A stretch of DNA of 64,000 bases from assembly GCA_023475025.1 (NCBI GenBank), contig JAMCWB010000030.1:65853-129852 (forward strand), written 5' to 3'. The notes under the pieces were generated by a model that did no database searches, was not told the origin of the DNA, and worked only from the letters and a program-made list of their open reading frames with translations. Position numbers and translations under genes: made by a program. Below are positions 1 to 64,000 of this stretch, in pieces (within the stretch, counting starts at the first letter, position 1; each line of letters starts with the position of its first letter). The stretch is from Gammaproteobacteria bacterium. GTDB taxonomy: Bacteria; Pseudomonadota; Gammaproteobacteria; Pseudomonadales; Pseudomonadaceae.

Positions 1-759
1 GCTGCGGCGCCATCCGATATCTGCGATGAATTACCCGCGGTGATACGCCCACTTTCTGGGCGGAAACTGGTTTTCAGGCCAGCGAGCTTTTCCAGCGAGG
101 TATCGCGTCTAATGGTTTCATCGGCAGCAAACAGACCGGTAAACCCCTCATGACCCTTTTCGCAGTAGCCGCCAACCGGTACCGGTACAATCTCGGCGGC
201 AAAATACCCGGCATCCGCCGCCGCCGCCGCGCGGCGATGGCTTTCCAGTGCAAAGGCATCCAGTTCACCACGATCTATCTGCCACTTTTCCGCTACCCGC
301 TCCGCAGCTTCGCCCTGTGACGTCAGTTCATAGCGCTCCATCGCCTTCCAGCCAAAGGCTTCGCCATGAATCTCGCGATTACTGCCCATCGGCACCCGGC
401 TCATGCTTTCCGCGCCGCCGGCTACCACGATATCAGCGGCCCCGGCGGCAATCGCCCCGACAGCCGCATGCACTGCCGCTTCACCGGAACCACATTTTCG
501 ATCCAGTGTCAGGCCCGGCACAGAGGCTGGCCAGCCAGCTCCGAGCAAAGCCGTGCGGGCAATGTTGGCGGATTGCTCACCAATCTGGGTCACACAGCCA
601 AAGATCACATCGTCGATCTGGTCAGCTGACAGCCCGGTTCGTTGCAGCAGTTCGTTGATGATCAGTGAACCCAGATGATCGGCGCGCACACCGGCCAAAC
701 TGCCCCGAAAGCGGCCGACCGGCGTACGTACCGCCTCAACGATAACGATGTCACTCATA
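1..759 (-). CDS. ditO: Acetyl-CoA acyltransferase (thiolase), N-terminal part
   Basis: Thiolase II-type enzyme that should cleave a 3-ketoacyl-CoA at the end of beta-oxidation-like side-chain or ring degradation. The gene runs off the left edge, so only about 253 N-terminal residues are visible. The nucleophilic cysteine is Cys89 in RKCGSG, followed by VVAGGAESMS, and the NSSQISDGAA region is at the window edge. The start ATG overlaps the stop of the upstream 3-hydroxyacyl-CoA dehydrogenase by ATGA, so the two are translationally coupled. The symbol rests on position in a dit-like cluster and is less certain than the family call. Confidence 0.88.
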
Positions 760-1660
760 ACGCACTGGCCTTGAGCCCGGAGCCCGGAACACGGTTGCCA
801 TCTTCGTAGCGGTAGACGCCATGCCCGGTCTTGCGCCCCAGTCGGCCTGCAGCGACCATCTTGATGATCAACGGGCAGGGACGGAACTTGTCGCCCAGTG
901 TTTCGTGCAGATAGCGTAGAACGGAAAGACGGGTATCCCAGCCGGTCAGGTCACCCAGCTCAAGCGGCCCCATCGGGTGATTGAAGCCCATACGCAGCGC
1001 AGTATCGATGTCCTCGGCGCTGGCAGTACCTTCCTGGAGCATGTACATCGCCTCATTGCCCAGCAATGCTGACATGCGGCTGGTGGTCAGTCCGGGGGAT
1101 TCGTTGACGATAATCGAAGTCTTGCCGATCGCATCACACAGATCCCGCGTCCTGGCTACGGTTTCGTCACTGGTGGCCAGGCCCCGGACCAGTTCGACCA
1201 GCTTCATCTTGTGCACCGGGTTGAAGAAGTGCATGCCGATGAAACGCTCGGGGGCGGGCACCGATGAGGCGATCTCGGTCACACTCAAGGCCGATGTGTT
1301 GCTGGCGATGATCGCATTGGCGGCCATCAGGGGGGCAGCCTGGGTGACCACGGCTTTTTTCACCGCCAGTTGCTCCGAGACCGTCTCGACCAGCAGATTG
1401 GCCCCGAAAGCCGCCTCGGACAGATCGCCATTGACCGACAGTCTGGCCAGTGCGGCCCGCGCGGCCTCTTCACTGACCTTGCCCAGACGAACACCATCGC
1501 CGAGTATTTTATCAATGGCGCCATAGGCCTTCTCAAGGGAGTTGGCATTGGTATCGACCAACACGGTCTCAAAACCCGAGCTGGCAAAGGCATGAGCGAT
1601 GCCTGTGCCCATCAGGCCAGCACCGACCACCACTACCTTGTTACTTTTATCAGCACTCAT
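755..1660 (-). CDS. ditN: 3-hydroxyacyl-CoA dehydrogenase
   Basis: NAD-dependent oxidation of a 3-hydroxyacyl-CoA to the 3-ketoacyl-CoA, feeding the thiolase encoded next. The 301-residue protein has the Rossmann motif GAGLMG at residues 13-18, the catalytic His in the HFFNPV segment, and the C-terminal six-helix domain around FNHPMGPLELGD. Length fits the short single-function family (FadB2/PaaH type), with no hydratase domain. AGAGG lies upstream of the ATG. It is 12 bp downstream of the FAH-family gene and overlaps the thiolase start by 4 bp, so it is part of one minus-strand operon beginning at 3591. Confidence 0.92.
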   Translation of the reverse strand: MSADKSNKVVVVGAGLMGTGIAHAFASSGFETVLVDTNANSLEKAYGAIDKILGDGVRLGKVSEEAARAALARLSVNGDLSEAAFGANLLVETVSEQLAVKKAVVTQAAPLMAANAIIASNTSALSVTEIASSVPAPERFIGMHFFNPVHKMKLVELVRGLATSDETVARTRDLCDAIGKTSIIVNESPGLTTSRMSALLGNEAMYMLQEGTASAEDIDTALRMGFNHPMGPLELGDLTGWDTRLSVLRYLHETLGDKFRPCPLIIKMVAAGRLGRKTGHGVYRYEDGNRVPGSGLKASAL

Positions 1661-1672
1661 ATGCAGAACCTC

Positions 1673-2524
1673 TTAGACGTTTTTTTCACTCACCACATTG
1701 CGCAGCGTGCCAATACCTTCAACCGATGCCTCCACAACATCGCCTGCATTGAGAAAGCGCCCGGTTCCCAGACCGACACCAGCGGGCGAACCGGTAAACA
1801 GGATGTCTCCACAGGCAAAGCTGGAGCGGACCTGGACAAAGGAGATCAGCTCGCCCACATCCCAGGTCATCTCCGCGGTATTACCGTCCTGACGAATCTC
1901 GCCATTCACTGCTAGCGTCAAACGCAGTATTGGTGAACCTGGCGGAAACTCGTCGCGGGTAACGATCCATGGCCCGACACCAGTGGTACGGTCCTGGCTT
2001 TTGGCAGCGAACAAATCCATGCCAATGCCCTTGGGACCACTACGCTGAAGATCACGGGCACTGACGTCATTGCCGACGGTATAACCGAGCACACAAGCAA
2101 GTGGATCGCTGGGATCGATGTCATGGCTGCCGATCACCGCTACCAGCTCGACTTCATGATCAAGCTCCTCGGTAAGCGGCGGAAAACGGATCGGGTCATT
2201 GGCGCCTATCAGGGCACCATAAGCCTTCAGAAAAGCCACCGGTTGTGCGGGGGCTTCCAAGCCAAAATCAGCTACCAGGTGTTTCAGGTAATTGGCCCCG
2301 GCAACAACAACCCGGTTGACCGGATCAATCGGCGGCAGCAAGACAACATCAGCCATGGGTACCGGCCCGGCGGAGAAGGACAGAGCGCTGATCCCCTCCC
2401 CCGCCGTGACACGGGGTGCCCAATCATTGAAGCGCCCCCGAATCGGATTGACTTCGTCATGCTCCAGATCCACAACAGCCCAGAAGGGCGCTGACCCCTG
2501 ATGAGAACAACGTGCCAGCCTCAT
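1673..2524 (-). CDS. Fumarylacetoacetate hydrolase (FAH) family protein
   Basis: Member of the FAH/HpcE superfamily, metal-dependent hydrolases, hydratases or decarboxylases acting on beta-dicarbonyl or oxo-enol acids. Of 283 residues, about 80-280 form the catalytic domain. The expected metal-ligand region ELDHEVELVAVIG is present, as is GNDVSARD, typical of the family. It is clearly related to the protein at 16675-17559 and less so to 10610-11608. It starts 2 bp after the amidohydrolase stop, with GGAG upstream. The likely role is opening or decarboxylating a meta-cleavage product or a later ring; the exact substrate cannot be read from sequence. Confidence 0.85.
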   Translation of the reverse strand: MRLARCSHQGSAPFWAVVDLEHDEVNPIRGRFNDWAPRVTAGEGISALSFSAGPVPMADVVLLPPIDPVNRVVVAGANYLKHLVADFGLEAPAQPVAFLKAYGALIGANDPIRFPPLTEELDHEVELVAVIGSHDIDPSDPLACVLGYTVGNDVSARDLQRSGPKGIGMDLFAAKSQDRTTGVGPWIVTRDEFPPGSPILRLTLAVNGEIRQDGNTAEMTWDVGELISFVQVRSSFACGDILFTGSPAGVGLGTGRFLNAGDVVEASVEGIGTLRNVVSEKNV

Positions 2525-2526
2525 TA

Positions 2527-3591
2527 TTACGCTCCTACCTTGCCCAGCTTCGCGGGATCGAGGTGCAGCAGCTTGCAGGCATTCTCATAGCGAATCTTGC
2601 GCAGATCCGCCTCGGACAGATTCAGGCCTTCGGTAAGATCATGGCGCACTGCGTCACTGCCACCAAAGTTGCTGCCATACACAATCTGATCCGCACCAAT
2701 GATGTCGACCAGCGCCTGACGCATCGGCACCTCGTGCAACTCGACGTCAAAATAGAAATTCTTCATGTAGTCCAGCACTGGCCGCTTGTTGTAGACCAGG
2801 TCGAGGTTCTTGTTGGTTTGCGCCAGCCTACCCAACTGGTAAGGAACATATCCCCCACCGTGGGTGATATAGATCTTCAGATCAGGGAAGCGGTCCAGCA
2901 CACCGCCACAAACGAGATTCCAGAAACAGCGTGTTTCGTCGTACTGCATCCCGACAATCGCCGTGGTTTCGTAACGATCTTCGTTGGCCTTGCTGCCCCA
3001 GGTGACTGACTGGTTGTAGCCGTGAATGAACATGGGCAGATCCAGATCACAGAGGGTCCGCCAGACCGGATCAAGTTCCGGGGAGTCGAACTCCAGGCCG
3101 CCGAAGTTGGCGCCGCCGGCAACCAGTCCCTTGGCGCCCAGCTCGGTGCAGGCACGGCGCAACTCGACAGCCGCAGCCTCGGGTTCATTCAATGGTGCAT
3201 GTGCCCAGAACATCAGGCGATCAGGAGCCGCCGAGCAATAGTCGGCAAGCACATCATTGACTTTTTGCGCAAATCGGACAGAAAAGTCGGCTTCTGTCCA
3301 ATACATATAGCAATGGGAGGGCACGGAGACTACCTGCGCATTCTGACCGGCAGCGTCCATACCTGCCAGACGCGTCTTCGGGTCGGCCCAGCGCGCCAGG
3401 TATTCCTCCAGATTGAGACCCTGCCCTGCCCGCACCGCAGCTTTGCGCTCAGGAGACCCCAGGGTCAAGACCCACTCGCCCACACGCAAACGGATATCAC
3501 CGTCATCACCCTGCTCGAAGAATGGCCCCCAATGCGGGTGCTGGTTGTAGTAGGCGGGGTGCGGCGCATGAGCATGAAGATCGATCAGCAT
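2527..3591 (-). CDS. Amidohydrolase-2 family metal hydrolase/decarboxylase
   Basis: TIM-barrel amidohydrolase of the ACMSD/decarboxylase group, 354 residues. Visible metal-site elements are the N-terminal DLHAHAP (HxH), MFIHGYN in the middle and YITHGGGY later. The final acidic ligand, usually GSD, reads GSN in VYGSNFGGSD, so the fourth metal ligand may be changed or supplied by the nearby Asp. First gene of the operon ending in the thiolase; GAGG lies upstream of the ATG. Relatives act as hydrolases or non-oxidative decarboxylases on aromatic or cyclic acids. A role in opening the non-aromatic ring is inference. Confidence 0.82.
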   Translation of the reverse strand: MLIDLHAHAPHPAYYNQHPHWGPFFEQGDDGDIRLRVGEWVLTLGSPERKAAVRAGQGLNLEEYLARWADPKTRLAGMDAAGQNAQVVSVPSHCYMYWTEADFSVRFAQKVNDVLADYCSAAPDRLMFWAHAPLNEPEAAAVELRRACTELGAKGLVAGGANFGGLEFDSPELDPVWRTLCDLDLPMFIHGYNQSVTWGSKANEDRYETTAIVGMQYDETRCFWNLVCGGVLDRFPDLKIYITHGGGYVPYQLGRLAQTNKNLDLVYNKRPVLDYMKNFYFDVELHEVPMRQALVDIIGADQIVYGSNFGGSDAVRHDLTEGLNLSEADLRKIRYENACKLLHLDPAKLGKVGA

Positions 3592-3688
3592 GTTGTAGAC
3601 CTCTGTTTTGTTCTAATTGAATTGTTGAAAACAAGGCGCTTTGAAAGTCCACTCGCACCCTGCCCTGTCTGCATGAGCATAATACAAA

Positions 3689-3703
3689 TTGATCATAAAT
3701 CAA
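3689..3703. promoter_or_regulatory. Dyad TTGAT-N5-ATCAA, possible operator
   Basis: Perfect 5-bp inverted repeat with a 5-bp spacer, about 100 bp upstream of the amidohydrolase start. Position fits an operator for the adjacent TetR-family regulator, but no binding data can be inferred. Confidence 0.3.
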
Positions 3704-3976
3704 AAAACTGTTCAAGTTTTTTTATGAAGATCAGGGATACAACTCCCGTACGAGGCGCACGGACAGATACCAGCCGCATGCGGAATAGACAAGTCAACAC
3801 ATTGATTTAAAAAAATTTTACCTGAATAGAACTAGCCTGATGGCGATACCAGGCAACCGCTGAAAAAAGGCTGGGAGAAGGTACAAGCGAGAGCCATAAA
3901 GAAAACAAAGACAAACGGTTTGGTTATGTATCAATCAGACAGGGAAACGGGGAGAAGCGGGGGTCGGCAGGGGAAC

Positions 3977-4000
3977 GGCTGGGAGAGAAAGCTCCCAGCC
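3977..4000 (-). terminator. Hairpin after the TetR gene
   Basis: Perfect 9-bp stem GGCTGGGAG/CTCCCAGCC with a 6-nt loop, 11 bp past the TetR stop. It lacks a good U-tract, so it may be a weak terminator or an mRNA 3' stabiliser. Confidence 0.45.
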
Positions 4001-4011
4001 ACCTTGTTAAA

Positions 4012-4767
4012 TCAACGGCGTGTCCGTGAGGTGGAGCCCATGGTCAGTGACGCAACCAGTCGCTTTACTCGTGCGGGAAGCAAACGTCTGCCGGTATTTT
4101 CCGGCACAAGAACCTCGCTGAGGACATAGCGAATAATCATTTCGCAGATCAACTCACGATCCAGTTTGACACCCAGCTTTGCGTCCCAGTCATCAAAAAC
4201 GATATCCAGGGTATCCTGAAAACGAAGTATCGAATCGTGGAAAATACGCCTGAAAAAACCTAAGGCATAATCAGGCGCTACCACCAGCAGCCGCCGTGCC
4301 CGGCTTTGCTCCAGGTAATCGTCAATGAAGCTGATCAAGGCATTGAGTCGGGCTTCCGGCTCCTCCACTGTGCCAATGGTATTCATCAGTACCTGGTGGA
4401 AGTTGTCCCGCTTATGGCGGGAAAAGGTATCGAGCAAATCTTCCTGCGAGGAAAAGTAGCGATAGAAGGTGCCACGTGACACGCCCGCCAGCTTGCACAC
4501 ATCCAGAATCGAGATCCTGTCAGCCCCCGAGCGCAACACGACTTCTTCCGTTGCCTGCAGAATGCTGGTGATGGTTTCTTCGGAACGACGGTTGGGCTTT
4601 ACTGCTCGAGCCTTGCCCGGAGCTGGCGCCTGTACCGTAACACTCTTGCGAACTGGAACACGCTTGCCTGTCTTTTTTGCCGCAGAGCCCTTTTTCTCTT
4701 TTCCAGTAGATACCATCGTGCCTTCAAGCTCCTTGTCGAGCATACCCATACCCCTGTTAAGTAGCAT
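4012..4767 (-). CDS. ditK: TetR-family transcriptional regulator
   Basis: Cytoplasmic repressor-type regulator, 251 residues. The helix-turn-helix is unusually far in (about residues 80-120, ending GVSRGTFYRYFSSQEDL), because about 60 Lys/Arg/Ala-rich residues precede it. A later Met (the start of MVSTGKEKKG) is an alternative start and would shorten this tail. The C-terminal ligand domain is not informative. It is divergent from the acyl-CoA ligase gene, so the 156-bp gap is the likely control site for both. The symbol follows the dit-cluster order. Confidence 0.85.
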   Translation of the reverse strand: MLLNRGMGMLDKELEGTMVSTGKEKKGSAAKKTGKRVPVRKSVTVQAPAPGKARAVKPNRRSEETITSILQATEEVVLRSGADRISILDVCKLAGVSRGTFYRYFSSQEDLLDTFSRHKRDNFHQVLMNTIGTVEEPEARLNALISFIDDYLEQSRARRLLVVAPDYALGFFRRIFHDSILRFQDTLDIVFDDWDAKLGVKLDRELICEMIIRYVLSEVLVPENTGRRLLPARVKRLVASLTMGSTSRTRR

Positions 4768-4852
4768 TTCAGCCCAATCCTAGCAGGTTATATGGCCACA
4801 TTCAGCATTTTCTGTTCAACTCTTGGTAGAGACAATGCAAAAAATAAAATAT

Positions 4853-4865
4853 AGAATGCTATTCT
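4853..4865. promoter_or_regulatory. Dyad AGAAT-N3-ATTCT in a divergent promoter
   Basis: Perfect inverted repeat with a 3-bp spacer in the AT-rich gap between the TetR gene and the acyl-CoA ligase gene, about 60 bp before the ligase ATG. A plausible operator for the TetR protein. Confidence 0.4.
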
Positions 4866-4923
4866 CTATCAAAAATATAAGAGTCAGGCTCCTGCAGTGA
4901 GCCGCACCTGAAGGAGATGCATC

Positions 4924-6555
4924 ATGAGTGGCACTGGAAACACAGAAACGTGGTCCGTCGGAGAACAAGACACGGCTATTGCCGCCCTGGATCGGGCAGT
5001 GGCAAGGCATCCAGAGCGTGTTTTCCTCGACTTTAGTGGAGAATTATACACTTATAAAGAAGTTGACTCACTTTCAACCAAGCTGGCTCATTCACTGGCT
5101 AAGCTGGGCGTCAAGCGTGGCCAGACGGTCGTTACCATGTTGGACAACAATATCGATGCGGTAGTCTGCTGGCTGGCCATCAACAAACTCTGTGCCGTCA
5201 GCGTGCCCATTAACACCGCCTTGCGCGGAGAATTCCTGCGTCATCAGATTGCTGATGCGGATACCCGGCTGCTGATCTGCGAAGCCGCCTACATGGAGCG
5301 CGTTGCCGCTGTCAGCAATCAGTTGAACACACTGGAACTGGTCCTGCATCGGAGCGCACTGGACACGCCGGTCGACTGCGTGATCCCCATAGCTCCGCTG
5401 GATGAGCATCGCGGCCATGACTCGACGCCGATTGAAGACAAGCCTGTCCCTGCCGACCTGGCCTGCCTGATCTACACCTCCGGCACTACTGGGCCGTCCA
5501 AGGGCTGCATGATCAGCTACAACTTCATGTGCAATCTGGCTCGTCTGCAATTGAAAGCGGGGCCAGCAACTGAAAACGATGTCACCATCACCCCTCTCCC
5601 GCTGTTCCATATGAACGCCTTGTGCGTGTCGATCATCGCCAGCATCATGGTTGGCGCACGCGCAGCCATACTGCCGCGTTTTTCCGTGTCCAACTTCTGG
5701 CCTGAAGTGGAGCGCAGCGGCGCCACCATCGCCTCCATCCTGGGAGGCATGGGTGGTTTGCTGGCCCAGGCGCCGGACAATGACGCGATGAAGCGCTGCT
5801 TCGGACAGATTCATACCGCACGGGGCAACCCCTACACCGAGGAAACCAAGGAAATCTGGCGCCGCCGCTTCGGCACCCGCCTGGTCGGCGGCAACGGTTA
5901 TGGCCTGACCGAGGCCTGCGTAGTGACTTCGCTTGCGGCCGGTGAATACGCCAAACCGGGCTCTTCCGGCAAGCGCATTCCCGATTTCGACGTACGCATC
6001 GTGGACGATAACGATCAGGAACTGCCAGCCAATGTGGCGGGTGAAATCGTGGTCCGCCCATTGCGTCCAGACATCATGTTCCAGGGCTATTGGCGACGCC
6101 CGGAAGAAACCCTGAAGCTCATGCGCAACATGTGGCTGCACACCGGCGATATTGGCAAGTTCGATGAGGATGGTTTCTTCTATTTTGTTGACCGCAAGAA
6201 GGACTATCTGCGCCGCCGGGGCGAGAACATCTCCAGCTTTGAAATGGAGTCCGCATTTGCCGTTCACCCGGCCATATCGGAAGTCGCAGTCCACGCCGTG
6301 TTCTCGGACAAGGGCGAAGACGATGTCAAGGTAACCGCCATCCTGCATGCGGGCGCTTCTCTGACAGAAGAAGAGTTGTTCCGCTGGGCCACCGACTCGG
6401 TGCCCTATTACGCCCTTCCACGCTACATCGAGTTCCGCGACAGCTTGCCGAAGAACCCACAAGGACGGGTACTCAAGTACCAACTGAGGGATGAGGGTAA
6501 AACCGCTCGCACCTGGGACCTTGAAGAAACGGATATCAGCGTCAGCAAGCGCTGA
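4924..6555 (+). CDS. ditJ: Acyl-CoA synthetase (AMP-forming)
   Basis: ANL-superfamily ligase, 543 residues, that would activate a carboxylic acid (here probably a resin acid or a degradation intermediate) to its CoA thioester. Motifs in order: the P-loop YTSGTTGPSKG near residue 190, GYGLTEAC near 320, the HTGDIG hinge region near 405, DRKKDYLRRRGENIS near 425, and the C-terminal catalytic Lys in NPQGRVLKYQ. The closest functional group by eye is the CaiC/long-chain-like ligases. Start: GAAGGAG lies 5-10 bp upstream. Single-gene unit ending at a bidirectional terminator. The symbol rests on cluster order. Confidence 0.92.
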   Translation: MSGTGNTETWSVGEQDTAIAALDRAVARHPERVFLDFSGELYTYKEVDSLSTKLAHSLAKLGVKRGQTVVTMLDNNIDAVVCWLAINKLCAVSVPINTALRGEFLRHQIADADTRLLICEAAYMERVAAVSNQLNTLELVLHRSALDTPVDCVIPIAPLDEHRGHDSTPIEDKPVPADLACLIYTSGTTGPSKGCMISYNFMCNLARLQLKAGPATENDVTITPLPLFHMNALCVSIIASIMVGARAAILPRFSVSNFWPEVERSGATIASILGGMGGLLAQAPDNDAMKRCFGQIHTARGNPYTEETKEIWRRRFGTRLVGGNGYGLTEACVVTSLAAGEYAKPGSSGKRIPDFDVRIVDDNDQELPANVAGEIVVRPLRPDIMFQGYWRRPEETLKLMRNMWLHTGDIGKFDEDGFFYFVDRKKDYLRRRGENISSFEMESAFAVHPAISEVAVHAVFSDKGEDDVKVTAILHAGASLTEEELFRWATDSVPYYALPRYIEFRDSLPKNPQGRVLKYQLRDEGKTARTWDLEETDISVSKR

Positions 6556-6571
6556 CACCCTGTCACGGCAG

Positions 6572-6609
6572 AAAAGCCCGCAAACAGCTCAGATGCTTGC
6601 GGGCTTTTT
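6572..6609. terminator. Bidirectional rho-independent terminator
   Basis: Stem GCCCGCAA/TTGCGGGC (6576-6583 with 6597-6604), flanked by AAAA on the left and TTTTT on the right. It serves both the acyl-CoA ligase (+) and the convergent SDR (-). Confidence 0.9.
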
Positions 6610-6631
6610 CAGTATGGAACAGTAGTGCTAC

Positions 6632-7432
6632 TCAGTACTCCCGCACCGGAATATCGGCCGGCCTGGAGTTGTAGCCAGGCAAATGCAGCCCACCATCCAC
6701 ATGCAGGGCTTCGCCGGTAACGAATCGGGACATTTCGGAGGCAAGAAAGGCCACCACCGGGCCAATGTCAGCCTCAGGCTCACCACAGCGACCCAGCGGA
6801 CGCATGGAGGCCGAGCGTTCGGCAAAGCCAGGATTTTCCGCTGCCAGTTTGTGGAAGGTCGCACCCATTGCAGTTGGCGCGATGGCGTTCACCCTGATAT
6901 TGAAACGCCCCCATTCAGCCGCAGCACTGCGGGTCAGTCCGAGAATGGCGGACTTGGCCGTATTGTAGTCACCATGCAGCCAGGCTCCGATCTCGGTATC
7001 GATAGAATAGAAATTGATGACTGAGCCACCCCCGCGCGTACGCATGTGCGGCATAGCCGCGCGCATTGCCCACCAAGCGGCCCAAACCGTAGTACTGAGC
7101 GTCTGCTCGAGCATCTCATCAGTCTTATCTTCCAGCAGCACATTGGGGGTGGGGGCAAAGGCATTGTTCACCAGGATGTCGAGACCACCGAACTGGTCGA
7201 CCGCCGCCTGGATGGCATCCGCTATATTCTGCTTGCTCGATACATCAGTTCTGAAAAAAATGGCTTGGCCACCCTGTGCCCGCAAATCGGCGGCCACGGC
7301 TTCACCCATTGCCTCGCTCAATTCCGCCACCACTACCGCAGCACCCTGTTTGACGAAATAGCGAGCCACGCCTTCACCAATACCTCCTCCCGCTCCCGTT
7401 ATCAGGGCAACCTTGTTTTCCAGCAGTCTCAT
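6632..7432 (-). CDS. ditI: Short-chain dehydrogenase/reductase (SDR)
   Basis: Classical NAD(P)-dependent SDR of about 266 residues. It has the cofactor motif TGAGGGIGEG, the structural NNA motif, a catalytic Ser in INFYS, and GDYNTAK giving the Tyr-x3-Lys pair. The C-terminal DGGLHLPG is typical. I chose the ATG at 7432 because MRLLENKVALITG is the usual family start; an in-frame ATG at 7456 would add 8 residues. It probably oxidises a hydroxyl or reduces a ketone on the diterpenoid or its CoA ester. The upstream region shares a sequence block with the promoter region at 12.41 kb. Confidence 0.88.
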   Translation of the reverse strand: MRLLENKVALITGAGGGIGEGVARYFVKQGAAVVVAELSEAMGEAVAADLRAQGGQAIFFRTDVSSKQNIADAIQAAVDQFGGLDILVNNAFAPTPNVLLEDKTDEMLEQTLSTTVWAAWWAMRAAMPHMRTRGGGSVINFYSIDTEIGAWLHGDYNTAKSAILGLTRSAAAEWGRFNIRVNAIAPTAMGATFHKLAAENPGFAERSASMRPLGRCGEPEADIGPVVAFLASEMSRFVTGEALHVDGGLHLPGYNSRPADIPVREY

Positions 7433-7525
7433 ATCGGCAACCTTTTTAATAAACACTTTTTTTGTTAATGTTCACATTGTAGGAGCTTTTCCCGCTTAAA
7501 TCCATCCTGCTTGCCAAGGCCACCG

Positions 7526-8290
7526 ATGATGCTTTTTCGACGACGAGTAGAAATCCACACGCAACAGAGCGGTGAGGTACGAGCGGCCCTTGAGGATGAC
7601 TTTCACCACTTCCGGGTCAGCATTCAGCACGAGCAAGAGATCGTCACCTTCATTCGTGGCTACGCCGTGCGCTACCCCTATACCGCGTGCCCTGGGGCTG
7701 CACTGCCTTTGGAAGCGCTGGTAGGCATGCCATTGTCAGATGTTGCCCACAGCGTGACCAGAGCGACAGACGGCCGGCACCAGTGCACCCATATGCTTGA
7801 CCTTGCCGGATTGGCTATCGCCGCTGCCGCCCGCCAGATACATGATCTCATCTACGATGTTTCCGTTCCGCAACGTACTGACGGGCGCACTTCCCCAGTC
7901 CTCTGGCGCGATGGTCGAGAGTATCTGCAATGGCAGGTAAACGGAACGCTGATCGAGGGGCCAGCACCCTACTGCGGAATAGACCTGAATCACGGTATGG
8001 CCGCCTGGGCAATCAACACCCTGGAACCGGAAGAAGCGGAAGCCGCCCTGCTGCTGCGTCGCTGCACCACCATTTCCCGTGGCCGGGAATATGATCTCGA
8101 CAGCGTCGGACATGCGGCAAAAACTGGCCTCTGCTACAGCCAACAACCCGGTCGCGCCGAGCAAGCCCTGCGGATGAAGGGATCGACGCTCGATTTCACC
8201 AACCATGCCGAGCAACTGTGCGCCAGCGACCAGGACTGGTTTGCCGGTCTGGAGCCCAACCCGCCCTTACAGAAGCAGCAAAACGTATAA
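7526..8290 (+). CDS. DUF2889 domain protein
   Basis: Soluble protein of about 254 residues without signal peptide or membrane segment. The N-terminal RRRVEIHT, the acidic EDDFHHFRV stretch and the later His/Asp-rich parts fit DUF2889, a family often found beside thiolase/CoA and steroid-type catabolic genes. No enzymatic function is known to me. The ATG at 7526 is preferred over an upstream TTG at 7511 because AAGG sits 8 bp before it. It lies between the SDR and the Rieske beta-subunit gene, convergent with the latter across a shared terminator. Confidence 0.72.
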   Translation: MMLFRRRVEIHTQQSGEVRAALEDDFHHFRVSIQHEQEIVTFIRGYAVRYPYTACPGAALPLEALVGMPLSDVAHSVTRATDGRHQCTHMLDLAGLAIAAAARQIHDLIYDVSVPQRTDGRTSPVLWRDGREYLQWQVNGTLIEGPAPYCGIDLNHGMAAWAINTLEPEEAEAALLLRRCTTISRGREYDLDSVGHAAKTGLCYSQQPGRAEQALRMKGSTLDFTNHAEQLCASDQDWFAGLEPNPPLQKQQNV

Positions 8291-8323
8291 AACCGGTTCT
8301 GTCACGTCATCTCCAGAAAAGAA

Positions 8324-8352
8324 AAGGCCTGCCCTCGTAGAAGGCAGGCCTT
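8324..8352. terminator. Bidirectional terminator
   Basis: Stem AAGGCCTGCC/GGCAGGCCTT (8324-8333 with 8343-8352) with a 9-nt loop, preceded by GAAAA. It lies between the convergent DUF2889 and Rieske beta-subunit genes. Confidence 0.8.
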
Positions 8353-8394
8353 ATCCTCCGCATGGCCGGCTGTGACCACAACCGGAGCAGAACT

Positions 8395-8955
8395 TTACAG
8401 GAACACGGCCAGATTGGCGGTGCCCAGTACCGACTGATCCAGCAGGATCTCACGCCGAGCCAGCTTGAATCCGCCGCCCGCCTCACGACGGATCAGATCC
8501 TGGCGTTCGCAGCTGATCACATCGACATGATGCTCACTGAAACGGCTGCGGGTCAGCAACACATAGCTGGTGACCTCGAACTCGTCCGCCTTCGAGGTTT
8601 CACGTACCAGCACATTGGTCACCAGACGCCGGGTACGCGAAGGCGGATCTTCAGCCCAGGCGCTCTTGCCGGACAGACGCAGAATGCGCCCCATGACCGA
8701 GCGATAGTCATCATGGAAGTGCTGAACTGTGCGCACGAAGCTCTTGGCATGATCGGAATTCAGCCGAGTATGGCGCAGCGGCGCAGTGTAAAGCAGATCC
8801 GTGGCCAAACGCTGGCCCCATTCATTCAGGCGCAGTTGATCGAGTAATGCCGCCTCTTCATACATGAAGGTGAGAATGGCATTGTATTCCGCCGACCCGA
8901 CCGGGACGTATTGTCCCGGGGTGGCTTCCGGGCTCTGTTCTTGAACTTGCTGCAT
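8395..8955 (-). CDS. ditA2: Ring-hydroxylating dioxygenase beta subunit
   Basis: Small subunit, 186 residues, of the alpha3beta3-type Rieske oxygenase, with the cystatin/NTF2-like fold of the BphA2/NdoC family. The N-terminal half carries YNAILTFMYEEAALLDQ and the C-terminal part ends with the ILLDQSVLG-type strand. It plays a structural role in binding the alpha subunit. It starts 34 bp after the alpha-subunit stop with AGGAG upstream, so the two are co-transcribed. Confidence 0.9.
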   Translation of the reverse strand: MQQVQEQSPEATPGQYVPVGSAEYNAILTFMYEEAALLDQLRLNEWGQRLATDLLYTAPLRHTRLNSDHAKSFVRTVQHFHDDYRSVMGRILRLSGKSAWAEDPPSRTRRLVTNVLVRETSKADEFEVTSYVLLTRSRFSEHHVDVISCERQDLIRREAGGGFKLARREILLDQSVLGTANLAVFL

Positions 8956-8989
8956 GAGAAGCTCCTGTTTTTATTTATCTGGAGAAGGT

Positions 8990-10393
8990 TTATTCGGCGT
9001 GCATCAACTCGTTCCAATAGAGCCACCAATGCCACTGGGTGTCATCCTTGGTAAAGCCTTCATTGACGATGCCCGGTCCCGGCCAGCCGTCGGGCTTACC
9101 CGTTTCGTACACAGCCTGATACTTCAAGGTCATATGACGGCCCATGGCACCCTTGGCCGATAGCGTCATATGTGGCCAGGTATCCGAATCATCCTGCTCG
9201 ACCATACCGGAGGTGCCAAACAGCTGGATGGTCTGTTTCAGCATCTTCTCGCGCAGCTCTTGCGGCGCATCTTTTTCAGCGAAGATCCAGTTGCAGAATT
9301 CCAGTTTGTTCGGGCCACGCGGAATGTAGGTATGCATGGTCATTGAGCCGACCACTGAACCATCTGGCTGTGGAATGTAAACGAAGCCAAACAGAATATT
9401 GGGGAACATGCCGCCGACCTGCGGTGGCATGGAGGTCAACACCTTGAGCTGGTCCTCGGACAGGTTGCGCGCCAGTTGCTCAACCATGTCCTTGGTCATG
9501 CCGGCAGGCGGCAGCGCATTGAGCTTTTCCTGAATACTCAACTCATCGGGCTCCAGGCCGGTCAGCCGGCGGATCTTGCGCGCCAGATCGATACAACGCA
9601 GAGCATGCCCGTGGGGAGAACTGACTTCGACGCCATACATCTCTGGGGTCAGATCCGGTTCATCGCTGTCTGGTTCGGCCGCACCTTTTTTCGCGTAGTT
9701 ACCAACCTCGCCCAGCCAGCGATGCAGGGTCAGGGTATGGAAGCCATCCGCCGCCGATTGTTCACCAGCGGTCTTCCAGTTGGCATTGACGATGAAGCGC
9801 TGGGGCGGCCCGAGAACCTCCATGCCTTTGTCCGTGCGCTGAAACAGGATGTCGTAGTACCACTTGGCGTCGCCAAGAAACTCCTCGAAGGATGGACCAT
9901 CGATATTCCAGGTAGCGAAAATCAGCCCGCCATAGGTAATTGAACGAGCCTTTTTCAGGCCGAGCTCGGATTCCGGCAGGATGGTGCCATGCATGCACTC
10001 ACGCTTTACCGGCGAACCGATAAAGTCGCCATTCGGACGGAACGCCCAGCCGTGATAGATACACTTGTGGATCTGGGCATTGCCGCAGTCGGTCAGCGCC
10101 ACGCGCATGCCACGATGCGGACAAACGTTCAAGGTGACATGGATCTCGTCGTTCTTGTCGCGTGCGACTATGACGGAATCGCCGCCGATGTCACGCACCA
10201 TGAAATCATTGACATTGGGTATTTCCGATTCGTGACCCAGCAGCACCCAAGTCTTGCCGAAGATCTTTTCCATCTCCAGTTCGTAGATTTCGGGGTCGGA
10301 CAGCACCCGCATCTGTACTTCACGTGTGTCTGGATAAATCAGGTCGGAGATTTTAGTGCCATCGGAAAGCACTGGGCTGGTTTTTGTTAGCAT
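8990..10393 (-). CDS. ditA1: Diterpenoid dioxygenase, Rieske alpha subunit
   Basis: Large subunit, 467 residues, of an aromatic-ring dihydroxylating dioxygenase. The Rieske 2Fe-2S ligands are Cys91, His93, Cys111 and His114 (C-x-H-x17-C-x2-H). The mononuclear iron site is Asp216 (bridging), His219 and His224 in DGFHTLTLH, with a late carboxylate expected near EQDDSDTW. In the dit pathway the enzyme dihydroxylates the aromatic ring of 7-oxodehydroabietic acid; that substrate is carried over from the known cluster. TGGAGG precedes the ATG. The ferredoxin gene is not adjacent but about 9 kb upstream, as I recall for P. abietaniphila BKME-9. Confidence 0.92.
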   Translation of the reverse strand: MLTKTSPVLSDGTKISDLIYPDTREVQMRVLSDPEIYELEMEKIFGKTWVLLGHESEIPNVNDFMVRDIGGDSVIVARDKNDEIHVTLNVCPHRGMRVALTDCGNAQIHKCIYHGWAFRPNGDFIGSPVKRECMHGTILPESELGLKKARSITYGGLIFATWNIDGPSFEEFLGDAKWYYDILFQRTDKGMEVLGPPQRFIVNANWKTAGEQSAADGFHTLTLHRWLGEVGNYAKKGAAEPDSDEPDLTPEMYGVEVSSPHGHALRCIDLARKIRRLTGLEPDELSIQEKLNALPPAGMTKDMVEQLARNLSEDQLKVLTSMPPQVGGMFPNILFGFVYIPQPDGSVVGSMTMHTYIPRGPNKLEFCNWIFAEKDAPQELREKMLKQTIQLFGTSGMVEQDDSDTWPHMTLSAKGAMGRHMTLKYQAVYETGKPDGWPGPGIVNEGFTKDDTQWHWWLYWNELMHAE

Positions 10394-10456
10394 GGTTTGC
10401 CTCCAGTTTATTAAGTATCTTGTCAGGCCGCATCCAGGATAAATATAAACATTAAT

Positions 10457-10466
10457 CTAGTATTTG
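10457..10466. promoter_or_regulatory. CTAGTATTTG element upstream of ditA1
   Basis: Lies about 64 bp before the ditA1 start. An almost identical element (CTAGTATTTTG) precedes the IclR gene at 14897. The shared site suggests control by the same regulator, most simply the IclR protein. Confidence 0.3.
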
Positions 10467-10609
10467 TATAGCAAATGACGATTTAAAATCCTTATCAGCT
10501 TTGTCTGCCAACCAGCAAAGCTCGCTCAATCCCAGGCCGAGCAGCACCTGCACAGGGACTGCCCGTTTGTATCAATTCGTTTCTTTCCGGCCGCCAACTC
10601 ACTCTCTTC

Positions 10610-11608
10610 CTAGAATGGGTCGCCTACTTGGCCCACCTGAGTGCGCAGCACTCCAATACCCTCGACTTCCAGCTCGACCACATCGCCAGGCTTCAGATAA
10701 CGCAACTGTTCCAGGCCACAGCCATTACCGACGGTTCCCGAACCGAGAAACTCGCCGGGATACAAGGTTTCGGACTGGGAAACGTGGGCAATCACATCCT
10801 CGAATTGCCAACGCATATCCCGCGTATTGCCCCGCCCCCACTCCTCACCGTTTACCCGGGCAATCATGTCCAGATCATAAGGGTCACCCAGTTCATCGGA
10901 TGTCACCAGGCATGGCCCCATGACGTTGGCCGTATCGAAATCCTTGCCCTTGGCCGGCCCCAGCATGCCGCCCATCTCTTTCGCCTGCGCGTCACGGGCG
11001 CTGATATCGTTGAAGATGGTGTAGCCAAAAATATGCTCGCGGGCCTTGCCACGCTGAATGTCCTTGCCGCGCTTGCCGATGTAGCAACCGAATTCGAGTT
11101 CGAAATCCAGTGCCTTGCTGAACGCAGGCCATTCGAACCTGTCGTCGAGACCGACCACGGCAAAGCGGTTGCATTTGTAATAGATCGGCTGACGGTTGAA
11201 GGTATCGATCACGCGATCATCGGCGCTGGTATTCATGGCCCTGAGCGTTGCCTCCGGATCGGGTGTACGCAAGGCGCGGGCACGGCGGGCAGCGGCAAAA
11301 CTCTGACGCAGGTGCAACTCGAAACAGGAAAAATCGCGCATCTGCGGTGGCGGCTGAATCGGTGCTCGAAGATGTACGGCAGAGCGCTGTCGAACCGCAG
11401 CGGAAGGTGCACGGGCCAGCAAGTCACGGGCCAGCGTCATCCCCTCTTCACCCGACTCGGCCAGCGCCAGCACACTAGCCAGCGCTGACGCACGGCCGCC
11501 GTGAAGCTCGGTATAAGCCTTTTGCAAGTCAAGCACCGCCTGATCCTGATCGATCAATGCGCCTGCCAGTTCAAGACCGTCGTCATTTACAAAAGTGACC
11601 AACCTCAT
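10610..11608 (-). CDS. ditH: FAH-family hydrolase/isomerase-decarboxylase
   Basis: FAH-superfamily enzyme of about 332 residues, longer than its two relatives in this window. The metal-site helix FELEFGCYIG and the FNDISARD segment are present, then an insertion with GPAKGKDFDTANVMGP, typical of the larger fumarylacetoacetase-like branch. Proposed role: hydrolysis or decarboxylation of a meta-cleavage product. I chose the ATG at 11608 (MRLVTFVNDDG) because GGGGAGG precedes it and it matches family N-termini; a start at 11650 would overlap the upstream SDR. It is 28 bp downstream of that SDR in one operon. Confidence 0.86.
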   Translation of the reverse strand: MRLVTFVNDDGLELAGALIDQDQAVLDLQKAYTELHGGRASALASVLALAESGEEGMTLARDLLARAPSAAVRQRSAVHLRAPIQPPPQMRDFSCFELHLRQSFAAARRARALRTPDPEATLRAMNTSADDRVIDTFNRQPIYYKCNRFAVVGLDDRFEWPAFSKALDFELEFGCYIGKRGKDIQRGKAREHIFGYTIFNDISARDAQAKEMGGMLGPAKGKDFDTANVMGPCLVTSDELGDPYDLDMIARVNGEEWGRGNTRDMRWQFEDVIAHVSQSETLYPGEFLGSGTVGNGCGLEQLRYLKPGDVVELEVEGIGVLRTQVGQVGDPF

Positions 11609-11636
11609 GGAAGCAACCTCCCCAACTGTAGACCGC

Positions 11637-12338
11637 TCATACTTGCCCACTCACAGGCAGGCAGGCGCCGGTGATGACCTGGCCTTCATCTGACAGCAGA
11701 AAGGCGATTACCGCAGACAGTGCTTCGGGCGAGACCCAGCGGGAGAAATCCTCATTGGGCATATCCGCCCGATTGCCAGGTGTATCGATGATGCTCGGCA
11801 GCACGGCGTTGACCGTCACATCACGGTATTTCAGCTCCTCCGCAAGCGACTCGGTAAAGCGCGCCACTCCAGCCTTGGACGCCGCGTAGGCTGAAACACC
11901 CAGACCCGCCTTGAGTGCAGCCAGAGCGCTGACGTTCACCACGCGTCCCTTTCCAGCTCGAAGGATATGCGGTAGTGCTGCCTGGGTGCCGGTTATCGCG
12001 GTACGCACGTTCATCTGGTACATACGATCCCAGGTTGCCAGGTCGCCTTCTTCGAAGGTTTCCCAGGCGAAACCGCCAGCCACGTTGACCAGTGCATCGA
12101 TATGCCCGAACGCCTCCACCACCTGCGTCATCGCCCGCTCGGCAGATGCCGAGTCAGTCAAGTTGACGTTGCCGAGAGGAAGGTAGTCAACCGTCGGAGC
12201 AAGGGAGTCAGGGGCAGCGCTCAGGTCCAGAGCCGCAACACGGGCGCCCCGCTCCAGGAGCGTAGTGCTCAGCGCACTACCGAGTACACCAAAGCCGCCT
12301 GTTACGATCACAGCACGGCCTTGCAGGGAAAGGGTCAT
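11637..12338 (-). CDS. ditG: Short-chain dehydrogenase/reductase
   Basis: SDR of 233 residues. It has the cofactor motif TGGFGVLG, VNVAGGF in place of NNAG, a catalytic Ser in VNVSA and Tyr-x3-Lys in AYAASK, followed by the usual NAVLPSIIDTP. The C-terminus is short. Substrate unknown; probably an alcohol or ketone intermediate of the diterpenoid pathway. GGAGG upstream supports the start. Divergent from the DUF35/thiolase-like pair across a 140-bp AT-rich gap, and first gene of the SDR-FAH pair. Confidence 0.88.
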   Translation of the reverse strand: MTLSLQGRAVIVTGGFGVLGSALSTTLLERGARVAALDLSAAPDSLAPTVDYLPLGNVNLTDSASAERAMTQVVEAFGHIDALVNVAGGFAWETFEEGDLATWDRMYQMNVRTAITGTQAALPHILRAGKGRVVNVSALAALKAGLGVSAYAASKAGVARFTESLAEELKYRDVTVNAVLPSIIDTPGNRADMPNEDFSRWVSPEALSAVIAFLLSDEGQVITGACLPVSGQV

Positions 12339-12409
12339 CAGCAGGTCCTCCGCAAGCTAGTCTTATTGGTAAAGAGCCCGATGCGGCGAGCTCGATTAAA
12401 TATAATTAG

Positions 12410-12437
12410 AACACTTTTTTAATATATGTACAAATGA
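12410..12437. promoter_or_regulatory. AACACTTTTTT block in a divergent promoter
   Basis: An 11-bp identical core, plus partial similarity to its right, is shared with 7452-7479 upstream of the ditI gene. It sits in the gap between ditG (-) and the DUF35 gene (+). A common regulator site or common promoter architecture is likely but unproven. Confidence 0.3.
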
Positions 12438-12478
12438 TAACCTTGGGAAAGACAAGGTTCCAATACAGGATTTGCCCG

Positions 12479-12874
12479 ATGCCAAGAAAGCTGCCAGCCC
12501 TGAATGCTGATAACCGCCCCTTCTGGCAGGGTGGCGAGAACCATGCTCTCTTGATACACCGCTGTGGCGCATGCAGCCGCTATTTTCATCCACCCAGCCC
12601 GGTTTGCCCTGCCTGCGCCAGCCTTGAAGTGGGCCCACAGCCCGTGTCAGGCAAGGGTAAGGTGGTGAGCTTCACCATCAATCATCAGCCCTGGACACCC
12701 GAGCTGAAGGAGCCCTTCGTCATTGCCATCGTCGAACTGGATGAGCAGGAAGGTCTGCGTTTCGTCACCAATATCGAGGACACGCCAGCCGAGGCAGTCC
12801 ATATCGGCATGTCGGTTCGGGTGCGGTTTCTGCAGGAAGAAGATGTATGGCTGCCACTGTTCATTAAGGATTGA
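12479..12874 (+). CDS. DUF35 (Zn-ribbon/OB-fold) protein
   Basis: Protein of 131 residues with an N-terminal rubredoxin-like zinc ribbon (HRCGACSRYFHPP, then CPACAS) and a C-terminal OB fold. Family members bind SCP2-thiolase-like partners and form the lyase or thiolase complex, for example the ChsH2 DUF35 domain with Ltp2 in steroid side-chain removal. I start it at ATG 12479 (MPRKLPALNADN), as this is the family start; an in-frame ATG at 12434 is less likely. It is followed at once by the thiolase-like gene, so the two surely form a complex. Confidence 0.85.
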   Translation: MPRKLPALNADNRPFWQGGENHALLIHRCGACSRYFHPPSPVCPACASLEVGPQPVSGKGKVVSFTINHQPWTPELKEPFVIAIVELDEQEGLRFVTNIEDTPAEAVHIGMSVRVRFLQEEDVWLPLFIKD

Positions 12875-12876
12875 GT

Positions 12877-14067
12877 ATGTTTGACCGTCTGTATGAAAAA
12901 GATGTCGCCATTACCGGTATTGGCCAATCCGAAGTAGGCCGCCCGTCCCAGCTGTCAGCCATGCGTCTGACTGTCGATGCCTGCCTTGAAGCTATCGAGG
13001 ATGCAGGCCTGCAACGCGAAGATATCGATGGTGTCGCCTGCTGGCCGGGCGACAACAATAATGGCGACAGTTTTTCCCCCGTGGGGCCAAATGCGCTGAA
13101 AAATGCCCTAGGGCTGCAGGTCAACTGGTTTGGTGGTGGTTATGAAGGCCCTGGCCCGCTGGCAGGCATCATCAATGGCACCATGGCGATTGCCAGCGGC
13201 ATGTGCCGGCATGTGCTGGTGTTCCGCACTATTACCGAATCATCCACCAGGCAACACAATAAGCAGGCCTCTGCACTGACCAATAAGACCCAGGGGCGTG
13301 ACGGTAGTTTTGCCTGGCAGTGGTATACCCCCTTCAATGTGCTGTCAGCCGCCAATCTGATCGCCATGTACGCACAGCGACATTTCCACGATTACGGCAC
13401 TACCTCCGAGCAACTGGCGCAAATTGCCCTGACCTGCCGGCGTCATGCACAGCTCAACCCCAAGGCCGTCTATCGCTCACCGATGAGCATGGACGACTAC
13501 ATGCAGTCACGAATGATCTCTACCCCGATACGCATGTTCGACTGTGACGTACATTGCGACGCATCAACGGCCATCGTGCTGTCACGGCGCGATGTCGCCC
13601 GGGACGGCCGGCATCCTCCCATCCGCATAGAGGCCATGGGAGCGGCCCTCAACCAGCCGTGGTCATGGGACCAGATATCGCTGACAGAAGGTGCTGCATT
13701 CGATGCGGGAAACATGATGTGGGCCCGTACCGACCTGAAGCCAAAGGACGTTGGCTCCGCCCAGCTGTATGACGGCTTCTCGATATTGACAATGATCTGG
13801 CTGGAAGCCTTGGGGCTCTGCCCAAGAGGAGAAAGCGGACGCTTTGTCGAGGGCGGCAAGCGTATCGCCCTGGATGGGGAGCTGCCGCTCAACACCAACG
13901 GCGGGCAACTATCCGGTGGCCGTACACACGGCCTCGGCTATGTGCACGAAGCCTGTCTGCAGCTATGGGGCCGTGCCAATGGGCGCCAGATCGCCGACCA
14001 CCAGGTTGCGGTGACCGCGGCCGGAGGCGGACCGCTGGCCGGCAGCCTGCTGCTGGTCCGTGATTAG
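12877..14067 (+). CDS. ditF: Thiolase-like (SCP2/Ltp2-type) lyase
   Basis: Thiolase-fold protein of 396 residues in the SCP-x/lipid-transfer branch. The segment where thiolases carry the nucleophilic Cys reads GYEGPGPLAG, without Cys. The C-terminal GGQLSGGRTHGLGYVHEA is typical of Ltp2-like retro-aldolases. Together with the adjacent DUF35 protein this suggests carbon-carbon cleavage by retro-aldol chemistry rather than Claisen thiolysis. ATG 12877 has AAGGA 6 bp before it and lies just after the DUF35 stop. Its stop overlaps that of the convergent IclR gene by 4 bp. Confidence 0.86.
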   Translation: MFDRLYEKDVAITGIGQSEVGRPSQLSAMRLTVDACLEAIEDAGLQREDIDGVACWPGDNNNGDSFSPVGPNALKNALGLQVNWFGGGYEGPGPLAGIINGTMAIASGMCRHVLVFRTITESSTRQHNKQASALTNKTQGRDGSFAWQWYTPFNVLSAANLIAMYAQRHFHDYGTTSEQLAQIALTCRRHAQLNPKAVYRSPMSMDDYMQSRMISTPIRMFDCDVHCDASTAIVLSRRDVARDGRHPPIRIEAMGAALNQPWSWDQISLTEGAAFDAGNMMWARTDLKPKDVGSAQLYDGFSILTMIWLEALGLCPRGESGRFVEGGKRIALDGELPLNTNGGQLSGGRTHGLGYVHEACLQLWGRANGRQIADHQVAVTAAGGGPLAGSLLLVRD

Positions 14068-14852
14068 AACAGTACGCTTTGCAACTCATGGCAGAGACCG
14101 CGAAGCGACTGGCCGAGTTCGGCGATGCCAGCCTCATCACGCTGACCGCGAAACATCACTGCGGAAACTGTGAAATCAATGGTGTCGAATGGCGAATAGA
14201 CAGGTGCCGCTACCGCCAGGATGCCAATCGAGAAATAACCGTCATCAATGGACCAACCCCGCTCGGCGGCATCTTTCACTTGCCGGCAATAGTCCTCGTA
14301 GGACAGCGGGCTGCCCCAGCGGATCTTGTCGAATACCTCCTTCGACTGAGGCTGCTCCAGGTCGAGCTGCGAGGCGAACAGCCGGCCACTGGCGCCCATC
14401 ATGATCGGTAGCCGTTGGCCTTCGCTCATATCGATTCTTACATCCGTCGGACATGCTGCCGAACTGATGATGACGATCCGGTCATTGCCCATGCGTCGCC
14501 ACAGAGTCACCGTTACCCGTGAACGGGCGGCGAAGTTCTCCAGCAGGGGTTTAGCCAATTGCACCTTCTGCCCCTGAGTGACGAACTGCTCGACCAGACG
14601 GGCCAGCCCCAGCCCCGCCGCATAGCGTTTTGACATGGGGTTGAACTCGACCATGTCTTCAGCAACCAGGGTTCTGAGAATGTTGAAGCAGGTACTGGGA
14701 TTGATATCGAGCTGCCTGGCGATGTCCACGGAGCGTTCCGGAGCACCCGCCTGACTGAGAAAACGAAGAATACGGACAGCATTGACAACCGGCTTGACGG
14801 TCACCAAAGCCGTTTTGGCAGTTTTTTTATTTTCTGTCACTTCAGCATCCAT
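14064..14852 (-). CDS. ditR: IclR-family transcriptional regulator
   Basis: IclR regulator of 262 residues. It has an N-terminal winged helix-turn-helix (about 25-90, with RSVDIARQLDINPSTCFNILRTL) and a C-terminal effector domain with RSRVTVTLW and the later RGWSIDDGYFS, where IclR proteins bind small aromatic or organic acids. Probably the pathway-specific regulator of the dit operons; an activator role is what I remember for the cluster in P. abietaniphila. The 152-bp upstream gap holds the CTAGTATTTTG element shared with ditA1, consistent with autoregulation. Confidence 0.9.
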   Translation of the reverse strand: MDAEVTENKKTAKTALVTVKPVVNAVRILRFLSQAGAPERSVDIARQLDINPSTCFNILRTLVAEDMVEFNPMSKRYAAGLGLARLVEQFVTQGQKVQLAKPLLENFAARSRVTVTLWRRMGNDRIVIISSAACPTDVRIDMSEGQRLPIMMGASGRLFASQLDLEQPQSKEVFDKIRWGSPLSYEDYCRQVKDAAERGWSIDDGYFSIGILAVAAPVYSPFDTIDFTVSAVMFRGQRDEAGIAELGQSLRGLCHELQSVLF

Positions 14853-14896
14853 TTTACAATTTTCCCTTCAGCGCGAAGGCTGAGTCAGGTATTCAA

Positions 14897-14907
14897 CTAG
14901 TATTTTG
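14897..14907. promoter_or_regulatory. CTAGTATTTTG element upstream of ditR
   Basis: About 45 bp before the IclR start. It matches the element at 10457 upstream of ditA1, including a following T-rich/GCA context. Candidate IclR binding site or promoter element. Confidence 0.3.
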
Positions 14908-15004
14908 CATTACGACTTACTCGTCATTCTATATCAAGAATATTATTTTGAAATCAATTATTTAACCAAACGTCACCGAGGTATTGACACAGTTGGTACA
15001 AAGC

Positions 15005-16597
15005 CTAATGCCACCCCACATCGACGTTTGCCTGAGAAATATAACGCTTTGTTGAAGTATTGGCCTCGGCAAGGTAACGCTGGAGCTGTGTTTCCCTGAT
15101 CTGATCAGCCTGGGTGACCCTGGCCCTCTGGCGTAGATAATCCAGCCAGGACTCCACGATAAAGCGCTCGACAAAGCGCTCTGGATCAGCCAAATCCCGA
15201 TACAGGCGCCAGTTCCGCGCACCATTGCGGCGCCGGGACTGGCCGACCGCATAGGCTGCCTGGATAAAATCGGCCTGAGCCGCAGCCGTTGCGCGATAAC
15301 TTATTTCCACCGACACCGGCCCGTCGGAATGGGCCACTTCCCCCGCCACCACCAGCTTGTCGGTTTGCGAAACGCTTCGATAGTCCACTTCGCTACCCAG
15401 CGCGAAAACACCATCGCGGGTCAGCCATAAACCCAGCACCACCGCCAGGGCCGATATCAGCAAACTGTTGCTGGTGCCCAGGTATTCCGCCACCAGGCCC
15501 CATATGGCACCGCCTAGTGCCATGGCCCCCATGTACATAAGTAGATAGACCGAGGCGACCCTGGCCCTGACCCAGTCGGCGGCGCAGGTCTGCACGATGG
15601 TGGCGATGGTGGCATTCACCGCCATCCAGGCAATACCCGCCACCACCAGCAGCACCCAGACCAACCAGGCTATCTTCAGCACCGCCACCGCGGCGCTTAC
15701 CATAGCGAATGCAACGGCCCCCACCACGACCAGCTTGCGCAATGCGAACTGGCGGTACAAGCGAGTCAGATTCACAGCGGCAATCACCGCTCCCGCCCCC
15801 AGTGCACCCATCAGCATGCCATATCCATCCGCCTCCATCGCCAACTGGTCCCTGGCAACCAGGGGTAGCAAAGCCCAAAGCGCACTGGCGCAACTGGTGA
15901 AAACGAATACCTGCTTGAGTGAGCTGGTCAGCTCTATCGAGTGGCGAATGTAGCGCAGACCACTGCGCATACCGCCCATGAACGTTTCCGGGGGCAGCAC
16001 GTCCGGCACCCGCTGCCAGCGCCAGTAGATCAGAAACAGCATCACGCCAAGAAAGCACAGCGCAATCAGCAGAAACATCGACGCCTGCCCGGCCAGAGCA
16101 ATCAGCAAGCCAGCGATGGCCGGCCCCAGGGCACGCGCCACGTTCGTCGAGATGGCATTCAGGGCAACAGCCGCCGGGACCACCTCACGCGGAATCAGAG
16201 TCAAGGTCACAGCCATCCAAGCAGACATGCTCAGCGCGCTGCCGGTTCCCAGAACAAAGGTCAGCAGCAATAGCGACCAGGCTTGCAGTACCCCGGCAAA
16301 AGCCAGCAGACACAGCAACGTGGAAGCCAGCAGCATCAGTGACTGGGTAAACAGCAACCAGTATTTTCGGTTCACCAGGTCGGCAATCACCCCCCCAGGC
16401 AAACCAAAAAGGAATACCGGAAGCGTCATGGCGGTCTGGACCAGCGACACCATCCAGGCAGACTCGGTCAGCCCTGCCATGATCCAGGCAGCGCCCACCG
16501 TCTGCATCCAGATGGCAAGATTGACCAGCGCGCCCGCACTCCAGAATGACCGGAACGGGCGATGCGTCAATGGATACCAGGTTGCCCCTTGATTCAT
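15005..16597 (-). CDS. ditE: MFS transporter (MFS_3/EntS-like), with a cytosolic C-terminal extension
   Basis: Inner-membrane permease of 530 residues. About 12 hydrophobic segments lie in the first 400 residues, with an MFS loop motif in GVIADLVNRKYW after segment 2. The last roughly 130 residues (from about 400) form a soluble, charged domain of the kind seen in the EntS/DUF894-type exporters. It could import the resin acid or export an intermediate; direction cannot be told from sequence. AGAGG precedes the ATG. It follows the FAH gene by 77 bp in the ditA3-to-ditE operon. Confidence 0.82.
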   Translation of the reverse strand: MNQGATWYPLTHRPFRSFWSAGALVNLAIWMQTVGAAWIMAGLTESAWMVSLVQTAMTLPVFLFGLPGGVIADLVNRKYWLLFTQSLMLLASTLLCLLAFAGVLQAWSLLLLTFVLGTGSALSMSAWMAVTLTLIPREVVPAAVALNAISTNVARALGPAIAGLLIALAGQASMFLLIALCFLGVMLFLIYWRWQRVPDVLPPETFMGGMRSGLRYIRHSIELTSSLKQVFVFTSCASALWALLPLVARDQLAMEADGYGMLMGALGAGAVIAAVNLTRLYRQFALRKLVVVGAVAFAMVSAAVAVLKIAWLVWVLLVVAGIAWMAVNATIATIVQTCAADWVRARVASVYLLMYMGAMALGGAIWGLVAEYLGTSNSLLISALAVVLGLWLTRDGVFALGSEVDYRSVSQTDKLVVAGEVAHSDGPVSVEISYRATAAAQADFIQAAYAVGQSRRRNGARNWRLYRDLADPERFVERFIVESWLDYLRQRARVTQADQIRETQLQRYLAEANTSTKRYISQANVDVGWH

Positions 16598-16674
16598 GAT
16601 GACCTCTTCTGCCAGGGGTTCAGTGCTCAGGCCGGCAAGCGGCCGCCAGCCTGGGATACCGACAGCGATACGGG

Positions 16675-17559
16675 CTAGGTCGCGGGATAACCCAGGCGAC
16701 CCTGTTTCCGTCTGTCGGCAAGGACGCGCTGCCGGCCCACTGCATTGTGTAGCGTGCCGATGCCCTCGATATGCGCTTCGAGCACATCGCCAGGCTGCAA
16801 AAAGCGGCCCGTCTCCAGGCCCACGCCATGGGTCGAGCCGGTGAACACCAGGTCGCCGGGACGCAAGGCAATGCGCGCATCGAGATAGTTCAGCAGCTCA
16901 TCGACGAGGAAAATCATCTGCCGGGTGTTGTCCTGCTGACGCGTCTCGCCATTGACTGTCAAGCGCATGTCCAGTTGCGGCTGACCCTCCCCTCCCAACT
17001 GCTCCAGAGTGGTTATCCAGGGCCCTATGGGTGTGGTGCTGTCCATGCCTTTCTGGGTAAGCAGGTCCAGACGTCCCAGGGCTTTTCCGGCATCCCGGGC
17101 GCTGATGTCATTGCCGACGGTATAACCCAACAGGCACGAGGTGGCACAGGCAACATCGCCGAGTGGCTTGCCGACGACGGCAACCAGTTCAATCTCGAAA
17201 TCGAGCTCCCCGGTCATCGCCGGATAGAGAATCAAGCTGCCGGGGTCGATGATTGCAGAGTCCGGCTTGATATAAGCCAGGGGGTGAGGCGGAGCGGTAC
17301 TGCCCAGACGAGTCAGGTGGCTCAGATAGTTGAGGCCAACACCAAATATCCGGGCACCGGGTTCAACGGGAGCAAGGAGGCGAAAATCCTCCGGCCCTAT
17401 CGTCACCGGTGAGAGGTCGAGCAGCGCATCGCCGCCCTGCGCCACCTCACCAGCCCAGTGCGGGAAAGGCGCCCTGATACGCTGCGCCACTCCTGTTTCA
17501 GGATGCAGCAGAGCCCAGAACTGCTCTCCCTGAGCATCCTCGATCCGGGCAAGCCGCAT
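16675..17559 (-). CDS. ditD: FAH-family hydrolase
   Basis: FAH-superfamily enzyme of 294 residues, paralogous to the protein at 1673-2524. Both share GVGLNYL/GANYLKHL-type segments, ELDFEIELVAVVGKP and GNDISARD. The metal-binding Glu pair is intact. Immediately downstream of the extradiol dioxygenase (2-bp gap), so the simplest role is hydrolysis or decarboxylation of the meta-cleavage product. AAGG lies upstream of the ATG. Confidence 0.85.
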   Translation of the reverse strand: MRLARIEDAQGEQFWALLHPETGVAQRIRAPFPHWAGEVAQGGDALLDLSPVTIGPEDFRLLAPVEPGARIFGVGLNYLSHLTRLGSTAPPHPLAYIKPDSAIIDPGSLILYPAMTGELDFEIELVAVVGKPLGDVACATSCLLGYTVGNDISARDAGKALGRLDLLTQKGMDSTTPIGPWITTLEQLGGEGQPQLDMRLTVNGETRQQDNTRQMIFLVDELLNYLDARIALRPGDLVFTGSTHGVGLETGRFLQPGDVLEAHIEGIGTLHNAVGRQRVLADRRKQGRLGYPAT

Positions 17560-17561
17560 TG

Positions 17562-18503
17562 TCAGGCCTTCTTGGCAATGAATTCCGGATCGCCAACCTC
17601 TTCCGGCGTTTTCACGCTGGGACCGAGTATCGGGCCGACAATCTCATGCCCCCACACACTCATGACCTCCGGGTTGAGCTCAAAGCCGTCATCGTGCCAA
17701 GGCTCGATTTCACCAATGCATTCAAAGGCAAAACCAGAAGGTGTGAAGTGATAGAACGACACATGCGGATCCTGCGAGTGCTGCCCCAGGGTCATCATCA
17801 TCGGCAGTTCGCGTTTCTTGACGATATCGTAGGTTTCGCCCACATCGCGAATACTGCTGACGAACAGACCGACGTGCTGCACGCCCATGCGACCAGGGGC
17901 ATGCCCGTAGGCAATATCGTGGCTGGTGTAGGTGTTGAGCTTGGAGCGGAAAAAGCCCGTTCGCCCCTTGCCAGCTCCCGAACCATACCAATGGAAGCCC
18001 ATGATGTTGATCAGGAAGTTTTCCAGTTCAGGCGGAAACTCCGGCGCCATCAACACGATATGACCCAAGCCGCGCTGATTGGCCAGATAGCCGCCGTGCC
18101 GACGGCCGGGCAGGAAGGAGTCCGGCGTCCACTTCTGTCCGTAAAAGAGTTCGTGGCGAAAACCAACCGGATCAAAGAACCGGATCAGTTCCTTGACTCC
18201 CCGCTTCTCGCACAGCTCGGCATCGCCAACAACGTATTCCACGCCTTCTTCGGCAAATTTCTTCAGGGCGGCCTTGAACTCAAGACGCCCCTTGGCCTCC
18301 CAGCCAATGTACGCCAAACGGTCGACCTCACCGGGGTGAAAGGCAAAACGATGGCGACGATCATCAATACGAAAGTACAGGGACTGCGGATCACTTTCGG
18401 GGTTCTTGCCTATGGCAAAGCCCATGACCTGCGGACCATACTCGCGCCAGGCCTCGAGATCGGTAGCCTCGAAACCGAGATAACCAATTCCAATGATATC
18501 CAT
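17562..18503 (-). CDS. ditC: Extradiol (meta-cleavage) dioxygenase, VOC superfamily
   Basis: Two-domain type I extradiol dioxygenase of 313 residues, BphC/HsaC-like. The Fe(II) ligands are in the expected places: His148 (GLGHIV), His210 (QHVGLF) and Glu261 (FAFECIG), close to BphC numbering. It cleaves the catechol formed from the diterpenoid by ditA and the dehydrogenase. I start it at ATG 18503 (MDIIGIGYLGF), which has GAGGAG 6 bp upstream; an earlier in-frame ATG would add 20 non-family residues. It lies 879 bp from the ferredoxin gene end, close to the value I recall for BKME-9. Confidence 0.92.
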   Translation of the reverse strand: MDIIGIGYLGFEATDLEAWREYGPQVMGFAIGKNPESDPQSLYFRIDDRRHRFAFHPGEVDRLAYIGWEAKGRLEFKAALKKFAEEGVEYVVGDAELCEKRGVKELIRFFDPVGFRHELFYGQKWTPDSFLPGRRHGGYLANQRGLGHIVLMAPEFPPELENFLINIMGFHWYGSGAGKGRTGFFRSKLNTYTSHDIAYGHAPGRMGVQHVGLFVSSIRDVGETYDIVKKRELPMMMTLGQHSQDPHVSFYHFTPSGFAFECIGEIEPWHDDGFELNPEVMSVWGHEIVGPILGPSVKTPEEVGDPEFIAKKA

Positions 18504-18572
18504 GTGATTCTCCTCGTTCTTGTTTGGTGCAAGGAAGCTCTGGCGGGTTATCCGCCGCCTCAATCGCCAGCG

Positions 18573-19331
18573 CTATATCGCCAGCAACCCGCCATCGATA
18601 ACGATATCCGAGCCGGTGATAAAGGAGGCCTCGCTGGAAGCGACGAAGACAGCCATCGAAACGACCTCTTCCGGCTCACCCGGCCGGTCCATCAGCACAC
18701 CGTCAAGCAGCGCCGCACGAGCGACCGGGTTTTCCAGGAATGCCGCTGTGCCCGGTGTGGCGATGAAGCCCGGGCTCAGGCTCACGGCACGAATGCCTAC
18801 CGGCGCGCCCTCCACAGCCAACTGGCGGGTGAAGGACACCACAGCGCCCTTGGCGGCGGAGTGAGCGGATATACCGGCAATCTTGGAACCACCCCAGGCC
18901 GCGGTGGACGACACATTGATGATGACACCCTTCTGTTCGGCCAGATGGTTCCAGGCATACTTGGTCGTATAGAACAGCAGGTCCACTTCATTACGGATAG
19001 TAAAGTGCCAGTCTTCGATGGTCATATCCTGAACCGGGGCGAAGCGCGCCGCGGACGCGTTGTTGTAGAGGATATCGATCTTGCCGTGCTCTGCTATCGC
19101 CGACTCGATCCAGGCCCTGGCCTGTTCATGGTCGCCGAGATCCACCGGCGCATAGCCGTGCAGAACGAAACCCTGCTGCGCCAGCAGGTCTGCCGTGATT
19201 CTATTCTCGTCTTCGTTGGTATCACAACCGACAACGATAGCCCCTTCGCGAGCAAAACGGAGTGCCGCAACCCTGCCCTGGCCGCCACCCGTTCCGGTAA
19301 TGAGTGCCACCTTACCTTGCAAACGTCCCAT
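18573..19331 (-). CDS. ditB: SDR, probable cis-dihydrodiol dehydrogenase
   Basis: SDR of about 252 residues between the ferredoxin and extradiol genes, where a dihydrodiol dehydrogenase is expected. Cofactor motif TGTGGGQGR; catalytic Ser in INVSS. The active-site Tyr of Tyr-x3-Lys is His here (AHSAAKGAVV), as seen in a subset of SDRs. C-terminal DIVIDGGLLAI is normal. The start at ATG 19331 (MGRLQGKVALITG) follows an AGAGGTGG site. The Tyr-to-His change weakens a simple catalytic reading but the rest is intact. Confidence 0.85.
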   Translation of the reverse strand: MGRLQGKVALITGTGGGQGRVAALRFAREGAIVVGCDTNEDENRITADLLAQQGFVLHGYAPVDLGDHEQARAWIESAIAEHGKIDILYNNASAARFAPVQDMTIEDWHFTIRNEVDLLFYTTKYAWNHLAEQKGVIINVSSTAAWGGSKIAGISAHSAAKGAVVSFTRQLAVEGAPVGIRAVSLSPGFIATPGTAAFLENPVARAALLDGVLMDRPGEPEEVVSMAVFVASSEASFITGSDIVIDGGLLAI

Positions 19332-19381
19332 AGCGATCCACCTCTTTTTCAATGACAATGTGATCAGCGAAAGACAGCCGT

Positions 19382-19603
19382 TCAGCCTTCGATCCGTTCC
19401 AGCCAGATCGCCTCTGCCGGACAGGCTTCCGCGCCTTCACGCGCCGTCTCTTCCAGTTCGGGAGTCACTTTGTCATCATCGAAATAGACCAGTCCATCGG
19501 CGTCCAGCTTGTAGACTTCCGGACAGATCGAGGCGCACAGGCCGTAGCCACAGCAGCGGCTGCGGTCAGCGACCGCACGAAAAATCACCTTATCTGAACT
19601 CAT
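19382..19603 (-). CDS. ditA3: 3Fe-4S-type ferredoxin of the diterpenoid dioxygenase
   Basis: Small electron carrier of 73 residues. Cys17, Cys23 and Cys61 (followed by Pro) are in the usual ligand positions; Tyr20 replaces the second Cys, which points to a 3Fe-4S cluster. Cys18 and Cys27 are extra. This type usually serves P450s; use by a Rieske oxygenase is the known oddity of the dit system. It is the first gene of the ditA3-B-C-D-E operon, preceded by a very AT-rich promoter region. No dedicated ferredoxin reductase gene is near, so it may share the one at 31992. Confidence 0.9.
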   Translation of the reverse strand: MSSDKVIFRAVADRSRCCGYGLCASICPEVYKLDADGLVYFDDDKVTPELEETAREGAEACPAEAIWLERIEG

Positions 19604-19642
19604 ACTTATTTATCCTCTTGTCAGGCTCAGCTATAGGCGAAT

Positions 19643-19661
19643 AATGAACAAAAAATTCATT
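19643..19661. promoter_or_regulatory. Dyad AATGAA-N7-TTCATT upstream of ditA3
   Basis: Perfect 6-bp inverted repeat about 40 bp before the ferredoxin ATG, in a 242-bp strongly AT-rich gap (19604-19845). Position suits an operator overlapping the promoter of the ditA3 operon. The rest of the gap shows no gene. Confidence 0.35.
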
Positions 19662-19845
19662 TTTGTAAATTTTTACTTGATGAATTTCGCCAAATTTTGT
19701 CTTTACGCCCCAAAAAACCTCTCAAACACACAAGCCCAAAAGGCATAAATTCAATAAAATCAAACAATAATCAACGAAAACCAAGAAATTCAGGAGAAAA
19801 TCAAATAAAGAACATTTATCACAAATATGTTCATATACAAGAAAA

Positions 19846-21056
19846 TCAATGATGCCAGAGTAACACCTGCATCTGCCCTGCCGCTTCGATAAGCGCCTGG
19901 CCATCGATGGGGCGAATGTGTCCTTTGCTGACGGAGCTCTCCACCGCCTCGGTCCAGGCGTCGACGAATGCCTGCTGCGTCGGATACAGGGTTTCTAGCA
20001 CAGCCGCACTGAGCGGCTCGGTGGTCCCGAATAGCAGACAGAAGCCATTGCCGCCCGTGTTTCCGGTTCCGCTGAGGGCGGCGAGGGGCACGTCCACGAA
20101 TGGTGTGCGTATGCCGCCACGTGTATTGCCAAATTCATCGCGCGTGAATACCGGGTTGTACAGGGCAAAATCCGTAGCCTGCAATAGGTCCGCGGAAGCA
20201 GGCGGAGTACCGGTGCGGACCCACTCATTGAGTTCATGCACGGCGGCGCTGAGGACGAAACTCATCGGACCGGCATTGATGGGTTTATCGCAATGGATAA
20301 AACCGAACACGGTGTCTGGTGGATTCAGCAACGTTTCAATGGCCTGCACGGCGCCTTGGCCGTCGCCGCTATCGTTTAGTCCAGTCCCGCCGCCATAGGC
20401 GTCGAAGTGGGCAGCTCCGGCCACTTCTCTCCAGCCCCCAGCAGACGCTGGGGCTGCAACCCGTCGAGCAGAATCTCGGCGTGATCCCAAACGGCTTGAC
20501 CGGCTTGTGAGAACATGTCGTACGAGTAATTGTCACCAGGGTGCTGAAGCCTGGCGTACCGCGAAGGATCCATTGCCTTGGTACTTTCCACGCCCACGGC
20601 CTGAGCTGACAGGCTGATCAAGACATAACCTTCACGAATCAGTTCGTTATGCGTGTAGATCCAGACCGGGCTGGAATCGCTACCACTGGTGACGTTCATC
20701 CACTCGACGATGACCGTGCCATTGAAGCTCTCCGCCTTGATGGGGCGGTATACGATGGCACGGGTAACATAAGGCGCGCTGCCCTCATCTGCCTCCACCG
20801 CCCATTCGCCGTCGGAGGCCAGTGCTCCACCGCCCTTTGCCATATAGAACACCGCTGTGCCGGAGAGAATGAACTCATCCTCACGATAGCCAACGCTTTC
20901 CATCGGCAACTGCAGACCCGCGGCAAGGGCCGGCTGCGCCATGCCGCCGCTAGCAGCTTCGACTCCCGGCACTTCCGCGCGACGATCACCCCTGTCATTG
21001 CAGGCACCCAAGGCCAGAATCGAGGCGAGCAGACAGGCGGTTGTTACTTTGTGCAT
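19846..21056 (-). pseudogene. Alpha/beta hydrolase-domain lipoprotein, internal deletion and frameshift
   Basis: The 5' part encodes a lipoprotein signal (LALGAC lipobox) and the N-terminal half of an alpha/beta hydrolase-domain (Abhydrolase_10-like) protein up to LLGAGE, where family members continue into the nucleophile Ser region. The 3' part, in another frame, resumes at WREVAGAAHFDAY and continues to the stop. The joint is at CTGGAGAG (20427-20434), which can be read as the end of GAGE or the start of WRE. A deletion of probably about 100 codons between two such short repeats best explains it, and it removed the active-site Ser. Start ATG 21056 follows GGGAGA. Confidence 0.8.
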
Positions 21057-21105
21057 GATGTATCTCCCACTTGTTGTCATTGTTGTTTTGCGCACTGACC
21101 AGCCA

Positions 21106-22473
21106 TTAGCGCTGGGTCTGCCGGGAGACAATTGCCTCGGGATTCATTTCGCGCTCGGAAAGTGGCTTGTCATGGAACCTGTAGCCACCCTTCAAGGCAT
21201 CGTTGACCAGCGCATACCCGCCCCTGTTGAAGTCGTAGCTGACATTCTTGACGTTATAGGGAATGGTCTTGTCGTATATCTGCACCCCGCTGAGAAACAG
21301 CGAACGGTACAGCGTGCCGCTGTGGTCCCAGGCGTCATACAGACCGATGCCGAAGGTGTCTTCATCGAGGTAGTAGGTACGCTTGCTGTAGACATGGCGC
21401 TGGCCGGACTTCAGCGTGGCCTCTACATCCCATACGCGGTGCAACTCCCAACGTTCGCAGTCCGGATTGACGTGGCGCCTGAGAAATTGCTCATCCTGCT
21501 TGCAGTCGAAGTAGAACCTGTAGGCGTTATAGGGGATGTACATCTCCCTCTTGCCGACCAGCCTGTAATCAAATCGGTCCTGGCTACCGGAAAACATCTG
21601 CAGTTCATCGAACAGGTTTACCCCACCCTGGTTCGGTACCGGGGTGTCGTAGGCGAACTCCGGCGCCAGTTTGATCCGGCGCATGCCCGGCGTATAGCTC
21701 CAGGCGCGGCGTGGCTTGGTCTGCGGATTGAGGAAATCCGCCAGAATGATGAGCTGCCCGGCACTGCGCGCAGGATAGCTGTCCATGGCCCATACACGCG
21801 CATACATGGAAGAGTCACGATCAGCCTGGTTAACCTGATAATACGGTATTTCCTCGAAGGTCGAGGATTCGGCGGTCTTGGTGACCCTGCCGTTGCTGTC
21901 CACCACCCAACTGTTGGAAGAAGCGGTGGTCGAGAAGCCCGGACCAACCTTGTAGCGCAATTGCTGGTTCCAGACCACCTCGTTGCCGGTCTTCGGAATT
22001 GGAAATGGCAGCCCACCACGGCAGGCTTCGTCGACGGCCAGGCCGTCGTACAGGGTGGTGCAACCGGTGGCGTTGCGCACCGTCGCCTCCAGAACCTCCT
22101 GGGGGTAGGCTGTGGTTCGATGGCTCGGGTAGACATCCATGTACCAGCTGTCCGGGTAGCTCTTGATCAGGTTCACCTGCCCTGCGCTGAGTTTGTCGGC
22201 GTGCTCTTCGACGTTGCTCGAATCGATGCGAAACAGTGGCTTCTCGTCCTTGAAGGGGTCCGCCCAAAAGCCACTGTCGGGCTTGTGGCCGTCCGGTATC
22301 GTGCGCAAGCCACCCTCGTAGGCTGGTATCGAGCCGTCGGCATTGCCAGCCTGGATCGCACCGAATAGCGTCAGGCTGTTACCAAGCTCCCGCGCCTCAT
22401 CGGCGCTTACCGCCGCCTGGACCGAGATAGCGAACCCCATCAGGATGAACATCAGGGCAAATTGTCTTTTCAT
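21106..22473 (-). CDS. DUF1329 periplasmic/outer-membrane protein (copy 1)
   Basis: Secreted protein of 455 residues with a Sec signal peptide (cut after VQA, about residue 20). The family has a LolB/LppX-like fold, fitted to carrying hydrophobic molecules, and is usually found with DUF1302 outer-membrane proteins in catabolic clusters for lipidic substrates. Conserved blocks: PRRAWSYTPG, LAPEFAYDTP, CERWELHRVW, YSKRTYYLDED and NPEAI near the end. Closest in the window to the copy at 41005. It lies in the P450-GMC-ALDH operon, 94 bp after the aldehyde dehydrogenase gene. Confidence 0.88.
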   Translation of the reverse strand: MKRQFALMFILMGFAISVQAAVSADEARELGNSLTLFGAIQAGNADGSIPAYEGGLRTIPDGHKPDSGFWADPFKDEKPLFRIDSSNVEEHADKLSAGQVNLIKSYPDSWYMDVYPSHRTTAYPQEVLEATVRNATGCTTLYDGLAVDEACRGGLPFPIPKTGNEVVWNQQLRYKVGPGFSTTASSNSWVVDSNGRVTKTAESSTFEEIPYYQVNQADRDSSMYARVWAMDSYPARSAGQLIILADFLNPQTKPRRAWSYTPGMRRIKLAPEFAYDTPVPNQGGVNLFDELQMFSGSQDRFDYRLVGKREMYIPYNAYRFYFDCKQDEQFLRRHVNPDCERWELHRVWDVEATLKSGQRHVYSKRTYYLDEDTFGIGLYDAWDHSGTLYRSLFLSGVQIYDKTIPYNVKNVSYDFNRGGYALVNDALKGGYRFHDKPLSEREMNPEAIVSRQTQR

Positions 22474-22567
22474 TGGATGATTCCATTCTTGGAATTGTTA
22501 GAGAGGTCTCGTGAAAGTGAACGCAAGCAGACCGGGCCGATAGACAGGCCGGTGGGCTCGAGACGCC

Positions 22568-24058
22568 TCAGCGTCCAATTGGATAAATAATGGATTTCTC
22601 CTCGGTAAACTCCTTCAACCAATCAGGACCAAACTCCCGGCCAATACCTGAACGCTTGAAACCACCGATGGGTGCATAGGGCATCGTGCCGCCACCACCG
22701 TTGAGATAGACACTGCCCGCGCGAATGCGCTTAGCCATGCGATAGGCCGTGGCGGCATCGGCGCTGACGATGCCCCCGTTGAGCCCAAAGCGTGAATCGT
22801 TGGCAATGGCGATAGCCTCATCGTCGCTATCAAAACCTATGACGACCCCGACCGGGCCAAAGATTTCCTCCTGGGCGATGGCCATGTCGTTGCGTACATT
22901 GTCGAACAGGGTGATGTCGATGAAGAACCCACGCTCAAGCGCTTCAGGACGACCGCCACCACAGACCAGCGTGGCCCCCTCCTCGCGCCCACGGGCAATG
23001 AAGTGTTCGACCTTGGCGCGCTGCGATTCACGGATCAGCGGGCCCATCATCACACTGTGGTCCGCGGGGTTGCCGACCTTCCACTGACCGACAAGCGCCT
23101 TGGCATACTGCACGAACTGCTCGCGGACCGAGTTGTGCACCAGGAAACGGGTCAGCAGCGCGCAACCCTGGCCGGCATTCACCGTGAGCCCGGCAACCGC
23201 GCCCAGCGCGGCGGCCTGGATGTCGGCATCGGCGCGCACGATCAGCGCCGACTTGCCACCCAGTTCCAGATGCACCCGCTTGAGCGTTGCCGCGGCCTGG
23301 GTCATGATGCTCACACCTACCGCCTCGGAGCCGGTGAAAGAGACCATATCCACCCGCGGATCACTGCTCAGCAGGCTGCCGACCTCTACTCCGCCAGTGA
23401 CGATATTCAACACGCCCTTGGGCAGCCCCACTTCGTCGGCAATCTCACCGAACAGCAACGCCGAATACGGTGTGAACGGCGACGGCTTGAGCACCAGAGT
23501 GTTGCCGGCCAGCAGTGCCGGGAAGACCTTCGCCAGATTGAGCAGGAACGGGAAGTTGTATCCGGTGATCCCGGCCACGACGCCGATCGGCTCACGTTCG
23601 ATGCTGCCGCTGCCAAGGATCATCGGTCCGGCGGGGTTCATCGGGTTGGCTACCGCCGCCACCGGAACCTGCCGCGCTTCGGTATTCAAGGACTGGTCAA
23701 TCGCGGTGAGCACATGGGCCAGCGGCATATCCACCTGCATGCCGTAGGTGACACCTTGCGAACAGCCCACTTCGGCAACCACCAGCGCCGCGATCTGTTC
23801 ACGCCGGGCAACCAGTGCCGCATGCATGCGACGCATGAAGTCGGCGCGTTCGGTGATGCTCAACCAGGGCCAGGGACCATGGTCGAATGCCTCGCGGGCA
23901 GCGGCTATGGCAGCCTGGGCACTCGCCGTATCGCCGACTGGCGCATGGCCGATCACCTCTTCGGTGGCGGGATTGAGCACCGCTTCGGTGTTACCACTGG
24001 CGGTTGCCCAGTTGCCGTCTATGTACAGTTTGTTCAGATGGGTAAAAGGTATGCTCAT
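22568..24058 (-). CDS. Aldehyde dehydrogenase
   Basis: NAD(P)-dependent aldehyde dehydrogenase of 496 residues. Catalytic Glu is in LELGGKSA and catalytic Cys in NAGQGCALLTR; the NFPF and FTGSE cofactor segments are present. It converts an aldehyde to the acid. Its start overlaps the GMC oxidoreductase stop (ATGA), so alcohol and aldehyde oxidation are made together. The likely substrate is the aldehyde produced by that enzyme from a terpenoid alcohol; this is inference. Confidence 0.93.
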   Translation of the reverse strand: MSIPFTHLNKLYIDGNWATASGNTEAVLNPATEEVIGHAPVGDTASAQAAIAAAREAFDHGPWPWLSITERADFMRRMHAALVARREQIAALVVAEVGCSQGVTYGMQVDMPLAHVLTAIDQSLNTEARQVPVAAVANPMNPAGPMILGSGSIEREPIGVVAGITGYNFPFLLNLAKVFPALLAGNTLVLKPSPFTPYSALLFGEIADEVGLPKGVLNIVTGGVEVGSLLSSDPRVDMVSFTGSEAVGVSIMTQAAATLKRVHLELGGKSALIVRADADIQAAALGAVAGLTVNAGQGCALLTRFLVHNSVREQFVQYAKALVGQWKVGNPADHSVMMGPLIRESQRAKVEHFIARGREEGATLVCGGGRPEALERGFFIDITLFDNVRNDMAIAQEEIFGPVGVVIGFDSDDEAIAIANDSRFGLNGGIVSADAATAYRMAKRIRAGSVYLNGGGGTMPYAPIGGFKRSGIGREFGPDWLKEFTEEKSIIYPIGR

Positions 24059-25677
24059 GCGGCATCCGCTCCTTGTTTGTTCAAGCTAGTAATGAGTTCT
24101 GCCGCGCGCATGGCGATAGCCATGGCCGGCGCATTGGTATTGCCGGAAACCAGTGAGGGCATGATCGAGGTATCCACCACCCGCACCCCCTCTACACCGC
24201 GTACCCGCAACTGCGGATCGAGCACAGCCTGGGCGTCGCTGCCCATGCGACAGGTGCCAGCGACATGGAAGGCGGTCTGGCCGAAGCGCCGGACGGCATC
24301 GAGGATCTGCTCATCACTTTGCACCTGTGGCCCAGGTGTCAGTTCCTCGACGATGAACGGCTTGAGCGCCGGTTGCGCAGCCAGTTGGCGAATCCAGCGC
24401 AGGAGGGAAATCGCTGAACGCTGGTCGGCTTCAGCGCTGAGATAGTTGGCGACGATCTTCGGCGGAACAGAGGGGTCGGCCGACTGGATGCAAATCTCGC
24501 CCTGGCTCTGCGGATGCATGAAATAGCCACCCAGGGTCAGCCCCGGCTGCTTGTCGATCATCACCGTCTTACCGTCGCCAGCCATGGAAAACAGACTCAC
24601 ACCGATCTGCGCATCGGGCCTGTCGAGGTCGGGCCGGGTCTTGACGAAACCACCGGCTTCATGGGCGGCGTGGGTCATAGGGCCATTCCTGAAGAACGCA
24701 TAGCGCAGTACCGAGCGCGCCAGGCCCAGCCCGGTGAAGCAGTGGTTCAGGCTGCCACGAGTGACCCTGAACTGTACCGCCAGATACAGGTGCTCGCGCA
24801 GGTTGCGACCCACCTCAGGCGCGTCATGCACCAGCGCTATACCCAGGCCGCGCAGCAACTCGGCCGGGCCGACGCCGGACAGTTGCAGCAGCTTCGGCGA
24901 CTCGATGGCGCCAGCGCAGAGCAGCACCTCGCGGCGAATGCCAAAGCGGCGCTCGCCGGCGCTGCCGCGTACCTCTACCGCCACTGCGCGGCGTCCATCG
25001 AATTCGATACGTTGCACGTCAGTGCCGGTCATCACCGTCAGGTTGGGTCGTGAACGGATCGGATCAAGAAAAGCTCTGGCCGCACTGAAACGCTGCCCCT
25101 TCCATGTATTCTGCGGCTGGTAACCGAAACCGCCCCGCCGCACCGAATCAACATGATTGGTGTCTTCCACCCGGGCTGTTCCCATCGTCACCGCCGATTC
25201 GATGACCGCTTCGCACAGCGCATCACCGGCAGGATGCACGCGGACCTTCAGCGGCCCACCCACACCACGCCATTGCGCCTTGCCGAGTTCATGGTCCTCC
25301 AGGGCAACGAACTGGCGGCCCATGTCGCGCCAGCCCCATCCGCTGCAACCCAGTGTTTCCCAGGCATCGTAGTCGGCCGGCGCTCCGCGCACATAGACCA
25401 TGCCATTCACTGAACTGGAGCCGCCGATAGCCCTGCCCTTGAGCCACAGTTCGCTGGCCTGGCCCTCGCCACGCGATGCTTGATAGTCCCAGACATGAGC
25501 ATTGCCCGGACTGAGTAGTTTGCCGATGCCCCGGGGCATGGCAATCAGCGGGCTGGTGTGATCCGGACCGCTCTCGATCAGCAACACCGAGACATCCCGA
25601 TCGGCCGACAACCGGTTGGCGAGCACACAGCCGGCGGATCCGGCACCGACGATGATGTAGTCGTAGCTTTCACTCAT
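24055..25677 (-). CDS. GMC-family FAD alcohol dehydrogenase/oxidase
   Basis: Flavoenzyme of 540 residues, choline dehydrogenase-like. It has the FAD motif VGAGSAGCVLANRLS followed by LLIESGP, and GGSSSVNGMVYVRG. C-terminal HVAGTCRMG and SGNTNAPAMAIAMRAAE contain the His/Asn active pair. It oxidises a primary alcohol to the aldehyde with electrons to the membrane chain or O2. ATG 25677 follows AAGGA and overlaps the P450 stop by ATGA. Partner of the aldehyde dehydrogenase downstream. Confidence 0.92.
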   Translation of the reverse strand: MSESYDYIIVGAGSAGCVLANRLSADRDVSVLLIESGPDHTSPLIAMPRGIGKLLSPGNAHVWDYQASRGEGQASELWLKGRAIGGSSSVNGMVYVRGAPADYDAWETLGCSGWGWRDMGRQFVALEDHELGKAQWRGVGGPLKVRVHPAGDALCEAVIESAVTMGTARVEDTNHVDSVRRGGFGYQPQNTWKGQRFSAARAFLDPIRSRPNLTVMTGTDVQRIEFDGRRAVAVEVRGSAGERRFGIRREVLLCAGAIESPKLLQLSGVGPAELLRGLGIALVHDAPEVGRNLREHLYLAVQFRVTRGSLNHCFTGLGLARSVLRYAFFRNGPMTHAAHEAGGFVKTRPDLDRPDAQIGVSLFSMAGDGKTVMIDKQPGLTLGGYFMHPQSQGEICIQSADPSVPPKIVANYLSAEADQRSAISLLRWIRQLAAQPALKPFIVEELTPGPQVQSDEQILDAVRRFGQTAFHVAGTCRMGSDAQAVLDPQLRVRGVEGVRVVDTSIMPSLVSGNTNAPAMAIAMRAAELITSLNKQGADAA

Positions 25678-26951
25678 TGGGCTTTGTCCTTGCTGGATGA
25701 TTCGCTGCGGCCAGGTCCGGTGGTGGTGGCCACCGGCACATCCCACTCCAGATGCAGGCTGTCCATACTGAACACGCCATAGGCATTGAAACGTGGTTCG
25801 CTACCCTCAGCGATGCGGAACGGGGGCAATTTCTCCAGCCAGAGCTCCAGCGCGATGCGCAGCTCCCTGCGCGCCAGGTGAGCGCCGACACAATGGTGCA
25901 CGCCATAGGAGAAGGCCATATGCGACACCTTACCGGCACTGCGCAAGAAATCGACACTGGCCGCATCGTCGAATACCTCGGGGTCAAGGTTGGCCAGTTC
26001 GGTACTGATCAACACCAGATCACCCTTCTTCATGCAGGCCTCACCGATCTGTACGTCCCGGGTCACGGTGCGACGCATATTGACCACGGAGTAGGCTCGC
26101 AGCATCTCTTCCACCGCGGCGGGGATCAGCCCCGGATCCGCGCGCAGTTGTGCCTGCTGCTCGGGGTGGCGAGCCAGGTGGCGAAAGAACAGCCCGATGG
26201 TGGAGGTCACGGTGTCAAGGCCGCCGATATAAATCAGGAAGCTGATACCCAGCAACTCATCATCGGTCAATTCACGCCCGTCGATCCTGCTAGCCAGCAG
26301 GTAGCTGGTGGAATCGTCGGCAGGGTTGGCGCGCCGTTCAGCGATGCGATCGCGAATCCAGTCGGTGATCGTCCGGGCGTTCTCAGTGACCACCTGTGGA
26401 TCGAAGCTCTTGATCAGCGTCTGTGTCCAGTGTTGGAAGCGGGCCTGCTCATGCTGTGGCCAACCCATCAGGCGCAGAAAAACCAGTGTGGGAAAGGGTT
26501 TGGCGAAATCCTCATTAAAATCGCAGTAGCCTTTTGCTGCCAATTGGTCGATCAGTTGGCCAGCCAGTTCGCGGATACCCTCGTTCAATTCGTTGATTTT
26601 CTTTGGCGCGAACAACGGGTTGAGCAAGGCGCGGTATTTGCCATGATCAGGGGGGTCTACTTCCAGCGGCGCCAACCGCCAGGATTCACCCAGCAGCATG
26701 GGATAAGGCGTCAGGCCCACGCTACTGAATATCTCGGGATCTTGCAGAATACGGCGCAGATCCTCAGAGCGGCGCGGCACCCAGGCGCCTGGCAGGAACC
26801 CCAGGCTCGGCACCCAGAAGATTGGCGGTGTGGTCCGGTGCAGTTCGGCAGCCCAGGCATAGGCATTTTCGCCCTAGCTGGTCAGTTCGGCCCAGAGATC
26901 AAAGTTCTGGACCAAGTGCGCAGGAATATGGGCAGGCACAGTCGAGTTCAT
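25674..26951 (-). pseudogene. Cytochrome P450 with premature TAG at codon 26
   Basis: From ATG 26951 the frame reads a good P450 N-terminus up to LWAELTS, then TAG at 26876-26874, and continues in the same frame as a complete P450 (425 codons). Later motifs are intact: I-helix IGGLDTVTS, K-helix EEMLR and heme loop FSYGVHHCVGAH with Cys354. So it is a single nonsense change in an otherwise sound gene. A GTG at 26813 could restart but would lose the first 46 residues. The enzyme would start oxidation of a substrate then taken by the GMC and ALDH enzymes. Confidence 0.82.
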
Positions 26952-27013
26952 TGTTATTTTCCAATCGCGGCTAGCGGGAGGAATAGAATCTAGAACCAGA
27001 CCCCACATAAGAC

Positions 27014-27037
27014 AACATACAGAATTTATGATATGTT
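27014..27037. promoter_or_regulatory. Dyad AACATA-N12-TATGTT in a divergent promoter
   Basis: Inverted repeat in the 116-bp gap between the P450 gene (-) and the TetR gene (+). Typical place and size for the operator of a TetR repressor controlling both directions. Confidence 0.4.
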
Positions 27038-27067
27038 CGGTTTTGCCATCAGAATAAAAAATGACGG

Positions 27068-27703
27068 ATGGACCGAATGAACTCACCGCCCCCCTTCCCG
27101 TTGACTCCCCTCAAGGGAGACCGGCATACACGCCGTACGCAACGTACTCATGAACTGCTGCTCGACACCATGTACCAATTGGTGCTGGAAAAGGATTATC
27201 GCGAGATCACCGTTCAGGACCTGCTGGACCGTAGCGGTGTGGCCCGCTCGACGTTCTATGCGCATTTTCGTGACAAGGAAGACCTGCTGGTGGCTGGCTA
27301 CGAGTACATCGGCCTGCCACGCACCAGGGTCTGCGACATATCCGGACACCCGCGAGTGGTGCTGGATATCTCCGCCTGGCTATTCGCAGCGACCGAGCGA
27401 CACGCCGCACTGACCACCTCGCTGTTCAGCGGCGCCTCACGGGAAATCGTGCTGGCGCACCTGGAAAACATTCTGGTCATCCAGGTGCGCGAGCACTTCC
27501 GCAAGCAGGAAATCTACACTCAAGGCGATCTGCGCAGCGAGTTGGCGGTACGCAGCTTCGTCGGCGCACTGCTCGCCTCATGGCAATGGTGGATACGCCA
27601 CGACTACCCTTGTTCAGCACAGGAAGCGACCGAAGCCTTCGACTCGTTATTGAATAACGGGACATGGCCAGCACTGGTGATCATGCCCGAAAAGCCTTGG
27701 TGA
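27068..27703 (+). CDS. TetR-family transcriptional regulator
   Basis: TetR regulator of 211 residues. The helix-turn-helix lies at about 25-68 (ITVQDLLDRSGVARSTFYAHFRDKEDLL), with a C-terminal TetR_C-like ligand domain ending DYPCSAQEATEAFDSL. Divergent from the P450-GMC-ALDH operon and the obvious regulator of it. A second Met (27077) is an alternative start. Its 3' end lies 18 bp from the convergent gene at 27722. Confidence 0.88.
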   Translation: MDRMNSPPPFPLTPLKGDRHTRRTQRTHELLLDTMYQLVLEKDYREITVQDLLDRSGVARSTFYAHFRDKEDLLVAGYEYIGLPRTRVCDISGHPRVVLDISAWLFAATERHAALTTSLFSGASREIVLAHLENILVIQVREHFRKQEIYTQGDLRSELAVRSFVGALLASWQWWIRHDYPCSAQEATEAFDSLLNNGTWPALVIMPEKPW

Positions 27704-27721
27704 CCCTGGCCACAGAGCCGC

Positions 27722-28501
27722 TCACCTCGGCAACTCGCTTGCTGCCTGATCAATCTTCACCATGGCCATGCCCAGATAACGCTCGAGCGCATTGGGTACC
27801 CATCGTCCGCCCTGGTTGAGCAACTGCTGGCGAGAAAAGGTATATTGCCGTGCAGGGTCCGCAAGCGCTCCGCCCAGCTCCGGATTCAGGGCCGACAGGC
27901 GAGTGAAGGCATCGAGGACACGCTGGTCATGCTCAAGCACCTGCTGGTCGGACATGACCCACTGTTCCGCCCCAAGGCGGCTGAACGAGGCGATCTGATA
28001 CCCCAGCAGCAGTTGGCCAATATCACGGCCGAGAACATGCAATTCACGTTGTAGCTCCTCGGCGTCATCAACACCACTGCGCGCATAATGCGCATCCAGA
28101 AGCACCTGCAGCCGTGCATGGGAATCCACCACAGGCAGTAACCAGCGCGTGTAGCCCGGCGAGGTTCTTCGCAGCTCGCTCTCGGATTGCGGCAACTCGG
28201 CCGTATCTTTCAGATTCGATTGCAGCTGTTCCAGCTCGATAACCACGTCCGCAAACCGCTGGCTCGCAGCCAGGCTTTGCAGGCGGGTCATGCCTCGCTG
28301 ATAACTCTGCCTGTTGCCCGGCTCATAAGGGTTTCCATTTTCGTTGAAGTACACCAGGACGTTGGCACACACCGAAAAGGCCAGGGAGCGCATTTCCTGT
28401 ATCGCCTGCAACTCTGATCCTGCCTGCGCAGCGCGGGTCGGCAGCACCACGACCAGCACCGCGAAGCAGCATGCCACCCATTTGAATCCACTAGCGTGCA
28501 T
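27722..28501 (-). CDS. Secreted helical protein, chemoreceptor partner
   Basis: 259 residues with a Sec signal peptide (cut after AQA, about residue 26) and then mostly amphipathic helices. I do not recognise a named family. The first mature part (QAIQEMRSLAFSVCANVLVYF) resembles helices of chemoreceptor sensor or nitrate/nitrite-sensing-like domains, but this is weak. It is encoded 33 bp downstream of a methyl-accepting chemotaxis protein with a strong GGAGG site, so the two are co-expressed. It may be a periplasmic ligand-binding partner of that receptor; this is inference only. Confidence 0.6.
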   Translation of the reverse strand: MHASGFKWVACCFAVLVVVLPTRAAQAGSELQAIQEMRSLAFSVCANVLVYFNENGNPYEPGNRQSYQRGMTRLQSLAASQRFADVVIELEQLQSNLKDTAELPQSESELRRTSPGYTRWLLPVVDSHARLQVLLDAHYARSGVDDAEELQRELHVLGRDIGQLLLGYQIASFSRLGAEQWVMSDQQVLEHDQRVLDAFTRLSALNPELGGALADPARQYTFSRQQLLNQGGRWVPNALERYLGMAMVKIDQAASELPR

Positions 28502-28534
28502 AAAAGACCTCCAGCAATTTCGCCTGCGGACCCA

Positions 28535-30184
28535 TCAGGTCCGAAAATGACTGACTGACAGTTCAAGCTCTCCTGCCAGCTCCCGTAGCGAGGCTACGGC
28601 CGAGGTCACCTGATGGGAGATCAGGTCACCTTCTTCCGCCATTTTTGCAATCCGCTCTATGCCTAGTGAAATATCCTTGCCGCCCTCATTCTGTATCTGC
28701 ACCGCCGACGCGATCTCACTAACACCGGTACTGGACGCACCGACCAGGCCAGCCGCTTCCAGCAGGACATTTTCCAGTTCCTTGAGCAGAGTCTGGCTGC
28801 TGTCCAGCGCTGCAGCGCCCTCATCCAGCACCCGCGTGACGCTGCCCGACTGGCTTTCAAGTTCGTGGGTAAGCTCATTGATGGAGTTGGCCGCCACTGC
28901 CGAACGCTGGGCAAGATTGCGCACCTCATCGGCAACGACGCTGAAACCGCGACCACTTTCCCCTGCCCGAGCGGCTTCGATTGCGGCATTGAGAGCCAGC
29001 AGATTGGTCTGTGCGGAAAGTTCCTTGACCCGGTTGATACTGTCAGTGATAGCGGTGGTACTGGAGACGAAGTCGCCGACCGACACGGTAATCGCAGCGA
29101 AAGCGTCCCGCACCCGACAGATTTCATCCAGCAGCCTGGCCAGCGCCGAGCGCCCAGCCTCCGCACCTCGCATACTGGCTTCAGCTGAGGCCCGCAAGCC
29201 CTCTGCATGCGAGGAAATCGAAGCGATACCCACGCTCATCTGCTCAACAGTAGACGCAGCCTGAATGGCTGCGCTGGCTTGTTCATTAGCGCCCCGCGCC
29301 ACATGATTGGAGGTGACCACCAGTTCTTCTGCCGAGGCTCCAACCGACACGGCAACACGCGTTACTTGCTGCACCGCCTTCTGCAGGCTGATGATCAACG
29401 CATTGAAGGCTACGGCTGTCTGGGCTATCTCATCCCGACCAATCACCTCGACACGATGAGTCAAATCGCCGTCGCGCAACTTTACCGCAGCCTGCTCGAT
29501 TGCCCTTATCGACCTGAGCACCTGATGCCGCATCAATAAGCCTACTATCAGTGCTAGCGCTATGGCGACGATCACCACAATGACCAGGGCCTGGGTCACC
29601 GCCGTAGCGGTGGCATCCGCATCCGAGAAGGAAACGGTGGACAATTCTTGCTGCTGCTCCAGAAAGCGGGAAAGCAAACCCAGCAAGCGATTGTAATCGG
29701 CCCGAACGTAGCCCAGCTGGGATGGCGCCTGATAGGGGGCGTTCAATGCTGAATCAGCCAGCTCCTCGACACCTTGGGCAAAGGCCACCGCCTGTTCACC
29801 AAGCGTCCGATAGAGTTCCTGCTCTTCCTCACTGAGGCTCAGCGCCTCGCGCATGCCCAGTTCGACGCCGGCATTCATGTCACGCACACTGGCCTGCATA
29901 TCCTCAACATAAAACTGCATCTCTTCCTGGGAAACATTACCCTGTGATTGGATCACCTGTACAACCGCGGCATAGGAGCCGACCATTGCAGCCTGTGACG
30001 CTGCGGAGATCTCCAGCGCCCGCTGGTACTGGCTGAAACGCACCTGTTCGATCTGTTGCAAGACAGCCTGTTGCCGACCAAGGCCGTCATAGGCCACAGC
30101 GGAAATGACCGTCAGCAGGAAAACAATCAGTGCAGGGGCAAATAGCAGTTTCGCCCCCATGGAAAACTGGCTGAGCCATGGCAT
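28535..30184 (-). CDS. Methyl-accepting chemotaxis protein
   Basis: Chemoreceptor of 549 residues. TM1 is at about 11-30, followed by a periplasmic helical-bundle sensor domain (about 32-195), TM2 at about 196-217, HAMP (about 218-270) and a cytoplasmic signalling domain with the conserved hairpin [20 protein letters not shown]. No CheR-tethering pentapeptide is seen at the C-terminus. It lies inside the catabolic island with a secreted partner downstream, so attraction to a terpenoid or its breakdown product is plausible but not shown. Confidence 0.92.
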
Positions 30185-30353
30185 TATTCAATCCTCGTGC
30201 CTTTTATTGTTGTTGTCCGCATGAAACCGTCCGTCGGTATGGACATCGAAGCCCTCATGCAATATTCTGAAATCAGTATATAGTTCTACACCCAGAAATT
30301 GGAAGCTTCATCCAATGAGCCTGGTGTCATAAAAACAATGAAGGGCCCTGCAT

Positions 30354-31631
30354 ATGAATGTTTCAGGCAATAACGCCGCCATCGACTTTTCTGAATTCCG
30401 AACCAGTTGGCGAGTACTGATCCTCGCGCTGCTGGGTATAGGCATCAGTATCAACTCCTCGCTGCTGTATGGCTTCGGAACCCTGGTTGTCCCCTTGGAA
30501 GAAGCCTTCGGATGGAGCAGAAGCGCCCTGCAGGTATCCATTACCTTCCTGTTCGTAGGGGCAGTCATCGCGCTGCAGTTGGTTGGCTGGTTCAATTTGC
30601 GCTTTGGGATCAAAAAGGTAACCGCGGTCTCCATGTCGCTGACGGTGCTGGGCTATCTGGCGGCCACGCAAATCGGTGGATCGGTCTGGACCCTTTATCT
30701 GGCTTTCACGATCATCCCCATATTGAGCATTGGTTGTCTGGCCGTCAGTTGGACCCAATTGCTCAACCTGTGGTTTGAAAAGAATCGCGGCCTGGCATTG
30801 GCCATTGGTCTGTCAGGAACCGGGTTGGCCGCCGCGACCATCCCTCCCCTGCTTTCCTGGGGTATTGGCGTCTGGGGTTGGCAAGCGGCGTTTGTCATTC
30901 TTGCCATGATCAACCTGTTCCTGTTGTTACCGCTGACCATCTGGTGGTTTTCAGTACCAAAACCCAAGAGCCATGCCAGTGAAGCTGACAAGCAGGCGGC
31001 CCTGCGCAGCGTCGCTGGCATGACCTTCAAGGAAGGTTTCACTTCGAAAAAGTTCTGGATCTGCAATATTTCCCTGGCGCTGGTCATCTCGGTGATTATT
31101 GGCATGGTGACCAATACCGTACCAATTCTGCGTGACCTGGGACTTTCCGCGGAAGAAGCCGGCCTGATTTTCAGTGGCTTCGGTATTTCGCTGGTGTTTG
31201 GCCGGATTCTGGTCGGCTATCTGCTGGATCGTGTCTGGCCTCCAGGCATATCGGCCATCAGCCTGGCCATGCCAGCGTTTGGCTGCCTGATCCTGCTCAG
31301 CGGCACGACCGACTTTACTCTGCTCCTGCTGGCAGCGATTTCAATTGGTTTTGGTGCGGGCGCCGAATTCGATATTGCCGCCTTTCTGATTGCCCGCTAT
31401 TTCGGACTGAAAGAATACGGTCGTCTGTTTGGCTTCCATATCGGCTTGTTGACTGCCACATCGGCCGCCGCTCCCTTATTGTTTGCCGCCTTCCTGAGCC
31501 AGACCGGGTCCTACACGACCATGCTCGTTTATTGCCTGATCTGCTCAATTGTAGGCCCACTGATGCTTCTGACCCTGGGTCGTCCACCCCGGTTTGAAGT
31601 ATCGCCCACCCTGAAGCCTGCAATGGCCTGA
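30354..31631 (+). CDS. MFS transporter, OFA-like (paralog 1 of 3)
   Basis: Twelve-segment permease of 425 residues. The N-terminal signature EFRTSWRVLIL and the C-terminal GAGAEFDIAAFLIARYFG are almost the same in two other permeases here (44379, 59107), which marks recent paralogy. The fold resembles the oxalate/formate antiporter and monocarboxylate groups; the ligand is probably an organic acid such as a terpenoid carboxylate. First gene of a plus-strand operon with ferredoxin and ferredoxin reductase, 22 bp before the former. The promoter must lie in the 169-bp gap that separates it from the divergent chemoreceptor gene. Confidence 0.9.
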   Translation: MNVSGNNAAIDFSEFRTSWRVLILALLGIGISINSSLLYGFGTLVVPLEEAFGWSRSALQVSITFLFVGAVIALQLVGWFNLRFGIKKVTAVSMSLTVLGYLAATQIGGSVWTLYLAFTIIPILSIGCLAVSWTQLLNLWFEKNRGLALAIGLSGTGLAAATIPPLLSWGIGVWGWQAAFVILAMINLFLLLPLTIWWFSVPKPKSHASEADKQAALRSVAGMTFKEGFTSKKFWICNISLALVISVIIGMVTNTVPILRDLGLSAEEAGLIFSGFGISLVFGRILVGYLLDRVWPPGISAISLAMPAFGCLILLSGTTDFTLLLLAAISIGFGAGAEFDIAAFLIARYFGLKEYGRLFGFHIGLLTATSAAAPLLFAAFLSQTGSYTTMLVYCLICSIVGPLMLLTLGRPPRFEVSPTLKPAMA

Positions 31632-31653
31632 AACTGTTGACTGGAGAAAAACA

Positions 31654-31974
31654 ATGCCAACAATAACCCTGATCGAACATAACGGTACCCAGCACTCCAT
31701 TGTTGGAGAGGTCGGTCAATCCATCATGCAAGCCGCCATGAATGCCATGATTCCCGGCATCCAGGGTGACTGCGGCGGTGCCTGCAGCTGCGCAACCTGT
31801 CACGCCTTTGTCGAGGAGTCCTGGGTCGCGGCCTTGCCTGCGGCGGAAGACACCGAGATCGACATGCTCGAATTCGCCAGCGAACGTCGAGACAACAGCC
31901 GCCTGACCTGCCAATTGGTCATTCAGGACAGCATGGATGGCATGGTATTGCACCTGCCTGAATCCCAGTACTAA
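31654..31974 (+). CDS. 2Fe-2S ferredoxin, adrenodoxin/putidaredoxin type
   Basis: Ferredoxin of 106 residues. Cluster ligands lie in CGGACSCATC (Cys39, Cys45 and Cys48), with the fourth Cys near residue 86 (RLTCQLV). It has the typical vertebrate/P450-type C-terminal acid patch. Carries single electrons from the reductase encoded next to a bacterial P450, most simply the one at 46181. SD GGAG; 17 bp before the reductase gene. Confidence 0.93.
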   Translation: MPTITLIEHNGTQHSIVGEVGQSIMQAAMNAMIPGIQGDCGGACSCATCHAFVEESWVAALPAAEDTEIDMLEFASERRDNSRLTCQLVIQDSMDGMVLHLPESQY

Positions 31975-31991
31975 GGCGCTCAGGAGTAGAT

Positions 31992-33227
31992 ATGTCGCTT
32001 TCGTCAGTTGTCATTGTCGGTGCCGGCCAGGCAGGCTTTCAGGTGGCTGCGTCCTTGCGTCAGGGTGGTTTTACCGGACGTATATCGCTGATCGGAGACG
32101 AGCCCGGCCTGCCCTACCAACGCCCGCCCTTGTCCAAAGCTTACCTGCTGGGCAAGATCAGCGCTGCCAATCTGGCCTTTCGGCCTGAAGCATTCTTCGA
32201 TCAGCAACAGATAGAACTGCTGCATGACAGCGCAACCACCATTGATCGGCAGAACCGACATGTGGTGCTGGCCAGCGGCAAAAGCCTCCAGTACGACCAC
32301 CTGGTGCTGGCCACAGGCGCGCACAACCGGGCACTGTCGATCCCAGGCGATGACCTCGCTGGAGTCTTCGGCATAAAAACTCTGGCCGACGCCAACGCCC
32401 TGGCGCCCAGGGTAAAAGACGTTCGCAATGTGGTGGTGGTAGGCTCCGGTTTTATCGGCCTGGAGTTCGCGGCCGTAGCCGCAGCACAGGGCGCATCGGT
32501 TCATGTGGTCGACCTCGGAGACCGGCCCATGGCCAGGGCCGTTTCCGCTGAAATGTCCAGCCTGTTCCGTCAGGCGCACGAAGCCTGGGGCGTGCAGTTC
32601 CATTTCCGTCAGGGTGTGACGCGCCTCATAGGTGAAAATGGTAAGGTAACGGCAGTCGAAACCACTGACGGCCAGATACTGCCCGCCGAGCTGCTGGTCT
32701 ATGGAATTGGCGTCATCCCCAACATATCCATTGCCACCGAAGCTGGTCTGGAGATCGAGAACGGCATCAAGGTCGATGCCAATCTGCTGACCTCCGATCC
32801 ACATATATCAGCCATCGGCGACGTCGCCTGCTTCCCCTGCATTCACAATCATGGTGAGCATAGCCGGATCGAATCGGTGCCCAACGCCATGGATCAGGCG
32901 CGGACCGTTTCCGCCAGGCTGCTGGGCAAGGCCAGCCCGTTTGTCGCAACCCCCTGGTTCTGGACAGATCAAGGCAACCTGAAACTGCAAATCGTCGGCC
33001 TCTCCACCGGCTACGACAGCACCGTCAGCCTGGGCTCGGTTGAGTCACAGCAGTTCACCGTGCTGTGTTTCCGCAAGGGCGAGTTGGTTGCCATCGAATC
33101 CTGCAACCGCCCCGGCGACCACCTGGCAGGCAAGAAGATTCTCTCCCGCCCGCCGGAACTCACGGTCACCGAAGCCAGTTCCCCCGACTTCGATCTGAAA
33201 GCTTGGGAACTGGCTCATCGTCCCTGA
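31992..33227 (+). CDS. Ferredoxin reductase (putidaredoxin reductase type)
   Basis: FAD/NADH ferredoxin reductase of 411 residues. FAD motif GAGQAGFQVAASLR at the N-terminus, NAD motif GSGFIGLEFAA near 155, and the FAD-binding AIGDVACFP near 275. The C-terminal reductase domain includes FWTDQGNLKLQIVG. Completes the NADH to FAD to 2Fe-2S to P450 chain with the preceding ferredoxin. It may also serve the 3Fe-4S ferredoxin of the Rieske system, which lacks its own reductase here. Followed by a strong terminator. Confidence 0.93.
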   Translation: MSLSSVVIVGAGQAGFQVAASLRQGGFTGRISLIGDEPGLPYQRPPLSKAYLLGKISAANLAFRPEAFFDQQQIELLHDSATTIDRQNRHVVLASGKSLQYDHLVLATGAHNRALSIPGDDLAGVFGIKTLADANALAPRVKDVRNVVVVGSGFIGLEFAAVAAAQGASVHVVDLGDRPMARAVSAEMSSLFRQAHEAWGVQFHFRQGVTRLIGENGKVTAVETTDGQILPAELLVYGIGVIPNISIATEAGLEIENGIKVDANLLTSDPHISAIGDVACFPCIHNHGEHSRIESVPNAMDQARTVSARLLGKASPFVATPWFWTDQGNLKLQIVGLSTGYDSTVSLGSVESQQFTVLCFRKGELVAIESCNRPGDHLAGKKILSRPPELTVTEASSPDFDLKAWELAHRP

Positions 33228-33242
33228 CCAGTTTGATCGTTT

Positions 33243-33280
33243 AACCCCTGATATCTGCAAAAGGTTGAAGGGGTTTTTTT
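33243..33280 (+). terminator. Rho-independent terminator
   Basis: Stem AACCCCT/AGGGGTT (33243-33249 with 33269-33275) followed by seven T residues, 16 bp after the ferredoxin reductase stop. Confidence 0.75.
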
Positions 33281-33479
33281 AGCTTTCTTTCCTCCTTGTC
33301 CCGACAAGTCAGCTCCTGTCTGCACTGGCAACCCTGCCTCCCTGAAAGCATTCGCCTCTTATTCCTGCCCTTTGCTCTCGGTGCCTGCTGCATATTGCGT
33401 ATGCGGCAAGCGAGCCAGCTCCACATATTTTCATATTCCAGCCAAAATCACTTTACAAAAATATACACAAGATATATTA

Positions 33480-33493
33480 TGACAATATTGTCA
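33480..33493. promoter_or_regulatory. 14-bp perfect palindrome TGACAATATTGTCA
   Basis: Uninterrupted palindrome 27 bp before the flavin monooxygenase start, in AT-rich DNA that also holds the likely promoter. Candidate operator of the TetR-family regulator encoded directly after the monooxygenase. Confidence 0.5.
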
Positions 33494-33519
33494 CTATGAT
33501 AAAAAATACAAGGTGAGAA

Positions 33520-34740
33520 ATGCAAATAGCCCACGAGACGTCCGAAGATCTCCAACCCACTCCCGTAACGGCAGTACGCAAGCTGTTGCCACTAATCGAA
33601 AGGCATGCCGCGCAATGTGAGCAGGAAGGCCGTGTCCTGGATGAGGTAATTGAGGCACTGGAGCAGGCCGGGCTGTTCCAGATGATGTTTCCCAAACGGG
33701 CTGGAGGCTCGGGGCACAAGATCATCACTCACATCGAAACTGTGGCCGAAATAGCAAAGGCTTGCCCTGGCACCGCCTGGGCCTTCAGCCTGCTTTCCGG
33801 AGTAACCGCGTCAGTCGCATCCATGCCCCCGGCAATTTCAGAGTTGGTCTTCAAGACAGGGGCAGAGCGAGTTTGCAGCGTCGCGGCGCAAACCGGCACT
33901 GCGCAGGCAACAGAAGATGGGTATGCCATCAGTGGCCGATGGGGATACGCATCGGGCTGTCTGCACGCCGACTGGGCACTCAACGGGGTAAAAATCATCG
34001 ACGAGCAGGGCCAGGTAATTGATGCCGGGTTCGCCCTCATGCCACTGCAGCATCCACAGGTGCGAATCGAGAACACATGGCATGTAGCCGGAGTTTGTGG
34101 CTCCGGCAGCAACACCGTCGTTGCGGAAAATATCGTAGTCGCCCCCATTCAGATATTGCGCTATTCCGAACTGCGACGCAGCAACGCGGCTGATCCCAAG
34201 GTACTGGCTGCCATGGAGCCCAGAGATCGCTGGCCAGTCGAACCTCTTTTTCCCCTAGGCGTCCTCGCTCCTATGCTGGGCGCCGCCAGCGCCATGCTGG
34301 AAAAGGTTCGGAAAAGCTTGCCCGAACGCCAGATCATTGGCTGGCGCTACGACAGCCAGAGCGAGTCGCAGGTGTTCGTCCAGCAACTGGGTGAGGCTGC
34401 AATGGAAATCGACTCCGCTTGGCTGCATATCCGCCGTGCTGCGGAGCAAATTGACAATACTGCACAGATAGCCCCATTGAACGGCTTTGAAAAAGCCTGT
34501 ATTCAGGCGGACTGCGGCTATGCCATGGGTCTCCTGCGCAAAGCAGGCGAGCGCCTGATGGACATCGCCGGCCCCGCCGCGTTTGCTCAGAACAACTCCC
34601 TGCAACGCCTGTGGCGAGATCTGAATGTGGGCAGTCGTCATACCGCACTGAACACAAGACTTTCACTCGAACTCTATGGACGCGCTCTGACCGAACAGGA
34701 ATCGAATCTTCTACTTTTACCCGAAATAAAGAGACAATAA
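33520..34740 (+). CDS. Flavin-dependent monooxygenase, HsaA/acyl-CoA dehydrogenase fold
   Basis: 406 residues with the acyl-CoA dehydrogenase fold, but of the two-component hydroxylase branch (HsaA, HpaB-like group D). Middle strand GRWGYASGCLHADWALNG and GVCGSGSNTVVAENIVV are typical; C-terminal SRHTALNTRLSLELYGR closes the helical domain. It would hydroxylate a phenolic or cyclic substrate with reduced flavin from a separate reductase, for which the fused reductase at 37183 is the obvious candidate. Followed after 51 bp by a TetR gene. Confidence 0.87.
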   Translation: MQIAHETSEDLQPTPVTAVRKLLPLIERHAAQCEQEGRVLDEVIEALEQAGLFQMMFPKRAGGSGHKIITHIETVAEIAKACPGTAWAFSLLSGVTASVASMPPAISELVFKTGAERVCSVAAQTGTAQATEDGYAISGRWGYASGCLHADWALNGVKIIDEQGQVIDAGFALMPLQHPQVRIENTWHVAGVCGSGSNTVVAENIVVAPIQILRYSELRRSNAADPKVLAAMEPRDRWPVEPLFPLGVLAPMLGAASAMLEKVRKSLPERQIIGWRYDSQSESQVFVQQLGEAAMEIDSAWLHIRRAAEQIDNTAQIAPLNGFEKACIQADCGYAMGLLRKAGERLMDIAGPAAFAQNNSLQRLWRDLNVGSRHTALNTRLSLELYGRALTEQESNLLLLPEIKRQ

Positions 34741-34791
34741 AGGTTCCCCTGCGCGCACAGCCGGTTCGAACTTTGACGGATAGAAATTGAG

Positions 34792-35493
34792 ATGAACAAC
34801 GAAACTGCACGCCCGACCAAGATGGACGAAGAGCTCGATTTTCGGGTGAGAGTCGCTCGCGAGAAGCGTGAACGCATGCGACAGCGCCTGCTCTTCGCCG
34901 CACTGGATGTATTTCTGGTGAGCGAACGCACTAAACCGCCAGTTATTGATGATGTCATTCTCAAGGCCGGGGTTTCTAGAGGAACCTTCTACAAATACTT
35001 CGACTCTCTGGATGAGGTGCTGGCGGAGCTCGGCCAACAAATGGCAGATGAGATGATTGAAACCTATGAGCGGATTTTTGCGCAGCTTTCCGACCCTGCC
35101 GCCAAGGTAGTTGCCGGACCGCTTCTGTCGCTTACCCATGCCGGCATGCAACCACAGAAGGTGGCATTCACCTCGAAGGTCGATTTTGTCGGCTACCTGT
35201 CTCTCAGCAAGCGCCTCGGCAGCATTGTCACAGCCTGCCTGAATGAAGCTAAACAGAGCGGTGCCGTACACTTCGCGTCACTTGATGTCGCTACCGATTA
35301 CATCATCGGGGCTACGGTCGAAGGCTCACGAAGAATGATGCATAACCAACTGTTCGATAAGGAATACCTGCATGAATTGGTATTGCTTATCATGCGTGGA
35401 TTTGGCATGAGCAACGAACAGGCCAGGCAGGCAATCAATATCGCATGGGAACAACTCAGCAGCCATTCTGACAACTTGCCCTGGTGGCGCTGA
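34792..35493 (+). CDS. TetR-family transcriptional regulator
   Basis: 233 residues. The basic leader (RVAREKRERMRQR) precedes a helix-turn-helix with GVSRGTFYKYFDSLDEVL at about residues 60-80, and the C-terminal part is a ligand domain. It sits in the same direction right after the flavin monooxygenase gene, so it probably represses its own operon through the palindrome at 33480. After it comes a 246-bp gap (35494-35739) in which I find only a weak GGCAATG/CATTGCC dyad (35574-35611). Confidence 0.85.
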   Translation: MNNETARPTKMDEELDFRVRVAREKRERMRQRLLFAALDVFLVSERTKPPVIDDVILKAGVSRGTFYKYFDSLDEVLAELGQQMADEMIETYERIFAQLSDPAAKVVAGPLLSLTHAGMQPQKVAFTSKVDFVGYLSLSKRLGSIVTACLNEAKQSGAVHFASLDVATDYIIGATVEGSRRMMHNQLFDKEYLHELVLLIMRGFGMSNEQARQAINIAWEQLSSHSDNLPWWR

Positions 35494-35739
35494 CAGGGCA
35501 GCCATTTCAAGCGGGAGGAAAGAAGGAGATGCCATTAAATAAAAACCTGAAGTTCTAAACACGCAAAATTACAGGCAATGGCTCGACTATAGCAGGAACT
35601 CTCTCATTGCCGGTAACAACCACCTCTCCGAACTCAAGACGTTCGCGACTGATGTCGTGATCTAGGAGTCGTGTTCACAAAATAAAAACAAGAAAGCCGA
35701 CCTCTCTTGCCTGCAAGACGGGTCAGCCAGGAGATGAAA

Positions 35740-37113
35740 ATGAAAGCCTTGTACTCTATTGCATGTGGAACCCTCCTTGGTCTCGCGGGCGTGGCTCAAG
35801 CTACCGTCGATGCCGATCAAATCCCAAACCATGACCGTGGGTTAACCCTCTTCGGCAGTGATCAGGCGGGCAATCACGACGGAACAATACCACCCTATAG
35901 TGGTGGCCTGATTCAGGCACCAGCCGACTTCAAACCCGATAGCGGATTCTGGACCAACCCATTCAAGAATGAAGAACCACTATTACGCATCGATGCGCAA
36001 AATGCTGATCAGTATGCAGACAGGTTGAGTGATGGCCAGCGTCATCTGCTGAAACAGTTCCCTACCTATCATCTCAACATCTACCCGACCCACCGGACCG
36101 CGGCCTACCCTACGCATGTACTTGAAGCCACCGCCCGCAACGCGGAGCAGTGCAATACCACCAAAGATAATCTGGCAGTCGAAACAGCATGCCGAGGCGG
36201 TCTGCCCTTTCCCGCGCCGGCCAACGGCAACGAGGTCATGTGGAACCAGTTGCTTGGCTATATAGGGGATACGGCGATCCAGGCCCAGCACAACCGTTCA
36301 TGGCGAATAGAGCGCAACGGCGCCAGAATCATGACGGCCGACCAGTCGACCTTCAGTGAGCGTCCTTACTACCAGACAGGACTGGGTGACCGCGATCCTC
36401 AGATGTTCTGGCGGACCTACTCGATTACCCAGAGCCCTGCCCGCAAGGCCGGGGAGATCACCGGTGTGTTCGACTACCTGGACACTGTCAGCAAACCGCG
36501 ACGGGCCTGGAGTTATACCACCGGCCAACGCAGGGTAAAGCTTGCCCCGGAATTTGCCTATGACACACCAGTGGCCAGCCTGGGTGGTGGACTCCTGTTC
36601 GATGAACTGTTTCTGTTCTCCGGCAAGATGGATCGCTTTGACTTCCAGTACAAGGGCGTCAAGGAAATGTATATCCCCTATAACAACTATGACCTGTATA
36701 CCCCCGTCGGCCAGTGCGACACCGAAGGGCAGTTCGTTGGTTCGCACATCAATCCCGCTTGTGAGCGCTTCGAACTGCATCGTGTCAGAGTCGTAGAAGC
36801 CACCCTCAAGCCCGGCATGCGGCATGCTTATTCAAAGAGGACCTATTACCTCGACGAGGATCTCAGCGGAGCGGGCATGTTCGACGCTTTTGACCAGAAC
36901 GGCGACCTGCACCGTGCCCTCTTCAATACCATGATCCAACTCTATGATCATAAAATTCCATGGGCAGCCCGTAGTCATACCTACGATTTCAATAGAGGCA
37001 TGCTTACCGTACTGGGTGATGCCTACACAGGCGGCTTCAAGGTCATGCCGGAACCACTCCCTGAGCGCCACCTGAACCCTGAGGCCATCACTGCACGGGA
37101 AACCGTGCGCTAA
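35740..37113 (+). CDS. DUF1329 periplasmic/outer-membrane protein (copy 2)
   Basis: 457 residues with a signal peptide (cut after AQA, about residue 22). DUF1329 blocks RRAWSYTTGQRR, LAPEFAYDTP, CERFELHRV and YSKRTYYLDED are kept. It is the most divergent in tone of the first four copies: GDTAIQAQHNRSW replaces the usual Ser/Thr-rich loop. ATG 35740 follows CAGGAG by 6 bp; in-frame codons upstream are less likely. It precedes the hydrolase/flavin reductase fusion by 69 bp. Confidence 0.88.
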   Translation: MKALYSIACGTLLGLAGVAQATVDADQIPNHDRGLTLFGSDQAGNHDGTIPPYSGGLIQAPADFKPDSGFWTNPFKNEEPLLRIDAQNADQYADRLSDGQRHLLKQFPTYHLNIYPTHRTAAYPTHVLEATARNAEQCNTTKDNLAVETACRGGLPFPAPANGNEVMWNQLLGYIGDTAIQAQHNRSWRIERNGARIMTADQSTFSERPYYQTGLGDRDPQMFWRTYSITQSPARKAGEITGVFDYLDTVSKPRRAWSYTTGQRRVKLAPEFAYDTPVASLGGGLLFDELFLFSGKMDRFDFQYKGVKEMYIPYNNYDLYTPVGQCDTEGQFVGSHINPACERFELHRVRVVEATLKPGMRHAYSKRTYYLDEDLSGAGMFDAFDQNGDLHRALFNTMIQLYDHKIPWAARSHTYDFNRGMLTVLGDAYTGGFKVMPEPLPERHLNPEAITARETVR

Positions 37114-37182
37114 CCAGACTCCCCCCTCGCTTCAGGTCAAGTGAGGGGGGGATGAGTCTTGCCACAACCGGAGGAATAAGAA

Positions 37183-38481
37183 ATGGAGCTGATAAAGATC
37201 ATCGGCCATGCAGGGATTTCCCTGGTAGCGGAAGCCGGCGGCAATTCCGACAACCAAGCGATACTGTTGCTGCACAACCATCAGCAAACCCGCCATGAGT
37301 GGGCACCGTTGGCCCGCCGTCTGATGCATACCGGATTCTACGTTGTATCACTCGACCTGCGCGGTCATGGCGATAGTGGCTGGAGTGAAGACTACTCTTT
37401 GTCCGCCCTGGCGGATGACGTTCATGCCGTATTGCAGACGTTGCCAGGCAAGCCAGTCGTTATAGGCTCTGGACTGGGTGGCAAGGCTGCCTTGCTGGCC
37501 GCCAGCAGAGAAAGTCAGCGATCTGGCATGGATATCATCAGCGCCATGATCATGATCGATGTTCACAGCCGAAGTGACATGCGCCTCGACAAGCAAACGC
37601 TCTATCGGGGAGGCCGTGATCTCAAAAACCTTATTGACGAGCTGAGCAGCCATATAGGCGGTGCCAGCAATACATCCATGCTGCATAAGTATCTGCGTTT
37701 ACGAACACCCGGTGTATGGCACTGGCACAGCGACCCTGGTATCGAGTCGACAGCAGCCATCAGTACCTGGCCAGATATCGAACTGGAGCAGGCCACGGCT
37801 ACCCTGGACATTCCAATGCTGCTGGTTCAAGGCGATGAAAGAAAATGCTGGCTTGAGCAACTAGCCAAGACCATACCCGGAGTAACACTGCTCACACAGC
37901 CTGGGGCAAGGCAATGGCTGAGCACTTCGGCGGAACTGGATGGGTTTGATCTCGTGACCCTGCGGTTTATTGAGAGTAGATGCGCTCCTATCCTGCCTGC
38001 CAGGGCTGATACCCGTCTATTGCGCCGCACACTTGGAGCGTTCGCCACCGGTGTCACTGTCATTACCACCACCGATGAGCATGGCAAGCCTGTCGGTCTT
38101 ACTGCCAACTCGTTCACCTCGGTCTCCCTGGACCCACCGCTGGTATTGTTCTGTCTTGACAAGCGTTCTGCCAGTCTAGAGATCTTCGAGAAGAGCCAAG
38201 CCTTCGGAATCAACGTACTGAATGCGGATCAGCAGGACATTTCACAGCGCTTTGCCAGCAGGAACGAAGACCGCTTCGCCGATACACCATGGGAAATGTG
38301 GGAGCTCAAAGTGCCCATTATCCAAAACACAGCGGCCAGTTTCGAGTGTGCAAAACACCACGTTGTCGATGCAGGTGATCACCTAATCTTCCTCGGTCGT
38401 GTCCATCATTCCTGGCTCGACTCCCAGCGTTCCCCGCTTCTGTACTTCCAGGGCAACTACCACCATGTGCAGCGCCATTGA
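37183..38481 (+). CDS. Fusion: degenerate alpha/beta hydrolase + flavin reductase
   Basis: 432 residues in two domains. Residues 1-265 show an alpha/beta hydrolase fold (LLLHNHQQT, LDLRGHGDSG), but the nucleophile elbow is GSGLGG with Gly97 where Ser is needed, and the late His position reads GARQWL. So this domain is probably not a hydrolase. Residues about 276-432 form an HsaB/HpaC-type flavin reductase (LGAFATGVTVITT, GLTANSFTSVSLDPPLV). The reductase should feed FMNH2 to the monooxygenase at 33520. I know of no described enzyme with this layout; the front domain may bind the substrate or dock the oxygenase. Confidence 0.85.
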   Translation: MELIKIIGHAGISLVAEAGGNSDNQAILLLHNHQQTRHEWAPLARRLMHTGFYVVSLDLRGHGDSGWSEDYSLSALADDVHAVLQTLPGKPVVIGSGLGGKAALLAASRESQRSGMDIISAMIMIDVHSRSDMRLDKQTLYRGGRDLKNLIDELSSHIGGASNTSMLHKYLRLRTPGVWHWHSDPGIESTAAISTWPDIELEQATATLDIPMLLVQGDERKCWLEQLAKTIPGVTLLTQPGARQWLSTSAELDGFDLVTLRFIESRCAPILPARADTRLLRRTLGAFATGVTVITTTDEHGKPVGLTANSFTSVSLDPPLVLFCLDKRSASLEIFEKSQAFGINVLNADQQDISQRFASRNEDRFADTPWEMWELKVPIIQNTAASFECAKHHVVDAGDHLIFLGRVHHSWLDSQRSPLLYFQGNYHHVQRH

Positions 38482-38565
38482 CATATACCGGTCAGGCAGG
38501 GGCCTTGTCGTGCCTGCCGCCCCCTCCGCGCAACCACACGAAAACCAGCAACAAAGGACATCATC

Positions 38566-38913
38566 ATGAACGACAGCAAAAAGCTTGAGCACTTTCTCCA
38601 CGCACAAGTGGAGCACTGGAACAACGGCGACAAGGAAGGCTTCCTCGGCTGTTACCGCGACATAGCTAAAAACGGGCTTGATATCGAATATGTGGGTTAC
38701 CCAAAGGCTGATCCATGGGTAACGCTGAATGCCATGTGGGATCAGGAACGTGAAAAAATTCGCATCGATATCCTGGCCGCCATTGTTTCAGGCAACGAAG
38801 CGGCCTGTCACCATCGGAATAATCGTACTACCGGGGAACCAGCCACTCATACCATAGAGCTATACAAGTTTGAGAATGGTCACCTGAGCGCCCGTTATTT
38901 TATTGGCCGATAG
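38566..38913 (+). CDS. SnoaL/NTF2-like protein (paralog A)
   Basis: Small single-domain protein of 115 residues with the NTF2 cone fold, no signal peptide. It is a clear paralog of the protein at 45742: both have NGLDIEY, GNEAACHHRN and TIELYKFE. Such proteins act as isomerases, cyclases or hydrolases, or as binding proteins for polycyclic substrates such as ketosteroids and polyketides. A conserved Asp/His set (AACHHRN) could be catalytic. It ends the operon that begins with DUF1329 copy 2. Confidence 0.8.
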   Translation: MNDSKKLEHFLHAQVEHWNNGDKEGFLGCYRDIAKNGLDIEYVGYPKADPWVTLNAMWDQEREKIRIDILAAIVSGNEAACHHRNNRTTGEPATHTIELYKFENGHLSARYFIGR

Positions 38914-38932
38914 CGGCACGTCCCTTACTCCT

Positions 38933-38962
38933 CCTGCACTGCGGTATCAACCACAGTGCAGG
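38933..38962. other. Hairpin CCTGCACTG/CAGTGCAGG
   Basis: Perfect 9-bp stem with a 12-nt loop, 20 bp after the SnoaL gene. No U-tract follows, so it is either a weak terminator or an mRNA 3' end stabiliser. The gap 38914-39213 otherwise holds only the promoter-like block below. Confidence 0.45.
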
Positions 38963-39037
38963 GCTTGAGGAGCATTGCAACCACCCCCTGCTCCCATTCG
39001 CGGGGCTCATCAGGCAATAAATATATTCTCCATACAA

Positions 39038-39083
39038 AATTCAGTTCTGAAATATGGATTTAAATTGATCCCCCTGCTAACCT
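39038..39083 (+). promoter_or_regulatory. Promoter-like block C (TTCTG-N5-TGGATTT...GCTAA)
   Basis: A 46-bp block that matches the one at 40701-40748: AATTCA-TTCTG-ATGGATTT, then 14 bp and GCTA, with the same spacing. It lies about 130 bp before the Bcr/CflA-type transporter. The repeat suggests a common activator site plus promoter. Confidence 0.4.
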
Positions 39084-39213
39084 GCCTGTACCTACAGATT
39101 GAACAAGTAACAATGCCGCCCACAAATACCCCCATCGACAGCATGCGGATTACTGCCCGAAGCAAGCCAATCAATGCTGAATATTGATTGCCGATGCATC
39201 GGAGTTGTCATGT

Positions 39214-40452
39214 ATGAATAATTCTGGACGCGCGTCATTTTTTCCTGGCTGGCTGTTCTTACTGGCAATGTTGACGGCACTGTCCCCGCTGTCCGTTGAT
39301 TTGTATCTACCGGCTTTCCCGGAGATTGCCCAGAGTCTGGATGTCGAGTCATCGGATGTGCAGATAACCTTGGCCATCTTTCTCCTGGGCATGTCCCTCG
39401 GCCAGCTTCTCTATGGCCCGCTGAGTGACCGCTACGGACGCAAGCCCCCTCTGTATTTCGGGCTCACACTGTTCATTCTGGCTTCCCTTGTCTGCATGCT
39501 GGCCAACGATCTGGCAACGCTGACGGTAGCCCGTTTTTTTCAAGCCCTGGGTGGTGGAGCAGGTGTGGTCATCAGTCGCGCAGTGATTCGCGATCGCACC
39601 ACTACGACCCAGGCAGCCTGGGCTTTCTCGATGCTGATGCTGGCTCTTGGGCTCGCGCCGATTCTCGGGCCGGTACTCGGTAGCATGCTTCTGCCCCTCG
39701 TAGGCTGGCGCGGAATCTTTGCCATACTGGCGGGCGCTGGCATGCTGCTTATTCTGAGCATGCACTTCACCATGCGTGAAACCCTGTCCAGGCATACCTC
39801 AGAGCGTCTCGGGCTGAAGGGTACCTTGAGCCGCTACGGCGATTTGCTCTGCGACCGCCAGTTCATGCTGTATGTACTGATCGGCTCGCTGCCATTCGGA
39901 GGCATGTTTGCCTATGTCGCCGGCTCACCCTATGTGATTATCGAACTTCACGCCGTGCCGGCGGAACAGTTCGGATGGTTCTTCGGTGTGAATGCCTTTG
40001 GCATGATCGCCGGATCGCAACTCAATGCCAGACTAGTATCCAGATTCGGGCCCGCCTCTCTGCTGAAATACATTCTTTGGCTACCCGTTCTGGCTGCAAC
40101 GATTGGTTTCGTCGCAACGCTTCTAGGTATGGCCTCCCTGCCCCTGCTGATGCTCTGCTTTTTCATCTACATGACATCAATGGGCTTATTGACTCCCAAT
40201 GCCGTGGCGCTAGCCATGGCCAGTCAGGGCCACCGCGCAGGATCCGCCTCAGCCATTATGGGGTCCATTCAGTTTCTCTTCGGCACGCTGGGTGCCATCG
40301 CAGTGAGTGTCTGGACCATGCCCAGCGCCATTCCACTGACCGGCGTCATGTTGTTTCTGGCAGGTGGCAGTCTGCTGATTCATCAGTTCGGTCATCAGCA
40401 CAACATGCTCGTGCTGCAAGAGGCAGACCTTGAAGAATTGGCACAGAAGTAA
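39214..40452 (+). CDS. Bcr/CflA-family MFS drug-type exporter
   Basis: Twelve-segment transporter of about 412 residues. Family marks: SPLSVDLYLPAFPEIA in TM1 and QLLYGPLSDRYGRKPP after TM2, the DHA1 motif A. Unrelated in detail to the three OFA-like permeases. It probably exports a toxic diterpenoid or intermediate. I start at ATG 39214 (MNNSGRASFF), with GGAG 9-10 bp before; a start 30 bp earlier adds residues unlike the family. Single-gene unit. Confidence 0.9.
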   Translation: MNNSGRASFFPGWLFLLAMLTALSPLSVDLYLPAFPEIAQSLDVESSDVQITLAIFLLGMSLGQLLYGPLSDRYGRKPPLYFGLTLFILASLVCMLANDLATLTVARFFQALGGGAGVVISRAVIRDRTTTTQAAWAFSMLMLALGLAPILGPVLGSMLLPLVGWRGIFAILAGAGMLLILSMHFTMRETLSRHTSERLGLKGTLSRYGDLLCDRQFMLYVLIGSLPFGGMFAYVAGSPYVIIELHAVPAEQFGWFFGVNAFGMIAGSQLNARLVSRFGPASLLKYILWLPVLAATIGFVATLLGMASLPLLMLCFFIYMTSMGLLTPNAVALAMASQGHRAGSASAIMGSIQFLFGTLGAIAVSVWTMPSAIPLTGVMLFLAGGSLLIHQFGHQHNMLVLQEADLEELAQK

Positions 40453-40522
40453 TCTGACGAAAGGGTACAGTCAACCGCCACAGCCGGTATTGTTCTCTTC
40501 TTGCGGTACTCGATGAGCGTTT

Positions 40523-40543
40523 CGTTTTACTCCAGGTAAAACG
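40523..40543. promoter_or_regulatory. Dyad CGTTTTAC-N5-GTAAAACG (copy A)
   Basis: Perfect 8-bp inverted repeat with a 5-bp spacer. An identical pair of arms with another 5-bp spacer is at 49336-49356, each followed by ATT. Two exact copies upstream of paralogous genes make this a strong operator candidate. Confidence 0.6.
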
Positions 40544-40687
40544 ATTATTTCCTGCCATTCCAGGCTGTCCGTCGGCGCGGCTACGCTGCCTATTCCAGCC
40601 TACAACCCCCATCAATACTGGCCATACGGAAAAACCACAGCAGCAGTTGATCACCTGCAACAACCAATAAAACCTATGAATCACATA

Positions 40688-40748
40688 AATTCTTCAATAA
40701 GAATTCAATTCTGCATAATGGATTTGGTGAGCCTGCTCTGCTAGGTTT
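40688..40748 (+). promoter_or_regulatory. AATTCTT/AAGAATT dyad plus promoter-like block A
   Basis: Perfect 7-bp dyad with a 4-bp spacer (40688-40705), overlapping the block TTCTGCATAATGGATTT-N14-GCTAGG (to 40748). Nearly the same sequence and spacing recur at 49417-49476 and, without the dyad, at 39038-39083. Probable activator or repressor site plus promoter. Confidence 0.5.
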
Positions 40749-40824
40749 GATCTCACCGGATGGCAGAACCAAAGCATCGTTTTTCAGCAGACCATCCAAT
40801 AACAAAAACAAAAGGTTGTATTGA

Positions 40825-40956
40825 ATGAACACTCACAACATGTCATCAGACGGCCACCCACCCCGCGCAGGTTACAGCAGCGAAGCGTATTGCCGTTTCG
40901 CCATCCCATGTCTTCTCCAAACACATGCATGCACTGATCAGCTAGTGACGACCTGA
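40825..40956 (+). CDS. Possible 43-residue leader ORF
   Basis: ATG preceded by AAAAGG in an A-rich stretch; the frame ends 48 bp before DUF1329 copy 3. The product has no recognisable family and is rich in Cys, His and Thr. The gene at 49800 has a similar A-rich AAAAGG and short frame at the same place in its leader, which is the only support. It may be chance. Confidence 0.2.
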   Translation: MNTHNMSSDGHPPRAGYSSEAYCRFAIPCLLQTHACTDQLVTT

Positions 40957-41004
40957 AGATCAAATAGAAAAGCCGTTCCAACAATAAATAAACGGAGAAC
41001 AATA

Positions 41005-42372
41005 ATGATGAAACGTCGACTCATCCTATGCACCGCACTCACGTCACTATCTGCCTCTTCGCTGGCAGCCGTCAGCCCGCAGGAAGCTGAAGAGCTGGGT
41101 AAAAGCCTGACTCCCTGGGGTGCGACAAAAGCTGGCAATAGCGAGGGCACTATTCCCGCCTATACCGGCGGCCTGCGTACCGCGCCAGAAGGGTTCGAAT
41201 CCGGTACCGGTTTCTGGATTGATCCTTACAAGGATGAGGAACCACTGTTTCGTATTGACGCCAGCAATCTGGAGGAATACGCGGATAAACTCAGCGAGGG
41301 TCAAAAACAGCTGCTGCGAAATCATCCAGGCTATTACCTAGATATTTTTCCCAGCCACCGTACTGCTGCTTACCCCCAGGAAGTGGTGGATGCGACTCTG
41401 CGTAATGCCACTGAATGCCACATCAAGCAGGACGGTCTTGCCGTCGACCCATCCTGTCGGGGAGGACTGCCATTTCCCATACCCAAGTCAGGCAACGAGG
41501 TCATATGGAACCAGCAACTGCGATACAAAATCGGCTCAGGGTACTCGACCACATCCGCTTCCAATAGCTGGATCATCCACGCCAACGGCAGCGTAACCAA
41601 AGCCGCAGAACAACAAACCTTTGAAGAAATGCCCTACTACCAGGTCAATCAAAGTGATCGCAATCCAGAGATGTATGCCCGAGTCTTCTCCCTCAACAAG
41701 TTCCCTGCCCGGCGGGCTGGAGAAGTCACCATTCTGGCGGACTATCTGGACCCGACGAGACAACCCCGCAGAGCCTGGAGTTACTCACCAGGACAGCGGC
41801 GGATAAAACTGGCGCCAGAGTTTGCCTTTGACACCCCCGTAGCGAGCCAGGGGGGGGTGACCCTGTTTGATGAATTGCAGATGTTCTCCGGCAGCCAGGA
41901 ACGCTTTGATTACAAGCTGGTTGGGAAGAAAGAGATGTTCATTCCCTACAACGCCTACAACTTCTATTTCGACTGCAAGCAGGATGAGCAATTTCTCAGG
42001 CACCACGTCAATCCGGACTGTGAGCGCTGGGAGCTACACCGCGTCTGGGTGGTGGAAGCCACGCTCAAACCAGGCAGCAGACATGTATATAGCAAGCGTA
42101 CCTACTACCTTGATGAAGACACCTTTGGTGTCGGCTTGTATGACGCTTGGGATCAGCATGGCGAGCTTTATCGCGCCATGTTCCTCAGCGGCGTACAGCT
42201 CTATGACCTGGACATTCCCTACAACGTGAAGAACGTCATCTATGACTTCAACAAGGGAATGTACGGCGTCATCAACGATGGCTTGAATGGTGGCTACAAG
42301 TTCTTCGACACGCCTCTGCCAGAAAGAAACATGGCACCAGAGGCCATCGTTTCACGCCACAGCCAGCGATAA
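41005..42372 (+). CDS. DUF1329 periplasmic/outer-membrane protein (copy 3)
   Basis: 455 residues, signal peptide cut after SLA/AVS at about residue 22. Very similar to copy 1 (21106): both have FYFDCKQDEQFLR and VNPDCERWELHRVW. All family blocks are intact. GGAGA lies upstream of tandem ATG codons; either could start. Controlled by the long leader with dyads. It is followed by the unknown 343-residue protein after 67 bp, probably in one operon through the SDR and MFS genes. Confidence 0.88.
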   Translation: MMKRRLILCTALTSLSASSLAAVSPQEAEELGKSLTPWGATKAGNSEGTIPAYTGGLRTAPEGFESGTGFWIDPYKDEEPLFRIDASNLEEYADKLSEGQKQLLRNHPGYYLDIFPSHRTAAYPQEVVDATLRNATECHIKQDGLAVDPSCRGGLPFPIPKSGNEVIWNQQLRYKIGSGYSTTSASNSWIIHANGSVTKAAEQQTFEEMPYYQVNQSDRNPEMYARVFSLNKFPARRAGEVTILADYLDPTRQPRRAWSYSPGQRRIKLAPEFAFDTPVASQGGVTLFDELQMFSGSQERFDYKLVGKKEMFIPYNAYNFYFDCKQDEQFLRHHVNPDCERWELHRVWVVEATLKPGSRHVYSKRTYYLDEDTFGVGLYDAWDQHGELYRAMFLSGVQLYDLDIPYNVKNVIYDFNKGMYGVINDGLNGGYKFFDTPLPERNMAPEAIVSRHSQR

Positions 42373-42439
42373 CACCATCCCCCGCAGGCTGACGTCCCGA
42401 TGGACAACGGCCCTGCAACCGACAAACGAAGAGGACATC

Positions 42440-43471
42440 ATGCGGACATTCACAACAGTTCCAGAACGCGGAGACTTCGGCTTCCAGCAACTGGTGGGCC
42501 CACACAAGGTAAGCGGTCCTGCCATGGCCGGATTGCGTGGTTTCTTTGGCTTGCATCTGAGCAAAAGCTCACCATTCGGCTCAGTGCGGGATGAAGAGGG
42601 AAATATTTACTCTTTCGTGCGCTCACTGCTGGCGCCCAACGGCACACCCAACCCGACCAAATTCATATACCAAAGCAACCATATCGACGGGCAGCACCTG
42701 CGCATGGACCATGAGCGCATGGCGGCGCAGGCCGCCACTCAGATTCCAGTGCAAACCCTGGAAGGCGACGTGGTGCGCTGGAGCAGCCAGCCGGATGAGC
42801 CCGGCAATCCATGGGAAATCACCGCCTCCAGTGAGCGTCTGACGTGGAAGGAAGAGGGCCTTTTTGAACTGGAAGGCAAGTTGATCGGCTCCGGATTGCA
42901 GTGGTATTTGCCCGGGGTGGAGTGGGGCACTTTCTATGTTTCCCAGTTGTGGGATATATCCGGCATCTGTGAGGGCCGTCCGGTCAAGGGAGCCATGGCG
43001 CTGGACCAGTTCTACATGGCTGAAGGCGGCGCTATCCACTTCAAGAAGGATCTGGTGGTCAACAACAAGATGCACGTCATCTGGTGGTCTTTCGTAAGCA
43101 TTTACAAGGATGGTAGCTGGGACGCTGGGTCCTTCATGGTCGGCCATGATCACCTTGGTTACGCAATTTTCATGAATGAAAAAGGCGACATACGCACGAC
43201 AACGGATATCGAAGGCCTGGCGGTTCACAAGGACGGTAGTTATTTCCTGGAATCGGCTCGCATCGTTCTTGACGGGGAGGAAGAGTGGGAGTTTCTGCCC
43301 GACCCCAAAGGCGAAATGATCGACTTTGTTGGTGGCTTCCCGATTACCGCACAGCAGGAAGGCCGCTGGCGCCGGGTCGGCGATACCCGAGAGCCCGATC
43401 GCTGGCTGGCCTGGGGTGAGTCGGACCGCCGTAATGGTTCTGCTCGCAACGTACGCGGCGCGGACCTCTGA
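42440..43471 (+). CDS. Unknown 343-residue beta-rich protein (AttH/lipocalin-like?)
   Basis: No signal peptide and no membrane segment. The central part (YLPGVEWGTFYVSQLWDISG, then GAMALDQFYMAEGG) alternates aromatic and polar residues like a beta-barrel of the AttH/CrtC-type lipocalin-like group, but the match by eye is weak. No catalytic motif is clear. I start at ATG 42440 because AGAGG precedes it. It sits between DUF1329 copy 3 and an SDR. It may bind or isomerise a lipidic intermediate; a Trp/Tyr-rich cavity would fit. Function unknown. Confidence 0.6.
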   Translation: MRTFTTVPERGDFGFQQLVGPHKVSGPAMAGLRGFFGLHLSKSSPFGSVRDEEGNIYSFVRSLLAPNGTPNPTKFIYQSNHIDGQHLRMDHERMAAQAATQIPVQTLEGDVVRWSSQPDEPGNPWEITASSERLTWKEEGLFELEGKLIGSGLQWYLPGVEWGTFYVSQLWDISGICEGRPVKGAMALDQFYMAEGGAIHFKKDLVVNNKMHVIWWSFVSIYKDGSWDAGSFMVGHDHLGYAIFMNEKGDIRTTTDIEGLAVHKDGSYFLESARIVLDGEEEWEFLPDPKGEMIDFVGGFPITAQQEGRWRRVGDTREPDRWLAWGESDRRNGSARNVRGADL

Positions 43472-43540
43472 GACCAACCGCTCAAGCCTGCCTACATGCG
43501 GGCAGGCTTTCTGACTCAGACGAGAAGGATACCTTGCTCG

Positions 43541-44329
43541 ATGAAATTCAAAGATAAAGTGGTTCTGGTCACAGGCGCAGGACGCGGCATGGGCAGGGCC
43601 ATCGCCCTGGCCTATGCCCGGGAAGGCGCCAATGTGGTTGTATCGGCCCGCACCCCGAAATACGGTCAGGAGACAGTCGCGCAGATACAAGCTCTGCACC
43701 GGCAAGCGCTGCTCGTCCAAGGCGATGTCGCTGACCGGGCGGCAATCAAATCCATGATTGAAGGGGCCATCGACGGTTTCGGCAAACTCGATATCTTGGT
43801 TCATTGCGCCGCCGATACAGCCCATGGGTTGATAACCGAGATGGCGGATGAAACGTTCGATCATCTGGTGCGCAGCAATATCCAATCATTGTTCTGGCTG
43901 GCCAAGGATGCCGCGCCACACCTGAGCCAAGCCGAGGACAAAGGCCGAATCCTGTTTATCTCCTCGGGTGAAGCAAACCGGAAATATACCCCTACCCTTA
44001 TACCTTACGGCTCCAGCAAGGCCTTCATGAATGCCTTTGCCCGCGGCCTTGCGGTTGAGTTTGGCGCACTGAATATCCTGGTCAACGTGATCGAGCCCGG
44101 CCTGATCGGGACGGATCACATGCTGAGTACGCTGGGGGATAAGCTGCCTCATCAGTTGGCCAGGCACTTTCCCGTGCCTCGTCTGGGGGAGTCCGACGAT
44201 ATCGCGGCGGCAGTCCTGTTCTTGACCTCGAGCGAAGCAAGTTACATCACTGGTACCTCTCTGCTGGTTGACGGCGGAGCAACCATGGTCGCTTTACCTA
44301 AAGTGGCAGAAATGCTCAAAGAGCAGTAG
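43541..44329 (+). CDS. Short-chain dehydrogenase/reductase
   Basis: SDR of about 262 residues. Cofactor motif TGAGRGMGR; catalytic Ser in LFISSGEA and Tyr-x3-Lys in PYGSSK; ends with LLVDGGATM. Start ATG 43541 (MKFKDKVVLVTGAG) fits the family. Third gene of the DUF1329-copy-3 operon and followed by an OFA-like permease after 49 bp. Acts on a hydroxyl or keto group of an unknown substrate. Confidence 0.88.
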   Translation: MKFKDKVVLVTGAGRGMGRAIALAYAREGANVVVSARTPKYGQETVAQIQALHRQALLVQGDVADRAAIKSMIEGAIDGFGKLDILVHCAADTAHGLITEMADETFDHLVRSNIQSLFWLAKDAAPHLSQAEDKGRILFISSGEANRKYTPTLIPYGSSKAFMNAFARGLAVEFGALNILVNVIEPGLIGTDHMLSTLGDKLPHQLARHFPVPRLGESDDIAAAVLFLTSSEASYITGTSLLVDGGATMVALPKVAEMLKEQ

Positions 44330-44378
44330 CAACTTACCTTGCACCTGGCTTTCAGGTGCATGTGCTGCAGGAGAAGTC

Positions 44379-45665
44379 ATGATGTCCACCCCCTCTTCGC
44401 GTTATCCGGCCAGACTGGATATCACTGAATTTCGTCTGGCCTGGCGGGTTCTGATACTCGGTTTGTTCGGTGTGTGCACCAGCATGAGTGCCGCTCTGCT
44501 GTATGGCTTTGGCACCATGGTAATACCCCTTCAGGATGCTTTTGGCTGGAGTCGCGGTGAACTGCAGGCGTCCATTACCTTTCTCTTCGCCGGGGTCGCG
44601 GTAGCATCGCAACTTCTCGGCTGGCTGTACGCCCGTTTTGGCCTGCGCCGTGTCGCCATCATTTCCATAGCGCTGCAGGTTGCCTGCTACGCGGCCCTGA
44701 CCCAACTCACCGGCAATATCACATGGCTGTATTTTGCCTTTTTTGCCATGCCACTCATTTGCGCGGGCACCATTGCCATTACCTGGACACAGCTCATCAG
44801 CCTCTGGTATGAACGCAATCGTGGACTCGCGCTCGCTATCATCCTCAGCGGGACCGGCGTGGCAGCCCTCATCATGCCGCCCCTGCTTGCCTGGAGCATT
44901 CAGCTTGGCGGTTGGCAGGCAGGCTTCGTACTCCTAGCCCTTATGCCACTGATGATAACGCTCCCCATGGCCCTGCTCTGGCTGCATGTTCCAATAGCCA
45001 GCCCGGTAAAAACCCGGGATCAGGAGGCTGAGAGAGTGAAAATCCCGGCGGGAATGCGCTTTGCAGAGGCTCGAAAATCGCGGGTCTTCGTACTCTGCAA
45101 CATATCACTCATTTTGTCGGTATCTCTTATCGTCGCCATGGTCACGGTCATGGTGCCTTACCTGCAGGACAAAGGCGTGCCAGCACTCACCGCCAGCCAG
45201 ATCTTCAGTGCTTTCGGAGCTTCCATTATTGTCGGGCGCCTGTTGGTCGGCTATCTGCTGGATCACTATCCCCCTATTCTGGTGTCCGCCGCTGCGTTGT
45301 TTACCCCCGCTATCGGCTGCGCCGTCCTGCTATCAACAGGACCTGAGGCAACCGCGCTGCTGGTGTTCGCAATCATCTGCATTGGTTTTAGCGCCGGTGC
45401 CGAGTTTGATATAGCCGCCTTTCTGATGGCTCGCTATTTTGGCATGCGCGACTATGCACGCATCTTTGGCTTGCATCTTGGATTGGTGACCATCGTGGCG
45501 GGCTTGTCACCCGCCTTGTTCGGCTATGTTTACTCACTCCATGGCAACTACGATCCCGTGGTGTTCTATGCCCTGGTAGCCGCCGTGGGCGCAGCCCTGA
45601 CGCTGCTCTCACTGCGCTCGGCCCCCGCATACCATTCTGGTCTCTATCGGGCTGAGATGTCCTGA
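44379..45665 (+). CDS. MFS transporter, OFA-like (paralog 2 of 3)
   Basis: 428 residues, twelve segments. Shares ITEFRLAWRVLIL, LLYGFGTMVIPLQ and GAEFDIAAFLMARYFGM with the permeases at 30354 and 59107. ATG 44379 (tandem ATG) has GGAG upstream; an in-frame codon at 44268 is inside the SDR gene and unlikely. Presumed uptake of a substrate of the operon. It ends convergent to the SnoaL gene at 45742. Confidence 0.9.
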   Translation: MMSTPSSRYPARLDITEFRLAWRVLILGLFGVCTSMSAALLYGFGTMVIPLQDAFGWSRGELQASITFLFAGVAVASQLLGWLYARFGLRRVAIISIALQVACYAALTQLTGNITWLYFAFFAMPLICAGTIAITWTQLISLWYERNRGLALAIILSGTGVAALIMPPLLAWSIQLGGWQAGFVLLALMPLMITLPMALLWLHVPIASPVKTRDQEAERVKIPAGMRFAEARKSRVFVLCNISLILSVSLIVAMVTVMVPYLQDKGVPALTASQIFSAFGASIIVGRLLVGYLLDHYPPILVSAAALFTPAIGCAVLLSTGPEATALLVFAIICIGFSAGAEFDIAAFLMARYFGMRDYARIFGLHLGLVTIVAGLSPALFGYVYSLHGNYDPVVFYALVAAVGAALTLLSLRSAPAYHSGLYRAEMS

Positions 45666-45695
45666 CCGATGCCTTTGACGTCCAAGTCCTGAAGC

Positions 45696-45723
45696 AAAAA
45701 ACCCGCAGACATGCTGCGGGTTC
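45696..45723 (-). terminator. Rho-independent terminator for the minus-strand SnoaL/P450 operon
   Basis: Stem AACCCGCA/TGCGGGTT (45701-45708 with 45716-45723). Read on the minus strand it is followed by a run of six T. It lies 18 bp after the SnoaL stop. Confidence 0.75.
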
Positions 45724-45741
45724 AGGCTTTCAGACAAACCA

Positions 45742-46095
45742 TCAGTGCTTGATAAAATAGCGCACCAGGGTTCTACCTTCCTCGAACTTGTACAACTCGA
45801 TGGTTTCAATCACCCCACTGCCGTCACGCATGACGTTTCTATGGTGGCAGGCAGCCTCGTTGCCGGCGATGATCGATAGCTCGACCTCGACACTAAACTT
45901 GCTGTTCTGCTGCGCCCACATACCTTCCAGCACTGGCCAGCCGTCCACCACCGGGCGGCCGAGATACTCGATATCCAGCCCGTTGGGAGAAATCTTCCGG
46001 TAATGCTCGAAAAAACTTTCCCGGTCACCGGAATTCCAGCTTTCAATCTGTCCATGTAGAAAGTTTTCGATTGCCTTGCTGTCAATATTGCTCAT
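45742..46095 (-). CDS. SnoaL/NTF2-like protein (paralog B)
   Basis: 117 residues, paralog of 38566-38913, with the shared GNEAACHHRN and TIELYKFE. Start ATG 46095 has a near-perfect AGGAGGTGA site 8 bp before; a GTG 9 bp upstream is less likely. It is 85 bp downstream of the P450 gene and probably co-transcribed with it. Possible isomerase or hydrolase for the P450 product. Confidence 0.82.
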   Translation of the reverse strand: MSNIDSKAIENFLHGQIESWNSGDRESFFEHYRKISPNGLDIEYLGRPVVDGWPVLEGMWAQQNSKFSVEVELSIIAGNEAACHHRNVMRDGSGVIETIELYKFEEGRTLVRYFIKH

Positions 46096-46180
46096 TGTGA
46101 TCACCTCCTGGGAGCCGGATATTTCGCCGGCCCCTGTTTATCTGACTTGATCCTGGCGCTACAGATCAGCCCCGAATACA

Positions 46181-47458
46181 TTAATCCCAGATGACGTGAA
46201 TAGCTTTGGCCCCGCGCAACTGCGCGCCGGCAATCTTCGGAGCAGGCATGTCAGGGTCCAGGCGAACATTGGGGAGCAGGTCCAAAATACCGTTGATGGC
46301 GCTATTGAGCTCCACTTTGGCAACAAATTGCCCGATGCACATGTGTGGGCCAAAACCGAACCCGAACGAGGGCCGAGCCTTGCGATCGATATCGAATGCC
46401 TCCGCGTTCTCGAAGGCGTCCTCATCCCGGTTGGCGGAAATCACCATGCACTGAACCAGCGCACCCTTGGCCACCGTCACCCCACCGATCTCGACATCCT
46501 TGGCCGCCTGGCGCACCTTGAAGGTGGCGACCGGCTCGTAACGGACGGTTTCATCAATCAGCTTACTGACCAGGCTGCGATCATTGCGAACCCTATCGAG
46601 CAATTCCGGGCGCTCCAGTAGCAACGTCATGATGGAACTGAACGTGCGGGTGGTGGTTTCACCCGCGGCCGGCAACAGCGAGCGGACGAAGGTGGTCACT
46701 TCATGGTCATCCAGTGCACGCCCTTCGTATTCGGCATTGATCAGACGGCTGATCAGGTCATCTCCCTTGGCCCCCTCGGCACGCTTGCTGATGACCACTT
46801 CCTTGATCGCGTCGTAAAGACTTTTCACTGCCTGGCCGGCAATGGGACCATAAATTCTGGCCTTTTCCGGGTCGATCTGGTTGGCAGCGACCAACGCCAG
46901 CGCCCAAGTCGCATACTTCTTGAATTTTTCTGGATCATCACTCGGAAAACCCATCAGCGCGTACATTTCCCGGATCGGAAAGTACAGCCCGAAGTCCATC
47001 AGGTTGGCCTTCTTGTCGGCGACCATCGGCAGCAGAAACTCCTCACGAATTACCCGATCGATCTCGGGCCGCCACTTGTTTACCGTTTCGGGCATGAAAA
47101 CCGGCTGCAGCAATGCACGGGTACGACGGTGCTGCTCACCATCCATGGCCAGAATGATCAGGCCATCGAAAAAGGCGCCAAGGCCTTCGGCAATGAAACC
47201 GCTGGTGAAGGTTTCGGCATCGCGCAGCACCGCCATCACATCCTTGTACTTGAACAACGTTACCGCACATTTTGCCGCTTTGGCGCCGGCATTGGTCGGT
47301 ACCTTGAGATAGGTATCGACAAAGTCACCTCGCATCACCGGCTCGTTATTGCGCTTGTCACGGCAAAGCGCATGAATATCCACATCCGAGCCAAGATAGG
47401 TGTCGGATACCGCATGATATGCGGCCTCAATATCGAGTTCCTGAGCTTCAAGCGACAT
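46181..47458 (-). CDS. Cytochrome P450 (intact)
   Basis: Soluble bacterial class I P450 of 425 residues. I-helix oxygen-binding LPAAGETTTR, K-helix DETVR and heme loop FGFGPHMCIGQF with Cys374 are all intact. The general look (FDIDRKARPSFGFGFGPH) fits CYPs acting on terpenoids and steroids. Could be the DitQ-type enzyme, but I cannot assign the subfamily. Start ATG 47458 has GAGGAGG 6-8 bp upstream. Electrons probably come from the ferredoxin/reductase pair at 31654-33227. It follows the CrtI-like oxidoreductase gene. Confidence 0.92.
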   Translation of the reverse strand: MSLEAQELDIEAAYHAVSDTYLGSDVDIHALCRDKRNNEPVMRGDFVDTYLKVPTNAGAKAAKCAVTLFKYKDVMAVLRDAETFTSGFIAEGLGAFFDGLIILAMDGEQHRRTRALLQPVFMPETVNKWRPEIDRVIREEFLLPMVADKKANLMDFGLYFPIREMYALMGFPSDDPEKFKKYATWALALVAANQIDPEKARIYGPIAGQAVKSLYDAIKEVVISKRAEGAKGDDLISRLINAEYEGRALDDHEVTTFVRSLLPAAGETTTRTFSSIMTLLLERPELLDRVRNDRSLVSKLIDETVRYEPVATFKVRQAAKDVEIGGVTVAKGALVQCMVISANRDEDAFENAEAFDIDRKARPSFGFGFGPHMCIGQFVAKVELNSAINGILDLLPNVRLDPDMPAPKIAGAQLRGAKAIHVIWD

Positions 47459-47537
47459 AGATTTCCTCCTCATGACCAAAAGGCCTTGTTGTTATGATCA
47501 CTGGCACGCCCCGATTACTGGCGCGCTTCATCCTGAC

Positions 47538-47566
47538 GTCCACGCAAACTGACAGATTGCGTGGAC
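47538..47566. other. Intercistronic hairpin
   Basis: Perfect 10-bp stem GTCCACGCAA/TTGCGTGGAC with a 9-nt loop, between the CrtI-like gene and the P450 gene on the minus strand, without a U-tract. It may be an RNA-processing or stability element that sets the relative output of the two genes. Confidence 0.45.
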
Positions 47567-47578
47567 GGGCTTGTCAGT

Positions 47579-49168
47579 TCATGGTGTTTTGGCCAGATAG
47601 CGGGTCACACGCTTGGCAGCCAGGCGACCTGCCATGCCATTGACCCCGCCACCCGGGTGGCTCCCGGCGCTGCCAAGATACAAGCCGACAACCGGCAAGG
47701 TATCACCACCCAAACCATGGGCTGGTCGCATGGTGCTGGAGCGCATGGTGGTGGTATCGATATGCACCACACAGCCGTTTACCGTGTTCAGCCGGGCGGT
47801 AAAGTCGGGTGCGGCCTCGATCCAGCGACCGATAACCTGCCCCTTTACCCCCTCGACATACTCGGATATCTGCTCGATCACTTGATCAGCCACCCTCTCC
47901 CGGAGCGCATCCCACCCCTCATTGGGACGGACCGGCATGACAGGGGGGTAGACGTAGAACACGTCCTGACCGGCGGGAGCCTGGGACGGATCCACCGCAC
48001 TGGGAGCCGCCATGGTGATGTAAGGCAGTTTTGGCACCTCGCCCCGGGCGCTGGCCGCGAAATTCTCCAATACAGCCTCTTCGGTACCGATCAACAGGCA
48101 GGTCTTGCGCAGATCGATGCCATCCCCCCTGGCTGCTTCAAAGCGTGGTACGGAAATCTGTCCACGCAACGCCAGATCCACCTTGAGCGGGCCGGAACCC
48201 TTGGCATTGGCCGGGGCCATGGCAATACGAGTCAGCAGATATGAAGGGATTTCACCCGGACTTACCATCTCCAACGCCACCTTGGGGTGACATCCGGCGA
48301 TCACCGCGTGGGCAGTGAATTCGCGCCCATCAGCCAGCCTGACGCCTTTTACCTGACCTCGACTGGCGATGATTTCAGTAACCGTTGCCGATGTCAGCAC
48401 CTCTCCGCCAAGCTCTTCGAGGCGGGAGCGCATTGCATTGCTCAACTGCTGCATGCCGCCCAGGACCCGCCCTACACCGAAACGGTGGAGGAAACCGAGC
48501 AGCGCATAGTAGATACCACCACCATCAGCGGTAATGTCGCCGGCCAGCCCGGTCAAGGCACACATGGCCGAGATGGTTACCGGGTGCTCGAATCGCTCAC
48601 GGGCAGCCTGATGAGCTGACCCGGTCATCAACGCCATCAGCTGAGGTTTGAGTTTGCGGTTCTTCAAGGCCGTCCCCACGACCTTCAGCTTGGCGCTCAG
48701 GTTCAGCTTCGCGGGGTCGACCCGCATCATCGGCAGAGCAATGTCCATGAACATGTCGATGACATTCATGAACTCGAGAAAGGCTTCGGCATCCCGCTCG
48801 CTGTAACGTCGGATTTCAGCAGCCGTCTTCAGCCGATCCCGCCAGAAAATGATCGAACTGCCATCTGGATGCAGATAAACATAGCCTGGGGCCAACTCGA
48901 CCATCTTGAATCCGTGCCGCTCCAGTTCCAGCTCCTGTGGCACATGCGAATGCACGCGCATGGACATCATGTCCAGTGCACAAGGATGGACCAGATGTTC
49001 CGGTGCTTCAGGAATCAGATAGCCCGAAGAGGCCATACCACCGACCTTGTCCAGCGCCTCGAGCACCAGCACCTTTTTACCCTCAAGCCCCAGATAACAG
49101 CCTGCCGATAAGCCATTGCTGCCGCCACCGACGATGATCACGTCAAAATCTGCATTGTTCTTATTCAT
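47579..49168 (-). CDS. Phytoene desaturase (CrtI)-like FAD oxidoreductase
   Basis: 529 residues. N-terminal FAD motif VGGGSNGLSAGCYLG, then LEALDKVGGMASSG as in CrtI and 3-ketosteroid/carotenoid-type enzymes. The C-terminal GLYLGSAGSHPGGGVNGMAGRLAA is the diagnostic end motif of the CrtI/RetSat group. It would desaturate or isomerise a hydrophobic isoprenoid. ATG 49168 follows GGAGACAAGCT; upstream in-frame codons are less likely. First gene of the minus-strand operon with P450 and SnoaL; divergent from DUF1329 copy 4. Confidence 0.88.
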   Translation of the reverse strand: MNKNNADFDVIIVGGGSNGLSAGCYLGLEGKKVLVLEALDKVGGMASSGYLIPEAPEHLVHPCALDMMSMRVHSHVPQELELERHGFKMVELAPGYVYLHPDGSSIIFWRDRLKTAAEIRRYSERDAEAFLEFMNVIDMFMDIALPMMRVDPAKLNLSAKLKVVGTALKNRKLKPQLMALMTGSAHQAARERFEHPVTISAMCALTGLAGDITADGGGIYYALLGFLHRFGVGRVLGGMQQLSNAMRSRLEELGGEVLTSATVTEIIASRGQVKGVRLADGREFTAHAVIAGCHPKVALEMVSPGEIPSYLLTRIAMAPANAKGSGPLKVDLALRGQISVPRFEAARGDGIDLRKTCLLIGTEEAVLENFAASARGEVPKLPYITMAAPSAVDPSQAPAGQDVFYVYPPVMPVRPNEGWDALRERVADQVIEQISEYVEGVKGQVIGRWIEAAPDFTARLNTVNGCVVHIDTTTMRSSTMRPAHGLGGDTLPVVGLYLGSAGSHPGGGVNGMAGRLAAKRVTRYLAKTP

Positions 49169-49335
49169 AGCTTGTCTCCATGACGAGTTGTACGGGCAAC
49201 GGCTTCTTTTCAATGCCACACGCAGAGGCCGTTGCCGCCCGCTTTTCGGTATCAGGTTATTGCCCGTCACGGCCAGGCCAACCTGTCTGGAATAGCCAGC
49301 ACCCTAGCAATAAAAGTCATCAGCCGCTGGGCATC

Positions 49336-49356
49336 CGTTTTACCCGGAGTAAAACG
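49336..49356. promoter_or_regulatory. Dyad CGTTTTAC-N5-GTAAAACG (copy B)
   Basis: Same 8-bp arms and spacer length as 40523-40543. Located 168 bp from the CrtI-like start and 444 bp from DUF1329 copy 4, so it may control the divergent pair. Confidence 0.6.
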
Positions 49357-49416
49357 ATTCATGCACACCCTTCGGCAGCACACTGGCCCTCACGATGTAA
49401 ATTCACCATAGCATAT

Positions 49417-49476
49417 AAATTCTTATTGTAGAATTTTAATCTGCATATGGAATAATAAACAAGATCTGCTAGGGTA
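49417..49476 (+). promoter_or_regulatory. AAATTCT/AGAATTT dyad plus promoter-like block B
   Basis: Perfect 7-bp dyad with a 6-bp spacer (49417-49436), then TCTGCATATGGA and, 27 bp after the CTGCAT start, GCTAGGG. Almost the same as 40688-40748, where that distance is 29 bp. Candidate activator site and promoter for DUF1329 copy 4. Confidence 0.5.
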
Positions 49477-49608
49477 CATTCAGGCCATGCTGAGCCTCGA
49501 CAAGGTGATCACTTCATCACCGTGCAAACAGCTCGAACAACCTTTCCGGTTGCTCGGGCGCGGGTCTTGGCAGCGGCCGTTGAACAATAAAAATAAAAGG
49601 ACAACACA

Positions 49609-49803
49609 GTGAAAACAGCTCTGGATCATTCCGGACGGCCGTCAAGGCCGATGCACCTGTCGGTGCCTCCTCAAGTAACAACCCACCAGCGTTTTACCAC
49701 CGTAAGTAGTAGCCGGGTAGCGCCCTTCGCTCCCCGCATCGACGGTGGGCGTCAATCCCAAAAAACTCCTTCCAACAACACTCATAACGGAGATTTTTCA
49801 TGA
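49609..49803 (+). CDS. Possible 64-residue leader ORF
   Basis: GTG start after AAAAGGACAACACA; the stop overlaps the DUF1329 copy 4 ATG as ATGA, which would allow translational coupling. The product has no recognisable domain or signal peptide. Support comes from the similar layout upstream of copy 3; it may not be translated. Confidence 0.22.
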   Translation: MKTALDHSGRPSRPMHLSVPPQVTTHQRFTTVSSSRVAPFAPRIDGGRQSQKTPSNNTHNGDFS

Positions 49804-51158
49804 AACTGAAGATCGCTCTCGGTTTGCTATTGGGCGGGATGTCCGCTGTCGCTTTCGCAGCTGTCAGCCCCGACGAGGCTCGGCAACTGGGCAATATCCT
49901 GACACCACTTGGCGCTATCCAGGCAGCCAATGCCGACGGAACCATTCCGGCCTATGAGGGTGGGTTACGTACCGCGCCAGAGGGGTTTCAACCAGGCACC
50001 GGCTTTTGGAAAGACCCCTTCGCCGATGAAAAGCCGCTGTACCGTATTACTGCGGGGAACATGGCCGAGCATGCCCACCTGCTGAGCGCAGGACAAAAGG
50101 AAGTACTGCAGAGAAATGCCGAATACTACATGGATGTCTATCCTTCCCACCGCACCGCGGCCTACCCGCAGGAAGTCCTCGATGCGACGATCCGCAACGC
50201 CACTACCTGCCATACCATCAAGGATGGCCTTGCGGTGGAACCCAACTGCCGTGGTGGCTTGCCATTTCCCATTCCGAAAACCGGCAACGAGCTGATGTGG
50301 AACCTGTTGCTGCGCTACAACGACGGCAAATTCGGTACCACCACGTCGTCGTCCAATACCTGGGTGGTAGATCGCAACGGTAACGTCACCCGGTCCGCCA
50401 ATCAGGCCACCTTCGTTGAGCGGCCTTACTACCAGACCGATGTCGAGGGACGCGCGCCCGATATGTTCTACCGGGTTTATTCGCTGACCAAGCAACCTGC
50501 CCGCAAGGCCGGTGAACTGACCGGACTGATGGACTTCATCGACCCTACTGAAAAACCCCGCCGCGCCTGGAGCTACACTCCTGGCCAACGGCGGATCAAA
50601 TTGGCGCCGGAGTTCAACTACGACACCCCTGTGGGCAGCATGGGCGGGCTGGAGCTGTTTGACGAACTCTTCATGTTCTCAGGCGTGCAAGATCGCTTCG
50701 ACTTCAAACTGGTCGGCAGGAAAGAGATGCTGATTCCATACAACACGTACAAGTTCTACTTCAACTGTGATGACCAATTCAGGAAATCGCATGTGAATCC
50801 AGAGTGTGAACGCTGGGAGCTGCACCGGGTATGGGAGGTCGAAGCCACGCTCAAGCCCGGCATGCGTCATGTCTACAGCAAGCGCACCTACTACCTCGAT
50901 GAAGACACCTATGGTGCCGGACTCTACGATGCCTGGGACCAGAACGGTCAACTGTATCGCTCGATGATGCTCGGTGGCGTTCAGTTCTATGACCATGACA
51001 TCCCCTATATCGTCAAGCACTCCATATACGACTTCAACAAAGGTATGTATGGCGTCATCAATGACGGCATGGACGGTGGCTATCGCGTACTCACCGCGGC
51101 CAGAACAGAGCGGGAACTGAACCCCGAAGCAATCGTCATGCGCGAATCACAACGCTGA
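49800..51158 (+). CDS. DUF1329 periplasmic/outer-membrane protein (copy 4)
   Basis: 452 residues with a signal peptide (cut after AFA, about residue 20). Family blocks PRRAWSYTPGQRR, LAPEFNYDTP, CERWELHRVW and YSKRTYYLDED are intact. ATG has CGGAG 7-12 bp upstream. Followed by a hairpin and then an alpha/beta hydrolase gene. It probably binds and hands over a hydrophobic substrate at the outer membrane. Confidence 0.88.
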   Translation: MKLKIALGLLLGGMSAVAFAAVSPDEARQLGNILTPLGAIQAANADGTIPAYEGGLRTAPEGFQPGTGFWKDPFADEKPLYRITAGNMAEHAHLLSAGQKEVLQRNAEYYMDVYPSHRTAAYPQEVLDATIRNATTCHTIKDGLAVEPNCRGGLPFPIPKTGNELMWNLLLRYNDGKFGTTTSSSNTWVVDRNGNVTRSANQATFVERPYYQTDVEGRAPDMFYRVYSLTKQPARKAGELTGLMDFIDPTEKPRRAWSYTPGQRRIKLAPEFNYDTPVGSMGGLELFDELFMFSGVQDRFDFKLVGRKEMLIPYNTYKFYFNCDDQFRKSHVNPECERWELHRVWEVEATLKPGMRHVYSKRTYYLDEDTYGAGLYDAWDQNGQLYRSMMLGGVQFYDHDIPYIVKHSIYDFNKGMYGVINDGMDGGYRVLTAARTERELNPEAIVMRESQR

Positions 51159-51176
51159 CCGGATAGTGCGCGAACC

Positions 51177-51207
51177 CTTCGGCTGCCTGCGCAGCCGAAG
51201 CTTTTTT
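51177..51207 (+). terminator. Terminator/attenuator between DUF1329 copy 4 and hydrolase
   Basis: Perfect 10-bp stem CTTCGGCTGC/GCAGCCGAAG with a 4-nt loop, followed by CTTTTTT, 19 bp after the DUF1329 stop and directly before the hydrolase ribosome site. It should lower or regulate read-through into the next gene. Confidence 0.7.
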
Positions 51208-51222
51208 CAGGAGGGATTTCAC

Positions 51223-52131
51223 ATGCGACACGTTGAACTGGCGTGGGACATCAGCCATCTCACACCCAGCTCTGCACCTGCGACGCTCACAGGCTCGCTG
51301 TTCGCTCCAGATACAGCCTTCACTCCCGGCCAGCCCGTCAACCTGCTGGTCTGCCTGCATGGGGGCAGTTGCTCCCGGCAGTACTATCACCCAACCTATC
51401 TGGACCATTCCTACAGCTTTGCCCGGTTCATGACCGAACGGCATTACCTGATACTGGCTCTGGACAATCTGGGCATGGGCAACAGCAGCCGGCCCGAGCC
51501 GGAAAAACACCTCAGTCTGGACATGATTGCCGCCGCCAACGACTTTGCCACCCGACAGACTGCCGCCGCACTGCTCGATGGTGAATGGCTGGATATGTCG
51601 GCACACAGCACATTGAGCATTTCCGGTCTCGGCCACTCCATGGGTGGCATGCTCGGCGTATACCAGCAAGGTCGCTTCCAGAGTTTCGAGCGATTGATCG
51701 TCGCTGGTTGGAGCAACCTGCCCCTGGAACTGGGGGATACCGATGCAGCCAATCTGCGGGCCAGCTTGGCTCAGGGTGGTTACATACCCACTGACAGGCA
51801 GAGTCTCCAGAGTCTGTTTCACCTGCCTGATGTACCAACTGACGTGATCACCGTTGACAATCAGAACGCCAGCCTTACCCCGGTGACGCTGGCACTCGCC
51901 GCACTCACACCAGGCATAGTGGTCAGGGAAGCGGCGGCGATCAGCTGCCCACTTCTGTTGCTGTATGGCGAGCTCGATGTCAGTTCGGATATGCAGCGCG
52001 AACCGACCTTCTACCCCAAAGCCAGCAGCCGTGCACTCAAGCGTATTGACCAGGCGGCGCACATGCATAACCTGGCGTCATCCAGACTGACGGTCTGGCA
52101 ATCCATTGATGAATGGTTGCGGGAACACTGA
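51223..52131 (+). CDS. Alpha/beta hydrolase
   Basis: 302 residues, cytoplasmic, no signal peptide. Oxyanion-hole HGGS near residue 46, nucleophile Ser139 in GHSMGG, acid near YGELD, and His in AAHMHN near the end form a full triad. It could hydrolyse an ester, a lactone or a meta-cleavage product. Unlike the fused domain at 37183 this one is catalytically complete. ATG 51223 has CAGGAGGG 8 bp upstream; an earlier GTG is unlikely. Confidence 0.86.
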   Translation: MRHVELAWDISHLTPSSAPATLTGSLFAPDTAFTPGQPVNLLVCLHGGSCSRQYYHPTYLDHSYSFARFMTERHYLILALDNLGMGNSSRPEPEKHLSLDMIAAANDFATRQTAAALLDGEWLDMSAHSTLSISGLGHSMGGMLGVYQQGRFQSFERLIVAGWSNLPLELGDTDAANLRASLAQGGYIPTDRQSLQSLFHLPDVPTDVITVDNQNASLTPVTLALAALTPGIVVREAAAISCPLLLLYGELDVSSDMQREPTFYPKASSRALKRIDQAAHMHNLASSRLTVWQSIDEWLREH

Positions 52132-52270
52132 CAGCATCTGCCGCTACCGCCCTTCCCTATCGCAGCCTTTCATACCGGCAAGGCAGGGACAGCATACCGT
52201 TTCCTGCGCCGAACCACTCGTCACTCCCCCTTCAACAGCCGGTACAGCACCACGCCGACTGCGATGCAGC

Positions 52271-52317
52271 CGATAGGCATTTTATCAATATGTCCATGCA
52301 CTTCAGCGATAGGCATT
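52271..52317. repeat. Direct repeat CGATAGGCATT (two copies)
   Basis: Identical 11-bp units at 52271-52281 and 52307-52317, 36 bp apart start to start, in the 262-bp gap before the DUF1302 gene. Spacing of about 3.5 helical turns could suit a dimeric activator. The rest of the gap shows no gene. Confidence 0.4.
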
Positions 52318-52393
52318 GCCGTTGTTCGTACCACGTCAGTCACGTTTACTGAGAGGCGTCAGACAATAAAAACAACATCCACGGAGAAGCTTA

Positions 52394-54055
52394 ATGTTCA
52401 AGCCAGAGTTGACCCCACTAAACCGGGCCCTGGGGCTTTCAGCCTTGCTTGCCTGCGCAAGCCCCACCCAGGCCGCAGAATTCGATACCGGCAATCCCGA
52501 CCTGATGGTGCGCTGGGACAACAGTATCCGTTACAACCTGGGTATCCGCGCCGAAGGCCGCGACAAAGCCCTGGCCAACAATGCCACCTATGACGAATCA
52601 AACTACAAGTTCGATCGAGGTGACGTCGTCACCAACCGGCTGGATGTGATGAGCGAACTGGAACTGGTCTACAGGCAAAACCATGGCCTGCGGGTCAGCG
52701 GAGCAGCCTGGTATGACCACGCCTACTCCAACACCGATATCAAGACCAACCCGGGCAACGTCTACTACCCAGGCGCTCCGGCCGGCCCCAGCACGCCCAG
52801 CTATCGAGATGGTGGCTATTCGTCTCACACCGAACGCTATCATCACGGTCTGAGTGGCGAACTGCTGGATGCCTTCGTATTCACCCGATTCTACCTGGGG
52901 GATGCACCCATCAGCCTGCGAGCGGGGCGACATACACTCTACTGGGGCAACGGCCTGCTGATCGCCGGTCATGCTGTGTCCTATGCGCAGGCGCCTCTGG
53001 ATGGCCGCAAGGCCCAGACAAACCCCGGTACCGAAACCCGCGAGATATTCCTGCCCCTCGCCCAACTGTCCGGGCAGGCACAGGTTACCGACCGGCTCTC
53101 CCTCGCCGCCCAGTATTTCCTCGAATGGGACTCCACCCGTGCGCCCGAAGGCGGAACCTATCTCGCCTCGGCAGACATCGCCCTCGAAGGGCCACACCAG
53201 CTCCCCGTCGCGCCGGGCGTCGCCTTTCCCATCATTGACCCGCTGGAGCCGGACAACCGTGGCAACTGGGGGGTGATGGCCCGCTACAGCCTGGACTTTC
53301 TGCACTCGGATATCAGCGCATTCTATCGCGAGTTCGATGATTACTCGCCCTGGGGCCTGCAAACCGGGCCCGATTTCGCACGTTACGTCTATGCCGAGGA
53401 TGTAAAGCTCTATGGCCTGAGCTGGTCCGCAGGCCCGGTGCTGGGTGGCGCTTCGGTCGGGGTCGACCTGTCCTATCGGGAAAATGCTTCGCTCATCTCC
53501 AGCCGCTTCGACCTCGCCGATGCCCAGGGTGCTCGCGGCAATACCTGGCACATGGTCGCCAATGGCCTGTGGCTTCTGCCTACCACGCCGTTGTATGACA
53601 CCGGCACACTGATTACCGAAATAGCCTACAGCCGCCTGGACAAGGTGACCAGGAACGAGAACCTGTTTCGTGGTGAAGGCTACGGCGGCTGTGATGGACA
53701 GAACAAGGACTGGGGCTGCGCCACCCGCAACTATACCGGGATCGCCGTCAACTTCACGCCGCAATGGTTGAGCGTGTTCCCCGGCTGGAACCTGTCGGCC
53801 CCCATGAGTTTCAACTACGGCCTATCCGGAAATGCCGCCACCGGCGGTGGCAACCAGGGCGACTACAACTTCAAGGTGGGTATCAAGGGCACCCTCGATG
53901 AGCGCCATGAAATCAGCCTGGCCTACATTGGCTACGGGTCCAAAACCATCACTCGCGACATCCCTGGTGTTGGCAAGACCGTGGTGGGTGGAAGCGGCGC
54001 CATTGGCCTGTCCGACCGCAACTGGATTTCCCTGACGCTCAACAGCGCATTCTAG
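52394..54055 (+). CDS. DUF1302 outer-membrane protein
   Basis: 553 residues with a signal peptide (cut after TQA, about residue 28) and a long, alternating beta-strand mature part with an aromatic C-terminus (LTLNSAF, ending in Phe), as for an outer-membrane barrel. DUF1302 proteins usually stand beside DUF1329 in clusters for steroids, terpenoids and other hydrophobic compounds, and probably form the entry pore or platform. Here only one DUF1302 serves five DUF1329 copies. It starts with GGAG upstream and is followed after 51 bp by DUF1329 copy 5. Confidence 0.88.
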   Translation: MFKPELTPLNRALGLSALLACASPTQAAEFDTGNPDLMVRWDNSIRYNLGIRAEGRDKALANNATYDESNYKFDRGDVVTNRLDVMSELELVYRQNHGLRVSGAAWYDHAYSNTDIKTNPGNVYYPGAPAGPSTPSYRDGGYSSHTERYHHGLSGELLDAFVFTRFYLGDAPISLRAGRHTLYWGNGLLIAGHAVSYAQAPLDGRKAQTNPGTETREIFLPLAQLSGQAQVTDRLSLAAQYFLEWDSTRAPEGGTYLASADIALEGPHQLPVAPGVAFPIIDPLEPDNRGNWGVMARYSLDFLHSDISAFYREFDDYSPWGLQTGPDFARYVYAEDVKLYGLSWSAGPVLGGASVGVDLSYRENASLISSRFDLADAQGARGNTWHMVANGLWLLPTTPLYDTGTLITEIAYSRLDKVTRNENLFRGEGYGGCDGQNKDWGCATRNYTGIAVNFTPQWLSVFPGWNLSAPMSFNYGLSGNAATGGGNQGDYNFKVGIKGTLDERHEISLAYIGYGSKTITRDIPGVGKTVVGGSGAIGLSDRNWISLTLNSAF

Positions 54056-54106
54056 GCCGGCACGCTGCCTGATCAGAACAAGCACAACAATAAACCGGAG
54101 TACCCC

Positions 54107-55459
54107 ATGAACATGAATCACATTGCGCTCAGCTCCTTGCTGGCAATCATTGCTGCTCCCGTCACGGCCACCGAAACCTGGACAGCCGATGACCTGGGAC
54201 AGGCGCTTACCCGCTTTGGCGCACAAGCGGCGGCGAATGAAGCCGGAACCATCCCTGAATACACTGGCGGCCTACAGGTCGGCGCCGAACTGCAACCTGG
54301 CGATGGTTTCTGGCCGAACCCGTTTGCCGATGAAGCCCCCTTGTTCCGTATCACCGCCGAGAATGCCGATGAGTTTTCCGACCAGCTGTCATCCGGACAA
54401 ATGCGACTGCTGAAACAGTATCCAGATACCTACTACATGGATATCTACCCTACCCATCGCACCGCCTCCTTCCCGGAAGACTTCCTCGCGGCGACCGAGC
54501 GAAACGCCAAGGACCCCGAGTGCCAATCGCTGAACGACGGACTGTCGATCAGCGAAGCCTGTCGAGGAGGCCTGCCCTTTCCGCTTCCAACCAGCGGTCA
54601 GGAAGTGATGTGGAACTATCTGCTCAACTACCAGGGGGTCAATGGCTGGGACTGGAACCACAGCGCCTATGTGGTCAACCAGGGTCGCGTCACACTGACC
54701 AACACCAACCGCTCCAGCGGCGAAAAGCCCTTCTATCAGATCGGCGTGCAAGGGCGCGACCCGAGAATGGCCTCGCGCATCTGGTCACGTACCGTCGCCC
54801 CGGCGCGCAAGGCGGGGGAAGCCTCCGGCTACTGGGACTACCTTGATCCGGTCAAACAGGACCGCTACGCCTGGAGCTATTCGACCGGGCAAAGACGCGT
54901 GCGCCAGGCCCCGGAGTTCTCCTACGACACGCCCAACTCGGCATTCGGCAGTGTCGCCTTCTACGACGAGATATTCCTCTTCTCCGGCAAGATGGACCGC
55001 TTCGACTGGACCCTGGAAGGCAAGCGGGAAATGTTCATTCCCTACAGCAACTACGAGTTGAAATGGGGTTGCGACATGGATACCAAGCTGATGCCGCAGC
55101 ATATCAACCCCGCCTGTGAACGCTGGGAACTGCATCGCGTATGGGTAGTGTCGGCGGAGCGCAAGGAGGGGGTACGCCATGCGCAGAAATCACGTCGCTA
55201 CTATATCGACGAAGACACCTTCGGCGCCGCCCTGTATGACGCCTGGGACAACAGCGGCGAGATGTTCCGCTCGGGAGCTCAATACAATATCCAGGCATAC
55301 GGTGCGCCAGACAACCCGCTGCAGGACTCCTATTCCCTGTATGACTTTACCCGCAATCAGTACGGCATGTTCGGCAACGGCCCGACCCGCTATCGCACGG
55401 CTCCGATCACTGAACGCGAAGCCAACCCGCAAACCATCGCCGCCGGCCAACGCCGCTGA
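54107..55459 (+). CDS. DUF1329 periplasmic/outer-membrane protein (copy 5)
   Basis: 450 residues with a signal peptide (cut after VTA, about residue 22). It is the most divergent copy: RYAWSYSTGQRRVRQAPEF replaces the usual RRIKLAPEF-type block, and KSRRYYIDED replaces KRTYYLDED. It is the only copy directly paired with DUF1302, so it is probably the ancestral partner of the pore. GGAG is upstream. Next gene (SDR) starts 28 bp later. Confidence 0.88.
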   Translation: MNMNHIALSSLLAIIAAPVTATETWTADDLGQALTRFGAQAAANEAGTIPEYTGGLQVGAELQPGDGFWPNPFADEAPLFRITAENADEFSDQLSSGQMRLLKQYPDTYYMDIYPTHRTASFPEDFLAATERNAKDPECQSLNDGLSISEACRGGLPFPLPTSGQEVMWNYLLNYQGVNGWDWNHSAYVVNQGRVTLTNTNRSSGEKPFYQIGVQGRDPRMASRIWSRTVAPARKAGEASGYWDYLDPVKQDRYAWSYSTGQRRVRQAPEFSYDTPNSAFGSVAFYDEIFLFSGKMDRFDWTLEGKREMFIPYSNYELKWGCDMDTKLMPQHINPACERWELHRVWVVSAERKEGVRHAQKSRRYYIDEDTFGAALYDAWDNSGEMFRSGAQYNIQAYGAPDNPLQDSYSLYDFTRNQYGMFGNGPTRYRTAPITEREANPQTIAAGQRR

Positions 55460-55487
55460 CCTTGCCTGCACCTGGGAGTTTGCCGCC

Positions 55488-56285
55488 ATGAAGCGACTCA
55501 TTGAAAAAGTAGCAATCATTACCGGCGCCGGCAGCGGTATCGGACGTGCCAGCGCCCACACCTTCGCCGCACAGGGCGCAAAAGTGGTGGTGACCGATCT
55601 GTATCCTGACGCGGCAGATCGGGTCGCCCACAGCATCAAGGAAGCCGGCGGACATGCCATTGCCCTAAAGGTGGATGTTGGCCAGGAAGCGGATATCAAA
55701 CGGATGATCGACAGCACCATCGAGGCTTATGGGCGCCTCGATGTGCTGTTCAACAACGCGGTCAACAAAAACCCTGAAACAGCACGGGATGTCGATTTCA
55801 TCAACTTCAATGAAGAGCTGTTCCACGCCAACATGCGCGTCAACGTACTGGGCGGCGTGCTGGCCTGCAAACACGCACTGCCGCATATGCTCGAACAGTC
55901 CCACGGCTCGATCATTTTCACCTCATCCACCAGCTCCATCGCCGGTGAGGTGGCGCAGTTCAGCTACGGCGCCTCCAAGGCGGCGCTCAACTGGTACGTA
56001 CAAAGCATTGCCGCCACTTTCGGCAAACGCGGCGTTCGCTGCAATGCGATTCTGCCTGGAGTTATCCGCACGGCAGCCCTCGAAGGCTGGGCCAACGACA
56101 AGATGGTCCAGGCGTTTCTCGACATTCAGAACGTTCCCCAACTGGGGGAGCCGGAAGACATCGCCAACATGGCGGTATTTCTCGCATCGGACGAGTCACG
56201 CTACGTCAATGGTGCGTTGATGCGAGTCGACGGCGGTATGAGTTGCACCACCCCCATGGTGCCCGTAGTCAGGGCTTATCTCTGA
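55488..56285 (+). CDS. Short-chain dehydrogenase/reductase
   Basis: SDR of 265 residues. Cofactor motif TGAGSGIGR, NNAVNK near 90, catalytic Ser in FTSSTSS and Tyr-x3-Lys in SYGASK; ends MRVDGGMS. The start at ATG 55488 (MKRLIEKVAIITGAG) follows GGGAG; longer in-frame versions run through the DUF1329 gene and are unlikely. Part of the DUF1302 operon that runs to 60360. Confidence 0.88.
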   Translation: MKRLIEKVAIITGAGSGIGRASAHTFAAQGAKVVVTDLYPDAADRVAHSIKEAGGHAIALKVDVGQEADIKRMIDSTIEAYGRLDVLFNNAVNKNPETARDVDFINFNEELFHANMRVNVLGGVLACKHALPHMLEQSHGSIIFTSSTSSIAGEVAQFSYGASKAALNWYVQSIAATFGKRGVRCNAILPGVIRTAALEGWANDKMVQAFLDIQNVPQLGEPEDIANMAVFLASDESRYVNGALMRVDGGMSCTTPMVPVVRAYL

Positions 56286-56316
56286 CCGGGACACGACACC
56301 ACCTTCTACTGACTCG

Positions 56317-56778
56317 ATGCGAGATTCGAAAATGGGTATACGACAGGAAAAGATCATCAGGGAATTCTGCGCGGCATGGGGCGATGGCACAGCCACTTCT
56401 CGGCCGCAACTTGAAACCATTCTGAACATGATGACCGAGGATGCCGTGTGGCAGCTCTGGGTACCCGGCGGACCGGTCATTCGCGGTCGCCAGGCATTGC
56501 GCGATGAAATCAGCCGGCAAATGAGCTACGTCACCCATAACCACTGCGTAATCCGCAACATCGTGTCCTCGGACAACGTGGTGATGACCGAGCGCGATGA
56601 CTATGCAGTGTCCAGCGGCAAGCCCATGCCGCATTCCATGGTAGCCGTGTACGAGTTGAACGATGACGGTTTGATCCGCGCCTGGCGCGAGTACCTCGAC
56701 ACCGCCGATCTGGCCAGGAAAAAGGGCGTTTCCCTGGACCAGGTGGGTGGGCCAGGAATGCATGTCCCTGACGTCTGA
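56317..56778 (+). CDS. SnoaL/limonene-epoxide-hydrolase-like NTF2 protein
   Basis: 153 residues, NTF2 cone fold. TERDDYAV and RAWREYLDTADL resemble the Arg/Asp pair and WRDYFD region of limonene-1,2-epoxide hydrolase, so hydrolysis of a terpenoid epoxide is a reasonable guess. It is less close to the two other SnoaL proteins in the window. In the operon it sits between an SDR and a phosphotransferase-fold protein. Confidence 0.72.
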   Translation: MRDSKMGIRQEKIIREFCAAWGDGTATSRPQLETILNMMTEDAVWQLWVPGGPVIRGRQALRDEISRQMSYVTHNHCVIRNIVSSDNVVMTERDDYAVSSGKPMPHSMVAVYELNDDGLIRAWREYLDTADLARKKGVSLDQVGGPGMHVPDV

Positions 56779-56849
56779 GTATCCCCCTTCCATACATGAC
56801 GAGATTCCCGCCGGAGCCGGACTCGTAGAAGTATATTTCGGAGCAATGA

Positions 56850-58217
56850 ATGAACATGGCCGTACAAGATAATGCCAATGCAGTGAGCGAGCAGAAAATA
56901 TGCCGATTCGTAGAGCAGTTGCTCGAAGGCATAGTCATCAGCATTGAACGCCTGCCGCGCTGGCGCCCAGCCTGGAATATCGATCTGCAACAGGGTGACA
57001 AGATCATCAAACTGCATATTCGTGGTGAGCGCGGCGGTGACGTCAGCCCCTTTCCGGACCTGCGCCGCGAGGCGGATATTCTGTCGTTGATTGGTCAACA
57101 GGGTGTTCCTGCCCCGCGCATATACGGCTTCTGCGAAGATCCTCAAGCGATCGTGATGGAGGCCGTGCCAGGCACGCGGGATGTATCGCAAGCCAGGGAC
57201 GACGCAGAGCGCCTTAGCCTAGCCAGACAATACGTTGAAGCCATGGCGACCATGCACAAACTACCCTTGGAAGGATTCGTAGCCAAGGGCATCGACCTCC
57301 CAAAAGGTGCCGAAGCTATCGCGCTGGCCGGCCTGAATGCCTATTATCCGCTCTATGCCCGGAACAAGACCCGCCCGCAACCGCTGATCGAGTTCGCCCT
57401 GAACTGGCTACGCAGGAATGTCCCGCAGCACCGCACCCGGGCCAGCCTGGTGCAGTATGATTCCGGCCAGTACCTGTTCGAAAATGGCAAGCTGAACGCC
57501 CTCTATGATTTCGAGTTCGCCATGATTGGCGATCCGCTGGCCGATCTGGCGTCTGCCCGGATGCGCGACAACTATGAACCCCTCGGCTGCCCATTCAGCG
57601 AACTTTACCGCTACTACCAGCAAATCAGTGGTGAACCACCCGAACCGGATGTCGTGCGCTTTCATACCGCCCTATTCTCTACCGTCAGCACCATGCAGTT
57701 CTCCTCGACAGTCGCCACACCACAACCAGGAGATCCGCACGATACCTATATCGAGTTCGACATCGCCCTGCGCCGCGTAGTAGTACATGCCCTGGCGGAA
57801 TCGATGGGCGTCACCATCGAAACCCCGGTCATCCCTATCGAAATCATCGGGCCGAACAGCGAACTGCTCAACATGTTGAGCGATGCGGTAGAGCAGGTGG
57901 ACGTCGCCGATCCATTTCAGCGAACCAAGCTGAACGCCGTGCGCAAGATCGTCGAATACCTGGGCAAGGCCGATGCCATGACAATTGCACTGCAAGCACA
58001 GGATATACACGAAGCCTCGGCGCTGCTGGGCAGGCACGTCGAAACCATAGAAGAGCTGGACGCCGCACTGGAGCACTTCGTCATCAACGCCGGCGCCGAA
58101 CACGACCTGGCGCTGCTGCAACTGTTCGCCTCGCAAATAGAGCGGCGGGTGCAGGTGTTCGGTAGCACAGCCATAGGTGCATCGGCCAGCCATATCGACC
58201 TGCCGGAGTTGAAATGA
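56850..58217 (+). CDS. Aminoglycoside phosphotransferase-fold protein
   Basis: 455 residues, kinase-like APH fold: VMEAVPGTRD hinge near 105 and DFEFAMIGDPLADLA as metal-binding end of the catalytic loop. The Brenner motif HGDxxxxN reads QYDSGQY, so the His and Asn are missing while the Asp stays. The last roughly 130 residues form an extra helical domain. Relatives are found in steroid, terpenoid and acyl-CoA catabolic clusters, with substrate unknown. It overlaps the next SDR by ATGA. A phosphorylation step or a non-catalytic role are both open. Confidence 0.75.
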   Translation: MNMAVQDNANAVSEQKICRFVEQLLEGIVISIERLPRWRPAWNIDLQQGDKIIKLHIRGERGGDVSPFPDLRREADILSLIGQQGVPAPRIYGFCEDPQAIVMEAVPGTRDVSQARDDAERLSLARQYVEAMATMHKLPLEGFVAKGIDLPKGAEAIALAGLNAYYPLYARNKTRPQPLIEFALNWLRRNVPQHRTRASLVQYDSGQYLFENGKLNALYDFEFAMIGDPLADLASARMRDNYEPLGCPFSELYRYYQQISGEPPEPDVVRFHTALFSTVSTMQFSSTVATPQPGDPHDTYIEFDIALRRVVVHALAESMGVTIETPVIPIEIIGPNSELLNMLSDAVEQVDVADPFQRTKLNAVRKIVEYLGKADAMTIALQAQDIHEASALLGRHVETIEELDAALEHFVINAGAEHDLALLQLFASQIERRVQVFGSTAIGASASHIDLPELK

Positions 58218-59056
58218 CTATCGACATAACCACCCGTCAAGCCGATACATCCTTCCCCAACCGCTACGGCCCCTGGGCATTGATCGCCGGAGCGTCCCAC
58301 GGAGTGGGCGCCGCCTTTGCGCAACAGGTCGCCACACGGGGGCTGAACTGCATTCTGGTCGCAAGGAACCAGAGTGCCCTGCAATCACTGAAACAGCAGC
58401 TAGAAAGCCGTTATGGCGTGGAGGTCCTGACCATCAGCCAGGATCTCTCTGCAGCGGACGCCACGTCCCGACTGCTGGCAGCCACCGGCACTCGCCAGGT
58501 GGGTCTGCTCATCTACAACGCTGGCGGCGACCCGTTCATCAGCCAGTTTCTCAACACCGACGCCGAGCGCTGGAAAAGCCTGCTGCGACTGAATGCCCAG
58601 ACGGTGCTGGAGGCCAGCCATGCCTATGGCGGCCAGATGCTGGCGCGCCGCCGAGGCGGCCTGATCCTGGTCGGCTCGCATGCGGCGCTGGGCGGTGTAC
58701 GCAAGCTCGGCATGTACTCGGCAACCAAAGCCTTCTCCCTCAACCTGGGTGAATCACTCTGGGCCGAATGGAAGGACCAGGGAGTGGACGTTCTCAACCT
58801 GCTGATCAGCACGGTGGATACGCCGATGATGCGGCAGACCATGCAGCGGCTGAATATCCCCAACGCCATGACGATGCAGTTGCCACAGGCCGATGATATT
58901 GCCCGCCTGGCGCTGCAGGAACTGCCCAACGGCCCGACGCTGGTACACCCAGACGATCTCGTCAGACGAAATGATGATGAACCTTCGCCCGGTCACCGCA
59001 GGCGTGAGCATGTGGTCAGCAAAAGTGCCGAAGCGGCGGTTTTCATCGGTGAATGA
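58214..59056 (+). CDS. Short-chain dehydrogenase/reductase
   Basis: SDR of 280 residues, YqjQ/DltE-like branch. Cofactor segment AGASHGVGAAFAQQ, YNAGGDP, catalytic Ser in LVGSHAAL and Tyr-x3-Lys in MYSATK. The C-terminal tail is short and basic (SPGHRRREHVVSK). Its start overlaps the phosphotransferase stop (ATGA), so these are coupled. Confidence 0.86.
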   Translation: MTIDITTRQADTSFPNRYGPWALIAGASHGVGAAFAQQVATRGLNCILVARNQSALQSLKQQLESRYGVEVLTISQDLSAADATSRLLAATGTRQVGLLIYNAGGDPFISQFLNTDAERWKSLLRLNAQTVLEASHAYGGQMLARRRGGLILVGSHAALGGVRKLGMYSATKAFSLNLGESLWAEWKDQGVDVLNLLISTVDTPMMRQTMQRLNIPNAMTMQLPQADDIARLALQELPNGPTLVHPDDLVRRNDDEPSPGHRRREHVVSKSAEAAVFIGE

Positions 59057-59106
59057 CTGATGGCCACGCTGCGCTATTTCCAACTTACCTTGCACGGACT
59101 GTGAGC

Positions 59107-60360
59107 ATGAAAAACTTCGACACCAGGGAATTCAAGTTTGGCTGGAAGATACTGATCCTTGCTACCGTGGGCGTAGCCACCAGCTCCAGCTCACTGCTGC
59201 TGTACAGCTTCAGTGCCATGATGATTCCCCTGGAGCAGGCCATGGGCTGGGGGCGCAGTGAGTTGCAGGCGGCCATCACAGCCCTGTCGCTGGGCACCAT
59301 TGTCGCCGCCCAGCTTGCCGGCTGGCTCAACCTGAAATTCGGTTTGCGGGTTGTGACCATCCTGTCGCTACTCGCTCTCTCGGTCAGCCTGCTACTGCTG
59401 ACCCAGATCCAGCATTCGATCTGGAGCCTGTACCTGGGTTACTTTCTAGTCCCTCTGGCTGGGCTGGGAACGTTGCAAATCACCTGGTCACATCTGGTCA
59501 ATCTGTGGTTCGTGGAAAACCGCGGGCTGGCGCTGGCCATCATTCTCAGCGGGTCAGGCCTTGCCGCCGCACTCCTGCCGCTGCTGATCACCTGGTCAGT
59601 GACCCTGTGGAACTGGCAAGCCGGCTTCATTGCCCTGGCTCTGCTGCCGGTTCTCGTCGCCTTGCCACTGGCATTGCGCTGGCTCATGCCTACCCGGCCC
59701 AGAGCCAGTACGACAGCCGCGGAACCAGCGCCACCCCAGCCGGAAACAGGCGGCATGCTGCTCAAGAAGGCATTGCGCTCGTGGCGTTTCTGGGTATGCA
59801 ATCTGTCGATGACCCTGGTGGTGGCCTGTGTGGTTGGTTTGGTCACCAATATCATTCCATTGTTGCAGGACAGGGGATTGAGCGCGGTGGAAGCAGGGCA
59901 GATTTTCAGCGCCTTCGGCGTATCACTGATACTCGGCAGGCTGGTGGTGGGTTATCTGATCGATCGTCTGTGGGCCCCAGGGGTGGCTGCCATAGCCCTG
60001 ATGATGCCGGCACTTGCCTGTCTGATCTTCGCCATGACCACCAATAGCACTGGACTTTACATTCTGGCAACGCTCCTGGTCGGAGTGGGAGCCGGCGCAG
60101 AATTCGACATTGCAGCCTATCTCATTGCCCGCTATTTCGGCATGCGCGACTATGGTCGGCTGTTCGGTGTTCACCTGGGCCTGATTACCGCTGGTGCGGC
60201 CGCCGCCCCGCTGCTGTTCGGTGCGCTTTACAGCATGACTGGCGACTACTCGGGCCTGCTGAGCTTCAGCACCGTCTGCTTCATCGTCGGGCCTCTACTG
60301 TTGCTGACCCTTGGCAGCTATCCGGTATGGCGACGGGAGGCCGTACCCGCATGCCCATAA
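59107..60360 (+). CDS. MFS transporter, OFA-like (paralog 3 of 3)
   Basis: About 417 residues, twelve segments. It shares GWKILILATVG, YSFSAMMIPLEQ and GAEFDIAAYLIARYFGMRDYGRLFG with 30354 and 44379. I use ATG 59107 (MKNFDTREF), which matches its paralogs; an in-frame ATG at 59053 overlaps the SDR stop as ATGA and would add 18 residues. Last gene of the DUF1302 operon. No clear terminator follows; the folX remnant begins 35 bp later on the other strand. Confidence 0.88.
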   Translation: MKNFDTREFKFGWKILILATVGVATSSSSLLLYSFSAMMIPLEQAMGWGRSELQAAITALSLGTIVAAQLAGWLNLKFGLRVVTILSLLALSVSLLLLTQIQHSIWSLYLGYFLVPLAGLGTLQITWSHLVNLWFVENRGLALAIILSGSGLAAALLPLLITWSVTLWNWQAGFIALALLPVLVALPLALRWLMPTRPRASTTAAEPAPPQPETGGMLLKKALRSWRFWVCNLSMTLVVACVVGLVTNIIPLLQDRGLSAVEAGQIFSAFGVSLILGRLVVGYLIDRLWAPGVAAIALMMPALACLIFAMTTNSTGLYILATLLVGVGAGAEFDIAAYLIARYFGMRDYGRLFGVHLGLITAGAAAAPLLFGALYSMTGDYSGLLSFSTVCFIVGPLLLLTLGSYPVWRREAVPACP

Positions 60361-60394
60361 TACCGCGGCGCACTGTCTGTCCTGCCGAATTTGG

Positions 60395-60408
60395 CTAGGG
60401 TCCGTTGC
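60395..60408. repeat. Breakpoint repeat CTAGGGTCCGTTGC (left copy)
   Basis: Lies next to the folX breakpoint. A copy with one change (CTAGGGTCTGTTGC) is at 61401-61414 near the folM breakpoint, in the same direction. The sequence resembles the end of an insertion element, but no element is left. Confidence 0.5.
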
Positions 60409-60538
60409 ACCTTCGCCATAGCCCATTGATCACTACGTCCTGGCGGTTGAGGATTTCCTCTTGATTGATACCGATATAGGTACGCAGGTGCAGGTTCTTG
60501 ATCCGGATTCTGGCTAGGCCGGGAGTAATCTGCTGCAT
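60395..60538 (-). pseudogene. folX: folX remnant (dihydroneopterin triphosphate 2'-epimerase), 3'-truncated
   Basis: From ATG 60538 the frame reads an N-terminus typical of FolX ([20 protein letters not shown], then [12 protein letters not shown]), about 38 residues. It then passes into unrelated sequence and a TAG at 60395. Normal length is about 120 residues. It begins 3 bp after the folE stop, as in an intact folE-folX operon. A start at GTG 60541 is also possible. Confidence 0.82.
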
Positions 60539-60541
60539 CAC

Positions 60542-61105
60542 TTACTGGCCTCGAGTAATCAGTTGCAGGAACTCCTGGCGGGAGTTGACCGATTCGCGGA
60601 AGGCGCCAAGCATGACAGAGGTGTACATCGATGAGTTCTGCTTCTCGACGCCGCGCATCATCATGCACATATGCTTGGCTTCGATCACGACCGCAACGCC
60701 GTGCGCCTCGGTAACCGACTGCAGGGCTTCTGCGATCTGCCGGGTCAGGTTCTCCTGGATTTGCAGGCGCCGGGCGAACATGTCGACGATGCGGGCAACC
60801 TTGGACAGGCCGATGACCTTGCCGGTCGGAATATAGGCGACGTGGGCCTTGCCGATAAAGGGCAGCATGTGATGCTCACACAGCGAGTACAGCTCGATGT
60901 CCTTGACGATCACCATTTCATCGTTGTCCGACTCGAACAGCGCGCCGTTGACGATTTCTTCCAGTGACTGGTCATAGCCGCGACACAGGAACTGCATGGC
61001 CTTGGCTGCCCGTTTGGGGGTGTCTTTGAGGCCACCACGGTCTGGGTCCTCGCCAAGATTGGAGAGGATGTCGTGATAATTCTGGGTCAGTTTTTCAAGG
61101 CTCAT
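60542..61105 (-). CDS. folE: GTP cyclohydrolase I
   Basis: 187 residues, full-length FolE type I. Makes 7,8-dihydroneopterin triphosphate from GTP for folate or tetrahydromonapterin. The zinc and catalytic block [10 protein letters not shown] near 75 and the later Cys in HMCMMMRG are intact, as are TPKRAAKAM and [10 protein letters not shown]. The only undamaged gene of an original folM-folE-folX set. Tetrahydromonapterin is the cofactor of phenylalanine hydroxylase in Pseudomonas, but with folM and folX broken this copy alone cannot make it. Probably a second folE in the genome. Confidence 0.95.
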
Positions 61106-61124
61106 GGCGGAAATTCCGTGCTGA

Positions 61125-61367
61125 TTATTTGAGGTGCCTGCCGCCGTTCAGCTCAAGGCAGGTATCTGTGACGTAAGGGTTGTCCATCAGGTAGCGAATG
61201 GACTGGTAGACCACTTCCGGCCCAGGCTCGATACCCAGGGCCGATTTGGCCAGTGCTTGTTCCCGATAGTCGGGGCTGTCGTCGTCGTTGAACATGATCA
61301 GGGCCGGGGCGATGTCATTGACCTTGATCCGTGGTGCGAAACGAGCCGCGAAGGAGCGGGTCCTTCC
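61125..61367 (-). pseudogene. folM: folM remnant (dihydromonapterin reductase), 5'-truncated
   Basis: The last roughly 78 codons of a FolM-type SDR remain: SFAARFAPRIKVNDIAPALI, then GIEPGPEVVYQSIRYL and NGGRHLK before the TAA at 61125. Upstream, homology stops and an in-frame TAA lies at 61368-61370. So the N-terminal two thirds, with cofactor site and catalytic residues, are gone. It sits 19 bp before folE in the usual order. The rest of the gap to 61458 shows only the right breakpoint repeat. Confidence 0.82.
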
Positions 61368-61400
61368 TTACTGCAGGGGGTGTCGTTCATCTTTAGCCTT

Positions 61401-61414
61401 CTAGGGTCTGTTGC
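61401..61414. repeat. Breakpoint repeat CTAGGGTCTGTTGC (right copy)
   Basis: 13 of 14 bases equal to 60395-60408 and in the same direction, 31 bp beyond the folM breakpoint. The similarity continues loosely (pyrimidine run, then TTCGC) on the right. Confidence 0.5.
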
Positions 61415-61458
61415 CGTTTCTTCGCAAGTCGCGTTGCTTAAAAAAATGTCGCCAGATC

Positions 61459-62361
61459 CTACCGGGACATCCGCTGGCGAAACGCTTCGGGTGTCATGCC
61501 AACCTCTTTACGGAACGCCGCTGTGAAAGAGGCCGGATTCAGAAAGCCGGTTTGATATGACACCTGCTTTATCAGCATATGGCGATTCAGCAGCAGCGAC
61601 TTTGCCTTGCGTATACGGGCCTGCGCCGCATACTGGCGCAGTGTCAGCCCGGTGGTGTTCTTGAACTGTTCGGACAGTCGCCTTACCGGCATATCGCAGG
61701 CATCCGCCAGTTGCTTCAGCGAGTTACCTCCCTCAGCGCCCTCCTCCAACATCTCACGCAACAGCCTCAGCTGCTGCGGGCTCAACTTGCCAGCAGCGGC
61801 AAGGGAAACGGCTGGCTTCAGGAACTGTCTGTGCAGGTCCAGCGCGATGGCGGTCAACAGACACTCGGTATGCAGTTCACTGGCAAAACCCGGTGTAGCG
61901 ACCTCCTGCGCCAGACGTTGCAGGGAGGCCTGAAGATAACCGCTTTGCAGGTTGAGCATGCTGTCGTTCAGGCAACCATCCCAGTCCCATTGAAGCCCAA
62001 CCAGCGGGCCAAGAGCTGCTGGATCGAACAGACAAATCATGGCCTTGTATTCTGATACGCCATGGCAGAACTGAAACTCCGTATCGCGCGGAAGGAAAAG
62101 CACCTGCCCCAGGGGCTTGAAGTCACCATCCCGACCGGAAAAGCGCCCCCGATTATCCGAAAAGTTCGTCCGGCATCTGGTCGCAGAGGGTAAAGCCAGG
62201 CGCAACAGGCAGCTGCTTTCAGGCTGGATCACGGCGGTACCGGCATTCGACCAGTGAGCGTTTTCAATACGTATATCGAACCCCTCGTCCACCAGCCGGG
62301 ACTCGGTCAAAAACTCACCGGCACTGGAGGGATCGTACTCAAGATAATTGACTGAATACAT
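61459..62361 (-). CDS. AraC-family transcriptional regulator
   Basis: 300 residues. The N-terminal part (1-190) is an AraC-like ligand or cupin-type domain. The C-terminal double helix-turn-helix spans about 205-300 (LKQLADACDMPVRRLSEQF, then IKQVSYQTGFLNPASFTAAFRKEVG). Divergent from the VOC protein; the 204-bp gap has two dyads. Likely activates the VOC gene or its own gene in response to an aromatic or lipidic compound; not assignable to a named regulator. Confidence 0.88.
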   Translation of the reverse strand: MYSVNYLEYDPSSAGEFLTESRLVDEGFDIRIENAHWSNAGTAVIQPESSCLLRLALPSATRCRTNFSDNRGRFSGRDGDFKPLGQVLFLPRDTEFQFCHGVSEYKAMICLFDPAALGPLVGLQWDWDGCLNDSMLNLQSGYLQASLQRLAQEVATPGFASELHTECLLTAIALDLHRQFLKPAVSLAAAGKLSPQQLRLLREMLEEGAEGGNSLKQLADACDMPVRRLSEQFKNTTGLTLRQYAAQARIRKAKSLLLNRHMLIKQVSYQTGFLNPASFTAAFRKEVGMTPEAFRQRMSR

Positions 62362-62428
62362 GGCTCTGACCTTCAGTGATTATTATTGTTGGCACTGAGT
62401 TTTCATAACCCCAGCATACCTACCGCCA

Positions 62429-62458
62429 ATTGCATGGCAATCGATAAATACCTTTATC
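62429..62458. promoter_or_regulatory. Two adjacent dyads in the AraC/VOC gap
   Basis: ATTGC-N3-GCAAT (62429-62441) followed at once by GATAAA-N4-TTTATC (62443-62458). They sit about midway between the two divergent starts and could be sites for the AraC protein or another regulator. Confidence 0.35.
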
Positions 62459-62565
62459 AGCTATTCAAAAAGCCAATACCTGAAACAGATATTTTGCTCT
62501 TGCCCGCCATTGATCGTCTCGACTTTAATGGGTGTCCGTTCCCCCTCTTCCACCCGAGAAAGACC

Positions 62566-62973
62566 ATGATTCTTCGAATGGACCACTTCACCATCGTCAC
62601 TGATCAGCTTGAGCACACCAGACAGTTCTATGTCGATTTGCTCGGGTTGGAGCTGGGGCCCAGGCCTCCATTTCCGGTAGACGGGTTATGGCTTTATTCG
62701 AAAGGTCACCCCGTACTGCATGTCATCCTCGTCGCCAAGATGCCGAATCCGCGCCGTGGCGTACTCGACCACATGGCCTTTGCCGCCGAGGGGCTTTCTT
62801 CCACCCTGGACAAACTCGATCAGCACGCCATTCGTTATCGGATCATCCGGGCGCCTGGCGAGATACGGACATGGCAGGTTTTTTTCAGGGACCCGAACGA
62901 CGTCGAGGTCGAGCTGGACTTCGCACCCGCTGAACAACCACCGCCGGACTGGAAAGAGCGGAGCAAACTCTAG
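62566..62973 (+). CDS. VOC-fold (glyoxalase/extradiol-like) protein
   Basis: 135 residues, one VOC module pair. His in MDHFTIVTDQLEHT at the N-terminus, His in LDHMAFAAEG midway and Glu in NDVEVELDF near the end form the usual metal site. Single-domain members are glyoxalases, isomerases or small dioxygenases. I start at ATG 62566 (MILRMDHFT), as the family begins here; the 60 residues before it have no likeness. Its stop overlaps the convergent SDR stop by 4 bp (CTAG). Confidence 0.82.
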   Translation: MILRMDHFTIVTDQLEHTRQFYVDLLGLELGPRPPFPVDGLWLYSKGHPVLHVILVAKMPNPRRGVLDHMAFAAEGLSSTLDKLDQHAIRYRIIRAPGEIRTWQVFFRDPNDVEVELDFAPAEQPPPDWKERSKL

Positions 62974-63749
62974 ATCAAACCCGTGTAGGCGCCGCCATCC
63001 AACTGAAGATTCTGGCCAGTGATATAACCGGCCTGGACCGAACACAGAAAGGTGCAGGCAGCGGCAAACTCCTCCGGCGTACCAAAGCGTCGCGCCGGAA
63101 CCGGTTTGAGCATTTCCGCACGCGCCTCATCCAGGCTGATTCCCTTGTGCCTGGCCAGTTCCCCGGTCATATAGGCCAGACGGTCGGTCGCTATCCGTTC
63201 TGGCAACACATTGTTGATCGTCACGTTGTCGCGTATCACCTCCACCGACAGCGCCTTGGAGAAGGCGGTCAGCCCCGCTCGGGCCGCGGTTGACAGCCCC
63301 ATGGGCAACCGTGGCGACTTGACCATTGCTGAGGTGATATTCACTATCCTGCCAAAGCCTCGTGCTCGCATGCCCTCGACTACCTGCTGAATCAACAACA
63401 CGGCGGACAGCATGTTGGCTTCCAGTGCTTTCTGCCAACACTCAAGATCCCAGTCCTGAAGGCGCCCTGGCGCCGGCCCGCCATTATTGGTGATCAGGAT
63501 ATCCGGCTCCGGGCACGCCGCCAGCAACGCCTCACGACCAACATGGCTGTTGAGGTCGGCAACTACCTGAACCGGACGCAGGCCCGTCGCCTGATAGACC
63601 GCCTCGGCGACCTCGCTTAGGGTATCGGCATGGCGGCCGTTGATCACGACCTCGCATCCCTCATTCGCCAATGCCAGCGCACAAGCCTTGCCCAGGCCCC
63701 GTGATGAGGCGCATACGATCGCCTTGCGTCCGGTAATACCTGTATCCAC
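62970..63749 (-). CDS. Atypical SDR lacking the Tyr-x3-Lys motif
   Basis: About 259 residues from a GTG start at 63749 (GGGGTG upstream), giving DTGITGRKAIVCASSRGLG as N-terminus. The fold is an SDR (NNGGPAPG, VNITSAMV, final LDGGAYTG), but where YxxxK is expected it reads GLSTAARAGL. Such SDRs form a known odd branch; activity is uncertain. Longer in-frame starts up to 63920 would add unlike residues. Convergent with the VOC gene and divergent from the TetR start. Confidence 0.75.
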   Translation of the reverse strand: MDTGITGRKAIVCASSRGLGKACALALANEGCEVVINGRHADTLSEVAEAVYQATGLRPVQVVADLNSHVGREALLAACPEPDILITNNGGPAPGRLQDWDLECWQKALEANMLSAVLLIQQVVEGMRARGFGRIVNITSAMVKSPRLPMGLSTAARAGLTAFSKALSVEVIRDNVTINNVLPERIATDRLAYMTGELARHKGISLDEARAEMLKPVPARRFGTPEEFAAACTFLCSVQAGYITGQNLQLDGGAYTGLI

Positions 63750-63920
63750 TATGCACCCCCACTGCTGGCCCAGACGCGCGGTATGCATGCCAGGTAACCG
63801 ATTGAAAAATGCCCAGGTCAATGGACGCATGCCCCTTACAGCGACGGCGCAATACTTTATGCTGTACGCAACAGATAACCGTTGCACCACCAGAACAAGA
63901 TCAGAAGACGGAACAACCAT

Positions 63921-64000
63921 ATGAATACCCCGTCAGCCCGTCCGGAACCGAATAAACGCGACACACTGAACCGTTTGCTGGCCGCCGCACGGGAAAACTT
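63921..64000 (+). CDS. Probable TetR-family regulator, N-terminal start
   Basis: Only 26 codons are in the window: a polar leader (NTPSARPEPNKR) then RLLAAARENF, the usual opening helix of TetR proteins just before the helix-turn-helix. It is divergent from the atypical SDR across 171 bp, a common regulator/target layout. Confidence 0.5.
   Translation, partial: MNTPSARPEPNKRDTLNRLLAAAREN

Follow-up and report, generated by a model that had tools for sequence, protein, structure and literature searches.

A degenerate alpha/beta-hydrolase domain fused to a flavin reductase in Halopseudomonas, and the family to which it belongs

A gene of Halopseudomonas, found in the 64,000-nt stretch of DNA that was analysed (the window), encodes a single protein in which an alpha/beta-hydrolase domain without the catalytic residues of its relatives precedes a complete flavin reductase domain. 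The gene belongs to one family that holds fusions with an intact catalytic triad, inactivated fusions under purifying selection, shortened fusions and members that consist of the reductase only. The main interest of the finding is this natural series, in which an enzyme domain decays in some members of a family and is retained in others. The family represents a natural case for asking why a dead enzyme domain is kept, and, whatever the role of the hydrolase half turns out to be, the fate of a fused enzyme domain after the loss of its active site can be studied in one gene. For the hydrolase half in the window we favour, with a probability of about 45%, a role as a non-catalytic module on the reductase that would either sense a ligand or serve the structure of the protein.

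The fused gene, its two domains and its neighbours

The following features were assigned to the gene; all positions are those of the window.

37183..38481, + strand: fused pseudo-hydrolase/flavin reductase gene, 432 aa
37183..37980, + strand: N-terminal alpha/beta-hydrolase domain, approximately aa 1-266 (Pfam Abhydrolase_1/6, alignment with standalone relatives, profile match)
37471..37473, + strand: codon gga for Gly97 in the nucleophile column, where intact relatives have Ser (alignment)
37843..37845, + strand: codon for Lys221 in the column of the acid, Asp in intact relatives (alignment)
37882..37950, + strand: segment aa 234-256 without a His, VTLLTQPGARQWLSTSAELDGFD, where intact relatives carry the catalytic His
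38008..38478, + strand: complete flavin reductase domain, aa 276-432 (PF01613, PDB matches, family alignment, Foldseek on a partial model)

The gene is one open frame that runs uninterrupted from its ATG to the stop codon, and a good ribosome-binding site, ggagga, is located 8-13 nt 5' of the ATG. The Pfam domains Abhydrolase_1 (aa 26-127, E 8e-12) and Flavin_Reduct (PF01613) were found in the same frame, with the alpha/beta-hydrolase matches (Abhydrolase_1/6) falling within about aa 24-242, and a profile of the standalone relatives aligned with this domain matched 3p2m best among solved hydrolases (E 3e-29). An earlier sequence-only reading had described a hydrolase domain joined to a complete flavin reductase, and it had named a sequencing error as a possible objection. 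The description holds, and the objection can be set aside: an error of sequencing or assembly that fused two genes is excluded, because the same full-length frame is present in assemblies of H. bauzanensis and H. xiamenensis with 96% and 95% identity. The genomes with these two copies share a genus code with the window, which places the window in Halopseudomonas. The frame also occurs on plasmids of Cupriavidus and Agrobacterium vitis and in many further genomes, and nothing turned up in favour of an error. The fusion is thus not unique to Halopseudomonas, and it is not the new arrangement that it had been thought to be, as the same joined protein exists in other genera, including Cupriavidus and A. 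vitis, and in many genomes of Pseudomonadota.

The alignment placed Gly97 in the nucleophile column, and the triad columns read G/K/Q in the fused protein versus S/D/H in 8 of 11 standalone relatives. The nucleophile elbow is IGSGLGG here versus VGASMGG in one intact relative, and HNHQQ stands where the relatives lead one to expect HGGGQ as the oxyanion motif. The earlier statements that Gly occupies the nucleophile site, that the catalytic His is missing and that the hydrolase is dead were therefore confirmed at the level of sequence, and the acid was found to be gone as well. Since nucleophile, acid and His have all disappeared, the hydrolase half should no longer hydrolyse anything. It is very improbable that this half is still an enzyme that works by another mechanism or with residues at shifted positions, such as Ser96 next to Gly97. 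Ser96 and several His are present in the hydrolase domain, and 7 of the 51 fused family members that were tabulated keep Ser-Asp-His; however, Ser96 is replaced by Ala in Cupriavidus and by Thr in A. vitis and is thus not a conserved residue, the segment that bears the His in relatives contains none, and the oxyanion motif and the acid column have changed too.

The alpha/beta-hydrolase fold was recognized by the Pfam and profile matches, whereas the AlphaFold models were poor: two models built from alignments of 3 and 6 rows had mean pLDDT values of 33 and 50. For the second model, blocks of 10 residues reached 42-84 at aa 1-120, 54-77 at aa 291-350 and 64-68 at aa 381-410, with mostly lower values outside these regions; the pocket proposed below does not draw on this model. 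When the partial model was submitted to Foldseek, which gave 1478 matches, the best 50 consisted entirely of flavin reductases or oxidoreductases and included no hydrolase. Viral contigs, searched for a deeper alignment, yielded two relatives of the reductase, and a search of these contigs with the hydrolase profile yielded none.

The reductase half matched PF01613 from aa 285 to 429, covering profile positions 2-152 of 153 (E 6e-46, 156.8 bits versus a cut-off of 27). Its TANSFTSVSL and GDH segments are kept in a family alignment of nine rows; the TANSF and GDH segments have roles in flavin reductases. The best matches in the PDB by sequence were 5zc2, 3rh7 and 3nfw. Among the NCBIfam models, HPAH reductase C1 (NF045919) scored highest, with 192.1 bits versus a cut-off of 340, and the match covered model positions 5-161 of 309, so that a C-terminal domain of the C1 type is absent. 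The HsaB model (NF045630) reached 157.1 bits versus a cut-off of 230, and membership in HsaB was rejected on this score. Of the previous assignment as a complete reductase of the HsaB type, completeness stands, but the type was too specific, as the HPAH model scores higher and both remain below their cut-offs. By curated score, the reductase half is classified as HPAH/HsaB-like and as neither HsaB nor C1, and we infer that the protein has flavin reductase activity.

Four neighbouring genes are relevant for the function of the fused protein.

33520..34740, + strand: group D flavin monooxygenase (acyl-CoA dehydrogenase fold), probable partner (HsaA model, XiaF match, PF08028)
34792..35493, + strand: TetR-like regulator between the monooxygenase and the fused gene (23.8 bits with Pfam TetR_N, marginally below the cut-off of 24)
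35707..37113, + strand: DUF1329 protein, directly 5' of the fused gene (Pfam)
38566..38913, + strand: SnoaL-like protein, directly 3' of the fused gene (SnoaL_2, 21.6 bits, under the cut-off of 27)

The monooxygenase gene is located 2.4 kb upstream of the fused gene. Its product scored 209.5 bits with the HsaA model (cut-off 450) and 80.8 bits with PF08028 (cut-off 22.7), its nearest solved relatives are XiaF (5lvu, E 6e-55) and then the 3-HSA hydroxylase (2rfq, E 1e-39), and by its sequence it belongs to the group D monooxygenases. The enzyme is 99% identical in the two other Halopseudomonas, in both of which the order and spacing of the oxygenase, TetR, DUF1329, fused and SnoaL genes are identical as well. 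The window's own genome contains two oxygenase and two reductase matches (E <= 0.001), which are paired at two loci with distances of 2.4 and 3.6 kb, the second pair consisting of a reductase match at C49 154440-154892 and an oxygenase match at C49 158537-159646; thus, each reductase has its own nearby oxygenase. The monooxygenase had previously been named as the partner of the fused reductase, and we infer that this is very probably its role in this cluster.

The surroundings of other family members were also analysed. In A. vitis, genes for an amidohydrolase, two VOC proteins, an acyl-CoA-dehydrogenase-family protein, an aldo/keto reductase and FAH precede the fused gene on the same strand, and the acyl-CoA-dehydrogenase-family protein matches the window's oxygenase with 26% identity (E 2e-32). 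By contrast, blastp (E <= 1e-5) detected no group D monooxygenase near any of the 22 fused loci inspected in the families f76, f64 and f67. The flanks covered about 3-10 kb per side (one contig was just 3.5 kb long), and a match was counted if it was to the oxygenase of the window or of A. vitis. Matches to the ORFs that flank the oxygenase (L006/L137, L007 at 11740, L079 at 315, L080 at 444) were discounted. Likewise, the 50 kb around the fused copy of Cupriavidus held no match to such an oxygenase, and a monooxygenase partner at every fused locus was therefore rejected. As judged by eye, three fused genes of f64 (L145, L146 and L147) adjoin thiolase/OB-fold, enoyl-CoA hydratase or VOC-like genes, an arrangement that might point to a role in catabolism linked to CoA. 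The window as a whole (1-64000) resembles one large catabolic island, with two P450s, a Rieske oxygenase, a BphC-like extradiol dioxygenase, and FAH and amidohydrolase genes; two DUF1329 genes were identified by Pfam, and three more as well as many SDR- and MFS-like genes were recognized by eye.

Decay and retention of the hydrolase half in the family

Full-length relatives that cover at least 80% of the query were found in 2 of 72,556 plasmid records, namely on plasmids of Cupriavidus necator and A. vitis. At E <= 1e-75, family matches occurred in 43 of 105 genomes of f76, in 23 of 249 genomes of f64 (8 of these with the reductase only) and in 1 of 295 genomes of f67. These three families belong to the window's phylum and to a different class, and we take f76 and f64 to be Alphaproteobacteria. 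Among 369 genomes sampled from the window's class, the only one with a match was the window's own, and 3 of 37 genomes of the genus Halopseudomonas contain the fused gene at the same threshold. On a tree of the reductase, the Halopseudomonas branch joins the plasmid copy of Cupriavidus (96/75), although both branches are long and the join may be false, and L042, a long-branch row without the hydrolase half, falls beside them (70/39). One row, L121, was taken for the trees from the start of its open frame, with no start codon used. Treating the 58 other family rows as one group was not rejected (AU p 0.46). Both the patchy distribution and the place next to the plasmid copy of Cupriavidus on the tree fit horizontal transfer, and the cluster was probably acquired in this way.

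Close relatives of the reductase that lack the hydrolase half (L127-L134) are interspersed with the fused rows on the tree, and a six-frame profile search of their 3.5-kb loci revealed no trace of a hydrolase-half remnant. The fusion of hydrolase and reductase probably arose once, in an ancestor of the family. A search of the literature, with most subscription journals outside its coverage, found no title or abstract opening on an alpha/beta-hydrolase/flavin-reductase fusion, and the literature on pseudoenzyme hydrolases likewise gave none.

The triad residues were tabulated for 59 rows (64 loci minus 5 duplicates, with several near-identical rows), of which 51 have the hydrolase half and 8 do not. 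The f76 rows are the best 30 of 44 listed matches, and 6 of the other 14 match only from profile position 163-177 on. Ser-Asp-His is kept in 7 of the 51 fused rows, all from one clade, and 38 are without Ser or His. The remaining six have kept Ser and His with an unclear acid (four S/R/H, two S/E/H) and may be active. The nucleophile column contains Ser, Gly, Thr, Arg, Asn or Ala, the His was kept or lost separately, and nucleophile, acid and His are missing in many different combinations. The three standalone relatives without S/D/H are L011, for which the alignment breaks off, L012 (G/E/H) and the remote L005. L012 (4848-5861), from a plasmid of Burkholderia arboris, has Gly at the nucleophile position (GAGLGG) with the His present, so inactivation is not limited to fused copies. 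The Cupriavidus plasmid encodes a further standalone relative, intact by eye, at a distance of about 11 kb from its fused gene.

With the fewest changes on the reductase tree, 7 changes of the nucleophile state, 8 of the His state (an absent half counting as a state) and 3 of the presence of the half were required, counts that carry no direction. Most simply, the ancestral fusion would have been active, with repeated loss of activity afterwards and loss of the half in some lines; three independent gains of the half are the alternative to losses. The family varies also in the length of the half: the part before the reductase domain measures 275 residues in the window, 240-251 residues in 22 and 179-225 residues in 7 of the 51 fused rows, and in the remaining fused rows its length varies with the choice of start codon. 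The lid region is shortened in most other fused rows that were aligned, whereas the window and Cupriavidus copies keep a longer lid.

Selection was quantified separately for the two halves, with synonymous sites saturated in several pairs. For inactivated pairs of f76, the dN/dS values of the hydrolase and reductase halves were 0.031 and 0.033 (L039/L040), 0.044 and 0.042 (L089/L090), 0.037 and 0.023 (L094/L095), and 0.019 and 0.017 (L037/L038, with dS > 1). For intact pairs, the hydrolase half yielded 0.032 (L102/L110), 0.041 (L105/L108), 0.058 (L105/L109) and 0.100 (L106/L107), a range (0.03-0.10) that includes the first three inactivated pairs. The hydrolase half of some inactivated clades is thus under purifying selection near that of the reductase, with dN/dS values of about 0.02-0.06. 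The hydrolase half evolved faster, however, in the inactivated pairs L041/L124 (0.28 versus 0.055), L118/L119 (0.29 versus 0.15) and L111/L113 (0.21 versus 0.094). In the window's lineage, dN/dS was 0.46 for the hydrolase half (15 nonsynonymous and 10 synonymous changes) versus 0.057 for the reductase half (4 and 19; Fisher p 0.003), and the test of the hydrolase half for dN/dS < 1 was borderline (binomial p 0.049, with few changes). The same comparison gave 0.037 for the SnoaL gene and 0.07-0.27 for the three upstream genes. Selection on the hydrolase half thus seems relaxed in this lineage. Because several inactivated f76 pairs are about as constrained as the reductase and the window's half stands at 0.46, it is well supported that the half is kept for a function in some clades, and less certain in the lineage of the window.

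A separate observation concerns synonymous divergence between window 37183-38913 and L003 9001-10731, which steps from 0.04-0.05 for the monooxygenase, TetR and DUF1329 genes and the hydrolase half to 0.20-0.30 for the SnoaL gene and the reductase half, a pattern that a recombination breakpoint close to the domain junction would produce.

Possible roles of the hydrolase half

We propose that the catabolic cluster encodes a two-component monooxygenase system of group D, in which the protein would act as the NADH:flavin reductase. The ancestor of its N-terminal half would be a serine hydrolase, active at first, that became joined to the reductase; in the window's lineage, nucleophile, acid and His would have been lost and the fold kept as a non-catalytic module. 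Most likely, the pocket of this module would sense a compound of the pathway and gate the oxidation of NADH or the release of reduced flavin (alternatively, the module might stabilise the dimer). By analogy, its action would resemble that of the MarR-like domain in HPAH reductase C1, and a former substrate-binding hydrolase would be a plausible starting point for such a sensor. The appended MarR domain of C1 binds 4-HPA and relieves self-inhibition, increasing flavin reduction at least 30-fold (PMC10816480). Consistent with a non-catalytic module, 38 of the 51 fused rows are without Ser or His and still have the domain, and in several inactivated f76 pairs dN/dS of the hydrolase half is near that of the reductase half. 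The counter-evidence is the relaxed dN/dS of the hydrolase half in the window's lineage, its faster evolution in other inactivated pairs, and the eight members of the family that consist of the reductase alone, so that the hydrolase half is dispensable.

A close rival of this reading, for the window's copy, is that the half has lost its job and is eroding in several lineages including that of the window; it would persist only as a shield or solubiliser of the reductase or because it has not yet been deleted. This rival has a substantial chance of being correct. The relaxed dN/dS in the window's lineage speaks for it, as do the shrinkage elsewhere (fewer residues before the reductase domain and a shortened lid in the aligned rows), the eight rows without the half, for which three changes are needed on the tree, and the loss of nucleophile, acid and His in many combinations. 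The purifying selection close to that of the reductase in several inactivated f76 pairs speaks against it, as does the longer lid of the window and Cupriavidus copies. Of the 15 substitutions that separate the hydrolase halves of the window and H. bauzanensis, most look conservative by eye, which also argues against mere erosion, and we place the borderline test for dN/dS < 1 on the same side.

A more far-reaching form of the module proposal is that a serine hydrolase became, independently in several lineages, a ligand-sensing gate that switches on NADH oxidation and the release of reduced flavin only when a catabolic intermediate is present. This generalization is tentative and may well not apply. 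If it is true, the hydrolase-derived gate would solve, in a second and unrelated way, the problem for which C1 uses its MarR-like domain, and it would show how free flavin reductases could avoid the waste of NADH and the formation of peroxide without substrate.

The sequence-only reading had instead suggested that the dead hydrolase serves as a docking or substrate-binding module for the two-component oxygenase; in that case, it would bind the monooxygenase or its substrate and channel reduced flavin. A group D monooxygenase or a relative is indeed encoded near the fused gene in three Halopseudomonas genomes and in A. vitis. Yet no such oxygenase was found in the flanks (about 3-10 kb per side, one contig of 3.5 kb) of the 22 fused loci inspected in f76, f64 and f67 or in the 50 kb around the Cupriavidus copy, and the E. 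coli reductase Fre can serve XiaF as well (PMC5481743); dedicated docking is therefore less likely. Moreover, the kinetics of HPAH suggest that reduced flavin passes by diffusion, without protein-protein contact (PMC10816480), and the eight reductase-only members argue against the proposed task, too. We consider docking unlikely and retain the non-catalytic sensing or structural module as the preferred reading.

Comparison with known systems

HPAH reductase C1 of Acinetobacter baumannii (5zc2, 5zyr) has the same reductase domain as the fused protein, and 5zc2 was the best solved match (E 2e-43). Both proteins have a second, appended domain, and the oxygenase partner of C1 is related by sequence to the window's oxygenase (2jbr, E 1e-32). 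The two differ in the appended domain: in C1 it is C-terminal, of the MarR type, binds the substrate and relieves self-inhibition (PMC10816480), whereas in the fused protein it is N-terminal and a degenerate alpha/beta hydrolase. The HsaAB and XiaF/XiaP systems likewise have an oxygenase related by sequence to that of the window, together with a separate flavin reductase, and the window's pair scored below both the HsaA and the HsaB cut-offs. HsaB and XiaP are single-domain reductases.

An alpha/beta hydrolase is also fused ahead of a flavin reductase in LLM-monooxygenase operons, represented by L008 (Mesorhizobium ciceri pMESCI01), L044 and L046, while L047 and L048 have the hydrolase and the flavin reductase as separate neighbouring genes. 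An LLM-class enzyme is annotated beside L008 (8383-10182), and ORFs of similar appearance were noticed by eye beside L047 and L048. The reductases of the fusions in LLM operons form a clade separate from the window's family and are followed by a C-terminal extension. The hydrolases that were read (L008, L046, L047 and L048) keep GHSMGA and a His-bearing motif, in contrast to the window's half. We take the fusion in the LLM operons to be a second, independent one. Finally, the styrene monooxygenase StyA2B is another two-component system in which a flavin reductase is naturally fused to another domain; there, the fusion partner of the reductase is reportedly the monooxygenase itself.
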